From assembly GCA_023627715.1 (NCBI GenBank), contig JAMAHW010000001.1, positions 1,240,001-1,304,000 on the forward strand: a stretch of DNA of 64,000 bases, given 5' to 3'. This DNA comes from Periconia sp. R9002 (lineage: Eukaryota; Ascomycota; Dothideomycetes; Pleosporales; Periconiaceae). Numbering within the stretch: the first letter of the stretch is position 1; each line of letters starts with the position of its first letter. Position numbers and translations under genes: made by a program. Under the pieces are notes generated by a model. That model saw only the letters and a list, made by a program, of their open reading frames with translations, was not told the origin of the DNA and did no database searches. Below, piece after piece: positions 1-64,000 of the stretch.

Positions 1-888
1 TTGCTGCCGCTCCTAACACGACATGCTCGACAACAACAACGACAAACTCATGCTGGGCATTGGGACTAGAATTCGAAGCCATTCTAGTATTCAGAGTGTT
101 GTAGTGTGTGCTGCCACCCGGCGATATTCAGGAGTCGCGGCGCAACCGTTCATTCTATACTAAGGTCTAACGGGGGCTGAAATGGCTTTTACTAATGAGC
201 TTATCCATCTCGTAGGCCGATAGCAAATGATCTGTCTCGAATTTTCTGACTGGAATAGGTAGGTCCGTTCGTATAAAACCCGTGCCCATAGAATCAATAG
301 CTGAAAGTGGAGAGGTTACAGTTTTTGGATTATAGAACAAGCATGTGCATTATTGATTGGTGGACTACTCACCCTCCTTCATCTCTAAAGGATGCTACTT
401 CCCATGTACATATCCTGCTGTTATACCGGGGTTACCTGTATTTAACAAAAGTGACTGGATGCTCGGCGACTTCTTCGGCGCATTCTTGGTTTACATATCT
501 GAAGTGCTTAGTCTTACCCTTGCAATGCCTCACCTCATCCCCGATTCCGTACCCCATTAGGAGTTCGCTTACCAGTAATTCCCGTCGCAGCATCTGTTTA
601 GAATGCGTCCATTCTGTTTGCAATCCAAAAGTTTCTGAAATGGGGTAATGGCCTTGCGTTTCTGCATGGTGAGAGGAACCATTTTCCGTGGTCCAATCCC
701 GATTTAGCTAATAAGGTCAGCCAGACTCTTGAGGCTTGTAGATGCTTACTGCTCGCTTGGCTTGACTAGTCTATCGCTCGTATCTACACAGGTACATACA
801 TGTAGCCAACAACGACCCAGCCACGTGCCAGCCTCCGCACCAGAGTTTGACGTGCATCGTCGCTTAAACTTAAAACCATAATTCTACA
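1..888. other. Left-edge region, no gene recognised
   Basis: Short open frames on both strands resemble no family I know, and I found no splice-supported gene. The last ~100 bases are the likely promoter and leader of the HET-domain gene that starts at 889. Confidence 0.5.
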
Positions 889-3040
889 ATGCGATGTAAC
901 AAATGTCGATCTTTGAATCTGTCTGATATTCGCTATGCTGAGATCGAGCTTCAGACTAGTTTTGCCGCGCTCAAGGCATCAGCCGACGCTGGCTGTGATC
1001 TATGTATTCTCTTCTTCACGCGAATTAAATTAAGTACTTCAGAGGAAACAATTGAGCAGCTCCTTCAAGGAAAGATTGAGCACTATGAAGTTGATCCTGG
1101 CACATCCGTGCATATTGTGGGCCTATTTGACGACACAGGCAGGAAGGTGTCTGGGCGATATCGGGTCGGGATTCGAGTAGGGAGAGATCTAGAAGAAGGC
1201 CGGTTATTGTCTGCGATGCATACAGAACTTTCCGTGTATGCCGAACCTGGTAAGTAACAATGATCATGGAAGCGGAGTATGTACTGAGTTGGTTCTACAG
1301 GAACACCGGCTTCGAAGTCTCTCCCGTCGCGCCCAATCAATAAGAATCCTATCCAAGGCATTGAGATCATGAAAGAATGGCTACGCGACTGCGACGAGAA
1401 CCATACATGCATCTCTACTGAGTTGCCTCGGCTACCAACACGTGTGGTTGACGTCTCATCAATGCCTACCGTCGTGACAACTCGCCGAGAACAGGCTAGA
1501 TACATTGCATTATCATATTGCTGGGGTACTAGCGGCAAGAATTATCTTCTTACTGAAGAGACGGCCTCAAAGCTCTCAACAGAAGGCATACATCTCGATA
1601 TATTACCTAGGACTATTCAAGATGCCATTACGATTACTAGAGAGTTGGGCGTCAGGTATATCTGGATTGATGCACTATGCATCATTCAACAGCAGAGTGA
1701 TCTTGAAGATTTCAAAGCCGAGGCTCCCCAAATGGCGGAGTACTACCGTAATTCATATGTTACATTATCGATCTCGTGCGCGGCAGACTGTTCGGAGGGG
1801 TTCCTGAATGACCGAACTCCACAACCGGTTGCCCCCTGCAAAGTTGATTATACCCCGTATCAGGAACCGGGTTCCGTCGAACCAATGGTCACTACCACTG
1901 CATACCTCGGCTTTCCAGCTTCCGATCGTTCCGCTCCCATCGATACGCGGGCATGGACGTTTCAGGAGTCGGAATTAAGCGATCGGCTTCTCTCATTCGG
2001 AGAATCGCAGTTTGAGTTCTTATGCCAAAGACTGCGTCAATATGAGAATGGAGATTGGTTACCGAGAGCGCGAGGTGGGACTTGGAACTCAATGACACAC
2101 CATTCACCAAGTTTTCGAATAGTCTTTTCGGTCCCTGAACGTATCAGTAGAGACGATGAAGTCAAAATCTTTGACCTATGGGCAAGGTCTGTTACAAAAT
2201 ATTCTCAGCGAGCCATGACAAACCCTGACGATAAGCTTGCAGCGCTTTCCGGCGTAGCGAAGCAGGTACGGGATGTCGTCGGGTGTAAATATATGTTTGG
2301 ACTGTGGGAAAACGATTTGATAAAAGGCTTGATGTGGACTACTTATAGACCTACAGCTCGCAAGGTTTCCAACACACGCAAAAGATGGCCACATCGCGCA
2401 CCCAGTACGTTTTCCGGGGCACGGAGCAGGATTAACACACCACGTGGCGTGGCGTTTTGTGGGCTTGATTCGATCATCCACTACATCCCCTGTTTGAGTT
2501 AAGCTAACTTCATACCCCCGGGTTTTAGGTTGGTCTTGGGCGTCCATCGACGGGTGGATCCGTACATCACAGAACCCGAAGGCGGAAAAACTGATTCGAG
2601 ACCCGGCCAATTGGCGGGCACGAATCTTGTCCCACGAGGAAATAAGCGATTTTCTTGATCCTATTCGAGAGCCGTTGACGGTCCCGAAAGCATTTGAATT
2701 GCAGATCGAAGGAGTGTTGAAGGAAGTGAAGCTAGTTGTGAAACCACCGAGACGAGTGGAGAGGAGCTCGGCTGGATTGACGCATCTGTTGGTTGAACGT
2801 AATCTTCCGGAAGACCTTTTAACGCAGGCAGAAGTAGAGCTTTATAGTGTGGGTACCGGTAATTATGATATTGACAGCGACAATGTCATAACGAAGTTGG
2901 AGGCCTTAAGATTGACAACAAAAGATGGTTTACTATTAGAAAGAGTTGACGACGAACGCTATCGTCGCGTCGGGTACTTTCAAGTCGAAAAAGAGGCTTC
3001 GTTTGAGGGCGGAAGAGTGCAAAAGGTGGTACTCATCTAG
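889..3040 (+). CDS. HET-domain protein (heterokaryon-incompatibility-like)
   Basis: Model: 889-1249, 1301-2404, 2529-3040; 658 residues. The introns have GTAAGT and GTACGT donors, and both joins keep frame. A Cys-rich start (MRCNKCRSL, then CDLCILFF) precedes the HET domain. The domain shows YIALSYCWG (about residues 188-196), YIWIDALCIIQQ (about 240) and RAPSWSWAS (about 485), the last created exactly by the second splice. These three blocks are the known signature of the family, whose members trigger growth arrest or cell death when incompatible hyphae fuse. The C-terminal ~170 residues after the domain are variable and unassigned. The partner and specificity cannot be read from sequence. 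It lies beside a divergent chitin synthase on the same strand. The model is firm; the biological role is inferred from the family only. Confidence 0.9.
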
Positions 3041-3700
3041 GGATTGCAAGTCAGATCTTTTGGCCGAGGAATGCTACCTACTTAAGTAGCATTGATATCA
3101 ATTGATATTGATGACATGAAAAAGCGATGTACCCGTATTCAAGAAGCAGCGCTCAACGCTGGATTGGTTGATGATTCACTGCGTCAGAATCATATCTCTA
3201 TGAAACACAGAAAACTATTGTTTGCAATTTGGCTATTGATACCTATGAGGTTATGGGGTCGTAGTCACACTATATCTTTTCAGATCTAGGAAATTCTCCG
3301 ACAAGAGAGAAGAGTGCCATGCTGGCTATTGAGACTTATTTTTGATCCTGGTGGCTTTTTGCATGGTGACTAATCGTCTCGTATTGGGTGTTCAAATGTT
3401 GGTTGGTTCGTCACGTGATTCTTTCTGCATCCAGATGTCTGCTTATCAGATGACTAGGGCCTAGTATATGTCCGCTCAACCCCATAGGATTGATTTTCAA
3501 GAGTATGCCTCGCGCGGGGTTGACCAGGCCATGGTGGGGGCTGATACGAGCACTTCCAAGGTTGAGACACTTTGCTTTTTCTTGACCGGTAGCTGGCTCA
3601 GCCTCGTGGGCCATGCCAGCCTCCCACGACTTGAACGACAAAACACATATAGAAACCAAAACACCTTCGCAGCGATTCAGCATGATAAAGTTGAAAAAGG
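3041..3700. other. Intergenic region before the chitin synthase
   Basis: No gene seen. Small frames here have no recognisable domain. The right part should hold the chitin synthase promoter and 5' leader. Confidence 0.5.
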
Positions 3701-6657
3701 ATGGCTCCAAGACCAGGTCCATCGTACGAGCTGCGTGTCACTAATCCAGACTCAATCTCCAATTCGAGTGCCGCGGGATCGTCATCTACTCAGGCTTCTC
3801 GTGACATGCAACCTCTATCTTCGACAACAATGATGTCCAATGATCGACCGAGTTCAACATATTCACTCACTGAAACGTATCAAAGCAATCCACCCCCGCC
3901 GCCGCTAGCTACGCCAGCACCAAGGCCACCGCCATCGACACATCCGACACTACAAGCGGCCTATCCTTGGCTTGATGAGCCCCCGAAACCAATACCAGGA
4001 CCTTCTTCCTACTCTACTTCACCTTCTCCAGCTGATCCCTATTCTATCTCGGCCCGTGAGTCGGATTGGAGATTGCGGCAAAATCCTTCGAGAGCCGCAG
4101 GGCTGAAAAGAGGTTTGAGCCGGAAAGTAAGACTGGTTCAAGGCTCTGTACTTTCCGCCGACTACCCAGTGCCCAGCGCGGTTCGGAACGCTGCACAGAG
4201 GAAGTATCAAAATGATCTTGAAAGCGGCACTGGGGAATTTTCCCATTTGAGATGTATGTTATGTTTTGTCGCTCTCTATTCTGGGACATAGATTGCTGAA
4301 CGTTACTTTAGACACTGCAGCTACTTGTGATCCAAATGACTTCACTCTTAGAAAAGGGTACAACCTAAGACCTAGCAGGTATAATCGGCATACTGAACTC
4401 CTTGTCTGCGTCACGGTTTATAATGAAGACAAGATGTTATTGAGTCGCACACTACATTCCGTCATGCAGAATATAAGAGACATTGTCAACCTCAAGAAGT
4501 CTGAATTCTGGAATAAAGCTGGGCCAGCGTGGCAGAAGATAGTTTTGTGCATCATTTTTGACGGGATAACACCTATGGATAAAGCTTGCCTAGATGTTCT
4601 GGCTACCATCGGTCTGTATCAGGACGGCATAATGAAAAAGGATATCGATGGGGACATAACCCAAGCACATTTGGTAAGTCGATCCAAATCATCCAAGATG
4701 ATTGAATGAGGGGGTTTCTGCTCCAGATCTAGCAGTTGCGTTGCGAGCGTTTTCCGCATCGCCAATGTATGGAGCTAACTTCCCTCAGTTTGAGTTCACG
4801 ACACAACTAAGCGTAACAGCCAACCAACAACTCATTCGTCCGCACGATGATAGCGCTTCCACTTTACCTCCAGTCCAAATGATTTTATGTCTGAAAAATC
4901 AAAATAGTCGTAAAATCAATTCCCACAGGTGGCTTTTTACTGGTATTGGCCGGATTCTCAATCCCGAGGTTGTTGTATGCGTAGACGTTGGAACAAAGTT
5001 GGGTCCCAAGGCCCTTCTAGCAATGTGGGAAGCATTCTACAACTCGGCTGACCTTGGGGGCGCGTGTGGAGAGGTGTATTGCATGCTGGGCAAAAACTTT
5101 AGAAACGTTCTGAATCCTTTGACAGCGGCGCAAAATTTCGAATACAAAATTTCGTATCAGCTGGATCGAGCTTTAGAAGCAGTCACGGGATACGTCTCAG
5201 TCCTACCCGGCGCTTTCTCAGGCTTCAGGTAAGTGTCAAGATTACTTTCCAGGTCCATCATTAATCAAAACAGGTACCGCGCTGTGATGGGAAGACCATT
5301 AGAGCAATATTTCCATGGCGATTACACTCTTGCTAAGATCCTAGGCAAGAAAGGAATGCACGGGATGAGCACACTCAAGAGAAATATGTATCTAGCCGAA
5401 GACCGGATCATCTGCCTCGAAACATTCTTGAAAGCCGGAAATAAATGGCATCTGGGGTATGTGAAAGCTGCAAAAGCGGAAACAGACAACCCTGACGACA
5501 TTGCATCCTTCATCGCCCAGCGCCGACGATGGCTAAATGGAGCTTTCTCTGTCACTATCTACTCAATCCGAGCATATCCCCGGGTATTCAAGAGTGGCCA
5601 TAACTTAGCCCGTATGTTTCTATTCAACCTTCAGTTCATCTACAACATTGTTTCTTTTGCGCTGGCTTGGTTTTCGCTTGCTGGATTCCTACTTAGTCTC
5701 TTCATTATCAACGAAATTTCCGGCGATCCGCCAAAAGATACGCAAGCAAGCGGATTTCCCTTTGGAAAGGCTACTCCTACTTTCAACTCGATTTTGCAGG
5801 TCATATACGTATGCACCATCGTTGTGCAATTTATACTTGCTCTGTCTTCACGGCCACGTGCAGAAGGGAAAGCCTACCTAGCTTCTTTCATCGTCTTCGG
5901 CATTGCTCAATTTTACTTTATTATGAACGTTGTTTACCTATTCAACAGAATAGGCCACATCAGATTCAAGGATTCCGACGCTGGAGCAAGGAACTTTGAG
6001 TACATCAATCGATACTTCTCCGACATTGGCGAGCTTACTGTAATCGTATCAGGCTGTGCCTCTTTTGGCGTGTACATTGCAGCCGGCTTTCTTCACCTGG
6101 ACCCATGGCACCTATTCACGTCTTATGCGCAGTACCTTCTCGTAGTATCTTCTTACACCAATATACTTAGCGTCTACGCATTTAGCAACTTTAACGACCA
6201 CACATGGGGCCAGAAATGGTGGGCCAGTGGACCAGAACCATCGGATATGTACCTCCCCAACGCCAGAACTAGAAAAGACAGCCACAGAAACCCCATTGTC
6301 GTAGAGCAAGATCTGCCACAAGCAGATTTAGACAGTCAATTCGAAGCAACCGTCAAACGAGCATTGGCGCCGCACGTCCCGCCTGTATATGACAACATGC
6401 GGACGTTAGATGATGAAGCCAAAGGGTTTCGACTTCGTTTGGTGGGCGTGTACATTTTTTCCAACTTCTTCGTTTGTATATTCGTGCTGAACGACAGCTT
6501 CAAGCAGTTACACTGGTTGGGGGATTCGTACTGGCACAAGGTTTGGTTTTTCAGGATTTGGCTCTGGGCAAATGCCGGGTGTCTTTACTTTCGCTTGCTT
6601 GGATGTTGCATAGACCTCGCACGGAAGTTTTTGTTCTACTGCGTCAGGCGAAGATAA
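3701..6657 (+). CDS. Chitin synthase, class III-like but divergent (GT2)
   Basis: Model: 3701-4253, 4312-4673, 4789-5228, 5274-6657; 912 residues, usual size for class III. The enzyme adds GlcNAc from UDP-GlcNAc to growing chitin at the plasma membrane. A Pro/Ser-rich N-terminus of ~170 residues is followed by the catalytic region. Blocks such as [23 protein letters not shown] (about 494-498) and QRRRW (534-538) are all present, and all introns restore conserved text (for example RYTAATCDP and HLFEFTTQ). At least six hydrophobic segments follow QRRRW. Compared with the class III pattern I recall, several blocks differ: VDVGTK instead of LDAGTK, GAFSGFR instead of GAFSAYR, and [13 protein letters not shown] in a normally invariant stretch. 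This suggests an extra paralogue rather than the main housekeeping enzyme. The start is the first in-frame ATG. Confidence 0.92.
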
Positions 6658-7130
6658 AGTTCTTATATATCTCTGTTGAAATATAATTCACTTGGGCACT
6701 TCACTCAGTTACGTGCCACTTGCCCCAAACTCGGTCATGACGTTCAAGCAATGCCAATTTACGGTACGTAGAAACAGCCCAAGTCTTTGTCGATGTATCA
6801 TAGGACGAAGAATGGTTTAACCTATTGTGAGATATGTGGTCCAGAATCCGCAATGATCCTCAAAAAAATACGTCACAGCGCGCCAATCTTGGAATAGTGA
6901 CTCATGATATCCCAGGTACTGGCGAAGTTTATTCTCGTATTATGATATGGAGCAGGGAAGACGGGCAATCTTCGGTCTCACGGCCAGTGAGGTCTGACAT
7001 GTCTCCACAAACTCCAAAAAATAAAGATAAGAAAACAGAAAAAAGGGGCAAAAAAAGATGGTTCAAGATATTTCTCCGCTCCCTATTGTTATTGTCAGTT
7101 TCAAATATTCCTTTGAACTCAACATTTGAG
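6658..7130. other. Intergenic region after the chitin synthase
   Basis: A+T-rich 3' region without a gene. It includes A-rich runs around 7018-7060. Confidence 0.5.
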
Positions 7131-7140
7131 ATGAACTTAC

Positions 7141-7222
7141 CAGAATCGAACTAGGGACCTTTCGATTACAACAATGCAATTACAGTCGAACGTGATAAAC
7201 CAACTACACCAAGCGGAGTGAT
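7141..7222 (-). pseudogene. Decayed tRNA-like element (Val-type body)
   Basis: On the minus strand the sequence reads through a D-arm (TGGTGTAGTTGGTTTATCAC), an anticodon-type stem TTCGA/TCGAA and a T-arm (CCTAGTTCGATTCTGG). These match polymerase III A and B boxes and resemble fungal tRNA-Val. The interval between the two halves of the anticodon stem is 20 bases instead of 7, which could be a tRNA intron or an insertion. The seven bases before the D-arm (CTCCGCT) do not pair with those after the T-arm, so the acceptor stem is lost and a working tRNA is unlikely. It may be a relic or a tRNA-derived SINE head. Ends are approximate. Confidence 0.55.
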
Positions 7223-7643
7223 GACACCAACGGCGTCGCTTGTTTTGATGGGAATTTTTTGGTACATCATAATTATATAGGTAGTTAATTGGTTGGATAA
7301 AGTGATTGTACGATGCCATGATATTACGGTGTTGATGGATGACGGAATTGTGGATGTGCGCGTGGAGGGGTTCATGTTCGTTTAGTTACCCTTAGTGCTC
7401 CACTTGAGGGGTAGCGGTGTGGCCGAAAATCAACCACGATCAACCTGCACCATCAGACTTCGCTATCGCATCTTCGCATTCACACCTTCGCATTCACACG
7501 ACACCCTACTTCAACATCTAAACCTCCATAAAAAACCCCCAACCCAGCATAAAATCCCCGTCCAACATCACTCATCGCAGCAAACCCACCCACCAGCAAG
7601 CGCCTTTACAACCAGGCACCCTCCATTCACTAACACCCCAGCC

Positions 7644-8957
7644 TCACCCCTTCCAAACCCTAGGCCCAGCGCCCTGCCAATTCTTAAGCTCATCCATGGG
7701 CTCAACAGGATACATGAGCGTGCCGGGCAACCAAATCCCTTAATCCCACACAAAAAATTAGATGTTTACTCTCAATCCGTGATCACCGTCCCTTTTACAC
7801 TCTTTGAGACTCACCATCATCCGTCGCGCTAAACGCACCCGGGAATTTCGTCATCGGTCCAGGCGTCCCTATCAATTGTATCAGTCAGGACGCGCTACCT
7901 ACTACACTGATACTTATTTATGTTTCGAATTGAACGTACCTTCTCCCGACCCCGTAATCTCAACATGTATGCAGTTGACGTAGATTTCCGTCGCTTTGTA
8001 GTAGCTCTGAATATTCAAGTGCTCGCCCCGAAGCAGGTACTTCCCGGGGGGCGTGGCTTTTGGGATGGTGAAGTTCATCTACGGAAAAAAAGTAACGCTT
8101 TGGTAAGTTGCATTCATCGAATCCTCGTCCACAACAAGGGGATAATGAAGAGGAGGCGGTGACGTACTATAGCCGACCCACTCTTCGACCCAACATCCCA
8201 CTCCTGCCCATCCGAGGCGCCGATGGCGTCGATTTTGAACCTGTCGTAGTTGTCTGTGAATGATGAAAAGCAGACAGGGAGGGTGAGGGAGAAAGGACAG
8301 AAAAATGCATACCACTCCCCATCCCCAGCATACCCATTAACCTCCCCCTTAACCACCCTCGACAAATACGCAGTCGCAGGCCCATTATGATACAGCTTAA
8401 ACGATGGATCGAACTAATCATTCCCGCCAAACACAGTCCTATATCAGCAAACTTCCCAACCAAATCAACTAACCAACGCCCTCCTTTTGTGCAACAGAGA
8501 ATTATCTTACATCACTAAAATCCTCATGCTCCCTCCCCACATTTCCAATCGACGCAGCGGCAAATCCGACGCTACTCCCGGCTTCGAGCTTGAGCGTTTC
8601 GACGGGGAAGAGCGGGTGTGTTGCGTTGCGGCCGCACATGACGGATTTGCCGGCGTAGTCGAAGTTGGGGGAGAAGTCTGTTGCGGGGCTGATTGTGGGT
8701 TAGATGGTTGGTGGTTTGTGTGGTGGAGGAAGGGGGAGGGGAGGTGGTTTATTTACCGTGTGTATTGCCAGCGCTTGGAAACCACGCCATTGACGACGGC
8801 GAAAGGGAAGCCGTCTTTTATAGGTGTACGTGTATGGTTAGTTGGGTTTGGAGAGATGGTCTTGGGGGTTGGAGTGGAATTATTTACAGTGAGCTGTAAC
8901 CTGGTGGAGGAGGCCCTGCAAAGCGAGAAGGGCGAACTGCTGGGACGTGGTTTTCAT
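7644..8957 (-). CDS. AA9 lytic polysaccharide monooxygenase, secreted
   Basis: Rebuilt from eight exons: 8888-8957, 8757-8814, 8511-8688, 8313-8413, 8168-8240, 7940-8078, 7815-7868, 7644-7738; 255 residues. All phases fit. Such copper enzymes oxidatively cleave cellulose or hemicellulose outside the cell. A signal peptide (1-22, ending QVTA) leaves His23 as the mature N-terminus, the first ligand of the copper histidine brace. The text continues HYGFPFAVVNGVVSKRWQY. The second copper His is His111 in LYHNGPATAYLS and the axial Tyr is Tyr193. Cys61 and Cys196 fit the usual disulfide. The end, YPVEPM...GPRVWKG, fits the AA9 C-terminus; no CBM1 is present. Aligned to LLRHEIIALHS and AQFY of the family, this protein has LLRGEHLNIQS and TEIY, so the second-sphere His and Gln appear to be Gln184 and Glu191. 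The intron after His23 hides the gene from long-frame searches. Confidence 0.88.
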
Positions 8958-9697
8958 CTTGACAAAAAAAAAGCTGCTCACGATGCGGTGTAAATCCTCG
9001 CCTATTAGTTTTCAGAATATCCCAAATTCTCTTCAGCGAAGTACGCGTAGTGCCTTTCTTTTATGTATTCGCGTGCGCGGTAAGATGCAAAACCGCTACA
9101 TGGAGGCAACTAATTAATATTGATTGACCATCCATTAGACCTAGCTTGCTAAACACATCGAGATGTGTTCGTATTTGCCAGGTTCAGCGATATAAGCTCC
9201 ACCGCGGAGTCTTGCTTTACATTGAAGCATGCAGGTAGATACTGGGGCAGGGGCTACAGGCTGATGGCGTCGGAAGTCAGGGCTCCGTATTGCAGGGAAA
9301 GAGTAGAGGTTTGTTATGATTGCTATAGTGAAAGTGCTCGATTTAACCATATTACGGCAGTGTTGAAGATGGACGGGTAGAAATCCTTCTGATCAAGTGA
9401 TGCTACATCTGCTTTTTGCGTGTGGTCTGGCGCTTTGCATGTACACTCAAGTGCTTGAACATGCCGGACAGACTACCCCAGGCCTCTCATTGAAGAGAAA
9501 ATTTCCCTTTCTCAATTTATGGTTTTTTTTGGATATACATTGGTGAATATGACGTTTTACTGTGAGATCATGATCATGTGCATGTGCACCGTTATGAAGT
9601 ACATAGCTAGCTAGGATGCCCAAGTCATACGGATTGATGGATACACAGCTCCTTCCACATATCCAAATATTTACCCTAACAAGCAAACCTCCCTCCC
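8958..9697. other. Intergenic region upstream of the AA9 gene
   Basis: No gene seen. The end near 8958 carries a run of A followed by the AA9 start and is its probable promoter side. The rest is the 3' flank of the beta-propeller gene. Confidence 0.5.
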
Positions 9698-10927
9698 TCA
9701 CAAGACCCACCCCCTAACAACCGAATCCGGATCCGCAGAAACCACAGCCCCCATCTCCTGCACATACCCAACCTCCTGCTCATTCCAGAAATGATCATTC
9801 ACACGCGGGGCCATGTACCACTTGACATTCCGCTCAAAGTCATACACATAGATGGCATACCTAAACGCGAACAAAATCTTCTTGTCGTTATCTACCCAGC
9901 GCATGTCCATGGCCGGCCAGATGTTATTCCCAGTAGCAGCCACCTGCCACGTCTGCACGAGTTCCGCGGTGGGGATTTTCCAGACGCGCACTCTGCCCGT
10001 GTCGCTGACGGCGAAGAGGTCGCCTTTCTGGCTCCATGCGATCTGGCGCGGCCAGTAGTTGAAGTCTGCGAGGGTGATGGGTGGAGCCGTGAGGTTGGCT
10101 AGAGTGTAGATGAGGACCGTGTTGGTGCTGCTTCCGGCGGTGATGACGACGTATTTCCCGTCGGGGGAGAAGCGCGTGTTCCAGTTCTGCGCCTTGGTTT
10201 CTGGGAACTTGAAGATACGGGAGCCGGAAGAGGCGTTCCAGAGATCGGCTGTTTCGGCGTGCCAGCTGACGGTGGAGAGATGGACGCCGTCTGGACTGAA
10301 GCTCGCGTCGGTGATACTGGGCGAACCTTCGAGCGTCACGGCTGTGCCGTTGTTGTTGTTGATGTCGTAAACGTAACCAGCTGTGGTTACTAGCTTTCCC
10401 TGCTTGCTAAGGGCACCGAAACCTCCGGTGTAGATGGTGGGCTCACTGCTGGTGGGCTTGAGGTCGGCCGTTACATGTCTGTATATGACGGTTGAGGGCA
10501 CATCATCGCGGGATGGGCCAGCGTTTGCAAGCACATCGTATCCTCCCGCTGGCGCCAAACGCAGCGTCAATTCTAACATTGTATACTTGTCAGGCTTGCC
10601 GAGATCGAATGTGGTGACGGTCGCATTGGTCTCCAAATCCGAGAATCGAATGTGCGAGCCATTGTGCATGACCAGGTACTTTTGATCCTCGGTCACGGTT
10701 CCACTGAAGTGGTCGTTCGGGGCCGGCTCGTTGAACTTGTATTTGAAAGATTCAGAGCCCCATTCTTTAGGGAAGGAGGGAGCCCATTGCGCCGAAACGT
10801 TGTTCTTCGCGAAGTCGAGTTTCAGTTTGGGGACCACTATCGAGTTGACGAGTTCGTAGCGAAGGTCTTGCGCGGCTGCAGCTTGATTCAAGCCGATAGC
10901 GGCCCAAATAGAGTTTGAATTCCACAT
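9698..10927 (-). CDS. WD40-like beta-propeller protein, unknown function
   Basis: Single exon of 409 residues with an ATG at 10927. Repeated propeller-blade text is visible: DASFSPDGVHLSTVSW..ADLWNASSG, TRFSPDGKYVVITAG..VLIYTL, IAWSQKGDLFAVSDTGRVRVWKI and DMRWVDNDKKILFAF..IYVYDF. A further weaker blade lies near HNGSHIRFSDLETNATVTTFDL. The N-terminus (MWNSNSIWAAIGLNQAAAAQ) is mildly hydrophobic but not a convincing signal peptide. Several NxS/T sites are present, so an extracellular location is possible. I know of no specific function; WD-type propellers usually serve as binding platforms. An upstream exon cannot be excluded. Confidence 0.8.
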   Translation of the reverse strand: MWNSNSIWAAIGLNQAAAAQDLRYELVNSIVVPKLKLDFAKNNVSAQWAPSFPKEWGSESFKYKFNEPAPNDHFSGTVTEDQKYLVMHNGSHIRFSDLETNATVTTFDLGKPDKYTMLELTLRLAPAGGYDVLANAGPSRDDVPSTVIYRHVTADLKPTSSEPTIYTGGFGALSKQGKLVTTAGYVYDINNNNGTAVTLEGSPSITDASFSPDGVHLSTVSWHAETADLWNASSGSRIFKFPETKAQNWNTRFSPDGKYVVITAGSSTNTVLIYTLANLTAPPITLADFNYWPRQIAWSQKGDLFAVSDTGRVRVWKIPTAELVQTWQVAATGNNIWPAMDMRWVDNDKKILFAFRYAIYVYDFERNVKWYMAPRVNDHFWNEQEVGYVQEMGAVVSADPDSVVRGWVL

Positions 10928-12532
10928 TGTAGACTCTGTGCGGTAGGTAGGCCACTGTGCTAGCTGTCGATGAGCAATCGAGTTGACCGTTGAGCGTTAT
11001 CGAGATACTTAATCCATCGCTGTATCCCTTCCAGGACTCGTCGATATGAGAATGTAACTGGAAGCACATATTGCAGATTAATGGGATTTTGGATGCACTT
11101 CATTTACTGCTCAGGTTAATTCTCTTGCAGGATTGTGTCATTTTGCCAGCTCAAAGGCTGCGGCTTTCGCATGCTCCGTCTCTCAATTCAGCAGAACAAA
11201 CTCACCTCCGTTAATATGAGTCCCTCAACGCCAACAGATCATGTATGATAATCCAGGTTGTAAACAATGCATTTCCCTGCACTGTACGCTGAGATTGTTG
11301 TGCATACCCAGTCCCCTCACTCTCCTGGAACCAATTTCTTACACTTATTACTTCCACATACCCAGAAACTTACCCCTCTCTCCTCAATCCCCCATACCAA
11401 CTTCTTTCCCCAGCCAAGAATACTCCGCGTAGCCCTCCGGTACTCATCCCCTGTCCAAACCCTTCCATAGCAATAATCAATAATAACGACACCCACCTTT
11501 GCCATGCATCACCAAATCCCACACAAACCACCGCTCATTCACACGCGCGGCGAGACATGGCAAAGTTCAAACCAACACGGGAGGAACGCCAGACGGCCTA
11601 TTCCGGAAAATAGGCGAGGAGCGCGGGTATGCTGTCCTCAAAGCAGGTAACAGGGGAATGGAACAACGTCCCGGGTCGGGGGAAGAATAGAGCATCCAGC
11701 GATCCGTAAGGTACGGTACGGCACGTACCCGCAACTGCCGCAGATTCGTATCAGGAACCGGACGCCAATGGACGGTTATCGGGGGTCAGTGACATAATTC
11801 AGCCACATGTTAGCTTTCCAAACTCTCTATTTTGTTTTGCATTTTTCTTGCTAAACTCTATGGTTCGTACGAGATGAGCGGGGAAAGGTGAGTGGTTGGG
11901 TTTTTTGACAGGCTGAAAGTGTACATACATATCCTCATGGGATGTCCCATTTAGGAAACCTGCTCGTAGAAAGAAAGGTTACATAGATGGGAAATTTGGT
12001 CCGTTGATGTGTTTCTGGTAATTAAAAAAAATTGGGGGACTGTTATTAACGAACTCTACATAACGTCCATCCACCTGTAAGGGAATAACCGCTGTAGTGG
12101 AACAACATTATCTTCTTCACTACCTTAAATATGCCAACACAATTTTATAGAGATGTAGATCGTATTTACTGTCAGTTTATCGACTAGTGTATCTATTGCT
12201 AGATGTAAAGTAGAACATTACGGCAGTTGAGGCATCAATGATGCTATTAGAGGTTTTATTCGCGGCAAGTTATTACGCCGTCGCTGTTTTCCCCTGCGCA
12301 ATTGCGATGTTCGGCATATTATAATTTCGTCGCTATTGGACGAAGGTTCAGTTAAGGCCTTCCTTTATAAGCGTTGGCAGCACAATGCGCTCAACAATTC
12401 GGCCTTATAAACATAACGTGCCTCTTATTTTAGCAGACCTTGCTTTTCTCCCAAGCGCTCATCATTTCATTGCATAAAGGGATAAGCAATGATTACGTTT
12501 CTGAACAGACCAACTTCTTCGGAAGAAACGAG
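10928..12532. other. Gene-poor region, 1.6 kb
   Basis: I see no gene. Small frames at 11241-11690 are pyrimidine-rich low-complexity text. The stretch 11800-12480 is A+T-rich with no coding signal. Confidence 0.5.
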
Positions 12533-13815
12533 CTACTCGGTTGTCACCTTAGGTTGTCCACAAGCTAAACCAACTTCTGTTCCCCATAAGTCACGTGGAA
12601 AGGCAGAACCACGTACGGATTTAGCTAGATTTGGAGGGAGGTAGTAATCGTCTCTTTTCCATGACAGAGTTTCGGTCTTTGTGGATTCTAAGGGGAACTG
12701 CTCAACAATAGCTTTGAAGTCTTCAAATCCGATGGTTTCATGATCGTCCCAGCTAAAGAGATAGTGTTAACGGGAAATGGTAATAAGAGGGAAAGGATTT
12801 CATACCAACCGCTACTCCAATATTCATACCTAGCCTGATATCCCGAAATTACTTGATAAAAAGTCTCTCGTGGAACTAGAGGCGTGATTTTGAAGATGGG
12901 TACAGCGACGGCCGTCTTTAGTTCCGCACCGGGCATCACTCTAAATCCGTAACTATCCCTATATCGGTTCAGTTTAGTTGGATGTACGTCTTGATACAAT
13001 TTGTAAAGTCTTGAGCTGACAAGTCCCTTTCCAGCGACGCCTTCGAAATGATGCTTTAAGAATCCTTCGAATATCTATTGATGTTAATTACACACCAGCG
13101 AGTACGAGGATTCTTACATACTGGCCACTTGCTGAACCACTCATACGGCAGACTAAATTCCCTTCCCCGGCAATCTTCAAAGCGAATGTTGTTATCTAGC
13201 AGTAAAGTTGGAGCAAGGTATAGAATAGGCGAAGACAGACGAGTAAAGGCTCGGATTTGAGTTTTGACATGACTAAAATATATTGTTAAGGGAGTTGAAA
13301 CGTGGGTTAGGAGCGTCTTACACAAGGTATACAAGAATGCTTCGAATAGTAGCGAGGATTTGGAAGAATCTGCAAGACTGAGCTATAGTACTGTAAACTT
13401 TACTTGTTGCTAAAACTTACAAGTTTTTCAGGTTCTTTGAAACATTTTCCCGAGGGGTAATTATCCGGATAGTCTCACTTGAGGAGAGATTCGTGCTCGC
13501 AATGGATGCTCTCTGCACTCCCAGAAGGATAATTCGCTTGAGCTCTCTCTCGGTTGTGTTCCTCAATACCAGGAGATCTATCCAATCGTGTTTTTAAATC
13601 ATCAACTGCTTCTAAAATTGTGGTGCTCAGAGAATAGTTTTCAGATTTGCACGATTCTAGAAGTGTTTCCAATGATCTTAGTGTTCGGGAGGAGGAACTG
13701 ACTACACGCTAACATAGACGCTAAATAGGTTGAGATGGTAGTAAATTCATAGCTTTATAGGGAACACTACTTACTTTCGCTATTAAAGACAAGCCTTTGT
13801 ACTCGCTCTAACGTA
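12533..13815 (-). CDS. Ubiquitin-like-domain (ULD-type) protein, 5' end unresolved
   Basis: Exons rebuilt by splice sites: 13479-13701, 13322-13369, 13122-13272, 12806-13074, 12533-12752, plus a probable upstream exon ending at 13775. Phases agree through every join. The core reads LLLDNNIRFEDCRGREFSLP, then YEWFSKWPIFEGFLKHHFEG, the pattern (D-x-I-x-F-x-D-x-x-G-R-x-x-x-L-P) of a fungal ubiquitin-like domain found in many uncharacterised ascomycete proteins. The segment before it, RTLRSLETLLESCKSENYSL, looks helical, as usual in this family. The C-terminal part ends LACGQPKVTTE. I find no convincing ATG for the upstream exon (frame DGTLTLERVQRLVFNSE), and the protein is shorter than family members I recall. 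It could be 5'-truncated or start in an exon I missed. Function unknown. Confidence 0.62.
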
Positions 13816-15091
13816 AGGGTACCATCCCCACACCCAGCCTATCAGCCTCAAACAACTACCTACCTAGTCGTCCTACACCCCACCAACCAACCTCCCATCA
13901 TCTTAATCAAAACGTATATTTATTACTTCAACCTTAATCCTTAAATCTCAAATCTCATCCATTTTATACAACGAACACGCACCCCGTTACGAGATTCTGC
14001 ATACATACATGTAGTTAGATAAATGTAAAGAACACTACATGCATAGAAAGGAGATGTGAAGAAGGGGTCAAAGAGGTTGATGGTACAAAGACGACTGATT
14101 CAAGTGTTTGAGGGAGTGGGTGAGTGACTGGGTGGTACTGATTGTGTGATTTTGGTATAGTGTAGTATGGTATGTGAATAAGGGGAGGGGAGAGGGAGAG
14201 AATATGTAGAGTAGAACGTACCGAGAAGCAGAAGAGGGGGGGAAGGGGTTGAAGGTCGGCGATGCAGGAAGGAAGTCAGTTAAGTAGAAAAATTAGGTGT
14301 AAGATAGGTAAGGCAAGAAAAGCGAGGAAAGGAATTCTTTATTTTCATCGTCCATAGTCTCATGGTTCATTGTCTTTACACAGGATTATCAATCTCTCTT
14401 ATCTGTCCATGCATCCATCCATCACGGATGAATCCCACACCTCTCACCTTTCCCCAACCCCCCCTCTCTCTCTCGCGCATGTCCATGTTTGATGCACGCG
14501 ACACCCTCCCCCATCCCGAATCGAGCAAAAAAAAAACGACAAGAAGAAAAGAAAAGAAAAATCCCAAATCGAGGCCCCCTAGCTCCAGACTTTTTGCAAT
14601 CGAATCGATCTCAAATGTGGATGATGATGATAATGGTGATGGTGATGCCGAGTTTTATACCTAAACTCCACCCGAGAGGCTCGCTGGCTATTCCGAACGC
14701 AAATAGAAGGGGGGAACAGGTAGGAGCGTGATGGTGTATGTGTGTGTGAAAAAGGAGATGATGGGAGGGGAAAGGTGGGGGGAATCGAGAGCGTATGAGG
14801 GTGGGAAGAAAATGTGGAAATCAAGAAAAAACAATCATTAAGTAATGTTTAAGAGACATTCGTATGGTTCACCACCTAGGGGTTGATGAGGAAGGAGGGA
14901 AGAAGAGGAAGTGTACCAAAACTTCCATAGATGGGGCTTCCTTCGCCTCCTCCCAAACTCCACGCGATTTCAATCATCCAGTGAGACAATGGCTACTCAG
15001 GGGGAAGGTGGTGGGGGGATTTGGTGGATTGGACAGTGTTGTGGTTGAGTCATCCTTGCGTTCTTAATCGAAGGAACAGGCGAGGAGGGTC
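13816..15091. other. Low-complexity intergenic region
   Basis: No gene seen. The DNA is purine/pyrimidine-skewed with A-rich and GATGAT/GGTGAT runs (14500-14660) and T/G-rich tracts. The right end is the 3' flank of TAF14. Confidence 0.5.
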
Positions 15092-15962
15092 CTAGACCTC
15101 TATCTTGGAGGAAGTGAACTCCCACAGCATCTTGACGAGCGAATCAGGCAGTGTGTAGAGGTCGACGTGGAATTCGCCGTCTGCGGAGAAAGCGTATGTT
15201 AGTGAATGTAACTTTGTTCGTATTTTCTGATTGGGTCCCACTCACTCTCGACATCGTTCTTGGTGTACGTCTCGCTCGTCTTGTTGTCGTGCACCAGAGT
15301 CACCACGTGCAATAGGTCGTCTTCAGACAGCTTCTGCAAGCCGTCGGCGAGCTTCTCCATATCCACGTTCTTGTCCTTGCGACCCTTCTTCTTGCCGGCG
15401 TCCTTGGCGCCACCGCGCGCGCCATTGGCTTCCGTACCGCTAGCCTCTAGCAGGGCCACGAGGTCCGGCTTGGGGTTGCGGAAGGTGATGGTGTGGGTAG
15501 CCTCGTACTTCTCGGCCTGGAAGTTGAGGTCGTGGTCGAGCGTGTAGTCGCCACCACGATGCGCGGCGGTGAGGACAATCTTCATGTCGAACTCGCCCCA
15601 GCCCTTCTCCTCGATGCGGAAAGGCGGCTTCTTGAAGGTTTGCTTGTTCTTCTCGAACGAAGGGTGCAGGTTGTAGACGGCCTTCTCGAAACAGTTGGCG
15701 GGGACCTCATTGCCGTTGGAGTCGAGGAGGTAGATTTCTATGCTCCAAGTTCGCATGGGGAATCCTTCCATAGGCGACGGCTCCGAGCTGGACAAACGTT
15801 AGTAGACGCGCATGGCGAGAGAGCGACGCGACGCGGGCTTGGGCGGTACGTACATGGGCGACTGCCTCGTAATGAGTTTGACGGTTTTCTTATACTACAA
15901 GGCAGCAAATTAGCTCATGGAATCAGACAACATTGCGGGAGGGGGCGACTCACATCCGGCAT
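15092..15962 (-). CDS. taf14: TAF14-like YEATS-domain protein
   Basis: Model: 15954-15962, 15854-15894, 15246-15787, 15092-15180; 226 residues. The first exon codes only Met-Pro-Asp. Taf14 belongs to TFIID, TFIIF and several chromatin-remodelling or acetylation complexes, and its YEATS domain reads acylated histone lysines. The YEATS region (about 1-120) shows TVKLITRQSP, EGFPMRTWSIEIYLLD, VYNLHPSFE, PPFRIEEKGWGEFDMKI and HDLNFQ. A Lys/Gly-rich linker follows. The C-terminal ET-like domain reads LADGLQKLSEDDLLHVVTLV and ends DVENGEFHVDLYTLP..LVKMLWEF; the last splice restores this conserved end. Length matches fungal Taf14. Identification is by family pattern and is strong. Confidence 0.93.
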
Positions 15963-16802
15963 CTTGACTTGACTTCACGCTCGTTCTCGCGCAATCGCGG
16001 TATTTCAACAGTTCCGAGTCGATCGCAAGATATTCACAGTAGGCTGGGTTGATGCGCGCAAGAAATGGGAGAGATTTATGAGGTTGCAATCGTATGCGGT
16101 GATGGAGGAGCCGGTGGCAGAAAGGTTTAGTGTAGTTTGAGGCGCGTCTGTAGTTTTGGTTTGGGTTGGTGAGGTGATGGGTTTGGTGGTTTGGATCGAT
16201 TTGGTGGTCAAAGCTCAATTTGTCTTGCGGGGAGCTCGCTGCTCTCACTTACTGGGTCTTGGCGGGCAGCACTACATGTAAAACTTGCATTGTATATATG
16301 CGCTCGATACTATTACTCCATCTAGTCAAGCGTATCATCTATTTCACCATGCTGGGCATATGTACACATGTTAGGGCTGAGCGTGATATCTCACATGGGC
16401 ATGATAGCACAATCATCCAAAATCATGTCATATCGGGGTTTTGGAAGGGCAAGATTTTGTGTGGCAGTACATTGGTTGCCAACTATTCATGGGGGTAGGA
16501 GTTGTACTATCTATCTATGTGCAAGTGGTGTTGGAGATTGAGGAGGGGGGAAGATCCATCTCTCATTTAATCTCTTTCTTTCTCTGTCGCTGGGGGCTAA
16601 TGACTATGATACTTACCAAAATCCACCTCACCACATCGAGAGCGACATCCGCCGTGGTTTCATTACCTTCGTGACAATGCCCCGTCCGTAATTTACTCTG
16701 CAGTTCCGGGTCCATCCGTCCATCCATCCATACAATTCAGAATGCCCTTTCCTGCCAACTTTCCCGTTTCATCGTAAACCTCATAAACCATCTAGTCCAC
16801 GT
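15963..16802. other. Intergenic region between TAF14 and RanBP1
   Basis: No gene recognised. It contains the TAF14 promoter side (15963-16250) and the 3' flank of the RanBP1 gene, with CATCCATC repeats near 16715. Confidence 0.5.
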
Positions 16803-17684
16803 TTACTCGCTGGCCTTGAACAGGGCCTCGTTCTCTTGCTGTGCCTTGATGAAGGCCTCTTTGAAAGCGTTGGCGTCTAGATTATATTGTCAGCAAACAT
16901 GCCTCAGCCCACTCTCCATTTCACTGCAAACTTACTCTCGCTGTTGGCAAAACGGATAGCAAGCGTCTGAGCCTCAGGCTCGCCCTCGCTAACATCAGCG
17001 GCGGCGTTCCAGACCCAGCTGCGGTCGGAGCCAACGTTGGGCGACAGCTTCATGTCGGGGACAACGTAGTGGTTGGCGCACACCTTCAACGTCTTGTCGC
17101 GGCGCATGACCAGCCTCGTCTTTCCGTTCTCCTTGTGCTTCAATAACCGGACGTCGCCAGTGCCGCGCTCCTTCCACTCCCTGCTCTCACGGTCAAACTT
17201 GAACAGCTTAGCGCGCATTTTGAAGGTCTGCTCCTCGAGCTCTTCGTTGGTCTTGGTATCGACTTTCTCGGTGAGGTGGACGATGGGCTTGAACTCAACG
17301 TCGGGTTCCTCGTTCTCAGGGTTCTCCTCCTACACGGGTCTCGATCAGCGCGTCGTCCATACATGCAACTTTCCCGTGTTGACCTACCTCGGTCTTCTTG
17401 GTGGCTCCGCTGGGCTCGTCGGCACCTTCGTCATCGTCCTCCTTCTTCTCTTTCTTAGGACCGCCACCAAACATGGAGAAAACGTTGTCCTTGACGGCCG
17501 TGGTAGCGGACGCAGCCGCCTCAGTAGCCTTCTCCGTAACGGTCTTGTCCTCGGCGGGCTTAGAGTCGGCGGCTTTGGAGTCGGTGACATCGGTCGTAAC
17601 CTTTGCAGTCTCGTCCTTGACCAAGGTTGCGCCGGGGGCGGCAGCCTGCTCAGCAGCGGGGTCGGGTTTCGCAGCGTCGGCCAT
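16803..17684 (-). CDS. yrb1: Ran-binding protein 1 (RanBP1/Yrb1)
   Basis: Model: 17388-17684, 16936-17329, 16803-16876; 254 residues, phases consistent. RanBP1 binds Ran-GTP and stimulates its GAP-driven hydrolysis after nuclear export, releasing Ran from transport receptors in the cytoplasm. The first ~100 residues are an Ala/Lys/Glu-rich disordered tail with [18 protein letters not shown]. The Ran-binding domain (about 115-235) shows [77 protein letters not shown] and [20 protein letters not shown]. All are hallmark blocks, and the last is completed by the splice. The 3' end reads [12 protein letters not shown]. Confidence 0.95.
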
Positions 17685-18480
17685 GGTGGCGGTGTGTTTG
17701 TGTGGGTGGAATGTGAGTAGTTGCGGGGTGGCGAAAATGGATAGGTATCGAGCTTTGTTCTGGTCAGAGGGTTGTGACTTTCTCGAGGTTGAGAAAGCAA
17801 ATACGTACTCGGGACTGGGGCTCGAAGAGTTGATAGTCCAAGAAATAGTCAGGTAGAGTGGATGAGTTGTTGTTTAAGTAACTAGAATTTGAAAGGAGAA
17901 GTGGGATGAGTTTCACCCCGCCTCGCCTCCTTTAGGCTTAGCGTGCATCGACCAGGCACCGTTTGTACTCTTCTGCTGCCTAACAATGTATACATCAATC
18001 GCACCTGTGTCTGCCTGGTTGTGTTCAGTGCTTAACGTGTATCTATCTTTGTGACCGTGCATACTATTTTCACAGCCACAAGGGCGCACAGTCACTGATC
18101 CTGGTAACAAACATTCAGAAGTGGATTCCCTATGCGCCTACTACTGGATATACCCAATACGTCCATAATCATGCCCGTTTCACTCTCTTAACGCCGTATG
18201 GACCAGGAAAAGCTCACATTCATAGCCCATGAGACTATCTGCCCAACACTATTGGCGTCATGATCCTTGATGTAGTACGAGCCTGCCGCCATCGTGTTCC
18301 ACCCCACGGTTCCACGCCACGTCACGGATTTATCGGAGAAGCGTTCAACCAGATGCCCCATAACGCCATCCCGTCACCGAAGAAAAAAGCAAAATAAAGG
18401 AAAGAGAAAAACCCTCCCAGAGAAGGAAAAAGGACGCCATACGCTACCACATCAAGTAGCTGTCCCCCATTCCCCAAAAT
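17685..18480. other. Intergenic region upstream of RanBP1
   Basis: No gene seen. The left part is the RanBP1 promoter/leader; the right part is the 3' flank of the neighbouring membrane-protein gene. Confidence 0.5.
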
Positions 18481-20784
18481 CTATCGGCCGGCATGTTTGC
18501 AAGCTCGCGTTTTCTTCCCCTCTGGCTTGGCTTCTGAAAGGCCCATAGCCTCTTCGAACCGGCATCGTATCTGGAAAGCGTTTTGGCGGGCGCGAAGTGC
18601 GGCGTTTGATGTTCGTACAGGAGCAGTCACCTTGCGAAGGCCTTGCCAAGTTTCTGAAGAAGCCTCCTGGATTAAATGGACACCAGATTCTATCTGCCGC
18701 TGCACCTCCTTTTGAGTTTCGCGCATGCCACCTGCCAAGTTAGTATTGGGGAAGTGGACCTGCTTCTTCATATCGATTATGTTGGTTTCTGCACGAGATA
18801 GTGCCGCTTTCGCGTTTTCAGAGAAAGATGAAGACAGTTTTCTCAGCCTTTCCTGTTTGGCAGCAACGTCGCGGTGGACCATATCCATGAACTGACCAAT
18901 CAAAGTTTTGTTGTGACCCATGTTGACTGTGAACCACTGTTGCATCTTCAACGGTTTCGAATGGGTTGCAATAGTCACATTGAACAGTCCGAATTGATAC
19001 TCCTGCTCAAGCTCAACCACGTAGCCTCCATCTGTCGTGCGAGTGTATCGGATAGGAACCTTCTCAGCATCCTTGGTGACTTGTATTTGGAGCTGCGGTT
19101 TGCTCTTGCGGTTGGCGAAACCCTTATCAGGACTAAGGGTCAACTCGTGTTCACCTGTCAGCCGGACATCATAGAAGATTGCTTTGTCCGTTTTCTTTTT
19201 CAATATGCGGCGAGCAGGTGAATTGTGTAAGGGGAACACAACACTTAGAGCACTGGGTGTCGAAGAAGTAGAGGCCGCAGACACAGAGGGAGTTGATGAT
19301 GATGGTTGCTCGAACACCACTGTAGGAGGGATCTGCTCATATCCAGTGCTGCACAGAGTCGTGCTGCTTTCGTGTGGCACTGGTAGACTCTTGGTTTGCA
19401 TCAAGGAAATAGAGGGGAAGATGACATAACAACTACTGAGCATGACCGTCAAAAGTCCAAGAACTAGAGCAAAATTGACTAGAGAGCCTCGCTCTGACCT
19501 GATGGCTTTGTTGAAGTAGGTGGAATAGCTCCACAGGCTCCAGGATCTGAACTGAGAGTTGCGCTTGGGGGAGGGTATGCGTGAGTCGAGGGCGACTAGA
19601 TGACGGTTCAGTTGCGAGGAATCGAGGTTTTGCAGGGTATAGAGGTCAATAGGAATGTTCTCCTTTAGTACAAATTCCTCAGAGTCGTCGTTTTTTCCCT
19701 CCACACAAAGCTGCATAGTCTTTGGGTTGCCAACAGGTTCAAGTGAGTGATGGTGGAACCGTCGATCCTCAGCAACATGGAGACAGGGAATCTGATGTCG
19801 TCCGAAAGCCTCACAGGCAGCGGGGAAGTTTTCGATCTCTGAAGCAGGTATTCGTGGGTGGGGATACCAGAACACCACAAGATCAGGGAGGCGTTCTGCC
19901 TGCACCGAGGTGCATTTGCGGGGTGTGCCGATCGTAAGACGCATGCCATCATCGAAAGTAACCATGACGTCGGAAGCTTTGGCTGTATCATCCAGCAGTT
20001 TGATGTCAGTACAGTTGTCAACACAAAGTACTGGACCGTATGGCTCCATTTCGCCGTGCCTCATGATAGACCTCGAGGGGCCGGGACTGGCTGCGAGCGC
20101 GTTGCTGATGCAACGTTCAATGTCAAACATAGCCCAGCGTGCTATATTTCCGACATAGAGTATCTTGAAGGCGACACGTGCCGGCATGTAGAAGTCGGCC
20201 AAGGCGGCTCGGACCGTCAACCTCATGTCGAGGGAGTTGTAGGGCTTCAGGACTCCTTCGGCTGTTTGAGCTGGAGTGAACTCCTTGGTGATGGCCCAAG
20301 CCTTGGTGATGCCTTGGTCTGCCTGTTGCTCCTCTTCCATCTTGATTTCCGTCAGACTCTCGCTTTGCCCCATATAAGGTCCTTCCGTAAGAGCGCTGTC
20401 GTGGATATCGACGGTGGTCGACACATGGTCGTCGGTGGGTTCGATAGTTGAGGTCTCGAGAGGGAGTGGGCGGTCGTCGGCATAGTGTGCGAAGTCGTCA
20501 TCTTCCTCGTCGTCGAAGGTGGAGACGTCGGCCGTGGAAGCTACCGAAGCCGTGTGGCCTTCATCGTCTGATGTTTCGTAGACGCTGTCGCTCATACCCA
20601 CGACTTCGCCGTCGGACATGGCTACGACTTCGTAGGTGCTCTCGTCCAAGGCAGCTGGCTCTTGGGAGGGTCGGGCGTTGGATCTCATGATTAAGCTATT
20701 GAGGTCGAGTTTCTCTATGGAATGGTCGACCCGAACGGGTGGGAAGTCTAGTTCCTGAGAGGACTCAGGATTGCTAGCGGCCAT
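18481..20784 (-). CDS. Unknown 767-residue protein with one membrane segment
   Basis: A single long exon starting with MAASNPESSQELD. I do not recognise the family. Residues ~1-160 are acidic and Ser/Thr-rich (for example YETSDDEGHTASVAS, DDEEDDDFAHYADD) and probably disordered. Residues ~170-380 look folded, with LTVRAALADFYMPARVAFKI and LPDLVVFWYPHPRIPASE. One hydrophobic helix (VNFALVLGLLTVMLSSCYVI, about 435-455) is followed by a Ser/Thr-rich linker and a region with alternating beta-like text (YDVRLTGEHELTLSPDKGF, YVVELEQEYQFGLFNVTIAT). The last ~120 residues are helical and basic, ending KKTRACKHAGR. The layout suggests a single-pass membrane protein with two soluble domains, but orientation and role are unknown. 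Confidence 0.8.
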   Translation of the reverse strand: MAASNPESSQELDFPPVRVDHSIEKLDLNSLIMRSNARPSQEPAALDESTYEVVAMSDGEVVGMSDSVYETSDDEGHTASVASTADVSTFDDEEDDDFAHYADDRPLPLETSTIEPTDDHVSTTVDIHDSALTEGPYMGQSESLTEIKMEEEQQADQGITKAWAITKEFTPAQTAEGVLKPYNSLDMRLTVRAALADFYMPARVAFKILYVGNIARWAMFDIERCISNALAASPGPSRSIMRHGEMEPYGPVLCVDNCTDIKLLDDTAKASDVMVTFDDGMRLTIGTPRKCTSVQAERLPDLVVFWYPHPRIPASEIENFPAACEAFGRHQIPCLHVAEDRRFHHHSLEPVGNPKTMQLCVEGKNDDSEEFVLKENIPIDLYTLQNLDSSQLNRHLVALDSRIPSPKRNSQFRSWSLWSYSTYFNKAIRSERGSLVNFALVLGLLTVMLSSCYVIFPSISLMQTKSLPVPHESSTTLCSTGYEQIPPTVVFEQPSSSTPSVSAASTSSTPSALSVVFPLHNSPARRILKKKTDKAIFYDVRLTGEHELTLSPDKGFANRKSKPQLQIQVTKDAEKVPIRYTRTTDGGYVVELEQEYQFGLFNVTIATHSKPLKMQQWFTVNMGHNKTLIGQFMDMVHRDVAAKQERLRKLSSSFSENAKAALSRAETNIIDMKKQVHFPNTNLAGGMRETQKEVQRQIESGVHLIQEASSETWQGLRKVTAPVRTSNAALRARQNAFQIRCRFEEAMGLSEAKPEGKKTRACKHAGR

Positions 20785-22016
20785 GTCAGTAGGTGCTCAA
20801 AGGACAAACATGAAAGAAGGGTAGAAGAAGGGTGGAAAGGTGGAAAGGCGGAAGAGCGGGGAGAAGAAGGAGAGCGTGGCGGGTAACAAGGCGTGTGGTG
20901 GTAGAGCAAGCTTAGTAGTGGTGAGTGAGTGAGTGAGTGGTGGACGGGGGTGTGCTCGGACGTGCTGCTCAGATGCTGCCTAACAGGCCTCCGACGTGAC
21001 TTACGGCGGGGGTGGTTAGGGTAACTGTGCGGGGCATTAATACACGTCTATGGACGCAGCCCGCTGAGAGTTGGGACGGGAGAGGTGGAGAGGATTTGAA
21101 ACCGGCGTGCGGTGGTGACAAAGAAAGAAGGAGGCGTAGGTAGTCGTGGCAGGGTGTTGTCGTGTAAGAGGTGAGCAGGTGGAAGTGTAGGTATGTATTA
21201 CATACATGCCTTCGGCAGCCAGATGGGATAGTTACCTACTGTATGATGTAGCCAGGCTAGGATAGGTACGACGACTACGTTATGTACATATAATACTGTA
21301 CGTACATGGTGTAACACATCGCGCCGTCCAACACTGGGCTTTGTAATTAGTCACCTAGTTACATATTGCACGGCACTTCAAAGGAGCTCGATATGTAGAA
21401 ATAATGGTTCCGCAGCTCAGCAAGTCGTGATTTGTATGTTGGCTTCCATTACAAGGTACCTAGCAGTCTAAGAGCAATGGATGCAAGTGCCCACCCCCGC
21501 GCCTCCTCCGCACCAAAGCGGAAAGGACGTATCAACGCCCTATCAGCTGAGCATGCACGCTAGATGACTGGTCCCGTTAGCTCCTCCACCTATTTCCGCC
21601 CCCTGCTCCACATCCTCAAACACTCGACGACAACGCATCTATCTCTATGTATATTCCTCATCATTTATATTTCCTTTCCTCTTCTTTATAAACGGAAAAA
21701 AAGAATCCCTCCTCTGTTGCATGCTGTTTACAAGAAATACTCGATCCCATCATATCTCATCATTCCCCTTTTTCCTTCCTACTCGTCTATCTATGTAGTC
21801 ATAGCCTCCCAATCTATGACATGTGAATCCCAATCATTCCATCATCCATCCAAACGCCGCCCGCCCGAACCCACGGGCATGAATGTCCCTTGTCCTGCAG
21901 TGCTATAATAAATAAATCCCCACCCAGTGTCCGCCTACCTCCCTTCTTGTTGAACTCCAATCAATGCATGGGGTATCGCACTTGAGAATCATTGCGCCAA
22001 AACAGTAAACCCTCCC
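20785..22016. other. Intergenic region, 1.2 kb
   Basis: Promoter side of the membrane-protein gene, with purine-rich DNA and a GTGA microsatellite at 20921-20940. It also holds the 3' flank of the mannosyltransferase gene. No gene recognised. Confidence 0.5.
20921..20940. repeat. GTGA microsatellite
   Basis: Four to five GTGA units in the non-coding region upstream of the membrane-protein gene. Confidence 0.9.
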
Positions 22017-23659
22017 TCATATCGACCCGGGCGATGCCCAACCCCCCGCAACCTCTACCCACTCTGCCAAACATGACCCTTCCTTGCCTTCGACATCCAC
22101 AATGTCCGTGTCGCATTTGCACCGACACCCCACTCCATTCTCCTTCGGTGGGTCCGGCGTCCGCCAGTACTCCTCTTCCTCGCGCCTTTGCTTCTTGTCC
22201 AGTGTCCCCTTTTCGCGGTACGGTATAACGGGGAGCTGTCGCGCAGGCGCATTGGCAGGACAGTGCTGGATCGTCGTGTGCCGATAGCCAAGGTCACGAA
22301 AGTAATGTATATCACCCGGTCCGAGTAAAGCTCCCGCCGCGAGCGAATGGATAGGGGCGTCTCCCCATCTCTCCATCCAGAATCCGCCACTGCGATCCAT
22401 CATCTCGAAAAAATCCTGATATTCCTTGCTCCGAAACCAATCCAGCCTCGCAATCTCGAAGTTGCTCCAGAAATGGCACATGTTGTAACTTTCCCTTTCC
22501 ATGGCCTGCGGATCGATTCCGGGCATGGCTTGAAAACCAGCATCCGAGTTCACAATCTCTTCGGGGAGAGGTTTCTTCTTGTGTTTCACATCCATGTTTG
22601 GCAACTTCTTCTCTCGCTCGTCCTCCGGTTTTTCGAGGAACATCTCCCATAAGCCCTTGGATGTGATATTGTTCATTCTCTTGTAGGCAGAGGCGTAGCG
22701 GAAAATGTTGGGGACCGTTTCCCTGAGTTCTTTCACGGCGATGGTAAATCCGTATGTTTTCTTGTTGCGTTGCATGTGGATAAAGGGATCGCTGTTAGAG
22801 TCAGCCTGGCCCTGCTTTCCCCCAAAACTCTGATACTTACTAAGTGATGTCGCAGAAGTACTTGATGTCTGGCTCCAAACGCCAGTACCACTCGTACTTC
22901 TGCAATAGTTCGTGCTTGTAGAAAAAGCTAAACACGCATCAGTGGGGTTTGTTACCTACGACCAAATATGAATACTCACCCCGAATAGAAGCGACACATG
23001 TGGTGATAACTCTCCATCCCACCGTACATGATAGCAGCATCGCCTTGCTTGCGGATGCCTTCCCTTGCCACTGCGTGGTCTACCCAGTCGGGGAACCCCC
23101 ACATCTCAGGCGTAATCTTCCCCCATTCTACCTTTGCGCTCGTGTAATTTTCTACTGTCTCGACAAACGTTTGATTGAATTCGCCGTCGTTCAAAAACAC
23201 GTATGGATAGTGGAACCAGCGGTTGAAATGCCGCTCGATGGACTTGATTGACTGTATAACGCCCTCCAGCTCCGAGTTTCTTGCTAGCACCACGAAAGCA
23301 GCATTGGCACGCGGTCCATTGACCTGAGGCTCGAGACAACCAACGGCGAAGGGTTTGTCGTATTTGTCACTGATCTTTCTGCGATTTGTGAGCGGAACTG
23401 TATGCGAACCAAAAGAAGTCGTTGGCACATACCGTATGGAAGGAGGAGTCCCCGCGGGCATCTTCATCATGCCTTGTGAATCTGGTGACCTCATAAAGAG
23501 AAACATTATCAAGACTAGCACAAGACAAGGGAATGCTAGCACAGCCCCTAGAGGTATTGAAGTTCTCGAATCGCTCTTGAGCCGTATTCGACGGCGAAAG
23601 AATGTGAGTCGTGGGAACATCTGCTCGGCGCGACGTGTTGCGTATTCGAATCTGTTCAT
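22017..23659 (-). CDS. GT15 alpha-1,2-mannosyltransferase (KTR/KRE2/MNT1 family)
   Basis: Model: 23433-23659, 22980-23378, 22841-22927, 22017-22791; 495 residues. Enzymes of this family add mannose from GDP-mannose to O- and N-linked glycans in the Golgi. It is a type II membrane protein: a short basic N-terminus (MNRFEYATRRAEQ), then a signal anchor at about 35-56 and a lumenal catalytic domain. Family blocks seen are NAAFVVLARNSELEGVIQSI, HYPYVFLNDGEF, KYEWYWRLEPDIKYFCDI (EPD at 227-229), KTYGFTIAVKE, YNMCHFWSNFEIARLDWFRS and MERWGDAPIHSLAA. The C-terminal HCPANAP and the Cys-rich CRCKCD segment follow. The first in-frame ATG is at 23659; the frame upstream has no ATG. Which KTR paralogue it is cannot be decided. 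Confidence 0.93.
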
Positions 23660-24571
23660 GTTGAAGTAATTTCGATTGTGGATGATCCTTGGCTGAACTA
23701 CACGTTGTATTGCCGTCACGAATTGCAGCTAGAACGCGATGCTAGCCAGAGCGAAAGCCAGCCTCTCCCCCCTTTTAGCACCTCCCCTCCGCAATGTATC
23801 TTTCCAATAACACAGCAGGCTACGTCGAATCGTAAAGATCTTGCGGTCAAAAAATATCTGGCAATAGACTGGGGCGATGCGGGTTCGAAGCGGTACGAGA
23901 GGGCAGCGCTGCGGGATCTTATGGGGCGGCGCGAAAGCAATGGATTGTAGACTCTGGCCGTAGTTGTGCGTGACGATGACAATGTGTCGGGGGAGTGATG
24001 AGAGAAATAGCGTAGACAGCGGAATCTGGTCGGGCAGATTGTGTGTCGATTGTATGTTTCGTAGAGGTAGTAAAGTGTTATCGTCGCGTTGTTGACCAGA
24101 CCAGGGTGCCAAGGAGGTAGGGACGATGCTTGGTGGTGTGGACCGCGCCTTCCCCGCCAGTGTTTCCACTCCTGAGAACCTCAAGGCGTCGATGCTTTCC
24201 TATTCGATCCATCAATCTTGCATTGAATACTACCATTGCAATCACAAAAGGTTCGGCATGGATGTCTGGCGGTGCAAGATCCAAACTTCGAAGAGTTTTG
24301 GAGTTCCGATGGCGTCACCTGTAAACAAGCCAAGACCGCAAATCTCGGGAGACTCGCGCCGGGAAGCTCCCGAAGTGGTACGCGCCAACCGGATGGGACA
24401 AGGCGAACCGAGCATCGTCAACTTCAACTCTAAACAATCAGTAATCTGTCTGGGGATTTCTTCGACCAAAGTTCCCATATAAACATATCACGTCAAGCAT
24501 AAGCGATATCTACAGCATAGCATTTGCTAAATTTAATTTTCCCCCGGAGTCTCACCACCGTTCAATCACAA
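23660..24571. other. Divergent intergenic region
   Basis: Lies between two genes transcribed away from each other and must hold both promoters. Frames on + (24126-24482) and - (23729-24184) overlap but match nothing I know, and I treat them as chance. Confidence 0.5.
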
Positions 24572-25090
24572 ATGAGTTTCAAGGCCAAAGATTTGCAGTT
24601 CGGTGCGTATGATTAGCCACGCACAGTATAATACACTATTTCTCATACACTCACAGACGACACGCAGCCTGCGTTCCTCCAGCGCATTCGAGGGCAGCTA
24701 GCAGGGGATGGCTCAGGCCGCCATGAAGTACCCATCCCTCGTAATAAAAAGGAAAAAGTGGACGACGAGGAAGATGCACCTACCTATGTCATGGAAGAGA
24801 CAAACGACTCACTCACCAAAGCCGAGTATGAAGCCTTGGTAGCCGGAAAAGATGGTGAAGATGGAGAAACTACTAAAGACTCCGAGCAAACCAAGGGATC
24901 CACTGTCGCAAAGAAAGACAATATTGCAGAAGTAGGAAAAGCAGCGAAGAAGCGTAAAGTGGCCAAAGTGATAGGCGACGAGGGTGATGAAGATGCGAAA
25001 GGCGAAAAGGAGGCAGGGAAGAAGGTCACCAAGAAAGCCAAGAAGAAAGGAAAACCCGCTAAACTGTCATTTGGCGACGACGAAGGCTGA
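24572..25090 (+). CDS. DUF4604-type small nuclear-like protein
   Basis: Model: 24572-24602, 24657-25090; 154 residues. The start MSFKAKDLQFDDTQPAFLQR, produced by the splice, is the conserved beginning of the DUF4604 family of short charged eukaryotic proteins. The rest is Lys/Glu/Asp-rich, with the basic runs AKKRKVAK and GKKVTKKAKKKGK that could act as nuclear localisation signals, and the acidic stretch GDEGDEDAKGEKEAG. The function of the family is not known to me; a nuclear location is an inference from composition. Confidence 0.82.
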
Positions 25091-25720
25091 GAGGTCGGAT
25101 ATCAAGGTTGACACTGCTGGTCGGGAATAATGTCTGTGTCGTCAAAGACACCTGTTGCCTACGGACAAGAGACGATCCTTTCCCCAACTTTGTTGCGGTA
25201 AATATAGACACCGCAAAGGATTCATTCGGCAGCATCTAAGATGGGAGCCGCTCCCGTATCGAACAAGAGAACACAATATATAGGGGTCTCAGCAACCCTG
25301 CAAAGATCAACGTAGCTGCTCCAGAGGGGAAGTCTACATATGACATACATACAAATGTATAGGTAGAGCATGCCACCAAATGGTCAATGATACATGATCA
25401 TCATGGAAATCCAAAAATCAAAACTACCCCTCTCTATGACTTTTCTCATTTACATCAAACTTAAAATCAAAATTCTAACGAATATGTATGTATCAAATAC
25501 CCTTCTTCTCCCATCCCTCTGCGAATATCGCGTTCGGAAACCTCGGAAGTCCGCTCGGAACTTTACTCCATGCTTAGCGCAAAAAAGCCACCCCGTAATC
25601 CCATCGGCAACCCCAAAGTTTCACAACGAAACGTTCTCCAAAAAACCCTAATCCACCAACTCCACCAATTCCTACCTCTCCACAAAAAAAACACGGCTCT
25701 CTCACACACCACATACCTCA
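25091..25720. other. Intergenic region
   Basis: 3' flank of the DUF4604 gene and leader of the next gene; C/A-rich towards the right. No gene seen. Confidence 0.5.
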
Positions 25721-26617
25721 ATGCCGCAATTCTCTCTCGACGTCAGTCCCCCTCTCCATCTTCCACAACTCCATGCCATCCCTAACATATTTGCGATACC
25801 AGGATTTCGATGCGCACATCTCCAACCTCCGCGACACACTCCAATTCCTCAACGAAGGGCTCGAGGCGACCGATCATACAGCGCCCGACTGGCTCGCGAC
25901 GGACCTGGTGTCGCTGCGGAATAAATCGGGGCGGTTGCAGGATGAGATGCAGAGGTTTCGAGAGCAGTTGGAGCGCGAGGGGTTGGGAATAAGTGGAGGA
26001 GGTGCGGAGACAAAGGTACATCCATTTTCCAAGAAGCACGGAGAAAAAAAGGGTGAATATCGATTGAATGGATAGCTAATCCTTCGACGGTGGTATTACA
26101 GGCTTCGAATAAGCGTCTAAGCATCGAATCCGCAAAGCACGTATCCAAAAAATCCCCTAGGAGATCTCTCAACCACACCAGCGCAAACGCCTCCTCACCA
26201 GCACCGCAACCGTCCTCCCTGAACCCGCTTTCCTCACCGCCCCCCTCGTCCTCACAGCAGCAACAACAGCACCAACCCCCGCCAGACGACGACTACATCC
26301 CCGCGCACATCGACGTCAGCGAGGAAGTGCACCGGCGGCTCCACGAAAGCCGGTTACGGCGCCTGATGGGGTCGCCGGCGACGTCGCAGAAGCGGAAGTA
26401 TGATGTTTTTGAGGATACGAGGATGGAGGGGGAGCAGGAGGGGGAGGAGTTTGGGGAGGAGGGGAGGAGTCCATTTAAGAGGGTTAGAGCGAGTGGGAGT
26501 TTTGGAGGGAGGGTTGGGGCGTCGATTGATGCCGTGTTGAAGAGGAAGGGTGGGGATAGGAGAGGAGGTGGGGGTGGGGGAAGGGAGGATGTTAAGAAAC
26601 GGAGGGTTGTTAGGTGA
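25721..26617 (+). CDS. Unknown coiled-coil/basic protein
   Basis: Model: 25721-25741, 25803-26015, 26102-26617; 249 residues. The tiny first exon codes MPQFSLD. Residues ~8-75 (DFDAHISNLRDTLQFLNEGL, then LRNKSGRLQDEMQRFREQLE) form a probable coiled coil. A Ser/Pro/Gln-rich linker contains SSSQQQQQHQPPPDDD. A second helical block, VSEEVHRRLHESRLRRLMGS, precedes KRKYDVFEDTRMEGE and a Gly/Arg/Lys-rich end (KKRRVVR). I do not recognise it. Basic clusters suggest the nucleus. The microexon is supported by the ATG, the GTCAGT donor and preserved frame, but it is the weakest part of the model. Confidence 0.68.
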
Positions 26618-27046
26618 GGCGCCGGAGTTCACTGTTGCAGGTGAGGTAGGATTGCCCTGCGCTTGATGTACAGTCGTCATTTCGGTACATATAGTGGATG
26701 GGAGTGGAGGAAATCGGAATTCGCATGGCGTTGAATATTGTATATATTCTTCATGGACTAGGCGGACCTCTCGAGCCCTCAAATGCATCCCATAACCCTT
26801 CATGGCGGCGGTTCAATTCTCCCCAATCCCGACCAGATAGTTAAGCAGCTATTCGTCCCAAAATATAGCTATTTATCGACTTCCCAATAACCGTCACCCA
26901 TGGGCCGGTATATGCACCTTTGGGGTGGGGATATCTGAAACGTAGACTTTGGCATGTCTGCGTCCTATACCCCCATTCCTCCCGTATATGTGTTTGCTTC
27001 CAGGCGTTGCGCTTACCGTTTCAATTGACTGTTCGTTCGTAGGATT
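26618..27046. other. Convergent 3' region
   Basis: Sits between two genes facing each other; it should contain both 3' ends. No gene seen. Confidence 0.5.
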
Positions 27047-27524
27047 TCATAGCTTGAGGCCTTCTGCTGGGGCGATGAGAACCACCGAGTCACCTCGCAC
27101 GAAGAGCATTTCGGACTGCTTCTTCACCGTCTATAAACGCATTAGTCTCGTCTCATCTCCAGCGGAACATAACAGGAAAAGGAGTGAATAAAAGCAGTAT
27201 ACTAACCCTCACGCGCGGCGCTTCGCCCTCATCTTCCTCCTCCGCGACATAGATGGATTCCTCAACCTCGCCGAGAATCAGGTTGCAATGGCTGTCATAT
27301 GCCTGTGTACCTCGAAAACTTCATCGTTAGCGATCCGTTCTCCACACGCGGTATTGCTCCCAAGCTCGCTAATCCCCCGCAGAGAGTCTGTCGAACTGCG
27401 GAAAAAAACGTACGTGTAGCCGGCCCTTCAACTCGCGGTCGCCGCGCAATTTCACCACTACGAATTCATCGATACAGAGGCGGACCAGGTCGAGTGGCTC
27501 GTGAGCCTCGTCTTTTTCGTCCAT
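27047..27524 (-). CDS. lsm3: LSm3, U6 snRNA-associated Sm-like protein
   Basis: Model: 27414-27524, 27207-27302, 27047-27130; 96 residues, the normal size. LSm3 is part of the Lsm1-7 ring (mRNA decapping in the cytoplasm) and of the Lsm2-8 ring on U6 snRNA. Sm1 motif: [20 protein letters not shown] and [20 protein letters not shown]. Sm2 motif: [15 protein letters not shown]. The splices restore RLH|AYDSHCN and [13 protein letters not shown] start at the ATG at 27524 ([14 protein letters not shown]) because it matches the family length. An in-frame ATG at 27737 would add ~70 unconserved residues and an alternative 5' exon is possible. Together with EDC3 at 46 kb this gives two decapping-related genes in the window. 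Confidence 0.93.
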
Positions 27525-27942
27525 GGTGGAGGTGTAGGCGTTGGTTTTGTCCGTGGATGGGGTGGTACCTGTCAAGCACGAGAGAGGTGGGTTGGAGCTT
27601 CGGCGGACTGGCTTGGCGGCGGGCACGTTTGGTAGGAGGACGACAGTAATCGATGGCCAATGTGTTGTCAAATATTCCGCTTTGGGTATGTTATGATGAT
27701 GCGCTGCGCTAAGGCCTGATCGGGTGCTAGCGGCCATTCATTGCGTCAACTCCAATCGTTAGGCAAGTACGTAGCGTGCCATGCCGCATGTCCAGTCCAG
27801 AATCCGGTCAAGAAAGGTCGATCTTGGTTTGTGTCAACTGACAAACTGAAACACGTTCTTTTCACTAACACGACTTTTTTTTTTAACGTTTTCCACGAGT
27901 CGCTTGTCTCGCTGGTTTCTGAGACGCACTGTCCTGTACACC

Positions 27943-29967
27943 ATGGCTGAGGATCAGAAGGAAAATCCACTCTTGGCTGCTTTGCCGCCCGCCACGGATT
28001 ACATGACCTATCTGACTCTCGTCGAATACAATCTCACAGAAGACAACTTGCCTACCCTGCATCAGGTCCTACAGGACAATGAGCTGACCGCCAACATTGG
28101 ATGGGATTTGGTTCATTTGCTGCTTCCGTTTCTTCCTGCCGGAGAGGAGTGTCTGCAGGATATCGCCGCAAAGGGCAATCCAAGAGAAGTCATCTTGAAA
28201 GTCACGGAGGCGCTGCAGTTGCTTGAGTTTGAAGAGCAGCACGGCGAAACCGATGGCGACGAAGATGTGGAAAACGGCGGAGGTCACACCAATCAAGGAT
28301 CGACCGTGGCAGTGGGTGAATCTAGTATGACACCTGGGCTTCCTATCACAAGTCTACCACCATTACCGGTGTTGAAGTTTGAGGTACTGCTCGACCTTTT
28401 GGCAACATTACATCGTCGAGTGAAAACAAAGTATCCCAGTCGCTTCCTAGCCACAAGTCTGCAGGCGGTGCTGGCCGCATATAACCGTGCTACCTCTCAC
28501 CGTGACGAGCTTACTCTGTCCGCGGTCAAGCTCGTGAAGACTCTTTCGGGTACGAAAAGGCCGCATCTACCAGCGCGAACGAGTAGTGGAAACTTGCTCC
28601 GCGCGCCTGCTGTATCCCAGGAGCCAGACCCAGAAGCTCAAAGCGAGGCACCTTCGGCAGATGAGCAGACGCTTGGTACCCGACTACTACAATCGTTCTT
28701 GACCCATATATTAGAAGATTACGTACTCACTCTCAACTCCAATGACGATACTCCGGGCCTCTCGTGGTCAAGCCGGCTGATGGAGAAATACGAACCACGA
28801 CGAATTGTTCCCAACAGGCCAAAGTACGCGGATCGGTTTGCGGAAGAGGAGGATTTGAAGTCAAGATCAGCTATTCTCGGACAGCTCGTTGCCCTGGCGC
28901 AGGACTTGGGACTAGCAACCCAAGACCTGTTCAAAACCATCATGGACCCGGAGTCAGAGAAGCAAGGTATTCCCGGGTCAGAGGATGCGCCGCCAAATTC
29001 TGCCGAGGACATTCCGCTATCAAAAACTGGGGCGCTGTTGCTCTACACTGCGCGTGTAGTGAAGCATGAGTTGTTTTCAAACGTCAATTCGGAGGACATT
29101 TGCTCCATCAGTATCTTCCCAGACCACGCTACGGTATTAGAGAATTTTATTGGCGTGCTGGGTCAACAGACCATTGGACTGGAGCCTGAAGCTCTGCTTG
29201 ATGCTGTACTCGCATTGGGTCTCATAGCATTGGAGAAGAACGCCGTCGGTGAGCCCAAGGACGATGAAGCATTCGCACACTATCTGCAGACAACCTCCCT
29301 CATGTCTGCAAACACGCCGTCGCCCAGCCTACGTTACCACGCGCACTATCTAACTTCCACGATTCTGCGCTCGCATCCATCGGACCTTGTCCGTCTAACT
29401 TTCATCCGTGATACACTCGAACATTGTCCCTACGAGAATCTCAAGGCTAGCGCAGTGACTTGGCTCAAAGGCGAGACTCTGGAGGCCAATCCCAACACAC
29501 CGCAACGTACATCTGAAGATGCTGCAGGGCCAGAAGAGGCATCAATCTTTGCTACACCTGTGGCCCTCCAGACCACTTCACCTTTTCTCTTCCCGGATTT
29601 GGCTAACTCTTACAACAGCACAGTGTCCATTTCCGACTCTTTCATGCAATTCCGCCAAGAGCTGGGGTTCTACCTCGCGGCGCTCAATTTCTACTACCTC
29701 CTCTTGACAGCGCAGCAATTGCATGATAACTTGAATATCAAAGGTCTTCATGAGGGCAGCGGTATGGAGGATCACTTTTTGAAGCCACTGAAGGATGTGA
29801 GTGCGAGGTTTGCCGAGAGCTTGAAGGAGGGAGGAGAATTAAGCATTTCAGAGGGCGGCGACAGGATCGCGGATCAGGAAAACTTGACCCAAGCGCGGAT
29901 GGACATTGAATTGCTGGGCCATGTGATTCGGCAGGTCGAAAATGGAATTGGGAAGTTGAAGGCTTGA
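27943..29967 (+). CDS. Ybp/ALF4-type protein (DUF1760, Yap1-binding family)
   Basis: One exon, 674 residues, starting MAEDQKENPLLAALPPATDY. The text LPTLHQVLQDNELTANIGWD, then LVHLLLPFLP, PREVILKVTEALQLLEFE and the long helical-repeat body match the fungal Ybp/Kinetochor_Ybp2-DUF1760 family. Yeast members bind the oxidative-stress factor Yap1 or kinetochore parts; relatives include ALF4 and glomulin. The body shows KFEVLLDLLATLHRRVKTKY, LLQSFLTHILEDYVLTL and SLRYHAHYLTSTILRSHPSD. No catalytic motif is expected; it is an all-helical scaffold. It is divergent from LSM3 with ~420 bases between start codons. The specific role in this fungus is not determinable. Confidence 0.82.
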   Translation: MAEDQKENPLLAALPPATDYMTYLTLVEYNLTEDNLPTLHQVLQDNELTANIGWDLVHLLLPFLPAGEECLQDIAAKGNPREVILKVTEALQLLEFEEQHGETDGDEDVENGGGHTNQGSTVAVGESSMTPGLPITSLPPLPVLKFEVLLDLLATLHRRVKTKYPSRFLATSLQAVLAAYNRATSHRDELTLSAVKLVKTLSGTKRPHLPARTSSGNLLRAPAVSQEPDPEAQSEAPSADEQTLGTRLLQSFLTHILEDYVLTLNSNDDTPGLSWSSRLMEKYEPRRIVPNRPKYADRFAEEEDLKSRSAILGQLVALAQDLGLATQDLFKTIMDPESEKQGIPGSEDAPPNSAEDIPLSKTGALLLYTARVVKHELFSNVNSEDICSISIFPDHATVLENFIGVLGQQTIGLEPEALLDAVLALGLIALEKNAVGEPKDDEAFAHYLQTTSLMSANTPSPSLRYHAHYLTSTILRSHPSDLVRLTFIRDTLEHCPYENLKASAVTWLKGETLEANPNTPQRTSEDAAGPEEASIFATPVALQTTSPFLFPDLANSYNSTVSISDSFMQFRQELGFYLAALNFYYLLLTAQQLHDNLNIKGLHEGSGMEDHFLKPLKDVSARFAESLKEGGELSISEGGDRIADQENLTQARMDIELLGHVIRQVENGIGKLKA

Positions 29968-30419
29968 TCTCCACATAGAAGCGCTAGCTAGCGTGTAGAG
30001 AAGAGAGGCGCAAATCATGAGCTTAGGCTCTTCATGAGTTATGCATAGGTAACGAGCTGAAATATATGTATGCATTGATGTATTATGAGGATGCGTTTCT
30101 CTTTAACATCTCATCGAAATGTAGTAAAGTGGGCGGGTTTTCTCCAAGCCAATCTGTAACAAACCCACCAAGCATCCCCGCCCAATCAAAGCGTGCCCTT
30201 CCCCCAAAACACGTAATCACGTGCTCCAACCTATCCCCGAAGCCGCGACACAGCCAAGACCCTTCGGAGCTGACATACCCATCTAGCCAAGGTCCCCATC
30301 CCGTCCATCTGTCATTTTTTCCCCGATAGCCTGGCCTCATTTGTATTTCCCCTTCCCTTTCCCCTTCCTCCAAATGATGAAATGAAGATTCGACTTTCCG
30401 ACTCTACAACGCCGTCGCC
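29968..30419. other. Intergenic region
   Basis: 3' flank of the Ybp-like gene and short promoter of the next gene. No gene seen. Confidence 0.5.
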
Positions 30420-31710
30420 ATGATTGCACGGATCAGCACCGCCGCCGCCGTGGCTTTGTGGAGCGTCGTGTGGACTAACGTGGTGAGGGCTCAGGTAGCG
30501 CCGGAAATTACCGTCGTCGAGGAAGGGTACAACGTCGTTGCCAAGCTTCCCTGCGTCGGCTGTCCCTTTGTATATCAGGATACTTCAAAGGGCGAGAATA
30601 AGGGCTGGGCTACGCGGCATGATCAGAATAGTTTGGTAATTGCATTTCTCGGTTCTTCAATCTTCTATTTTTACTCTTTTGTTTTCCAACGTTCCAGCTT
30701 CCACGACATAAATACTAACGAACCAACAGTTACTCAACATCAGCCTTCCATATGATTCAGCATACATCTCCATCAACGATGCACCCCTCTACTCCGGTCG
30801 CCGGAATCTCCCCTTAATTCACACCAATCAAGTCCTCTCCGACATCTCAGCTTCCACCCTCTCCGACATCATCTCCACCGGCCAACTCGATGCCTCTGCC
30901 CAGCTCCCCACCTCTGGGGGCGTCTCCCTGGGCGTCTCGTACCGCATCTCCCTCCAGGACATCAAACTCAGCACCTCAACCTTCACCGCGACATCCCCAA
31001 AAGCCAGCTCTAACCCCACCCCACCCCCACTAAAAGCCAAACTCGTCCATCTCGACATCTTCGAAATCCACACGGCCCTCACCACCCCTCCAACCATGTA
31101 CCCCCTGGACCGCAAAGAGCAAAAAATCATCGAGCTGATCCTCCTCCAAACCCCGCTCATCAGCGCACTGTCGCCAACCCCAGCATACATGCTGCACAGC
31201 GCCAAACTGATCCACCGTCCGCACGCCATCAAGATCCCCGCCTCGCAGCAAACCATGCACTACCTCTCCTGGGACGCGTACGGCCGCAAAGGAACCCCAA
31301 CGCACTTTCTCTCCCGCGTCGCCGTCGGTTTCGCAACCTGGCTCTCCTCCGGCTTCTTTCCCATCCTCATCTTCATCCTTGGCGTCGTGGGCCTGTTTGT
31401 CGGAATCTCATTACTGTGTACGTTCGGATGGGGCTTCTGGCGCGGCGAGTACGAGAGCGCGCAGGTGGGGAAACGGCGACGGGGCGCGACGCTCAGCGGT
31501 GCGGGCGGCGGTAACGGAGCCGCGTCGAATGGTGCTGGGGGAGCATGGAGACCGCGCTCGGGCACGACGGGAGCCCGCTCGGATTTGGAGAGGGGAAGAC
31601 GTGGGACTGTTGGTGCGAATGCTGCTGCCGCCGCTGGGAGGTTTTTGAGCGCGGAAGAGTTGGGGCTTGGTGGGAGGGGGAGGGTGGTTGGGGTTGGGAA
31701 GACGGATTAG
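30420..31710 (+). CDS. Type I membrane protein of the secretory pathway, unknown
   Basis: Model: 30420-30635, 30730-31710; 398 residues. A signal peptide (MIARISTAAAVALWSVVWTN, cleavage near VRAQ) is followed by EGYNVVAKLPCVGCPFVYQD, with a CVGC motif, then beta-rich lumenal text (LLNISLPYDSAYISINDAP, VSLGVSYRISLQDIKL). A single membrane helix at about 275-305 (FFPILIFILGVVGLFVGISL) leads to a Gly/Ala/Arg-rich cytoplasmic tail, so the topology is N-out. Homologous fungal proteins are, as far as I know, uncharacterised. The intron has a GTAATT donor and a CAACAG acceptor and keeps the frame. Confidence 0.8.
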
Positions 31711-32122
31711 CCGTCTTCTTTTTTTTCCGTTCTCTCTCTCTCTGCGTTGGCACAATAGTAGTGGAGTAGTTTGACCTGGAAATGAAGAGGACGTTCTCTG
31801 GAATGCGCTATCCATAAATTCCTGGTAGATAAACAAGCAAGCCCTCGAGTACATCGCTTTTCTGCGCCGTCTTGATGTTGTTGGTGTCTGTGGAATTCGT
31901 TCTGTGCATACATACATCATCATGTACATATGTAGTAGTACACTTTCGATCTCGAAACGTAAGTAAAAAAAAAAAAAAATTGCCTCAACCTTACAACCTC
32001 GCACCAATCATGCCCCAATCTTAAAGAATATTAAATAAATACTATCATTTTCTATGCATCAACATCTTCGAAACAAAACAATCTATATACAAAAACTATA
32101 TACCCCACAACCCAAACTAAAC

Positions 32123-32151
<29 letters not shown>
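32123..32151. repeat. (CA)n microsatellite
   Basis: About 14 uninterrupted CA units. Non-coding, likely length-variable. Confidence 0.95.
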
Positions 32152-32153
<2 letters not shown>

Positions 32154-32436
32154 ATACTATCTTACCCCAAAATGCTTGGAAAAACATAAGTACTTACATA
32201 TACGCCTTTAATTCACCCATACATACACATTCCTAACTTTTCACTCTTTCACAATCCACACTACAATTAATAGGTAACTCTACAACATCAAACCTATACT
32301 ATCATCCCTTTTTCTTTTGCTTTTTCCTCCTTCTTCTTCTCCCTTGGACACTTACCTTATCGTATGTACGTACGTTTTTATTCATGCCCATACTCATCCT
32401 CATCCTCACTCTCATAAAAGAAAAAAAAAAGGAAAA

Positions 32437-32451
32437 CCCCCCCCCCCCCCC
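32437..32451. repeat. C homopolymer of 15
   Basis: Fifteen consecutive C directly after an A-rich run; possible assembly or length uncertainty. Confidence 0.9.
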
Positions 32452-32740
32452 AGTTCATTCACTCATTGCAACGAAACCGACAAGCAAAGAAAAAACTGTT
32501 CATTTCACAATCATTGGCCCCCTTTAAACTACCTCTCAGAAAATAAATATTACCCTAAAGAAAAACCAACAGAACGAAAAAAAAGGGGGTGTTCATGCCA
32601 TTATGAAAAAAAAAAAATTCAACAAAATTCCCAAGGGGTATCCGATTCAGTATTCCATATTCCCATAACATCCATATCATGTATCCATCCATCCCCCCCC
32701 ACACATACCCTCCCACCCCATCCCAAACCACAGAAAAAAG

Positions 32741-34693
32741 CTACACCAACTCCCACATACAAGCACTACTCCACTGCATCGCCACCTTTCCCTTCTTCGC
32801 CTTATACGTAGCCAAGCTCAACCCCCTCCCATCCTTGCCCGCAAAATGAGTAACATAACACACATTAATCTTCTGCCCAGGGGCGCCGAGCTCCGCACGA
32901 TCGACATCGAGCCACCAGACTTTCCCATCAGTGTTGAAGGGCAACTGCTGCGAATTGCGGCCATCGCGGCCGCCGACGTTGAGCGTCATGATGTAGGGTT
33001 TGCCTTTACCGTTGCGCTCGTGGTCCCAGTGCGCGCAGTTGACGGCGAAAGAGAAGCGGATGGTCGGGGGTTCGCGCGGGGCGAAGACTTTGATGCGGAG
33101 GTGCGAGGGTTGGAAGGAGCGGGTGGCGACGCCGAGTTCGACGTCGGGCGAGCCGAAGATTTGCACGCGCCCGCCCGCGTCGTCGAGGCAGTATTCTTCC
33201 CAGGTCGAGATGCGGCCGTCTTCGCGGAAGAGGTTGGAGTTGTCTTCCGGGTAGTGCGTGTAGCCGAAGTCGATGTTGCTCTTTGTGAAGTTGGAAGGGT
33301 TGAAGCGCCGGTTGTAGGTGTTGTCGCAGCCGAGATGGCCGGCGCCCCAGCAGGGATCGATGAGCTTCCACTGGCCGTCGTCGAGGCGGACGGCGTTCCA
33401 GGCGTGGTTTCCGTCGTACTCTGGAAGTGGTGCTCCAGGCTCAGCGGGCGCGTGTCCAACGCCTTTACCATGTCCCGTCACCACTTTTGCTTCTAGACCA
33501 GCCTTGAGCGCCAAAGCTGCAAAGAGACCAGCATAGCCCTCACACACAGCCAGTCCTGTCTTGATCGTGCGTTCCGGCGTAGATGGCGAAATGTTTCCGC
33601 TGAAGAACGAGTGGCAGTCGTAATCAACGTTATGATGCAGCCAGGTGAAGATGGCACGTGCCTTGTCCGTATGTGATGGGAAGGGAGCAGTTAGTTGTGC
33701 AGCCAGCCATCCAGCGTCCGATGATGGCAACGTCTGCCGAGGAAATTGAGCAGCGTGATGATCCGGCGCAGAAAAGTCACGACAGATCAAACAGCCACTG
33801 TTCTGTGCCGAGACCATAGGCCGAGCGCCAGGTTTAGGTTTCGATGCCATGATGGCATCGAGGTTCGGCCTGGATGACAGTGGAACCGGCGGAGGTGCTC
33901 CATTCTCTGCATCAACCCTGGGAGAAGGTCGAGCAGCCGGAAGCGGAGGTGGAGTCTCAGTCGCCTTGTTCAAACCCCACTCCAATGCAGACTTTCTCGG
34001 TGCAGGCGGCAGATTCCGTACCTCCTGGGCCATTGTCTGTGAGCGCGCGGGAACCGCTGGACGAGAGGGCAGCGTAGGCGGTAAAGCGATGGGCGATTTG
34101 CTGGTTCTCGTCGAGGTCATTGCCCTGCGAGTCGCGCTCATCTCCTTTGCATCTTCTTGCTTCCTAGCCGGCAAAGGAGGGAGCTTGGAAGGGTCAAACG
34201 GCGGCGCCCGTATTTGAAAACGCTTCCCCTCGTTGGACGTAGTCCTGTCCAAAACAGCCGACCCAAGTGTGAGATTGGATACGTCCGAATTCCCTGAAGC
34301 CATTGTCGCAATGGACTCGATCGACTCCTGCTTTCTCAACGTCGGTTGTGACGGCTGACGCGCCGGTAGAGGTGGGGGTTTCTTTGCATTGTTGCGGGGA
34401 GGTAGTCGAGGAGGAAGTGCGGGCGATTGTTTGGGGGTGTTGCTGTCAGCAGGCTGGTTCCCGATAGCTCTTGTAGAGGACAGGGCATTGCTTTGGATAG
34501 GAGGGTTGTTGATGGTTTGGTGTCGTAGCGGCACCGATGGTCGCTGGCCGGGCGGTGGTGGGGGTGGAGCTTTTTTCTTCGCCTGTGCTTGCTCGTAACT
34601 GTAGGTCGGTCGGCTCGTGGGCGACGGGGCGTGGACCTGCTCAATGTTGAGAGCCGCGATACGGGACTTGATGGACTGCGTTGCGTCCGCCAT
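32741..34693 (-). CDS. Transglutaminase-like protein with Pro-rich N-terminus (Cyk3-like)
   Basis: Single exon, 650 residues. Residues ~35-330 are Pro-rich with many SH3-ligand-like runs (KKAPPPPPPGQRP, PALPPRLPPRN, PPPLPARQP), as in actin and cytokinesis adaptors. The transglutaminase-core domain follows, with Cys384 in LAVCEGYAG, His430 in GNHAWNAV and Asp446 in LIDPCWGAG, a complete Cys-His-Asp triad. The C-terminal ~150 residues (HYPEDNSNLFR..EEYC, FQPSHLRIKVFAPREPPTIR) form a further beta-rich domain. Yeast Cyk3 couples an SH3 domain to this fold in the contractile ring; here no SH3 domain is present but many SH3 ligands are. Whether it is catalytic is open, since several fungal relatives lack the triad. 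Confidence 0.85.
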   Translation of the reverse strand: MADATQSIKSRIAALNIEQVHAPSPTSRPTYSYEQAQAKKKAPPPPPPGQRPSVPLRHQTINNPPIQSNALSSTRAIGNQPADSNTPKQSPALPPRLPPRNNAKKPPPLPARQPSQPTLRKQESIESIATMASGNSDVSNLTLGSAVLDRTTSNEGKRFQIRAPPFDPSKLPPLPARKQEDAKEMSATRRAMTSTRTSKSPIALPPTLPSRPAVPARSQTMAQEVRNLPPAPRKSALEWGLNKATETPPPLPAARPSPRVDAENGAPPPVPLSSRPNLDAIMASKPKPGARPMVSAQNSGCLICRDFSAPDHHAAQFPRQTLPSSDAGWLAAQLTAPFPSHTDKARAIFTWLHHNVDYDCHSFFSGNISPSTPERTIKTGLAVCEGYAGLFAALALKAGLEAKVVTGHGKGVGHAPAEPGAPLPEYDGNHAWNAVRLDDGQWKLIDPCWGAGHLGCDNTYNRRFNPSNFTKSNIDFGYTHYPEDNSNLFREDGRISTWEEYCLDDAGGRVQIFGSPDVELGVATRSFQPSHLRIKVFAPREPPTIRFSFAVNCAHWDHERNGKGKPYIMTLNVGGRDGRNSQQLPFNTDGKVWWLDVDRAELGAPGQKINVCYVTHFAGKDGRGLSLATYKAKKGKVAMQWSSACMWELV

Positions 34694-36845
34694 GTTTTAG
34701 GAATGTGTCACAGTGGTAGCGGAGACTGGGTCGGACATATAACGCGTTGTGCTAGTATGTGCTGTGTGACTTTTGCAATATCAGTGTCGGTCGAGTCACA
34801 TCTAGCTGTCAGACAATTACGGGCGATGTGGTGGAGATGAGGGGCGTAGCTGGTGAAGAGACGTGAGACGGGAAGGAGTAAATGGACGAGAACAAACCGA
34901 CCCCACAGACCAGCATAGTCGATCTGGCATTTCCGCCTGGGTCGACTGTAGGATCACCTAACGAGTGCAATGGAAAAGAGGTACAGCAAGGCACACAGCC
35001 AGCTCGTATTACATGTAGTCCGCTTAGACGGGCTGAAACCCGACATGCACAGCCACGCCCTTCCGAATGGGGATGAGACGTGGAGTTGCTTATGTAAGTA
35101 GACTCTCCATCTTCGTCTTCACATGGAGTCTGTAGAGCACAGTATGGGTAGTGTAAATTAAATCTTAAAGTGTATAGAATAAAACCTCCTTGACGTAGTT
35201 CTAATTGTCACAACGCAATTCAACCCTTAACACTCCAAGAAGATAACCAACCCCATCTTCCTTCTCCCCTCTCCCCTCCTCCCACACATCCCAACATCCA
35301 CCACTCAGAACTCCACACAAACACACACATACCATCCTCCCCTTCTTCCCCTACCCTCTCTCCTAAACACTCATCCCATCCACCACTCCACTCCACAACC
35401 TCTCCCCCTCCCCATCCCTCTCCCATCCGCAAACACACAAACCCCCAGGCCCTAGCACAGCCACATCCATCCAACAATCCCAACGCACGAGCCACACCCC
35501 TCCTTCCTTCCCTTCCCTCTCCCGGCGCCCCACCACCACCATCCCATTTCCATCCCGACACTAACCCCCTTTCAGCCACCGCCTATTTTCATTAGGGAAA
35601 CCCTTGATGGGAAAAGACGGCGCCGCGCCGCGCCGCGCGCGGGGGCTATAATTAGAAATAGGGTGAATGAATGAATTCCCCGAGACATTTTGTTGGTGAT
35701 GGGGATGGCCCGGATGGGTATGGGGATGGGGTGATGTAGGTGGGTGAAAGAGGGTGTTACATATGGAGAGGTTACACGTTGATTGATGGAGTGACGCGGG
35801 TACATGTAGGTAATACTTACCTGCATTTGTTTAACTTTGATGTGATTGGTTGGGTGTCGGGGGAGGGAGGGTGGTTTTGTTGATTGTTTGCATTAGATTG
35901 TTTGATGAATGTTTGGTTGGTTGGGGGGCTTGCATGTACATGTAATAACTGTACTACGGTTATGTATACGTGCGTATTACCTTATGTACGTGACTGATTA
36001 TTCACCGCAAATGGACAAACCTGATTATAACATTTTGATATTTTTTTTTATATCGAATTCCTTTCTAGAGAAGCTACGTAACGAAATGGAGCGGGGGGTC
36101 ATTTCAGGTTTGCGTAGACTAAAAGATGGCTACAGTGGTAGGTAGAGCTGTGTGTGTGTGAGTGTGTGAGCGCAAGAAAGCGAACAAATGACGACAGTTC
36201 TTTGTTGTTGTTGAGGGAGTCAATGTCCATAGTGAAATGGAAGAAGAAATAAAGAGGAAGAGCGAGCAAAAGGAAAACACAAGATTAAAAAACGGCAAGA
36301 AAAAAACAAAACTCGGCCAGAGACAGCAGCAACATAAGAGAAAGAAAAAAGGAAGCAAAAACAAAATTCCACTCGCCATCCTTCTATTCCCACCAAGATC
36401 CCTTTGCCCCATCCTTCTTTGCCAAAGAAAACACCCATGTACCGACCCAGAAATCCAAAAGAAAATCTCCCACTCCCCTTACTTGGTCCTTTCTCCTATA
36501 CAATTCGAGATACCACCATCTCGTGCGCAGCAGCAAGCCCCTTCAAGCCACCCATGTTGATGAACGCTTTTGAATGATGAGACAAATGAACGGAATGGAA
36601 GGTCAGCCTTCCCAAAGGAAATGTAAGAGTAGAATATCCAAATATACTCGTGTTTTTGTAGGCTCTCATTGATGAAGAGCAGCAGTAGACTAGGCAGCTA
36701 TAGGACCCGGGTTGTTAATATTGTGAGCACTGTGCTATAAGGAATGTCGCGGGGCCGAGTGTTACCCATTCCCAGGTAGTGATAAAATGAAATGTCAATG
36801 TTCAAAAAGATGCGGTGGGTCCCATAGTGCTTTCAGAGAGGTATG
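34694..36845. other. Long non-coding intergenic region
   Basis: 2.15 kb with no supported gene. It holds the promoter side of the transglutaminase-like gene, a strongly C-rich/G-poor tract (35220-35580), a short GCCGC-repeat block (35617-35641), T/G-rich DNA (35700-36000) and A-rich DNA (36230-36370). The right end is the long 3' flank of the Zn2Cys6 gene. Confidence 0.55.
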
Positions 36846-38809
36846 CTACCTCTTTCGCTTCTTGTTTTTGTCGGCGGTACTGCTGGTAGAGACTGCTCCA
36901 TGGATGGAGCCAGCCACGCTACCATGGTCGTGCAACGCTGGAGGGTCCATAGCAGTCTTCTTGATGGAAACCCCCATGTGTCGTCCGTAACGTCCCTTCC
37001 TACCGTTGCCTTCGTCTTCGCTGATGCAACCCTCAATACCAATGCCTGCGTCCTTGCAACGACCGCATGGGCGCTGACGATCGCACCCCTTCTTGCTCTT
37101 GCGGCAACGCTGACAGCGTGGCTGGCTTGACAAATCCTCCTCGTCTACGCCTAGCGTGTGATTGCCAGTGACCGACGCACTGGACGTCTTCCGCGACTGA
37201 GAAGGAAGAGAGGCTGGCGACATGGGTGGCTTCACAGTCTTGGTCTTGACCTTGGCAAGAGGACGTGGCTTGCCAGCTTTGCTACCTTTGCTGGATACGG
37301 AGGCGCGAGCCTTGACCATGCTATTCTGTATGTGATCATGGTGCTCATCGGGATTGATATCATCACTCTCGCCCTTGAAAGAAGCATCTTTATCGTCGTC
37401 CTCGACGCTGCTCTCAATGCTCTCATATCCTCGGGTTGCTCCATTGAGTCCATGGAGACCGTTTGCCTGGTTCAAGCGGTTGGCGCCGTAGGGGAAGGGT
37501 GGGAGCCCATGACCATCTTCACTGCCATCATCGCTCTCATCGCTGGATGATGCGACTTCCGCCTTCCCACTCAAGGCATCATCGAGAGTAGAAGTCGAGG
37601 TGCGTCCATGCGTGGAGAAATTAGAGGCATCTCCCAATCGCATTAATTGACGGGCTACGTCCTCATCAGAGATAACGCTAGCACTGCCAAGCGTGGGGTC
37701 GGGTGTAGGGAAGACCCCTCCACTGCCACCCGAATGACGATGCGGGCCATATTGGACTGAGCCCCGTGTACGCGATCTAGGCCCCGGGGCAGGTCCAGTA
37801 CTTTGAGAATAAGGAGTTATTAAGCCCTGATGATACAAAGCGTCACCCTGGCCGTAGCTTTGAGGGGATGGAAGAGGATGAGAGTACGCAAAGGTTTGCT
37901 GATTGTTCATGGAGTATGGCGACGCTTGGTTGCCGCTTACACGCCTCTGTGGTGAGACTGAAGAAAGGGAACCAGTCATGGGCACTTGAGGAGGAACAAA
38001 AAGAGGAAGCTCCTGCAAAAAGGGGTGAGATTAGAGATGCGATCTGCTTGAATACGGAAGTAGCATATACTCACAGAGCTATCGAACTTGGCTCGCTTGA
38101 AGCGGCGACCACCCTCAATGATGTTATCAGCACTGATTTCAGCACTGGCAACGGGCTCCTTTCTTGAGCGGCGGGAACTGGTGACTGAAGCATCACCCCC
38201 ATCGCTGTCACTGTAGTTGTGATCGCCAGCTTCAGCAAAGCTACCATGGGAGCTAGGACCGCGACTCTTGACTGCTGGTCGACCCCGTTTTGGGTTGGTG
38301 CTGGCAGAAGCGCTGCGCCGACCTCGACTGGGCTGAGGGGATTCCGTCTGTCGTGCGGCTGCGCGCGCGAGGGAAGGGGGAAGCATTTGAAAGGGCTCCT
38401 GCAGCTGATGACGCTGAGGGGAGGTAGACTGGCGAGCGCCAGTGGAGTATTCATCTAATTCGGGGTCCTCTGCGGTGACCCGAACATAGACAACCATGTC
38501 ATGAGTGAAGTTTTCATACCTCGCAATCAATGTAGTGCCCTGACTATCTTCGAACACGACACCTCTGCGCTCATACAGGCCGTAGAAGTTCTTCACTGTT
38601 GTGATGATGGAGTCGGTGGTATCGTGAGGGAAGATGTTGACCCTCATAGGGAGGCGGGCTCTGTGATGAGGGGATTGGGGGAGAAGCAGCTCGAAACTGA
38701 CGTGCTTGGCTTGTGACGCTTTGGTGGGCGACAGCGAATCATGCGCCGAAACCGATTCGGTGCTCGGATAGATGTCGAGCATGGTGCTATCGGCCCCGAG
38801 GGATTGCAT
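36846..38809 (-). CDS. Transcription-factor-like protein with C-terminal Zn2Cys6 cluster
   Basis: Model: 38075-38809, 36846-38012; 633 residues. The N-terminal ~100 residues after a short tail (LPMRVNIFPHDTTDSIITTV, KNFYGLYERRGVVFEDSQG, MVVYVRVTAEDP) look like a ubiquitin/PB1-type fold. A long Ser/Pro-rich disordered region follows, with acidic runs (SSDESDDGSEDG). The fungal Zn2Cys6 binuclear cluster lies near the C-terminus (about 545-574): CQRCRKSKKGCDRQRPCGRC plus a final Cys, spacing C-x2-C-x6-C-x5-C-x2-C-x9-C. Most fungal Zn2Cys6 factors carry this near the N-terminus and have a middle homology region, which I do not see. The tail is basic (KNKKRKR). Nuclear DNA binding is inferred; targets are unknown. 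Confidence 0.85.
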
Positions 38810-41800
38810 TTTGCGTTGCGTGCGAGGCCAGATGGCTAGGGGGTATGATGAGGGTGTGTCTAAGTGCGATTCGACCCACTATGAGGTAGATCGTCAGATG
38901 GCTCAAGGGGCCTCCTGAGGAGCAAGCGCTGACGAGTGGATGCTCGACAAGCGGCTTGATTGAGGTGTTTGGGGTATGTTCTGAGTATAATGGGAATATT
39001 TGTGGAGTGGGTCGAAGCGTCGAGTGGGTGAGGGTGTGGTATGCAGAACCGATCCCGCCGGTGTCGCAAGGGTTATGAGGCGAATAGCGGTCGGGAACAG
39101 AAGAGGTCGAAAGCGAACTGGAAGATATCTGTTAGTATCTAGATGGCCAATGATGAGTTTAAATGAGCAATGCGACGCTGTTTGACGGCTAGAGAAGCCA
39201 GACGGGGCTTGGGTGACCTGGACCTCGTCGGCGCTCCTCTCGCCCAGGCCTCAGGGTCGCTGGCAGAGTGCGGAAGCACGAGGCCGGATTGGCGACAGTT
39301 CAAGGGTGTGATGAGCGGGTCTGAAGTCGCATAGCGGTAATGGAAGTCTACTTACCAGTAGAGATGCCTTTTGGGCGAGGAGAGGTTGCCGGTACGCTGC
39401 GATATTGGCTCCGTATACTGCCGTACAGCACACAGTCAGTCAGCGGTCGAGGGCAGAAGGAGAAGAGCGAAAAGCAGCAGAGGGGGGCAGCACGTAGCAG
39501 GCCAGCAAGCGCTTCATGTGAAAAATGCAGACGTACCTGGTAGTGATGTTGTGTTGCCCGCCGGTGTGTGAGTGTGGAGAGAGGGAGGGAAGGAGCGGGT
39601 AGGTAAATGGAACGTTCGTTGGGGTACAGGGCTCAGTTGAGCTTCGACTTGATTAGTTCACTCTAGATGGCAAGCCACTCCACCCGGCAAGCCCTCGCAG
39701 CGTCACGCACGCAGCAGAGGAATCAAGACGCAGAGGAATTGTTTTTATCAAATCGCCTGCAAATGCGACAATGGTTTCCATTCAAACAGTCTGTCCACGG
39801 TGAAGTTGCAGAGGCGGTTGCCGAACAGGTCAGCAGCCCCGGCGGATACATGTAGTGGAGCGCCTGTTCACGGCCTGGTGTGCAGCAGATGATACAACGA
39901 CTGGCCCATGGCAAAGGCATTCATGGCCGATAGCTTTTACAGGTCGCTTGGCTTTGTTCAAAATGCGAGCGCCAGCCTACGCGCCCGATCATGAGCTGAG
40001 ACAAGCTCCAGATACCGTACAGCAGCCATTCGTGCCATTTCATGCCATGCCCCTCAGACCAGCAAGCCCCTCGACGATTTAACAACGCACGATTGAGTGA
40101 TGCTACAGTGCCTACGCCTTAGCTACTTTGGCCTGTCTTTGCGCTGGGCCAATAGGAAGTGCAGCGCATTCGTCGCTGGCGGGCAGGTATTGCGCTTCGC
40201 AAACCGCCCAAAGCACCCTGATTTTTTAGCACAGCATGCGCATTTCGGTCGTGGAGTCGGTCTTTATGCTTTCACTTCGATCGCGATGCGCTGGGGAATC
40301 TCTCAGGGTGTTATGGAGTGGAGCGGACGTTCACTCGATCCTCGCTCCGCTGGCTGGGAATGCGCTGCTGATCAGATTCGCCGGTGGATGAGGCGCGGCG
40401 TCTATTGAATCTCCGTGTTACGCCTTCAAACATTCCCCGCAAGCAAAACTTGTCCGGCCAGACTTGCAATCGCGCTGCGGAAAAGCGCAGCGCAAAATCA
40501 GCTAATCAATACAGATGGGCCAGAGAGAAGCGAAGCTCTGCCCACAGCACACAGCGGTGGAATGGTCAAATTGTGAAATGAGAGTACTGGCCCTAACCAC
40601 CCCGACCCTGCATGACGAAGCAAGCGCATTTGCATACGTAGGTGGTATAGTGCCTCGACGACTGTCTGACTGTTGCGCCCACTCTCACAGGTCAACTGGC
40701 GGGATCAAGTATGATCAGCATCCCACGGCGCATCTCTCGATTTGGTTTGCGCATGTTGTTATCGTGCAGAGCTAACTGTATAGTGGTTGGCCCCGTTTTC
40801 GCCTGTCTTTGTGGGCGTGATCTCGTCACACATGGGTTTTGTCGGCGGTGAAGAAGCGGCCAACTCTCGGCGCCTGGCCCGCGGGGGGATGGGCAAGCCA
40901 AAATGCCCACAGTTGAGTCCCAACAGGTAGACATCTGAGGACACCGAAGACAACAAGCTGCCATATCGGGTCCGGCGCGCTCGCCTGGCTCTACTCGGGG
41001 CGGGGGATTGATTCCGCAGACGGACAGGTTTGAAACAATGAGTGGCAGCGTGGGATGATAGGTTACGAGTGCGCCGGCGGCGGTAGCGACCACCTATGTC
41101 GTCGCCGCACCATCGCGACCATATTCCTTCTATGCTTACATGCAGAGGGATGTTTTGGAAGCCTGTTGTAGCCCATGGGGTAATTCGTCGTGGTTGGATG
41201 TCGTGTCGATTCAAGACAAAAAGGTCACGGGACTTGGTGTTGTTAGCGTGTTATTTGTTTGGCGGGACACAAGCGATGGACGCGATTGGCACTGGTGTGC
41301 GGGAACGAGGGCCACGGCAGATAGAATTTTGCGCAAACAATCGGAATTGGTTGATCCATGCAAGCAAAGGCTATGAGCAAGTTATTGTAAATTATTACCT
41401 GTTGGCGGGGACGGCGCAATACTTTTCACGTTGCAGCAGGCAGTGCGGAAGACGTGTAAGGTGCAATTGTGTAGGCGATGACGCATGGAGACGGTGGTTG
41501 CTATCCGAGCAGGGGCCACCGTTCGGGTTAGCGCCGGGGCCCAAGCTTTCGCGTCGTGCTGCAGACGACCTTGTGTTGGTGTAAACAAATCGTCCGTTTC
41601 ACTACAAAGGGTTGACTTCTACCCACAACACCTTCGTCCCGTCGTCTGCTGATAATCTCGTGTATTTCATCGTTGTCAGATTACCTTCATAGATGAAACC
41701 TTAATTGATTTTTTACACGGCCCACGCTCTTCATCCGCCGTATCTCAACCGCATCTCGACCCCTTTCGCGGCTTCTTCTAAGCTGAACGGCTCGACAAGA

Positions 41801-41842
41801 AGAGTCAGGACAAGACAGTCAAAATCAACAACATCCGCCACT
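38810..41842. other. Three-kilobase divergent intergenic region
   Basis: Lies between the divergently transcribed Zn2Cys6-factor and cyclin genes. Many short frames occur on both strands (for example 39667-39855, 41096-41584), but none resembles a known protein or splices into one. It most likely holds extended regulatory DNA and long 5' leaders; a non-coding RNA cannot be excluded. Confidence 0.5.
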
Positions 41843-43911
41843 ATGGATGCAAAGGTATGCTCAATCCCCTTGACTCCATCTGTTAATATTCCCATCTCCC
41901 TTCTATCATCATCCTGCCCCGTCCCCTATTGCCTCAATGCCAGCGCTGTTTGGAATTCGGCGCCATCCACCTCAGCACCATTGCGCACAAGTGAGTGTAA
42001 ACATTGGGACAAGCCATCTGACATGCATAGCCACAACGTCCCATGCGAGCGCTTCGCATACGCGATGAGAATGCGCAACCTCAAGCTCAGGCCGGCAAGA
42101 CGATCCATCAACGTAACAAGTCGACGCCCGCCTTGTCCACCTTGGCGAATCTCGGAGCTCTCAAGCCCAATGGTGTGAAGCGGCAAGCGTTCGCAGACGT
42201 GAGCAACGTTACTAGACAAGTAGTCAAGGATGATCTGCAGGTGTCGGGCAAACCCAAGGACAGCATTGTTCTGAAGGATACTGCCGGCACGAAGGACACC
42301 TTCAAGCCGAACGCACTACTTCGTCCCGCACAGCGTCCTCTCAGCCATGCTGCCTCTAAAGCAAACCTGTTGATGAACCCAACCGCTGTTGCTTCAGCTG
42401 TCCCCAAACATGTCACGCTCGACACTCACCAGTCCGTCAACATCTCCAAAGTCGTCTCCAAGAAGGTCACGTCCATCTTCCGCGAGACTCACTCTGATCC
42501 CGCACCTGAGGTCGCAGCTGTCCCCCTTCCCTCACAATCGTCGATCAAGACCGACACGGCCCAAATCAAAAAAGCAATTACCAAGGAGGACGCCGCAGCT
42601 ACCGTTGTCACGGTCGAGAAGATTCTCACCAAGAAGCCTACCGAAGCAGCACAAGTCGTCGTCCGCGAGGAACAGGCAGCTGCATTTGTTGAGACCCAGC
42701 AGACGCGTGAGTACGTCGACGCCCTAGAGAAGAAAGCACGTGTAATCGAACAAGAACGAAACGAAGAGCTGTCCAAAGCTCACGAGCTCGCCGGAGTTGA
42801 TTTGGAGGAATATTGGGACGAAGACGAAGAGGAGGAGTACTTCGATGCAGACGGATACACCACAACGCACACAATGAGGTCCCGTATCGACACGACCGGC
42901 GGAGTCACCCTCAACCTAGCTCCTCGAGTGACCAGCAGGACCAAGCGCGAGTTGGAAGCTGCTAAGAAGTGGGTTGAGGACAACAAGTCGAACGATGATA
43001 TCGAGGACGAGCTGTGGGATACCTCCATGGTCGCAGAGTATGGCGATGAGATCTTCGAATACATGCACGTTCTCGAGGAGAAATTGAAGCCAAATTCTGC
43101 CTACATGGACCTTCAGGCTGAGATCCAGTGGTCTATGCGCGCTGTTCTCATGGATTGGTTGGTCCAAGTCCACAACCGATTCACACTGCTCCCCGAGACT
43201 CTCTTCCTGGCTGTCAACTATATTGATCGATTCCTCTCAGCCAAGGTTGTTTCACTGGGTAAGCTTCAGCTGGTTGGAGCGACTGCACTGTTTCTTGCCG
43301 CCAAATACGAGGAGATCAACTGCCCATCTGTGCAGGAGATTGTCTACATGGTTGATGGTGCCTACACTGGTGAAGAAGTACTCAAGGCTGAACGCTTCAT
43401 GCTTAGCATGCTTCAGTTTGAACTCGGATGGCCTGGTCCTATGAGCTTCCTTCGACGAATCAGCAAGGCAGACGATTACGATCTGGAGACTCGCACACTT
43501 GCCAAGTACTTCTTGGAGATCACCATCATGGACGAGCGATTTGTGGCTTGTGCTCCGAGCTTCCTTGCTGCAGCCGCACACTGCCTTGCGCGTTACATGT
43601 TGAAGAAGGGCGACTGGGTAAGGACACATTGATTCCTTGTTCACAACTACACTGCTAATAATCTATAGTCTCAAGCTCACGTTCACTACTCCGGATACAC
43701 TCTCTCGCAACTCCGTCAAATCTTGATGGTCATGCTTGAATGCTGCGAGAGCCCTCAAAAGCACCACTCGGCAGTATATGAGAAGTACCAGGACAAGCGA
43801 TACAAGCGAGCATCCTTCTTCGTCGAAACTGAAATCCAGCGGGGCTTCCAGATTCCTTTCGCACCCCGGGACAGTCTTGCCGGTCAGACTCAGTCTTGGC
43901 GAAGAAAGTGA
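41843..43911 (+). CDS. B-type mitotic cyclin (NimE/Clb-like)
   Basis: Model: 41843-41854, 42031-43617, 43669-43911; 613 residues. The first exon codes only MDAK, joined to PQRPMRALRIRDEN. B-type cyclins activate Cdk1 for entry into mitosis. A destruction-box-like motif, RQAFADVSN, lies at about 55-63 and would allow APC/C-dependent turnover. An acidic/helical region (about 230-290, with EEYWDEDEEEEYFDADGY) precedes the tandem cyclin folds. The first has YMHVLEEKLKPNSAYM, QWSMRAVLMDWLVQVHNRF, ETLFLAVNYIDRFL and GATALFLAAKYEEI. The second has RTLAKYFLEITIMDERF, LAAAAHCLARYML and HYSGYTLSQL. The microexon and the 176-base first intron are the least certain part; the body is unambiguous. Confidence 0.94.
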
Positions 43912-45066
43912 ATACAACCAACTCATATTGATGTTGGTATGTGGCCTTTCTGACTCGACGTGCTCTAGGGGTCGCCGCCGTGTTCCTGCCAGACAGCCGT
44001 GCCTGATATCGTCCCATGACAACCAAAACGAAAATATGTGCGCAAACATCAACCGGCACCTATTGCATTCTTGTTTATTGTTCCACGAGTCCCGGCAGTT
44101 TGAAACCTTGATGGAGCCCCACCAGGTGATAGCACGCTCTTGGGCCCTTTCATTTCCATCACCTGCAGCTTTTCACGACGTTCGAGGGTACCCGGTGTAA
44201 TTTCCGAATCCCTCAATCCTCTGTCGCTATTCCCTTTCTCCCTTTCCGTTCAATTGGGCCATGTTTGTTCCACTCCCAACCATGGCATGGGAACGAATCG
44301 AGCGCAACCAACCCTTCTAGACAACAACCCTTTCCCTAATCGTCTGTATTCCTTGCATTGCGAGCGTGCCTGATATGGGCAATTTCACGACCGAGACGAA
44401 GTGATGAAATTCCCACACTGATACTTTAATATGGCGGATTTTTGGAGCGCTTTGGCGTTGCTCAGGCTCTCCCGGCTCCCTTGTTTCCTTTTCCTTAATT
44501 CTGGGCGTTTGTTTTCTTGATCAGGACTATTCAAAGAAAGGACCGTCGTGTCCGCTGGCGCTCCTCATGGGTCTTTACTTTGGGGGATTGGCAACTCGAC
44601 TTGTGTGACATTGCCTGTACATAGAGAAAAGCAAGCATATTTATCAACGGTGCACCTTCTGATTATCTCTGTGATTCTTTTCGTGTGTAATGTCTCCATG
44701 ATGTAATCTATGTTTTTCATAAACAACCTCAAGTCTCTCTGACTTGTGCGTCGCTTTTTTCACTTGAATAGGAAATGGTGAATCACTGATCATTCATCAC
44801 TACGATAGGAATGTTGTATGGTCGTGCAAGTTTAGCCGAGGTCGTTAGACTGCTTTAGCATTCCGTAACCAAGCCCGACGTCTGCATCATGAACTTTTGA
44901 TCGACTTCCTCATCGAAGTACATCACGAACACACCAACGGCAGGAAGAGCTGATTAATCCCTTCACTTTTACCTACCCCCGATTTATTTTAATACTATAT
45001 TGCATGCATGCAAAGCACCCACCGGACATAATCGTGACCGCATTCAGATTAACGAAAAGCGCAAAC
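43912..45066. other. Intergenic region
   Basis: 3' flank of the cyclin gene and promoter of the next gene. No gene seen. Confidence 0.5.
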
Positions 45067-45663
45067 ATGGCGACACCGCAACCGCCTTCACAACCACTCC
45101 TCACACCTTCCGAGCGTCTCGCCCTCGAACAAGAAGAACGCTGGGACCGCCTCACCCGCAACGTTGCCATTGGAGGCGCAATAGCATGTCCAGTCATCGC
45201 CCTTCTACCGCCCCGCAAACTCGACCTCTACACCTTCTCCCTCGCCGTTGGATTCTACCTCTCCGCAGACCACCTTGCACAGGGTTACAATGGCAAACCA
45301 CTGCTTCAGCAGTTCAGCTTTGGTCGCGCAGACAAATCAACATCATTTGGTCTCCCCACCGAAAAAGCAGAAAGGTTGAGCAGAATAGCGAAGGAGAAGC
45401 GCGAGGAAGAACGGATCAGACGGGAAGGGGTACAAGCTTTAGCGAAATCGGAGGAAGAGAAGAAGGGCGTGCTTCAAAAACTCTGGATGGGAGACGAGAA
45501 GGAGGGGTGGAGGGAGCGGCGCATGGATGAGGAGAGGAAGGCGATTGCGGAGGGGAAGAGCTATACGGATATGATTTTTGAGCAGATTTGGGAGGTGTGG
45601 AATTGGGATAAGAAGAGTGGGGGAGATGGGGAGCGTAAGGGGGATGATGGGAAGAAAGAGTGA
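45067..45663 (+). CDS. Small membrane protein, unknown
   Basis: 198 residues from the ATG at 45067 (MATPQPPSQPLLTPSERLAL); an earlier in-frame ATG at 45004 would add 21 residues. Two hydrophobic segments, IGGAIACPVIALLPP and YTFSLAVGFYLSADHLA, are followed by a charged helical tail (KAERLSRIAKEKREEERIRR, EGWRERRMDEERKAIAEGK). Similar small fungal proteins are sometimes labelled rhomboid-family, but I see no Ser/His protease motif, so that label should not be trusted. A mitochondrial or ER membrane location is possible but unproven. Confidence 0.75.
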   Translation: MATPQPPSQPLLTPSERLALEQEERWDRLTRNVAIGGAIACPVIALLPPRKLDLYTFSLAVGFYLSADHLAQGYNGKPLLQQFSFGRADKSTSFGLPTEKAERLSRIAKEKREEERIRREGVQALAKSEEEKKGVLQKLWMGDEKEGWRERRMDEERKAIAEGKSYTDMIFEQIWEVWNWDKKSGGDGERKGDDGKKE

Positions 45664-46212
45664 TTGGTTGCTTGGAGGGGGATGTATGTGTATTTGTATT
45701 GTGTTGTGATAGCACTTGAGATGTAAGAATATTTTTGAGGGTATGGCTGGGAAAAAGTTCATGTTGATTGAGAATTAGGTATCGAGGAATCTTTTTACGC
45801 TTGCCAGCATGGATTTGTGCATATCGAAAAGGGTGTTGTAAATGCATGATATTATTTCGGTTTTGATGTCCTTGTACTTTCAATAAATTATTCAGATATA
45901 TTTGCGATACTCGATTCCGATTCTGTAAACTCGCACATCGTTCGCTCTTATAGTCGCATGTTTGATTAGATCGCTGCAATTTTGGTATTATCCACCTTTG
46001 AAGATTCGACATCAGAACACTCCTGGAGTTTGACTGCCACATGTCGCGGAAAGTTGACAGCACGTGTGCACGTGACCTAACGCTTGGCGCGGGATCTGCG
46101 CGAAATGTCTCTCGGACTCTTCCACACCAGTGCGTGTCCCCACCCGACTTCTACCAGCACCACTCTTCCGGGAGGTTTGTGCCGCCGACCCAGAACCTGT
46201 CCACCCGCGAGC
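45664..46212. other. Intergenic region
   Basis: 3' flank of the small membrane protein gene and promoter of EDC3. No gene seen. Confidence 0.5.
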
Positions 46213-48800
46213 ATGGCGTCGAGTCTTATTGGAATCTCTGTTACGGTCACCCTACAGAACCCACCGAATACGATTGTCGAGGGCCTGGTCGCAAATGTCA
46301 ATCCACAGACGTCCACACTAACGTTGCAGAATGGTAGGTAGCTCAGTTCATTCACCCACTCATAATTGGCAAAGATAAACAAAGAGTATGTTCTATGAGT
46401 AGCTTACAATCGTACTTAGTTCTTTTTCCTGGAACTGGCCACCAGCTGAATAGCTACCATGTGGAGGGGCATGCGATCGCTGACATCAAGGTCAATGACG
46501 GCCCTTCCACCACGCCGAGAGCTCCGCAACCGCCTCAATTTCAACCTCTTGATCAAAGGCGACTTGCTGGTGGCAATGTGCAGTCTGGACAGATGCCCTC
46601 TATTTCTCAGCCGCACGCTACTCCACAAGTCCATCCAGCTCAACCTCCACAACTTTCGCAGTCTTTCCAACACCCGCTGTCCAACCAAGTACCGATGCCC
46701 CACCCAACCCCCAGCGTACGTCCTTCGGTTCACGAGCCCTTTATCGATCCTGCCATTTTGAGCGTGGGTAAGAGAAGTGTCGCCACGCCCGCCCAGAACC
46801 TCGCAGTGGCTGCTCATCCCCTTGAAGCTCCCGCTACGCCTATCAAACCGCTTCACGCTGGGGCTGCTCCGCCCGTAACGGAGAAACTGCCCACGCATCC
46901 CGAACGTATCATAGAGAAGCCTATACGGAAGCCAAGCGCGGCGACATTAGAAGGGCCATTCTCGTCTCTGGATATTGCAGATGCAGAAGACCAGGCGAGC
47001 GATGACAGCAAAACTACAAAAACTGTTGTTGTGCGTAGGACAAGCATCAACAAGACAAGGACGGGTAAACCCATGGATGACCAAGTTGTGCGCACTCCCG
47101 TCAAGGTGAAGGGAGAAGAGGGAACCAAGAAGACAAGGCGCGGAGGCAAAGCGAGGAAAAAGGAGGTTGCAGCACAGGAGAGGCGCAATGGGGGCGATTT
47201 TCAGTCTCCGGATAATACTCGTAAAGGGTACGTAGGATGTTGACGTCCAGGTTCACAGTCACTAATAAGGAACAGGAAGGGTAACGGGTGGAGACAAACT
47301 CCGATCTTAGAGGATGCCTCGCAGCCACAAGTGAAAACTCCGGGTGTGATCGGAGGCAGAGTTGGATTGGAAGCCGCGAGTGCATCGAACAAAAAGGCGC
47401 GTCGACAAAAAGTGCTCGAAGCCAAGAATGGATGGGCTACCGAAGATGCAACAGATATCCAAGAACTGCCCGAATTTGACTTTGTCGAGAATCTTTCGAA
47501 ATTTGATAAACGCACCGTGTTCGAACAAATCAGGAACGAAGACACCACCGCCGATGAAGATCGACTGGTGAGCTTCAACCGTCTAGCGAGGCCTGGCACG
47601 TACGGCGGAAAGAATCTACACCCAAGCGAAAATGTCCTTGACAGCCGGCGATTGAAGAGCACAACGAACTCCAGCTCAGAGGATGATATGTCTGACCTTG
47701 GCAGCACACGTGGTTCACGACGAGCAATGTCTCGAGCCTCTATAAAAAGAGCACCTACCCGGCAAGGCAGCGGCCAAGTGGACCTCGACAGCCATGCTCA
47801 TATCGGTTCATCACAGACACTCCTCACTCATGCCAATCGTAATATCATCAACCGTCAATATGCGTCGTCCTCTCACGCAACCGGCAGCCCCAAGCCAAGT
47901 CGAATCGCGACACCTCCGGAATCTCCACTCCTCGAAGCCGCTACACAAGGCTCCCTACGTTTAGCGTCCAATAATCGCAGATGTCATACCATTACTCCTG
48001 GTGGCATGCTTGCAGTCGAAGAGATCGCCGAAGTTGAATTCGGTCTTTCGGAGGAGCTCATGGCCGAAAACGCAGGACGCGGCATTGCTGAAGTCGCCCT
48101 CTCAGCCATCAATCCAGGTGGCCGTCGCTTAGCACGCGACAATCCCAACGCCAAACCCGTCGTAGTTGTGTTGGCGGGCAATCATCGCGGGGGTGCTAGA
48201 GCTGTTGCTGCTGCCCGTCAGCTGCTTGCCCGGGGACCGAAGGTTATGGTAGCTCTCCTTGGCTATGAACGCAATGCTGATTGGGATCGTGATGTGAGGC
48301 GGCAAGTTGATCTTTTCAAGAAGCTGGGAGGCTCTGTCCGTGCATGGCCCGATCTGGAAGAAGCACTCAAGAGGTTGCAGGCGCCTCCAGAGCTCATCAT
48401 TGACGCTCTTCTGGGACGCAACAAAGAATTTGACGCTCTGGGTGATGCCGATCGCCGTACAGTCTTGACCATTGTCGGCTGGGCCAACAAGTCTCGTGCG
48501 GCTGTTCTAGCTGTAGAGACGCCTTCGGGAGTCGGTGGTTCCACTGGTGAAGTGGCTATCCTCGAGGGAGAACCCCTGGAGGTCAGGGCCAAATACATTG
48601 TCTCCTTGGGCGCGCCGAGGAGCGGACTTCTCAAGGCGCTGCAGAATGGAGCTGGCCGAGATCCCAACTGGCTGCTCTGGGTCGTGGACATCGGTGTCAA
48701 TCGGCCTTGGCGAAGCGCGGGGATCGGCGGAGGCAAGGGCATCCGGTTTGGTGAAGATTGGGTCGTGCAGGCTCGGTTCGTGGAGGAGACACAGGTATGA
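46213..48800 (+). CDS. edc3: EDC3, enhancer of mRNA decapping
   Basis: Model: 46213-46333, 46420-47227, 47276-48800; 817 residues. Edc3 is a P-body scaffold that stimulates the Dcp1-Dcp2 decapping enzyme. The N-terminal divergent LSm domain reads SSLIGISVTVTLQNPPNTIV, VEGLVANVNPQTSTLTLQN and, after the splice, VLFPGTGHQLNSY. A long Pro/Gln-rich linker with basic patches follows. The FDF motif (LPEFDFVENLSKFDKRTVFE, about 374-393) would bind a DEAD-box helicase of the Dhh1 type. The C-terminal YjeF_N domain (about 555-817: AENAGRGIAEVALSAINPG, VVVLAGNHRGGARAVAAARQ, PELIIDALLG, VLAVETPSGV) mediates dimerisation. Domain order and length fit the family. Confidence 0.95.
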
Positions 48801-49624
48801 GATTGTACGTTCTTTTTCAACCGGATGAGTTGACGGTGAGATCCGCTGAAGGGATGGAAGTGAAGCGAGATCAAAAGTTATGAGTGATGTAACATTATGA
48901 TTATATCTAGCATTGCGCAGGCGTTATGTTCGGGCTGCCCTTTTTCTACGACCCACATGTATGATGGTATGAGGATGGTCAGAGCGAGCAGTGGGAGCTA
49001 TTGAATTACCCCGAGAACAAAAATAAACCAACTATTCAATGAAGTCGCGTTTCGGAATTAGTGATTCCCACTTTTCTCTATCCCGCTATATTTGTGATGA
49101 GTGGTGTTGTGGGGAGGTCGTGATGCTTGAAGGATGCCAAGATAGATATTTCTTCGTTCCTATTAGACATGTTGGAGTATGAATTAGGCTCCACAAGGGT
49201 ATGTTTTTGTGTCTATACAACTTACGCTAATTGTACCCATGAAGTTTGTAATAAAAAAAGGGCGTTCATTGAACCAATCAGAGAAGTCTAAGTGCGAGAA
49301 ATAAGCTTTGCCGCCCTTACGTATGTTACTACTTTGAGAAGACATTCGGATGGCGGGAACGATGGTGGTGAGAATGAGCTGTTTTCATCACTGTTTGTTC
49401 TCAAGATGGTTTGTTGCAAAAATCCACATTATGTAGGAGAGAAGGAGTCGATACATAAATTGAAGATGACGCTCTTATCCACTTTCTATCGTCATCACCA
49501 TCAAAACTTCGAAGCCCACTGAGAACTAACTAAACCCCAACTCTAAAGCATCTCGTCGCACAAAGGAAAATCCCTAACCACTCTACGCCCCCATAACATC
49601 AAAAGTATACAAACCAAAAGCAAG
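48801..49624. other. Intergenic region
   Basis: 3' flank of EDC3 and promoter of the DUF1749 gene. No gene seen. Confidence 0.5.
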
Positions 49625-50587
49625 ATGGCATACCCAGGAACCCTCCACCGCTACAACCGCCGCCTCGTAGCCTTCGAGCACGCCAACCCCACCTCGACCA
49701 ACTCACCACCACGCAACACCCTCCTCTTCATCGGCGGTCTAACCGACGGTCTCCTAACCACCACCTACCCCTCCAAAATCGCCGCCCACCTCCCCCCGAA
49801 CTGGCGCCTCGCCGAAGTCCTCCTCACCTCTTCCTACAGCGGATGGGCGACGGGCAGCATCGCACGTGACGCCCGCGAACTGGGCGAGTGCGTGCAGTAC
49901 TTCCGGAACCTCACCTCAACATCCACCCAAACCACCGACCAAGATGCCAAAATCGTCCTCATGGGCTGCTCCACAGGCTGCCAAGACGCGCTCGAATACG
50001 TCATCGGCGCCGACCGCGCCCAACGTCCCCCCATCAACGGTATCATCCTGCAAGCCGGCGTCAGCGATCGCGAGGCCTGGTACGACATGGCCGCGCGCAT
50101 GCCCTCGCCCTCGGATAAGGACGAAAACATGCTGCCCGCCCTCGAAGCCGCACTCAACATCGCTACTAAGTTGAAGAACGAAGGGAAAGGCGACGAAATC
50201 ATGCCGAGAGACCACGACATCGTCCGCTCCGTCATGGGCGAGGCTACGACGGCGTATCGCACGTGGAGCTTACTCGCGAAAGGTGGGGACGACGATTTCT
50301 TCTCGTCGGATTTGAGTGATGATGCGTTGAAAGCCACTTTCGGAAGTATCGGTAATGGCGTACGGGTTGCGTTGATTTGGGGAAGCGAGGACGAGCACGT
50401 ACCTAAGCATTTAGATAAAGAGGCGGTTTTGGGGAAGTGGGCGGGGTTTGTGAGGGATGGGGGTGCGGTGTTTGATGACGAGGCGAGTGGTGTGCTACAG
50501 GGCGCGTCGCATACTTTGAATCGGGATCCGGAGGAGGTGGTGGCGGCGTTGAGGGGGAGGGTTGGGGGGTTTTTGGAGAGGGTTTGA
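49625..50587 (+). CDS. DUF1749 alpha/beta-hydrolase (SidJ-like esterase family)
   Basis: Single exon, 320 residues, normal for the family. The start LHRYNRRLVAFEH precedes the strand-loop NTLLFIGGLTDGLLTTTYPS. The nucleophile elbow is GCSTG with Ser116 in VLMGCSTGCQDALEY; WGSEDEHVP holds the probable acid and His296 in GASHTLNRD completes the triad. DUF1749 includes the siderophore esterase SidJ of Aspergillus, which hydrolyses fusarinine-type siderophores, and conserved proteins of unknown substrate. No siderophore genes are visible nearby, so the substrate is left open. It is the last gene before the repeat array. Confidence 0.88.
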   Translation: MAYPGTLHRYNRRLVAFEHANPTSTNSPPRNTLLFIGGLTDGLLTTTYPSKIAAHLPPNWRLAEVLLTSSYSGWATGSIARDARELGECVQYFRNLTSTSTQTTDQDAKIVLMGCSTGCQDALEYVIGADRAQRPPINGIILQAGVSDREAWYDMAARMPSPSDKDENMLPALEAALNIATKLKNEGKGDEIMPRDHDIVRSVMGEATTAYRTWSLLAKGGDDDFFSSDLSDDALKATFGSIGNGVRVALIWGSEDEHVPKHLDKEAVLGKWAGFVRDGGAVFDDEASGVLQGASHTLNRDPEEVVAALRGRVGGFLERV

Positions 50588-50970
50588 GGGGGAGGAAGAT
50601 GCGTATATTGCGGGTAGTTACGAAGTTAGTTAAATGTAACTAGGGGTGGTTACAGTACGTGATGAGTGTCTTATTATGTTATGTCACGTAGTGTCTGGAT
50701 AACGGACGACTGTGTACCTGGAGTGAACACATGGTGGTGGTGTGGTGGTGGTGAGGTTCTTCATCATTGTTCGTTATCACGCCCGCCCCCTCATCAGGTC
50801 ACTCTTAGCTAGTTTGGCGTGTATATGTATGAATCGATTAAAACCACGCAGACATGAATATGCTACCGATCCCATTTTCATGAATAAGTACACCAAAGAA
50901 GAAAAAATCCAACAAAGTAAACCACGCCACCACCCATCCACCGATCCAAACATATTATGTTTCTCGGTAT
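50588..50970. other. Intergenic region before the array
   Basis: 3' flank of the DUF1749 gene with GGTGGT runs near 50732. No array motif seen here. Confidence 0.5.
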
Positions 50971-50976
50971 CATTTT

Positions 50977-51180
50977 TCACACACATGTAAACGTCGCTTG
51001 CCTCCCTTTGCCATGGCAGTACTTCTCTACTTCTTTTTCTTTCCCCCCTGCCAAACATGAGAAGTTGCTTTTTTACTATGTCTTTACACATGTAAACGTC
51101 GTCTCTCTCCCCTTCCCATAAAAAAAATCTCTACTTCTTTTTCTTCTTCCCCTCCCTGCCAACATAACTCTCTCATTTAT
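50977..51180. repeat. Left-edge duplication of the array
   Basis: Two ~105-base units start with ACACATGTAAACGTCG (about 50981 and 51086), continue with pyrimidine-rich text (CTACTTCTTTTTCTT) and end CCCTGCCAAACAT or CCCTGCCAACAT. They differ from the main array by being C/T-rich, but the ACAT ends and spacing idea are the same. Confidence 0.75.
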
Positions 51181-51299
51181 CGAATTTCACACACACGTAC
51201 AATTCCCGTCGTCGTCGTCCTGTTCGCACGCCCACACACATGAAGTCTCAAATGTACCCTTGTATCTTTTTTCGCCCTATAAATTGACGAAGACGAAAA

Positions 51300-52990
51300 G
51301 GAGAGCAGGACACGACCATGTGTTCTATTCGTGTTGGATTGTAAAGTGACGGACCGGGGCCCGCGAGAAAGACATAGAACAAGGCAATGCCCAGTTTCAC
51401 ATATGACCAACCCTGTATTCGTTTTTTTTATTTATTTACTTGGGGGAGCGGGACGGACATGTATACGGTTCGTTGGGCGTTTTGCACATGGGCGATTCGT
51501 TGTATTTGTTTTCTAGTCTGGCGACGACCATATCTACATACCGTGTAACACTTTCACTCCGAATCACACACATCGCTGCCTCTGTATCCGTTTTTTTATT
51601 TATTTGGGAGGGCGGGACGGACATCGCAATGTCTTAGTGGAGTTTCAGACATCTTGAGATCATTGCATAGTTTTTATTCCAGAGAGCAGCTCGACCATAA
51701 AACTTGTTTCTTTTCGTCTTGGATTATAAAAGGACAGGAGCTCGGGAGACAGAGAAGACATGTCAGCATTCCACGCCCAATCTCACACATTGCTGGTACT
51801 CCTCACTGTTTTTTATTTATTTGGAAGAGCGGGACGGACATGGCAGCATTCTTAGTTGGGTTTCAGACATAAGCAGTTCATAAGTAAGTATTCCAAAAAG
51901 CGGGCGAACATGTAAACCTCGATTCTCTCATTTTGAATTAAATAAGGGCGGGAGGCGCCCGAGAAACATACAATGGGTCGAGTTCCAGTTTTACACATAA
52001 CCGAATTCTCCTCATCGTTCTTACGGAGAGCAGGACAAACATATTCGTCCATTGCTCCAAATCTCGCACATTACCAGTTTCAATCCTTGTGTGTTCATTC
52101 TAGAGAGCAGTTCAACTATGTATACCTAATTCCTTTGATTTTAAAATATGAAAGGACCGCCAGAGCCGCTCGAGACAAACATGGGATTGTTTCGTACTCG
52201 CTTTTTAGATGTTTATCTGTTAATTAACGTTGTCTTTTTCTATTAAATAGAGAAGAGGAGGAGAACAAAACGGACATATCAAGGATTAACTCCCATTCTT
52301 AGACATATTTAGGTTCTGTTTGTTTTTTTATTTAGGAGAGCAGGATAGACATATCTACGCTTCTCGCTCGAAGTTTCTAATAAACTAAACTGTTATTGTT
52401 GTTTATTTAGGAGAGCGTGATAAACATTATCACGCGGTGTTCAACGCTTTGGAAATTCCCTCTCCATAGTCGGTATTTATTTAGGAATGCGGGCCGAACA
52501 TGCATATATCTCGGTTTCGGTTTTAGATATTACTATTCCTTTACTTAGTTTTTTTTATTCCGAGAGCAGGATAAACATGCCTGTGCTGCTGTCGAGGCTT
52601 TAGACATGAGCGCTTTTTCTCTTTGTTTGTATACCGGAGAGCAGCCGAACATGTCAACCGTTCGCTCTACGTTTCACAAATTCTTGATTCCATTCTCATT
52701 TTTTTATTCCGGAGAGCGAGACAAGCATGGTAAAGGTTCCTTCGCGTTTTCACACATCGCTACCGCTGTATCCGTTTTCTTATTGTTTGGGGTGTTTCGA
52801 CTTTTTTCTTCAACAAGTTGGAGAAGAGCAGGACGGACATATTAGTTCTCTAGTCTAAAGCTCACACACAATAGCTTTGTCCCGTTTTTTATTCGGGGGA
52901 GCGGGTCGAACATACGAACCGTCCACTTCCAGTTTCAGACATAATGGCTTTGTCCCGCTTTTTTTAACCTGGAGAGCGGGTCGAACATAT
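51300..52990. repeat. Left half of array, ~75-base units
   Basis: The ends of the purine-rich elements fall at 52277, 52352, 52427, 52501, 52578, 52652 and 52728, i.e. steps of 75, 75, 74, 77, 74 and 76. Outside that block the steps range from 56 to 112. The strongest copies, with GCGGGACGGACAT, are at 51448-51460, 51612-51624 and 51829-51841. Confidence 0.85.
51334..51375 (+). repeat. Long-class array element, first example
   Basis: Begins TTGGATTGTAAAG and ends CGCGAGAAAGACAT. Other long-class copies: 51719-51761, 51931-51969, 52139-52182, 53614-53649, 53897-53931, 54038-54075, 54192-54229, 54346-54382, 54421-54461 and 54700-54737. Many contain TATAAAA or TTAAAA near their start. Confidence 0.7.
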
Positions 52991-53589
52991 CTACTCTCCG
53001 CTCCCAACCTCAGACATAGCTTGAGTTCGGTACTCTTTTCTCATTTATGAATAATGTGTCTCGCTCTTTTGTACGGTTTAGAGAAGAGGGAGGGGGGAAG
53101 AGAGCAGGACATATCTACCCTCCAATCCAAATCTCACACATTGACAAGTGTCAAATTCTTTTTTTATTCCGGAGAGCAAGACGAACATACCACCCCTCTA
53201 ATGGAAATTTCACATATAAAGAACTCGGTACTCTTTTCTTGTTCATGTAGGGAATCGTCTCGCATTTTTTGTACAAATAAAAAAAAGGGAGGGTGCGGAG
53301 AAGAGGAGCAGGACGAACATAGTGCTTGTTTGCTCGAGTTCTGAAGGATGGGAAGGAGGAGGGGGCAGGGACACACATGGCTGTTGCTGCCGCTGTATTC
53401 TAAGGGGCGTAGGTTTTGCGCTCGCGTGTTTTTGGGACAGACATAGCGATTGTGTATGCGGGGTTTAGTAATAGGAAAGAGGAAGAGAGCAGGACGGACA
53501 TAATCGTTGACGTCGTAGTGTTTTATAGAGGAGTAGTTTCTAGGCTCGCGTATTCCTGGAATTGAAGAAGACCAAAGAAGACCGGAGCA

Positions 53590-55410
53590 GACATGATATA
53601 TCTGGATGAGTTCTTTTAAACTATAAAAGACGGATCCCAGGCCGCACATGATTCTACTTCCGTTATCCTTCTAGTTACATGAAGTAGGTTGTCCAGCGGT
53701 TTATTCTTAGACTTCAAGAAGACCGGACAAACATGTTTCCTGAGGGTTGCTTTTTTGATGATGGGAAGGAAGAGGCCGGGACGGACATCGCTATCGCTGC
53801 TAATGTATTCTATAGCGAATGGTTTTTAGATGTGTGTATTCTCTAGAACTAAGGAAGACAAGCCAGCACAACGAGCATCGAATAGTCGAATACATTCTTT
53901 TAATTATGAGAAGACGAAACCGAACGGACATGGAAACGGTTCTCTGGTATTTGTACACATAGTCTGTTCTCCTTCTTTTTATTCCTTGACTTAAATAAGA
54001 CAAGCCGCCACAACAAACATGGTATACTGAAATACCAGATTTAAACAATTAAAAGTCGGAAACCGAGACGGCCATGTATGGTGAGGTTCTAATGTTTCCG
54101 TCTAATCCCAAATAATCCATTCTTGCCCTCTGCATCTTCGAATTGCAGAGGACAAGAGGAGAGCAGGACGGACATCACACCATTGCTGTTTTCTTTTTAA
54201 CTACTAAAAAGATAGACCCCGGGACGCATATTATTCTCGGGCGTGTTATCCTTCTAGTTACATAAAAGCTATTAGGCAACCTTTTATTCCTAGAAGTACA
54301 CAACACACACACACCACAAGGAACATAATCTTTCTGAGTAGCAGGTTTTAATTTTAAACGAGAAATACCCCAGGAAGCACATAGTACCGTTTATGTTTAA
54401 GTCTAAACCTTGGGGTAGTAGGTTTTAATTATAAAAAAGACGAACCCCCCAGGCCAGACATAACGGCTTTTCTCTAGCAGTTGTAGTTGCACATGTAGCA
54501 GAGCACTACGCCATTTTATTGAGAAGATGCCCCCTTCTTCTTTTCTTATGAAGGTGGGAAGGAAGACAGGGACGGACATTATTTGCGTACATTTCAGGTT
54601 TGATTCATTTCATAGGAGAGTGGTCTTTTTTAGTGTGTGTTTCTAGAATTGATGACGGCGAAAGAAGACCGGAACAAACATGAAACTTTTCAACCACCAT
54701 TTTAAATTATTGAAAAGACAAAACCCAGGCCGGACATACTAGTTTTTTTTTAATGCAACTGTACATATTATAGGCTCTGTTCGGTTTCTTTATAAGATCC
54801 TCCCTTCCTTCTTTCTTATGGAATTGGAGAGGAAGGGGACGGACATGTCTCATGCGTCGTTGTGTTATTTTAGCGGAGGAGAGGCTGGAGAACGGGACGC
54901 ACATAAAAGACAGCAAAGAGCAGGACGGACATACCCTCCACGTAGATGTGGGGTTTTGTAGCAGCAGCCTTTCACATTGTGATGTGGTTATATTTTAATA
55001 AAGATCGGAAGAAGCCTAAGGCCAGAACAAAACATGGTGCTTCTTGAGCGCTATCTTGAACTGGGGGAAGAGAGAGCCAGGACAAACATTTCCCTCTTTC
55101 AGTAGCATTTTTACAGCTGAGCAGTCTTTCATGCTGCTAGTGTTGGTGCTGGTTAATAAAAATTAGAGAGGACAAAAGGCAAAACAGGACATATTGTTTT
55201 GGCAGTGATGTTTTGAGATGCGATTGGAAAGAGCCCGGGACGGACATAACTAGTTTTTGTGGTAATTTTAGACGTGAGAAGTTTCTCATTATCAGTTCTA
55301 AAATCCCCTTTGTATTAATTGGAGAAACCAAAGACAAGAACGGGCATTATACCTGTTTCGAGGGAGTTGTTTTGAACTGAAAGAGATTGGAGAGCAGGAC
55401 GGACACGTTC
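53590..55410. repeat. Right half of array, ~150-base double units
   Basis: Element ends at 53594, 53649, 53734, 53788, 53878, 53931, 54020, 54075, 54175, 54229, 54326 and 54382 give steps of 55, 85, 54, 90, 53, 89, 55, 100, 54, 97 and 56. Order within a unit: purine-rich element, ~19 bases, long element, ~19 bases, short element such as TTCTAGTTACAT, then the next unit. The purine-rich element drifts here to GAAGACCGGACAAACAT. Confidence 0.8.
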
Positions 55411-56165
55411 ATCCTTTTCCTGTACTTTTAAACGGAAGCTGTCTGCCATATTTGTTCGGATCTTTGTTTTTTAAACAAAGACACTAAAGCTCAGGCTAGA
55501 TATAGATTGGGTTGTTGTCTAACCTCACATGTTGACCGGCTATCCATGTTTTAGGTAGGTCCCCGTTTTCAAGTCAAAGGAAACGGACCAGAACGAACAT
55601 GGTGCATCTGATCCTTAGCTTCGACACTATTTTAGGAGCCATGTCGTGATTTTTCCCACCTTTCATTATTTGATTTATTCATTCTAGATATCATGAAACT
55701 GAAGTTTGAATGATCAGGGAAGAAGACGAAGACCGAACGCACATGATTGATTTGACTGCTGTTTTAATTCCATCTCTACTAATCCTCTTGCGCTTCTCTT
55801 CTCCTCATAATTCTAGCATCCAAGTGGTTCTGGATTTAATGTCACGCTTCGCAGAAGCGCGGATATTGATGCATATTGCCAGCGGAATTCTACATGAATA
55901 GTTCGGTGTGTGATTTCCTTTAGACCAACACGAACATGATTGGCTTGAGGTAACGTTTTAATCCAGATTCGTCCTTCGTGTTCATAGGCTTTTCTCCCCT
56001 CAGATCCCATGGAACCCTCCCACCCTCTTTTTTTGATTCAATCGCTTAGAAGCGCTCAAACATGCTGGATCTTTAAAGTTTCTTTTTACTATGAACGACC
56101 GGTAGGATGATTGAACGTACAAAAGATGGACAATGCCCACACATGAGAATTTCCACCAAACCTTG

Positions 56166-59073
56166 CTAATGGGCCGTCTCGATTGTAAAAAATCACGAAA
56201 AAATGGATGCCCTCTTCGAATGACCACGCTCTGTTTGGATCAGACCGCTATCTATGACTGAAAAACTTATGAGTTGATGACCATGGCTTAAGTCCAGAAC
56301 ACCTTCTGGATATTGAAAGGTGCCAACCTCGTACACATGATTTCTGATCTTTGGCAGAGTGAAATCGAACAGAATAAGTTCAAAAACATAAATGTTTTAG
56401 AATCTTTGGAAAATGCCTCCAAAACATAAGAGGGGGATCTGATCTCTCGGAACATGGTCGAGCAATAGTCGCTTTTTGAGAAACGAGATATCAATCAAGA
56501 CGGTACAACTGGGAAGAAGAAGAGAGGAGGAGGACAAGAGAAGGAGGTTGCTTTTATATGATTTTACGTTACACAAAAGGCACGTGAAGATGTGAGGAGT
56601 TAGTCCAAATGAGATGGTGTTTAATAATCAAGCATACCGCTCCTGGCGCCTAGGAGAAAGTCGGAGATTATGGATGTAATTAGACCAATAGCTTAACGCG
56701 AAGTCGTCGTAGGTGCTACTACAACTGTTACCAAAGAGATTGTCAATTGTCGCAGCGGTGTACTCGCCCGCACTCACAACACTGACCAGTCCACATGCAA
56801 CTCTTCGAGGGTCTGTTTCCTCTAATACTATAGATTTCTTAATAGTAAGTAGGATACTAGGAAAATATTTCTGGGGTATATTTTTAGTACTTTTTATCTA
56901 GGTTTACTACTTGAGAATACAGTGATTTTTGTAGACATACTACAGGTGCTTCACAATAATATTCAATGTTTGTGAGTGCGGGATATATTGACACCCGCGT
57001 GAATCGTTACTAGAAAATAGCTATCCGAGTCAATGTGGCTCGAGAACGATCAACTTGTACGACAATAAAGAGCTGGACCACTGCGAGAAATGCGGTGTTG
57101 CAGGTCAACAAATAATTACGTGGCAAGCGGACATGTGCGGATGCACGAGTCGGGGCTCATAAACGAGCACTCAGCCAACCACCGACCTCACAACTAAGTG
57201 TGGAGTAGACACACAAATCCTTATGTAGCCCCAGGCCAATTATTTTCCGAGCCGATATAGTTTGCAAAGAGCTGCTGCTACGTGCATGCGCGTACGACGC
57301 AATGCTTCCTAACTGCATTGTACGGAAGCGCATGGCATGCAGCGCTCGAAAAAAATGTGGCGGGCTGAACTCAGATGATCCTACATGCTTCGTTCCCCAA
57401 TGGGTACGTCGGCTCGCCCGAATCATGCAGTCGGGAGCAAACACGACCAAATTCGGAATACGAAAGCTTTCTGGAGATCCCGAGACGTCCAGTGCAGCCT
57501 CATCAACCCCAATGCACTGAGTCGCTTGGAAAGTGGAGAACTGTCAGGTCGCCGTTCAACGTGCTTTAGTTGTACAAACCCCATCTTAGATAGTTTTTTT
57601 TTCCATCAATGACAAAAAAAAACTCGCCTCTGCGTGTAGTCCACCTCATAATTTCTACTTGCAGCAAGATCATAGAATATAATGGCGCTGTCGAAATGTG
57701 GGGTCCATATGCCAACGACACAGCGCCCCGATCGGCTATAGCACGTATCAATTCTTGCATGATGTACGTACCGTAAACCAAATGCCTTACCACCTCGACC
57801 TGTGACATACGTGAAGCTCTCGAACATTGAGCGGATTAGATGGATAAACAATCAACTCTGACCTTCAACTCTTACGCGAAAATTGTGCCGGTGAATGCAT
57901 CAAGCCTACTGTGATCAATCGATGCAGTTTCCTCTGTTGCAAGCCTTGAGCAGCACAAAGCCGGGAATTGCGGCACACATTTAGTAGAGTAACTGCATAG
58001 AGAGGTTTAGCCTTCCAGTTGCAGCAATAGTTTCCTGGAAAAATGCAACGGTGCGCTATCGACATGTGGACTGGACGTTGCCCTTGGAGAAGACTTGAGA
58101 TCAATCGCTTAAGACATCCCAATTAAGTCCAATCAATATAAGTTTGGCAGCTGAGTATGCACAGTGAAGATTGCAAATCGAACGGGAATCCCTCCGTGCG
58201 GAGTCTAAGCGTCGTAAAATTCGTGTGCGGTTTCCTGTCATATGCACGCCATGAATCGAAGGACGACGGCTGTGAGGCTCGGCATCGTTTCTAGGGAAGT
58301 TTCTGCATAAACAAGCTCTAGAATCTCTGATAGGACCAATGATGTATCGAGTAACCGACCTTGCTCAAATAGAGTAGAGGAAGTCTGACCATTTGAAGTT
58401 TACACACAGATGCGGGTGCGGTCACATGAACGTCTGGGTTCTAATTGATAGTCGCGAAACATCAAAGTAATACGCAATTGGAGGCTATAATCCGTCCAAA
58501 GTTTTCAAAACATCTAGACATGTCAATTTCTTGAATAATATGCACGTAATTACGATTGAGCGTCAGACCCATATTGCAACATCAATTCAAGCAACGCATC
58601 TGACGGTAGGGGTGCGTCACCCAGGATATTGCATTCACTCATATGGAATCTGTGTTCAGTTATGAATTGGGTTTAAAAAAGCCCAAGAATTGGGAAATAC
58701 GGCGCCAAGATCTCATTGGAGCATATAACCGCTGCATGCTGTAACATCCGCTCTGAGAAATCGGCGACTACATGTCGGACTCGACGATCACTAGTCGCGC
58801 CTAGATCCCATTTGCATGACCAGCTAGCCACGCATAGATTCATTCATCGTAAAAGTAGGCATGTTTACGGCAAGACAGTTGACCCCGCAGAGGCAATTGA
58901 GTAAGGTTGGGCGGTAAGTGCAGCCTCGTGTATGTTCGACTCCACCTTCTCAGCTTTACGAGAGCTGAATGGATGCAGCCAAGGATATCCGAGAAGCGGG
59001 CAGTCCGGTGTGGTGAGCAAGAGGAGTGCATCGTGAGATGGTCAGTGAGCTGGTATGTGCGAACGAAGAGGTG
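56166..59073. other. Gene-poor A+T-rich region after the array
   Basis: About 2.9 kb with only short, unrecognised frames on both strands. No transposase, reverse transcriptase, terminal repeat or RNA gene was recognised. It may contain old, decayed sequence. Confidence 0.5.
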
Positions 59074-59080
59074 TATATAA
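59074..59080 (+). promoter_or_regulatory. Probable TATA box
   Basis: TATATAA about 140 bases before the start codon of the gene at 59218, which is compatible with a start site near 59105 and a ~110-base leader. The only clear TATA box I can tie to a gene here. Confidence 0.5.
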
Positions 59081-59217
59081 ATTGTCCCAATATCTCACAG
59101 CTACAGCAACAAAATCATCTGTCCAAGATCCATTCATTCTAGCAAATCCTCACTTGCTGGAACAAAAGTTCGCAAAGACTTCTAAGCCTTCAAAATCATT
59201 TGACTCATTTTATCACA

Positions 59218-60699
59218 ATGCCATCTTCAATCCCTTACGACCCCAGCCTCGTGTTGGCAAACGTTGTCGACAACAAGGCCCTCAGCCTCATCCAGTCCAT
59301 CGCCGCAGCGGCGGCTCCCGCTGATGCAGCCCAAAACGACCTCAATGCTTTGATTGCAATGCGACGCAGTCTTGACATGACTCGGAATGAACTCGTGAAT
59401 CTAGGCATCAACACGAAAGCCTGCAACGATGAGTTAAACACACTGAATACCGAGATCACCTCCGCTGCAGAGGACTACGTCAAGAAGAAGATTACAGCCG
59501 AGAAGCAAATAAAGCCTCTCCGTGCGCAGATCAAGGGTGTCCAAGCCCAGGTGGAGAGCCCAATCGACTATACCAAGACGCAGATCAAGTCCATGCCTCT
59601 CGCATCCGACTCCATGAACATGGATGTCCAATACTTCTCCATGGACTCCAATGTAGAGAGTGCAGAGGCATACGCTAGCGCCATTGCTACCTTCGTCTCC
59701 GCCTCCACCAGCTGGATGGGTGTCAATGCATCCAAGGATATGTCGACTGCTGCCCAGAAGCAGGTCTCGTCCCAAGCCCAGAAGCACAACCTGTCCGGCA
59801 CGCTCGTATTGTCGGTCTCTTGCACCCACAAGAACGCGTCTATGCTTGCACCATTCGTCCTTGATGTCGACAAGGCCATCAACACATGGAACCACATTTT
59901 TCCCAATGACTCGTTCGAGCCAACCAACCGTCAGCAGATGATGCAGATCGCGCGCGCCAGGCAGGACCCTGGAACTGCCAACAAGTACAGCATTCTCTCG
60001 GGAATGACATTCGGCTCCAGCTTTGTCGGTATGGTGCATGTGTTGAACAGCACCGACAGCAAGATCCATGAGACAATGACCAGCGCTGCTCAGTCCCTCC
60101 AATCTCAGATGGATGCCGGTGCTTGGTTCGAACATGCCTCGGGTGGTTTCGGTGTGAACAGCTCCATGGCTGCCGACGTGAAGAACCTCCTGTCTTCCCA
60201 GAACGTCACCACTCACGTCACGTTGATCTCCATGGGTGTCATTCCCTCCATGGTGGCAAGCGAGGTGAAGCTGGGTGTCCAGACCTTCGCCAAATTCGAC
60301 CCCAAGAGTTCGATGGAGGCCATCGCTTCTCTCCAGAACTCGGTTGTACAAGGCCAAGATAGCCTCAAGGCGAGTGCGCAGGCTGCTAGAACTGGAAAGC
60401 AGATGGTGACCATGAAGGGCATGGAGATCAAGGCTGCTTTGGAGGGTCTCGCAGAGATCGACGATGGCCACAACAAGGTTCTCGACATCAACTCGATGAT
60501 GTCCGCGCTTGATGACTACCTCAAGAAGGCCGCCGAAGGTAGTAGCGGTGTACCTCTCAACTACTTCTTGAAGGACATTTCGAAGCTGGATCTGGCGCAG
60601 GCTTGGGCGGCGAAGTATTACCCCGGTCAGTACCAGCAGGCCATCACTCACGATGACACCACTCCGGCTCGTCCTGCCGCAGGTACTTCTAGTACTTAG
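59218..60699 (+). CDS. Unknown 493-residue soluble protein
   Basis: Intronless, starting MPSSIPYDPSLVLANVVDNK; codon use is regular and C-ending, unlike the A+T-rich surroundings. No signal peptide or membrane segment is evident. Residues ~50-130 are helical (LDMTRNELVNLGINTKACND, EDYVKKKITAEKQIKPLRAQ). Next comes a folded-looking region with LSGTLVLSVSCTHKNASMLA and PFVLDVDKAINTWNHIFP, then YSILSGMTFGSSFVGMVHVL, HVTLISMGVIPSMVASEVKL and a C-terminal helix pair ending with LAQAWAAKYYPGQYQQAI. I believe related proteins exist in other ascomycetes but know no function. A clear TATA box upstream suggests regulated or strong expression. Confidence 0.85.
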   Translation: MPSSIPYDPSLVLANVVDNKALSLIQSIAAAAAPADAAQNDLNALIAMRRSLDMTRNELVNLGINTKACNDELNTLNTEITSAAEDYVKKKITAEKQIKPLRAQIKGVQAQVESPIDYTKTQIKSMPLASDSMNMDVQYFSMDSNVESAEAYASAIATFVSASTSWMGVNASKDMSTAAQKQVSSQAQKHNLSGTLVLSVSCTHKNASMLAPFVLDVDKAINTWNHIFPNDSFEPTNRQQMMQIARARQDPGTANKYSILSGMTFGSSFVGMVHVLNSTDSKIHETMTSAAQSLQSQMDAGAWFEHASGGFGVNSSMAADVKNLLSSQNVTTHVTLISMGVIPSMVASEVKLGVQTFAKFDPKSSMEAIASLQNSVVQGQDSLKASAQAARTGKQMVTMKGMEIKAALEGLAEIDDGHNKVLDINSMMSALDDYLKKAAEGSSGVPLNYFLKDISKLDLAQAWAAKYYPGQYQQAITHDDTTPARPAAGTSST

Positions 60700-61461
60700 G
60701 TTATGAAGTTGTCTCCCCCAGTTCATAGTTACCAAATTGCCGATGTAGGACAAAGAGATGAGGTAGAGGAAGCAGTTTTGGGTTGAGTTCTTTTGTGACG
60801 GCGATGCGTATGGCAAATCGCAGTCTTTACCAGACGATCCAATTTGAAAAGGCTCCCTCCTTTATAGCTGAACCAATTCAAGTTTTCTTTCTTCTACCAA
60901 TGATGAATTTTCTCATACATGTTGGGCTTATATTCCTAACCCATGCATTAATACTATAAACGCCTCGCAGATGCATTGTTTCGTATCCTGCAATGACCAT
61001 TGGAGGAAGAATGACGTGACTTCACATAGAAAGATAAGATTATGCACCGCTTGCAGAACTAGAAGGGCTTTCCAGTTTCCACTTCTCTCTACTCATTATT
61101 TATAGTACATCACCAGGATGCTTAGCCGCGGCAGAGAACTATGACTGTGTGACCACTTTCGTCGTCATTCTCTAAGGAAAACCTGTTGAGCCAAGAATAG
61201 TATGTAAATCACGATATTTTTACACAAAAGCGCCATTTTCTAAAGGAAGAGTGATTGATTTGATAAGTAGGGTATTGCGGAGTTTCCTTTGCAAATCATC
61301 CACCAGGTGATAACCACCCCCAAAACCAGAAAAGAGAAAAATGCATAAACCCCACCTGCATGTGTTGGTAATCGCACCCAAATCTTGATTGAAAAACGTG
61401 CTTGCCACAAAAATGTGACCTAGTTTGTATCCACACCTGTCATTTTGAAGAAGACCTAGGA
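60700..61461. other. Convergent 3' region
   Basis: Between two convergent genes. No gene seen. Confidence 0.5.
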
Positions 61462-62578
61462 TCATCTGTGGATTTTGTCGCTCTTGTTGATTTGACGTCG
61501 ATATCGTTTCCACAACTTCTTAGAAACACCTAGGGAAGGTGCTACGGCGAGCAGGGCATGGACACGCCAATCTATAATGTCGCAAGGTTGGCCGGAATTC
61601 AAGAGGCGCTTCCAATACATTCTTGGTTTTGCGCCACATTGTAGAAGCATAGCGACGATCTGGTACACAGCTTGCCTGTCCTGTTCTTCCGAGCTGCGTT
61701 CGAGGAGGAAGCTTAAAGCAAAACTGCAATCGAGAACACTCAAACGATTCTTGACACGACGACAATAATACGCATTGACGTAGTATCGAACCAAAGGTAC
61801 CAACTCCGCAACGCATGCTGTTTGTAGAATGCTTAGGCCCGTGTCAGAAAACCTAATACCGCGAATATCAAGACCGCGTGAGAGGGCCTTTGCCACACCT
61901 TAAATTGACGGTTATGAAATTAGCTTAATTCCAATAGCGGTAATTCGGTGGGTTTTCTGGCCTTGGAAGTTCACGTCGCCTGAGGTCTTGATACGAAAAC
62001 CTACCAACGTGCCTATTTGTTATAGCACATTGGAGTGCCTTATGCTCCCCATATATGGTTTGTTCAGCTCCAGCTGCTAATAAAAGCTTAACCATCTTTG
62101 TATAGCCGTAATAAGCTGCAGCACAAAGTGGATTATTCGTCGCGATGGAATATGATGGGTTGTTGACATTCCCACCAAGATCGACCAGGCGTTGTGCCAT
62201 TTTTGTAAGGCCCCATTCGGCAAAATGTAGCAGGAGATCCCCTTCTGTGTCTGTAACGTCTTGAGCAATTAACTGTTTCATTGCGATGGGGTATAACTTT
62301 TGGCTGGTCCGCGCGAAACGAGAAAGCTCATGGGGAGCTAAATGGCTCGCGACATTACATATGACGCTTTGCGGGAGGGTGAAGATTCCGGTGTTGTATC
62401 TCAGTCTGTTCAAATAGTCCATGGCGAAAGAATGCAAACTGCGATTTGTGCGGCCAAGAATCCTAATGCTAACAATGTCCAAGTGGGAAACAATCTCGTA
62501 TAGAAGGTCCTTCGGACATTGCGAGAGTTGGTCTGGGTCGGTAATCTCGATGGGAGGCGTAGTAGAGGGAGCTTCCAT
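61462..62578 (-). CDS. F-box and ankyrin-repeat protein
   Basis: Model: 62005-62578, 61462-61898; 336 residues. The F-box-like start reads LSQCPKDLLYEIVSHLDIVS and IRILGRTNRSLHSFAMDYL (about 18-57), with a second similar segment VICNVASHLAPHELSRFART. Ankyrin-type repeats follow: EGDLLLHFAEWGLTKMAQRL, NPLCAAAYYGYTKMVKLLLA and HKALQCAITNRHVGVAKALS; the splice falls inside the last one and restores it. Such proteins are expected to act as substrate receptors of SCF ubiquitin ligases, with the ankyrin part binding the target. The target is unknown. These genes are commonly expanded and variable in fungal accessory regions. Confidence 0.82.
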
Positions 62579-63750
62579 CTTCAGAGAGGCAGTCGATAGT
62601 CAGAAGTCGCAGATGTGGATGAGAGAAAGCTCGGCGGGTACACACATAACAACCTCAAACACTTGAGCTTGTAGCAAATAGCTTCTGTCACGTGACGAGA
62701 ACCTGGCGAGCTTAATTTCCTTTCTGGACTATGACGTAGTTGCTCTCCTTGGCTTACAAAGGAATTGGAGCCTAGCACCAAGTTCAGTGTTATGTTCGAA
62801 TGCGTTTTTCAACCCTCTCCTTGATGATTCCCCCCCTTACCTGACAACAAATCGCATTTCCATTGTTCCCGTTATCCTATCCAATGACAGATAGGTTCTT
62901 CTTTATATCTTTCTGTTTAAATATAAATAGTTTGGTATAGTTACTGGGAGGATAATATATTAGATGATATCAGTTGTGACTATAGTATAGTCAGTGCCTC
63001 CATAATCAAAATTAGGTGGGCGCGGCGATGCCTTCTACCTTGCGAGCAAACGCAGAGAGGCCAAGTGACTAAGATAATCAATCACCAGATCTCCTAGTTC
63101 TAGCACATGAACTCTCTGTCTCTCTCCGATGGTTATGAGCCGTTATTGATGAAATTGAATTTTGATCCTCACAGAGTAATAACCCTGGGTATCGACACAT
63201 GGTGTGGGCACACTGGGTAAAGAGCCGTTATTGATATTAACGCTCTAGTGGCGTACGAACAGTGTCATTCTTTGGCAGAGCAGTTGATTTTCTATCTCTC
63301 TTATATCTCTCTTAGGGTCACAGGTCTTCATAGCTCCTGATAGCGAACAATTGTCGGTGAAAACAATCGGGAAACAATGGAATTCTTATGGGCTCTCTAC
63401 ACTTTTCTACTGTACTAGTGTAAGCTTTTACACTATTATTAGTGGGATCTGCAATAAGTAACAATCAATAATGCTGAAAAGAAAAACAGCTGTTGGATAT
63501 TACTACTCCCTGCTTTCCATTAAATGCTGCTTGGTGGGGAAGCTTTATTGGCCTCGGTAGCGAGACAAGCGCCCTTGCGCCCTTCGCCTTTGGTAGGTGG
63601 TGCAGAAACGGCATAAGAGCAACAAACTCCTCGGAGGTTCCACCGATGCTAAATATCTCCTCTCAATGACAAAGCTACTGTCTTATCCGTTTATCTCAAC
63701 CCGTAATCTCTCAATACATTATCTTACCAATATTTAGGCAGGCCACCACA
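62579..63750. other. Intergenic region
   Basis: A+T-rich. The right end is the promoter of the acyltransferase gene. No gene, tRNA or repeat recognised. Confidence 0.5.
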
Positions 63751-64000
63751 ATGACCTCAGGCTCCAGCATGCAGAGTTTCCACCTCAACACTCTGGATCA
63801 AACTATGCTCCGTATATATGTGCGACACCTGCATATCTTCCAGTTTCCAGATCCCCAGAAGACTGAGGAGGCGTTTCAAGTCCTTCGGCAAGGTTTCTTC
63901 TTGACGCTTCGCCAGTGGCCATTTCTGGCGGGTTCTATCCAGCCACCAACAGAACAACAGGGAAAACTTAGCTTGCAGTACCCCGAAACAATATCTGAAG
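63751..64000 (+). CDS. BAHD/trichothecene-acetyltransferase-like protein, partial
   Basis: Only the first 83 codons lie in the window; the gene continues beyond 64000. It reads MTSGSSMQSFHLNTLDQTML, RIYVRHLHIFQFPDPQKTEE, AFQVLRQGFFLTLRQWPFLA and GSIQPP. The pattern L-S/N-x-L-D-Q, then R-x-Y-V-R and L-x-Q-W/I-P-F-L-A-G, is typical of the N-terminal half of the fungal transferase family that includes trichothecene 3-O-acetyltransferase and plant-type BAHD acyltransferases (acyl-CoA donors). The catalytic HxxxD motif would lie outside the window. The substrate is unknown; such genes often occur in secondary-metabolite clusters, but no other cluster gene is visible here. Confidence 0.78.
   Translation, partial: MTSGSSMQSFHLNTLDQTMLRIYVRHLHIFQFPDPQKTEEAFQVLRQGFFLTLRQWPFLAGSIQPPTEQQGKLSLQYPETISE

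Follow-up and report, generated by a model that had tools for sequence, protein, structure and literature searches.

The genome of Periconia sp. R9002 (42.9 Mb) holds at least eight degenerate tandem arrays with a common module, which consists of AAA or AAAA, 18-19 free bases, and (Y)ATG. We establish this module with its strand and spacing, and also that in seven of the arrays it follows a TATA box and a pyrimidine tract. One array, A1, lies in the 64,000-nucleotide stretch of DNA analyzed here (the window; Table 1), and seven more, A2-A8, were read whole or partly in the same genome.

Table 1. Features of array A1 and its surroundings in the window
Feature	Position	Strand	Description
DUF1749 family (PF08538) neighbor gene	49547..50587	+	
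Array A1	50950..56480	-	~70 to 80 modules; minus-strand form (T)AAA(A)-N19-(Y)ATG
Sample module	51824..51868	+	GAAGAGCGGGACGGACAT, then 19-base spacer GGCAGCATTCTTAGTTGGG, then TTTCAGAC
Tandem pair	52861..53018	+	Tandem Repeats Finder, period 75, 76% matches
First module behind the A1 promoter	56452..56477	-	ATG corresponds to ACAT on the plus strand at 56452-56455
Pyrimidine (CT) tract	56511..56548	-	Downstream of the TATA box
TATA box ATATAAAAG	56551..56559	-	Sole TATA plus pyrimidine-tract promoter found in A1

The module and its spacing

The plus-strand form of the A1 module is ACAT-N19-TTT. We found ACAT 81 times in 50950-56170 (15.5/kb) compared to 281 times in the remaining window (4.8/kb); its complement, ATGT, is present in 30 copies within A1. 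TTT stood at exactly 19 bases past ACAT in 40/81 cases in A1 and in 7/281 outside it in the window (Fisher p 2e-23), and at 18-20 bases in 50/81 and 16/281, respectively (Fisher p 5e-26). The constant-length variable segment after ACAT, which a sequence-only reading of this DNA had described, is thus real. A two-block weight matrix, which was fitted iteratively on A1 itself so that the training set is also the tested array, identified 79 A1 sites, 54 with a gap of 19, 12 with a gap of 18, and 13 with a gap of 17, 20, 21 or 22. At scores of at least 12, 78 sites were located on the plus strand of A1 and none on the minus strand, compared to 2 and 6, respectively, in the other 58.6 kb of the window. 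Based on these spacing counts and matrix sites, the spacer length, the number (~85) and the class structure given in the sequence-only reading were about right. The extent that it had assigned (50971..56165) indeed contains a module array, although scattered modules continue to ~56480, with the promoter lying beyond. Distances from ACAT to ACAT in A1 range from 13 to 283 bp, 29 being the commonest, and the far end of the array lies ~0.4 kb from the 3' end of the DUF1749 gene. In the whole genome, the A1 form GACNNACAT-N19-TTTNA had 38 matches compared to 21 in the reversed control; 7 of the 38 fall in A1 and the others are scattered.

The additional arrays were identified by different routes, A2 with the A1 matrix, A3 via DNA similarity, and A4-A8 via a purine-tract pattern that is independent of the module (286 vs 199 in the whole genome; the loci were drawn among the 100 matches listed). 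A6-A8 were examined only once the rule had been set from A1-A5. Further spacer-bearing clusters, beyond the arrays read, include C49:97-108 kb and C12:176-179 kb. Counting AAAA-N18/19-ATG over all eight arrays gave 137 occurrences on the promoter strand vs 23 on the opposite strand (A1, 53 and 6; A2, 25 and 5; A3, 26 and 6; A4, 7 and 2; A5, 6 and 2; A6, 10 and 1; A7, 4 and 1; A8, 6 and 0). In 530 kb of control strand-sequence, gap 18 occurred 61 times and gap 19 occurred 65 times, within the span of 43-81 seen for gaps 8-35. Relaxing the rule to 3 of 4 A and gaps 17-20 left only a weak difference between strands in some of the arrays (A4, 9 vs 7; A5, 11 vs 13; A7, 6 vs 7). A1-A8 have little sequence in common besides the module, which recurs in seven arrays otherwise unlike A1. 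The earlier impression that the spacing is unlike that of an ordinary satellite was right.

Promoter-like elements in front of the modules

Promoters composed of a TATA box and a pyrimidine tract occur 64 times on the module-ATG strand of the eight arrays and once on the opposite strand; 414 kb of control strand-sequence contained 6, and the rest of the window contained none. The promoter rule was drawn up after the arrays had been read, and the counts for A4-A8 are not independent, because the purine-tract pattern that led to these loci is the complement of this pyrimidine tract. A module follows 80-130 bp downstream of 55/64 promoters. In A2-A8, modules are typically located 85-125 bp behind the TATA box and pyrimidine tract, and promoters mostly succeed each other at 250-420 bp. 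Among the 55 first modules, the gap is 19 in 46, under a search order that, unlike the literal AAAA counts, is biased towards 19. The combined pattern TTTACAC-N15-45-AAAA-N18/19-ATG yielded 58 vs 25 matches in the whole genome. YTTCTTTACAC itself showed no overall excess (95 vs 89) and is clustered within the arrays, and a palindrome-to-TATA pattern had no match in the whole genome. Since A2-A8 are rows of TATA/pyrimidine promoters with modules behind them, the suggestion of arrayed small RNA genes, also raised from the sequence, gains some ground.

A1 differs in having one promoter (56558 region, minus strand) vs ~70 modules. Its transcription presumably starts at the end of the CT tract, and the first module ATG is located 103 bp downstream of the TATA box, with a 17-base spacer reaching the T-run at 56473-56477, the minus-strand A-rich element.

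Several known kinds of element were looked for. There were no Rfam matches in the window and in seven array loci scanned (A1 at E up to 1) and no tRNAs in the window. Splice sites were dropped because neither GT nor AG is fixed at the borders, and a Pol III box B was dropped because the middle TTC of the A1 spacers is not retained in other arrays. The composite RIP index was -0.20 in A1 (four blocks, -0.60 to 0.08) and -0.49 and -0.57 in the flanks, which does not indicate RIP. We found no RNA structure that is consistent across the array; as a local exception in A1, the segments starting at 54001 and 54151 folded better than 40 shuffled versions (z -2.8 to -4.6). A short inverted repeat is located nearby, at ~54125-54150.

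Candidate readings of the module

The reading that we tentatively favor, at a probability of about 0.4, is that the arrays consist of very short Pol II units in rows, the start region carrying a two-contact signal that most probably serves RNA 3'-end formation or processing. Transcription of each unit would begin where the pyrimidine tract ends (TTTACAC); the module, ~60 bases farther on, would be recognized in the nascent RNA. The parts of such a signal would be the A-rich element, a measured gap, YA, and, in A2-A8, a G/U-rich stretch; the spacer could vary in sequence, since the signal would depend only on how far apart the two contacts lie. Such units would yield short non-coding RNAs and, in A1, a longer transcript that could be cut at many places. 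Besides the module and promoter counts given above, this reading draws on the low G+T of the spacers compared to their flanks, on the smaller divergence of elements than of spacers in A1, and on the lack of a coding signal.

Known poly(A) sites combine an AAUAAA-type signal, a measured gap, cleavage, and a U/GU-rich downstream element. The arrays may resemble them in the A-rich element, which in all eight lies ~19 bases of free sequence ahead of YATG (with YA at the border), and in the G/U-rich stretch following in A2-A8. TGTG/GTGT per 30 nt after ATG amounted to 1.8 in A4-A8 (array mean 0.72) and 1.1 in A2-A3 (mean 0.45), although G/U richness is also raised ahead of the A-run (1.14 and 0.81, respectively). 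They differ from known sites in that the gap is tighter than the mammalian 15-30 bases, the ATG is strict, and the G/U-rich stretch is missing in A1 (0.40; mean 0.45). We know of no requirement for a strict ATG in 3'-end formation. At 106 ends of ordinary long ORFs, a sample of low power, neither an excess of AATAAA (13 sense vs 15 antisense) nor a peak of AAAA-gap-ATG at 18-19 (counts 3 and 5) was seen; the largest sense counts were 11 and 9 at gaps 16-17, with an antisense maximum of 12. The module is thus not visibly the usual poly(A) site of the organism. Yeast-type UAYRUA elements showed no enrichment in front of the A element. According to a fungal review, yeast is without U/GU-rich downstream elements (PMC12667328). 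Speaking against the favored reading, if the first poly(A) site, 103 bp downstream of the only A1 promoter, were strong, it would cut off the remaining A1 modules.

The module may instead be a DNA-level site, a reading that we consider nearly as likely, though in itself still doubtful. A protein or dimer would contact the AAA and ATG blocks, which are separated by about two helical turns, and the arrays would act as multi-site platforms (enhancer, silencer, chromosome-structure or decoy), the promoters of the sister arrays being separate or co-opted. Two short blocks at fixed spacing with free sequence between them suit such a site, as do the packing of many modules into A1 without an inner promoter, the want of a consistent RNA structure, and the A1 modules without a G/U-rich stretch. 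However, the gap profile has no second peak at 28-30, one helical turn on, and the modules of the sister arrays are strand-biased and fairly fixed behind a promoter, neither of which an enhancer needs.

The spacers bear on two less probable readings. In pairs from an A1 self-BLAST, which were selected for similarity, mismatches amounted to 44% in spacers, 20% in elements and 30% in linkers. In A2-A8, spacer identity is at or near chance, while the TATA blocks of the same arrays are 53-78% identical; three A6 units exceed chance (0.33-0.37 vs 0.25). Near-chance identity also holds, in several arrays, for the gapless 24 bases ahead of the A element, so that it is not peculiar to the spacer. Certain A1 spacers, e.g. 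those after 52988 and 53112, can be recognized as mutual copies that have diverged. The sequence-only reading had named diverged copies of one sequence as an outcome that would tell against it; this applies in part, to some of the A1 spacers.

A functionless old satellite, in which decayed tandem copies inherited the regular spacing of a founder unit, is unlikely, even though A1 contains 29 pairs of degenerate direct tandem copies (60-88% identity, none inverted) and gap events per mismatch in the self-BLAST pairs are equally rare in linkers (0.023) and spacers (0.020). Against it, the A1 elements are conserved while the intervening spacers drift, the A2-A8 TATA blocks remain alike beside spacers at chance identity, and a shared module and distance recur in eight arrays otherwise sharing little. 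Near-identical unit pairs were not seen, and within A1 Tandem Repeats Finder reported a single tandem pair (Table 1), the mismatch rates of elements and spacers showing no homogenization of copies. In this tandem pair the spacers have diverged and the elements are retained.

We consider it improbable that the modules encode guide-like small RNAs, each with a conserved start (TTTACAC...AAAA) and a unique ~19-base segment. A1 would then be a many-guide precursor behind one promoter, and the genome would carry a eukaryotic set of guide-like RNA loci, tiny Pol II units plus at least one many-guide array (A1), which is equally improbable. The layout of start, A-rich handle and near-chance segment beside 53-78% identical TATA blocks is suitable, as is the single promoter before ~70 A1 modules, and spacer composition differs from both flanks (G+T 0.44-0.48 vs 0.52-0.78 in all three array groups). 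However, when the 209 spacers of all eight arrays (loose rule) were compared with 268 kb of the organism's own genome (<1%), 22/209 matched at least 16/19 bases vs 13 and 13 for shuffles and 18 for reversed spacers. In this sample, a comparison of little power, the spacers match no better than shuffled ones and give no sign of a guide function. Further points against guides are the mutual copies among A1 spacers and the lack of a known effector gene. Moreover, fixed-length unconstrained spacers give the same pattern, since the gap between two contact points may be unconstrained.

Tiny protein genes that start at the module ATG are hardly credible: ATG is the sharpest of five anchors compared and its ~100 bp distance from the promoter fits a short 5' leader of fast-evolving peptides, but frame 0 was no longer than +1 or +2 (first modules, n=53, p 0.58; A2-A8, n=135, p 0.86; A1, n=71, p 0.86), no minus-strand coding signal started from the A1 module ATGs, and A5 carries a nonsense change and an indel inside a well-conserved stretch after ATG.

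Likeness to known systems and implications

No account of arrays like these was found in open-access full texts. In nematodes, the 21U-RNA loci are clusters of separately started small RNA genes; like the arrays, they combine many tiny units that have individual promoter signals, with a variable segment at a fixed distance. In contrast to them, the array promoters are of the TATA/pyrimidine type, and the candidate units are tandem and mutually related. CRISPR arrays likewise have unique fixed-length segments between repeated elements, and A1 has one promoter before many modules. However, instead of near-identical direct repeats at regular intervals, A1 has highly degenerate repeats (60-88% identity) at uneven spacing in nuclear fungal DNA, without a Cas domain among the six window proteins scanned and without an excess of spacer matches in the 268-kb sample. 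Minisatellites and satellites share direct tandem copies, variable unit length and intergenic location with the arrays, in which, by contrast, homogenized copies were not seen, short elements are kept while 19-base gaps drift, and the module is common to dissimilar arrays. Ribosomal-DNA spacers carry tandemly repeated promoters in non-coding DNA, as the arrays do; the latter have TATA/pyrimidine promoters and no Rfam match in the window and seven loci.

If the arrays are transcribed, the fungus would be devoting at least 8 loci, with more than 60 similar promoters, to non-coding RNAs in which a measured gap of 19 bases is the sole strict feature. These would be non-coding loci of a new type and would amount to a natural ruler experiment, in which some machine gauges 19 bases from the A-run to the ATG. 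To our knowledge, no guide-array-like system has been found in a fungal nucleus so far; should the gap carry information, the arrays would be the first, as far as known. Even as a processing or binding site, the module with its strict spacing would aid in identifying the machine that reads it.

The array of the window

In the genome of Periconia sp. R9002 (42.9 Mb in 267 contigs), the window spans C1:1240001-1304000, and its array A1 lies near genes of fungal type (a cyclin, an FDF/YjeF_N protein, and DUF1749). We found ACAT 81 times between window positions 50950 and 56170, compared to 30 occurrences of its complement. A TTT starts exactly 19 bases past ACAT in 40 of these 81 cases, but in only 7 of 281 in the remaining window, and the gap is 19 bases in 54 of the 79 modules identified by a fitted two-block matrix. 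The constant spacer length described in the sequence-only reading is hence real. By position, information is carried by the 18 bases up to ACAT and by the TTTNA block, with little between them. That reading also held that the spacers vary freely, which is borne out as well: mismatch rates in alignable pairs were 44% in spacers compared to 20% in elements, 30% in linkers, and 16% in the TTTNA block, although some spacers are recognisably related to one another.

All copies in A1 are direct, with 60-88% identity (29 self-BLAST pairs) and mixed unit length (lags of ~75, 150, and 210 bp). With small-word self-BLAST, the piece of the window that bears A1 had 19 direct pairs, and no other of the 30 pieces compared had more than three. 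A DNA search with the first 2.1 kb of A1 found no match elsewhere in the genome.

Coding arrays were rejected, as the frame opened by the module ATG is no longer than the other two. Origin by RIP was dismissed since a clear signature is absent, and a CRISPR array on the features tested. Consistent RNA structure was not found, with one local exception (see table), and Rfam and tRNA searches gave zero matches. A single family search did not find a 5.8S rRNA gene in the assembly. The known families considered failed a defining test or gave no clear answer.

Arrays and neighbouring features. Modules are AAAA-N18/19-ATG on the promoter strand/opposite strand; promoters are of the TATA/pyrimidine type on the module-ATG strand.
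Feature	Location	Strand	Modules	Promoters	Remarks
A1	window ~50950 to 56480	minus	53/6	1	dense strand-specific ACAT row, from counts and matrix scan
Sole A1 promoter	window 56558	minus			module ATG 103 bp downstream
A2	C1:1307201-1313660 (L014:3200-9660), 3 kb past window end	minus	25/5	12	same module as A1
A3	C3:71-79 kb		26/6	15	found via DNA similarity to A2
A4			7/2	9	
A5	C49		6/2	8	
A6			10/1	5	
A7			4/1	6	
A8			6/0	8	
Open frame, 518 codons	window 59143-60699	plus			no Pfam match; between A1 and A2
Folding segment	window 54001-54350				only part of A1 to fold more stably than shuffled sequence (z -2.8 to -4.6); short inverted repeat ~54125-54150
Array-like clusters	C49:97-108.5 kb; C12:176.5-179.2 kb				TTTACAC or purine-tract clusters resembling additional arrays
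Large direct repeats	C94:12800-22700 (L013)				2.8 kb, 83% identity

Further arrays and their promoters

The two-block matrix was run over 20 loci with a cut-off score of 12, at which one locus, A2, stood out with 14 single-strand matches (runner-up: 5). A2 was thus located by the module rule derived from A1 in its ACAT/TTT form; it yielded a single self-BLAST pair and is therefore more degenerate than A1. A purine-tract pattern derived from A2 and A3 was used to find A4-A8; among the places listed, clusters were on contigs C60, C49, C15, and C22 and at C3:54-56 kb, and one stretch was read per cluster.

On the strand opposite ACAT (minus in the window), A2-A8 consist of successive units, most of them at intervals of 250-420 bp and some farther apart. 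Units typically begin with a GATGATG...CATCATC palindrome and often a TTACTAA/TTAGTCA site, which we take to be bZIP-like. Next come a TATA box, a pyrimidine tract that ends in TTTACAC or a similar sequence, a stretch rich in G/T, and at least one AAAA-N18/19-ATG module. The opposite strand of the arrays has one TATA/pyrimidine promoter in total, compared to six in control strand-sequence of 414 kb and zero in the remaining window. The rule for them was composed after the arrays had been read, and the counts are independent for A1-A3 only, because A4-A8 were found via the tract complement. A module ATG follows 80-130 bp downstream of 55 of the 64 promoters. At two loci, L041 and L043, long G/T-rich stretches follow the presumed start on the promoter strand; these might favour R-loops or reflect strand-biased mutation from transcription.

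Gap, strand, and spacer of the module

The module prefers the promoter strand (see table); by a loose rule, A1 has 69 on this strand and 11 on the other. The AAAA-N18/19-ATG counts for A3-A8 are independent of the module rule, because these arrays were found in other ways: A3 through its DNA similarity, and A4-A8 through the purine tract. The stretches of A6-A8 were read only once the AAAA-N18/19-ATG rule had been stated. Under the loose rule, which accepts 3 of 4 A and gaps of 17-20, A4, A5, and A7 show little strand contrast (9 vs 7, 11 vs 13, and 6 vs 7). Control strand-sequence of 530 kb has 61 and 65 cases with gaps of 18 and 19 bases, which are not distinct from gaps of 8-35 in general (43-81).

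In A2-A8, G/T-rich sequence precedes the A-run and follows the ATG, whereas the spacer is not G/T-rich: G+T was 0.44-0.48 in spacers and 0.52-0.78 in flanks (modules: 52 in A1, 51 in A2-A3, 33 in A4-A8). Within an array, the identity among first-module spacers was 0.19-0.37, equal or close to the 0.25-0.30 expected by chance, compared to 0.53-0.78 for the TATA block; only A6, with three units, lay above chance. In the A5 alignment, spacer columns were mostly 0.1-0.3 and flanks mostly at least 0.7. Since gapless comparison leaves other indel-prone stretches near chance too, we regard the spacers as unconstrained, not diversified.

Possible readers of the module

A pair of short blocks that keep a measured distance while the sequence separating them is free is the mark of a two-contact signal. 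Strand preference and the position just behind a promoter favour a module that would be read in nascent RNA. Nearly as likely, it would be a DNA site bound by a two-contact protein; that no second peak lies at one helical turn from the first argues mildly against this. As an RNA signal, the module resembles a poly(A) site, with an A-run, a gap, a border YA, and a G/U-rich stretch behind. A fungal review places mammalian hexamers 15-30 bases ahead of the cleavage site and a U/GU-rich element downstream of it, and describes yeast sites without such downstream elements (PMC12667328). Against a poly(A) signal count the lack of a G/U-rich stretch after the ATG in A1 and the absence of the module from the 106 ends of ordinary long ORFs compared, a test of little power; it is further weakened because a strong first site would truncate A1. 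That the spacers are guides, a likeness raised by the sequence-only reading, is very improbable, though the array layout is compatible. In a 268-kb sample, 209 spacers matched no better than shuffled ones, a weak test because the sample is <1% of the genome.

We found no description of arrays of such build in the open-access literature and, to our knowledge, no such fungal locus has been described. The sequence itself establishes the architecture, with its arrays, promoter-like signals, and module, while transcription, product, and reader are what we infer. At six loci (L038, L039, L040, L041, L042, and L043), the TATA boxes are repeatedly preceded by GATGATG...CATCATC palindromes and TTACTAA/TTAGTCA-like sites, which suggests that the array units may have shared regulators.
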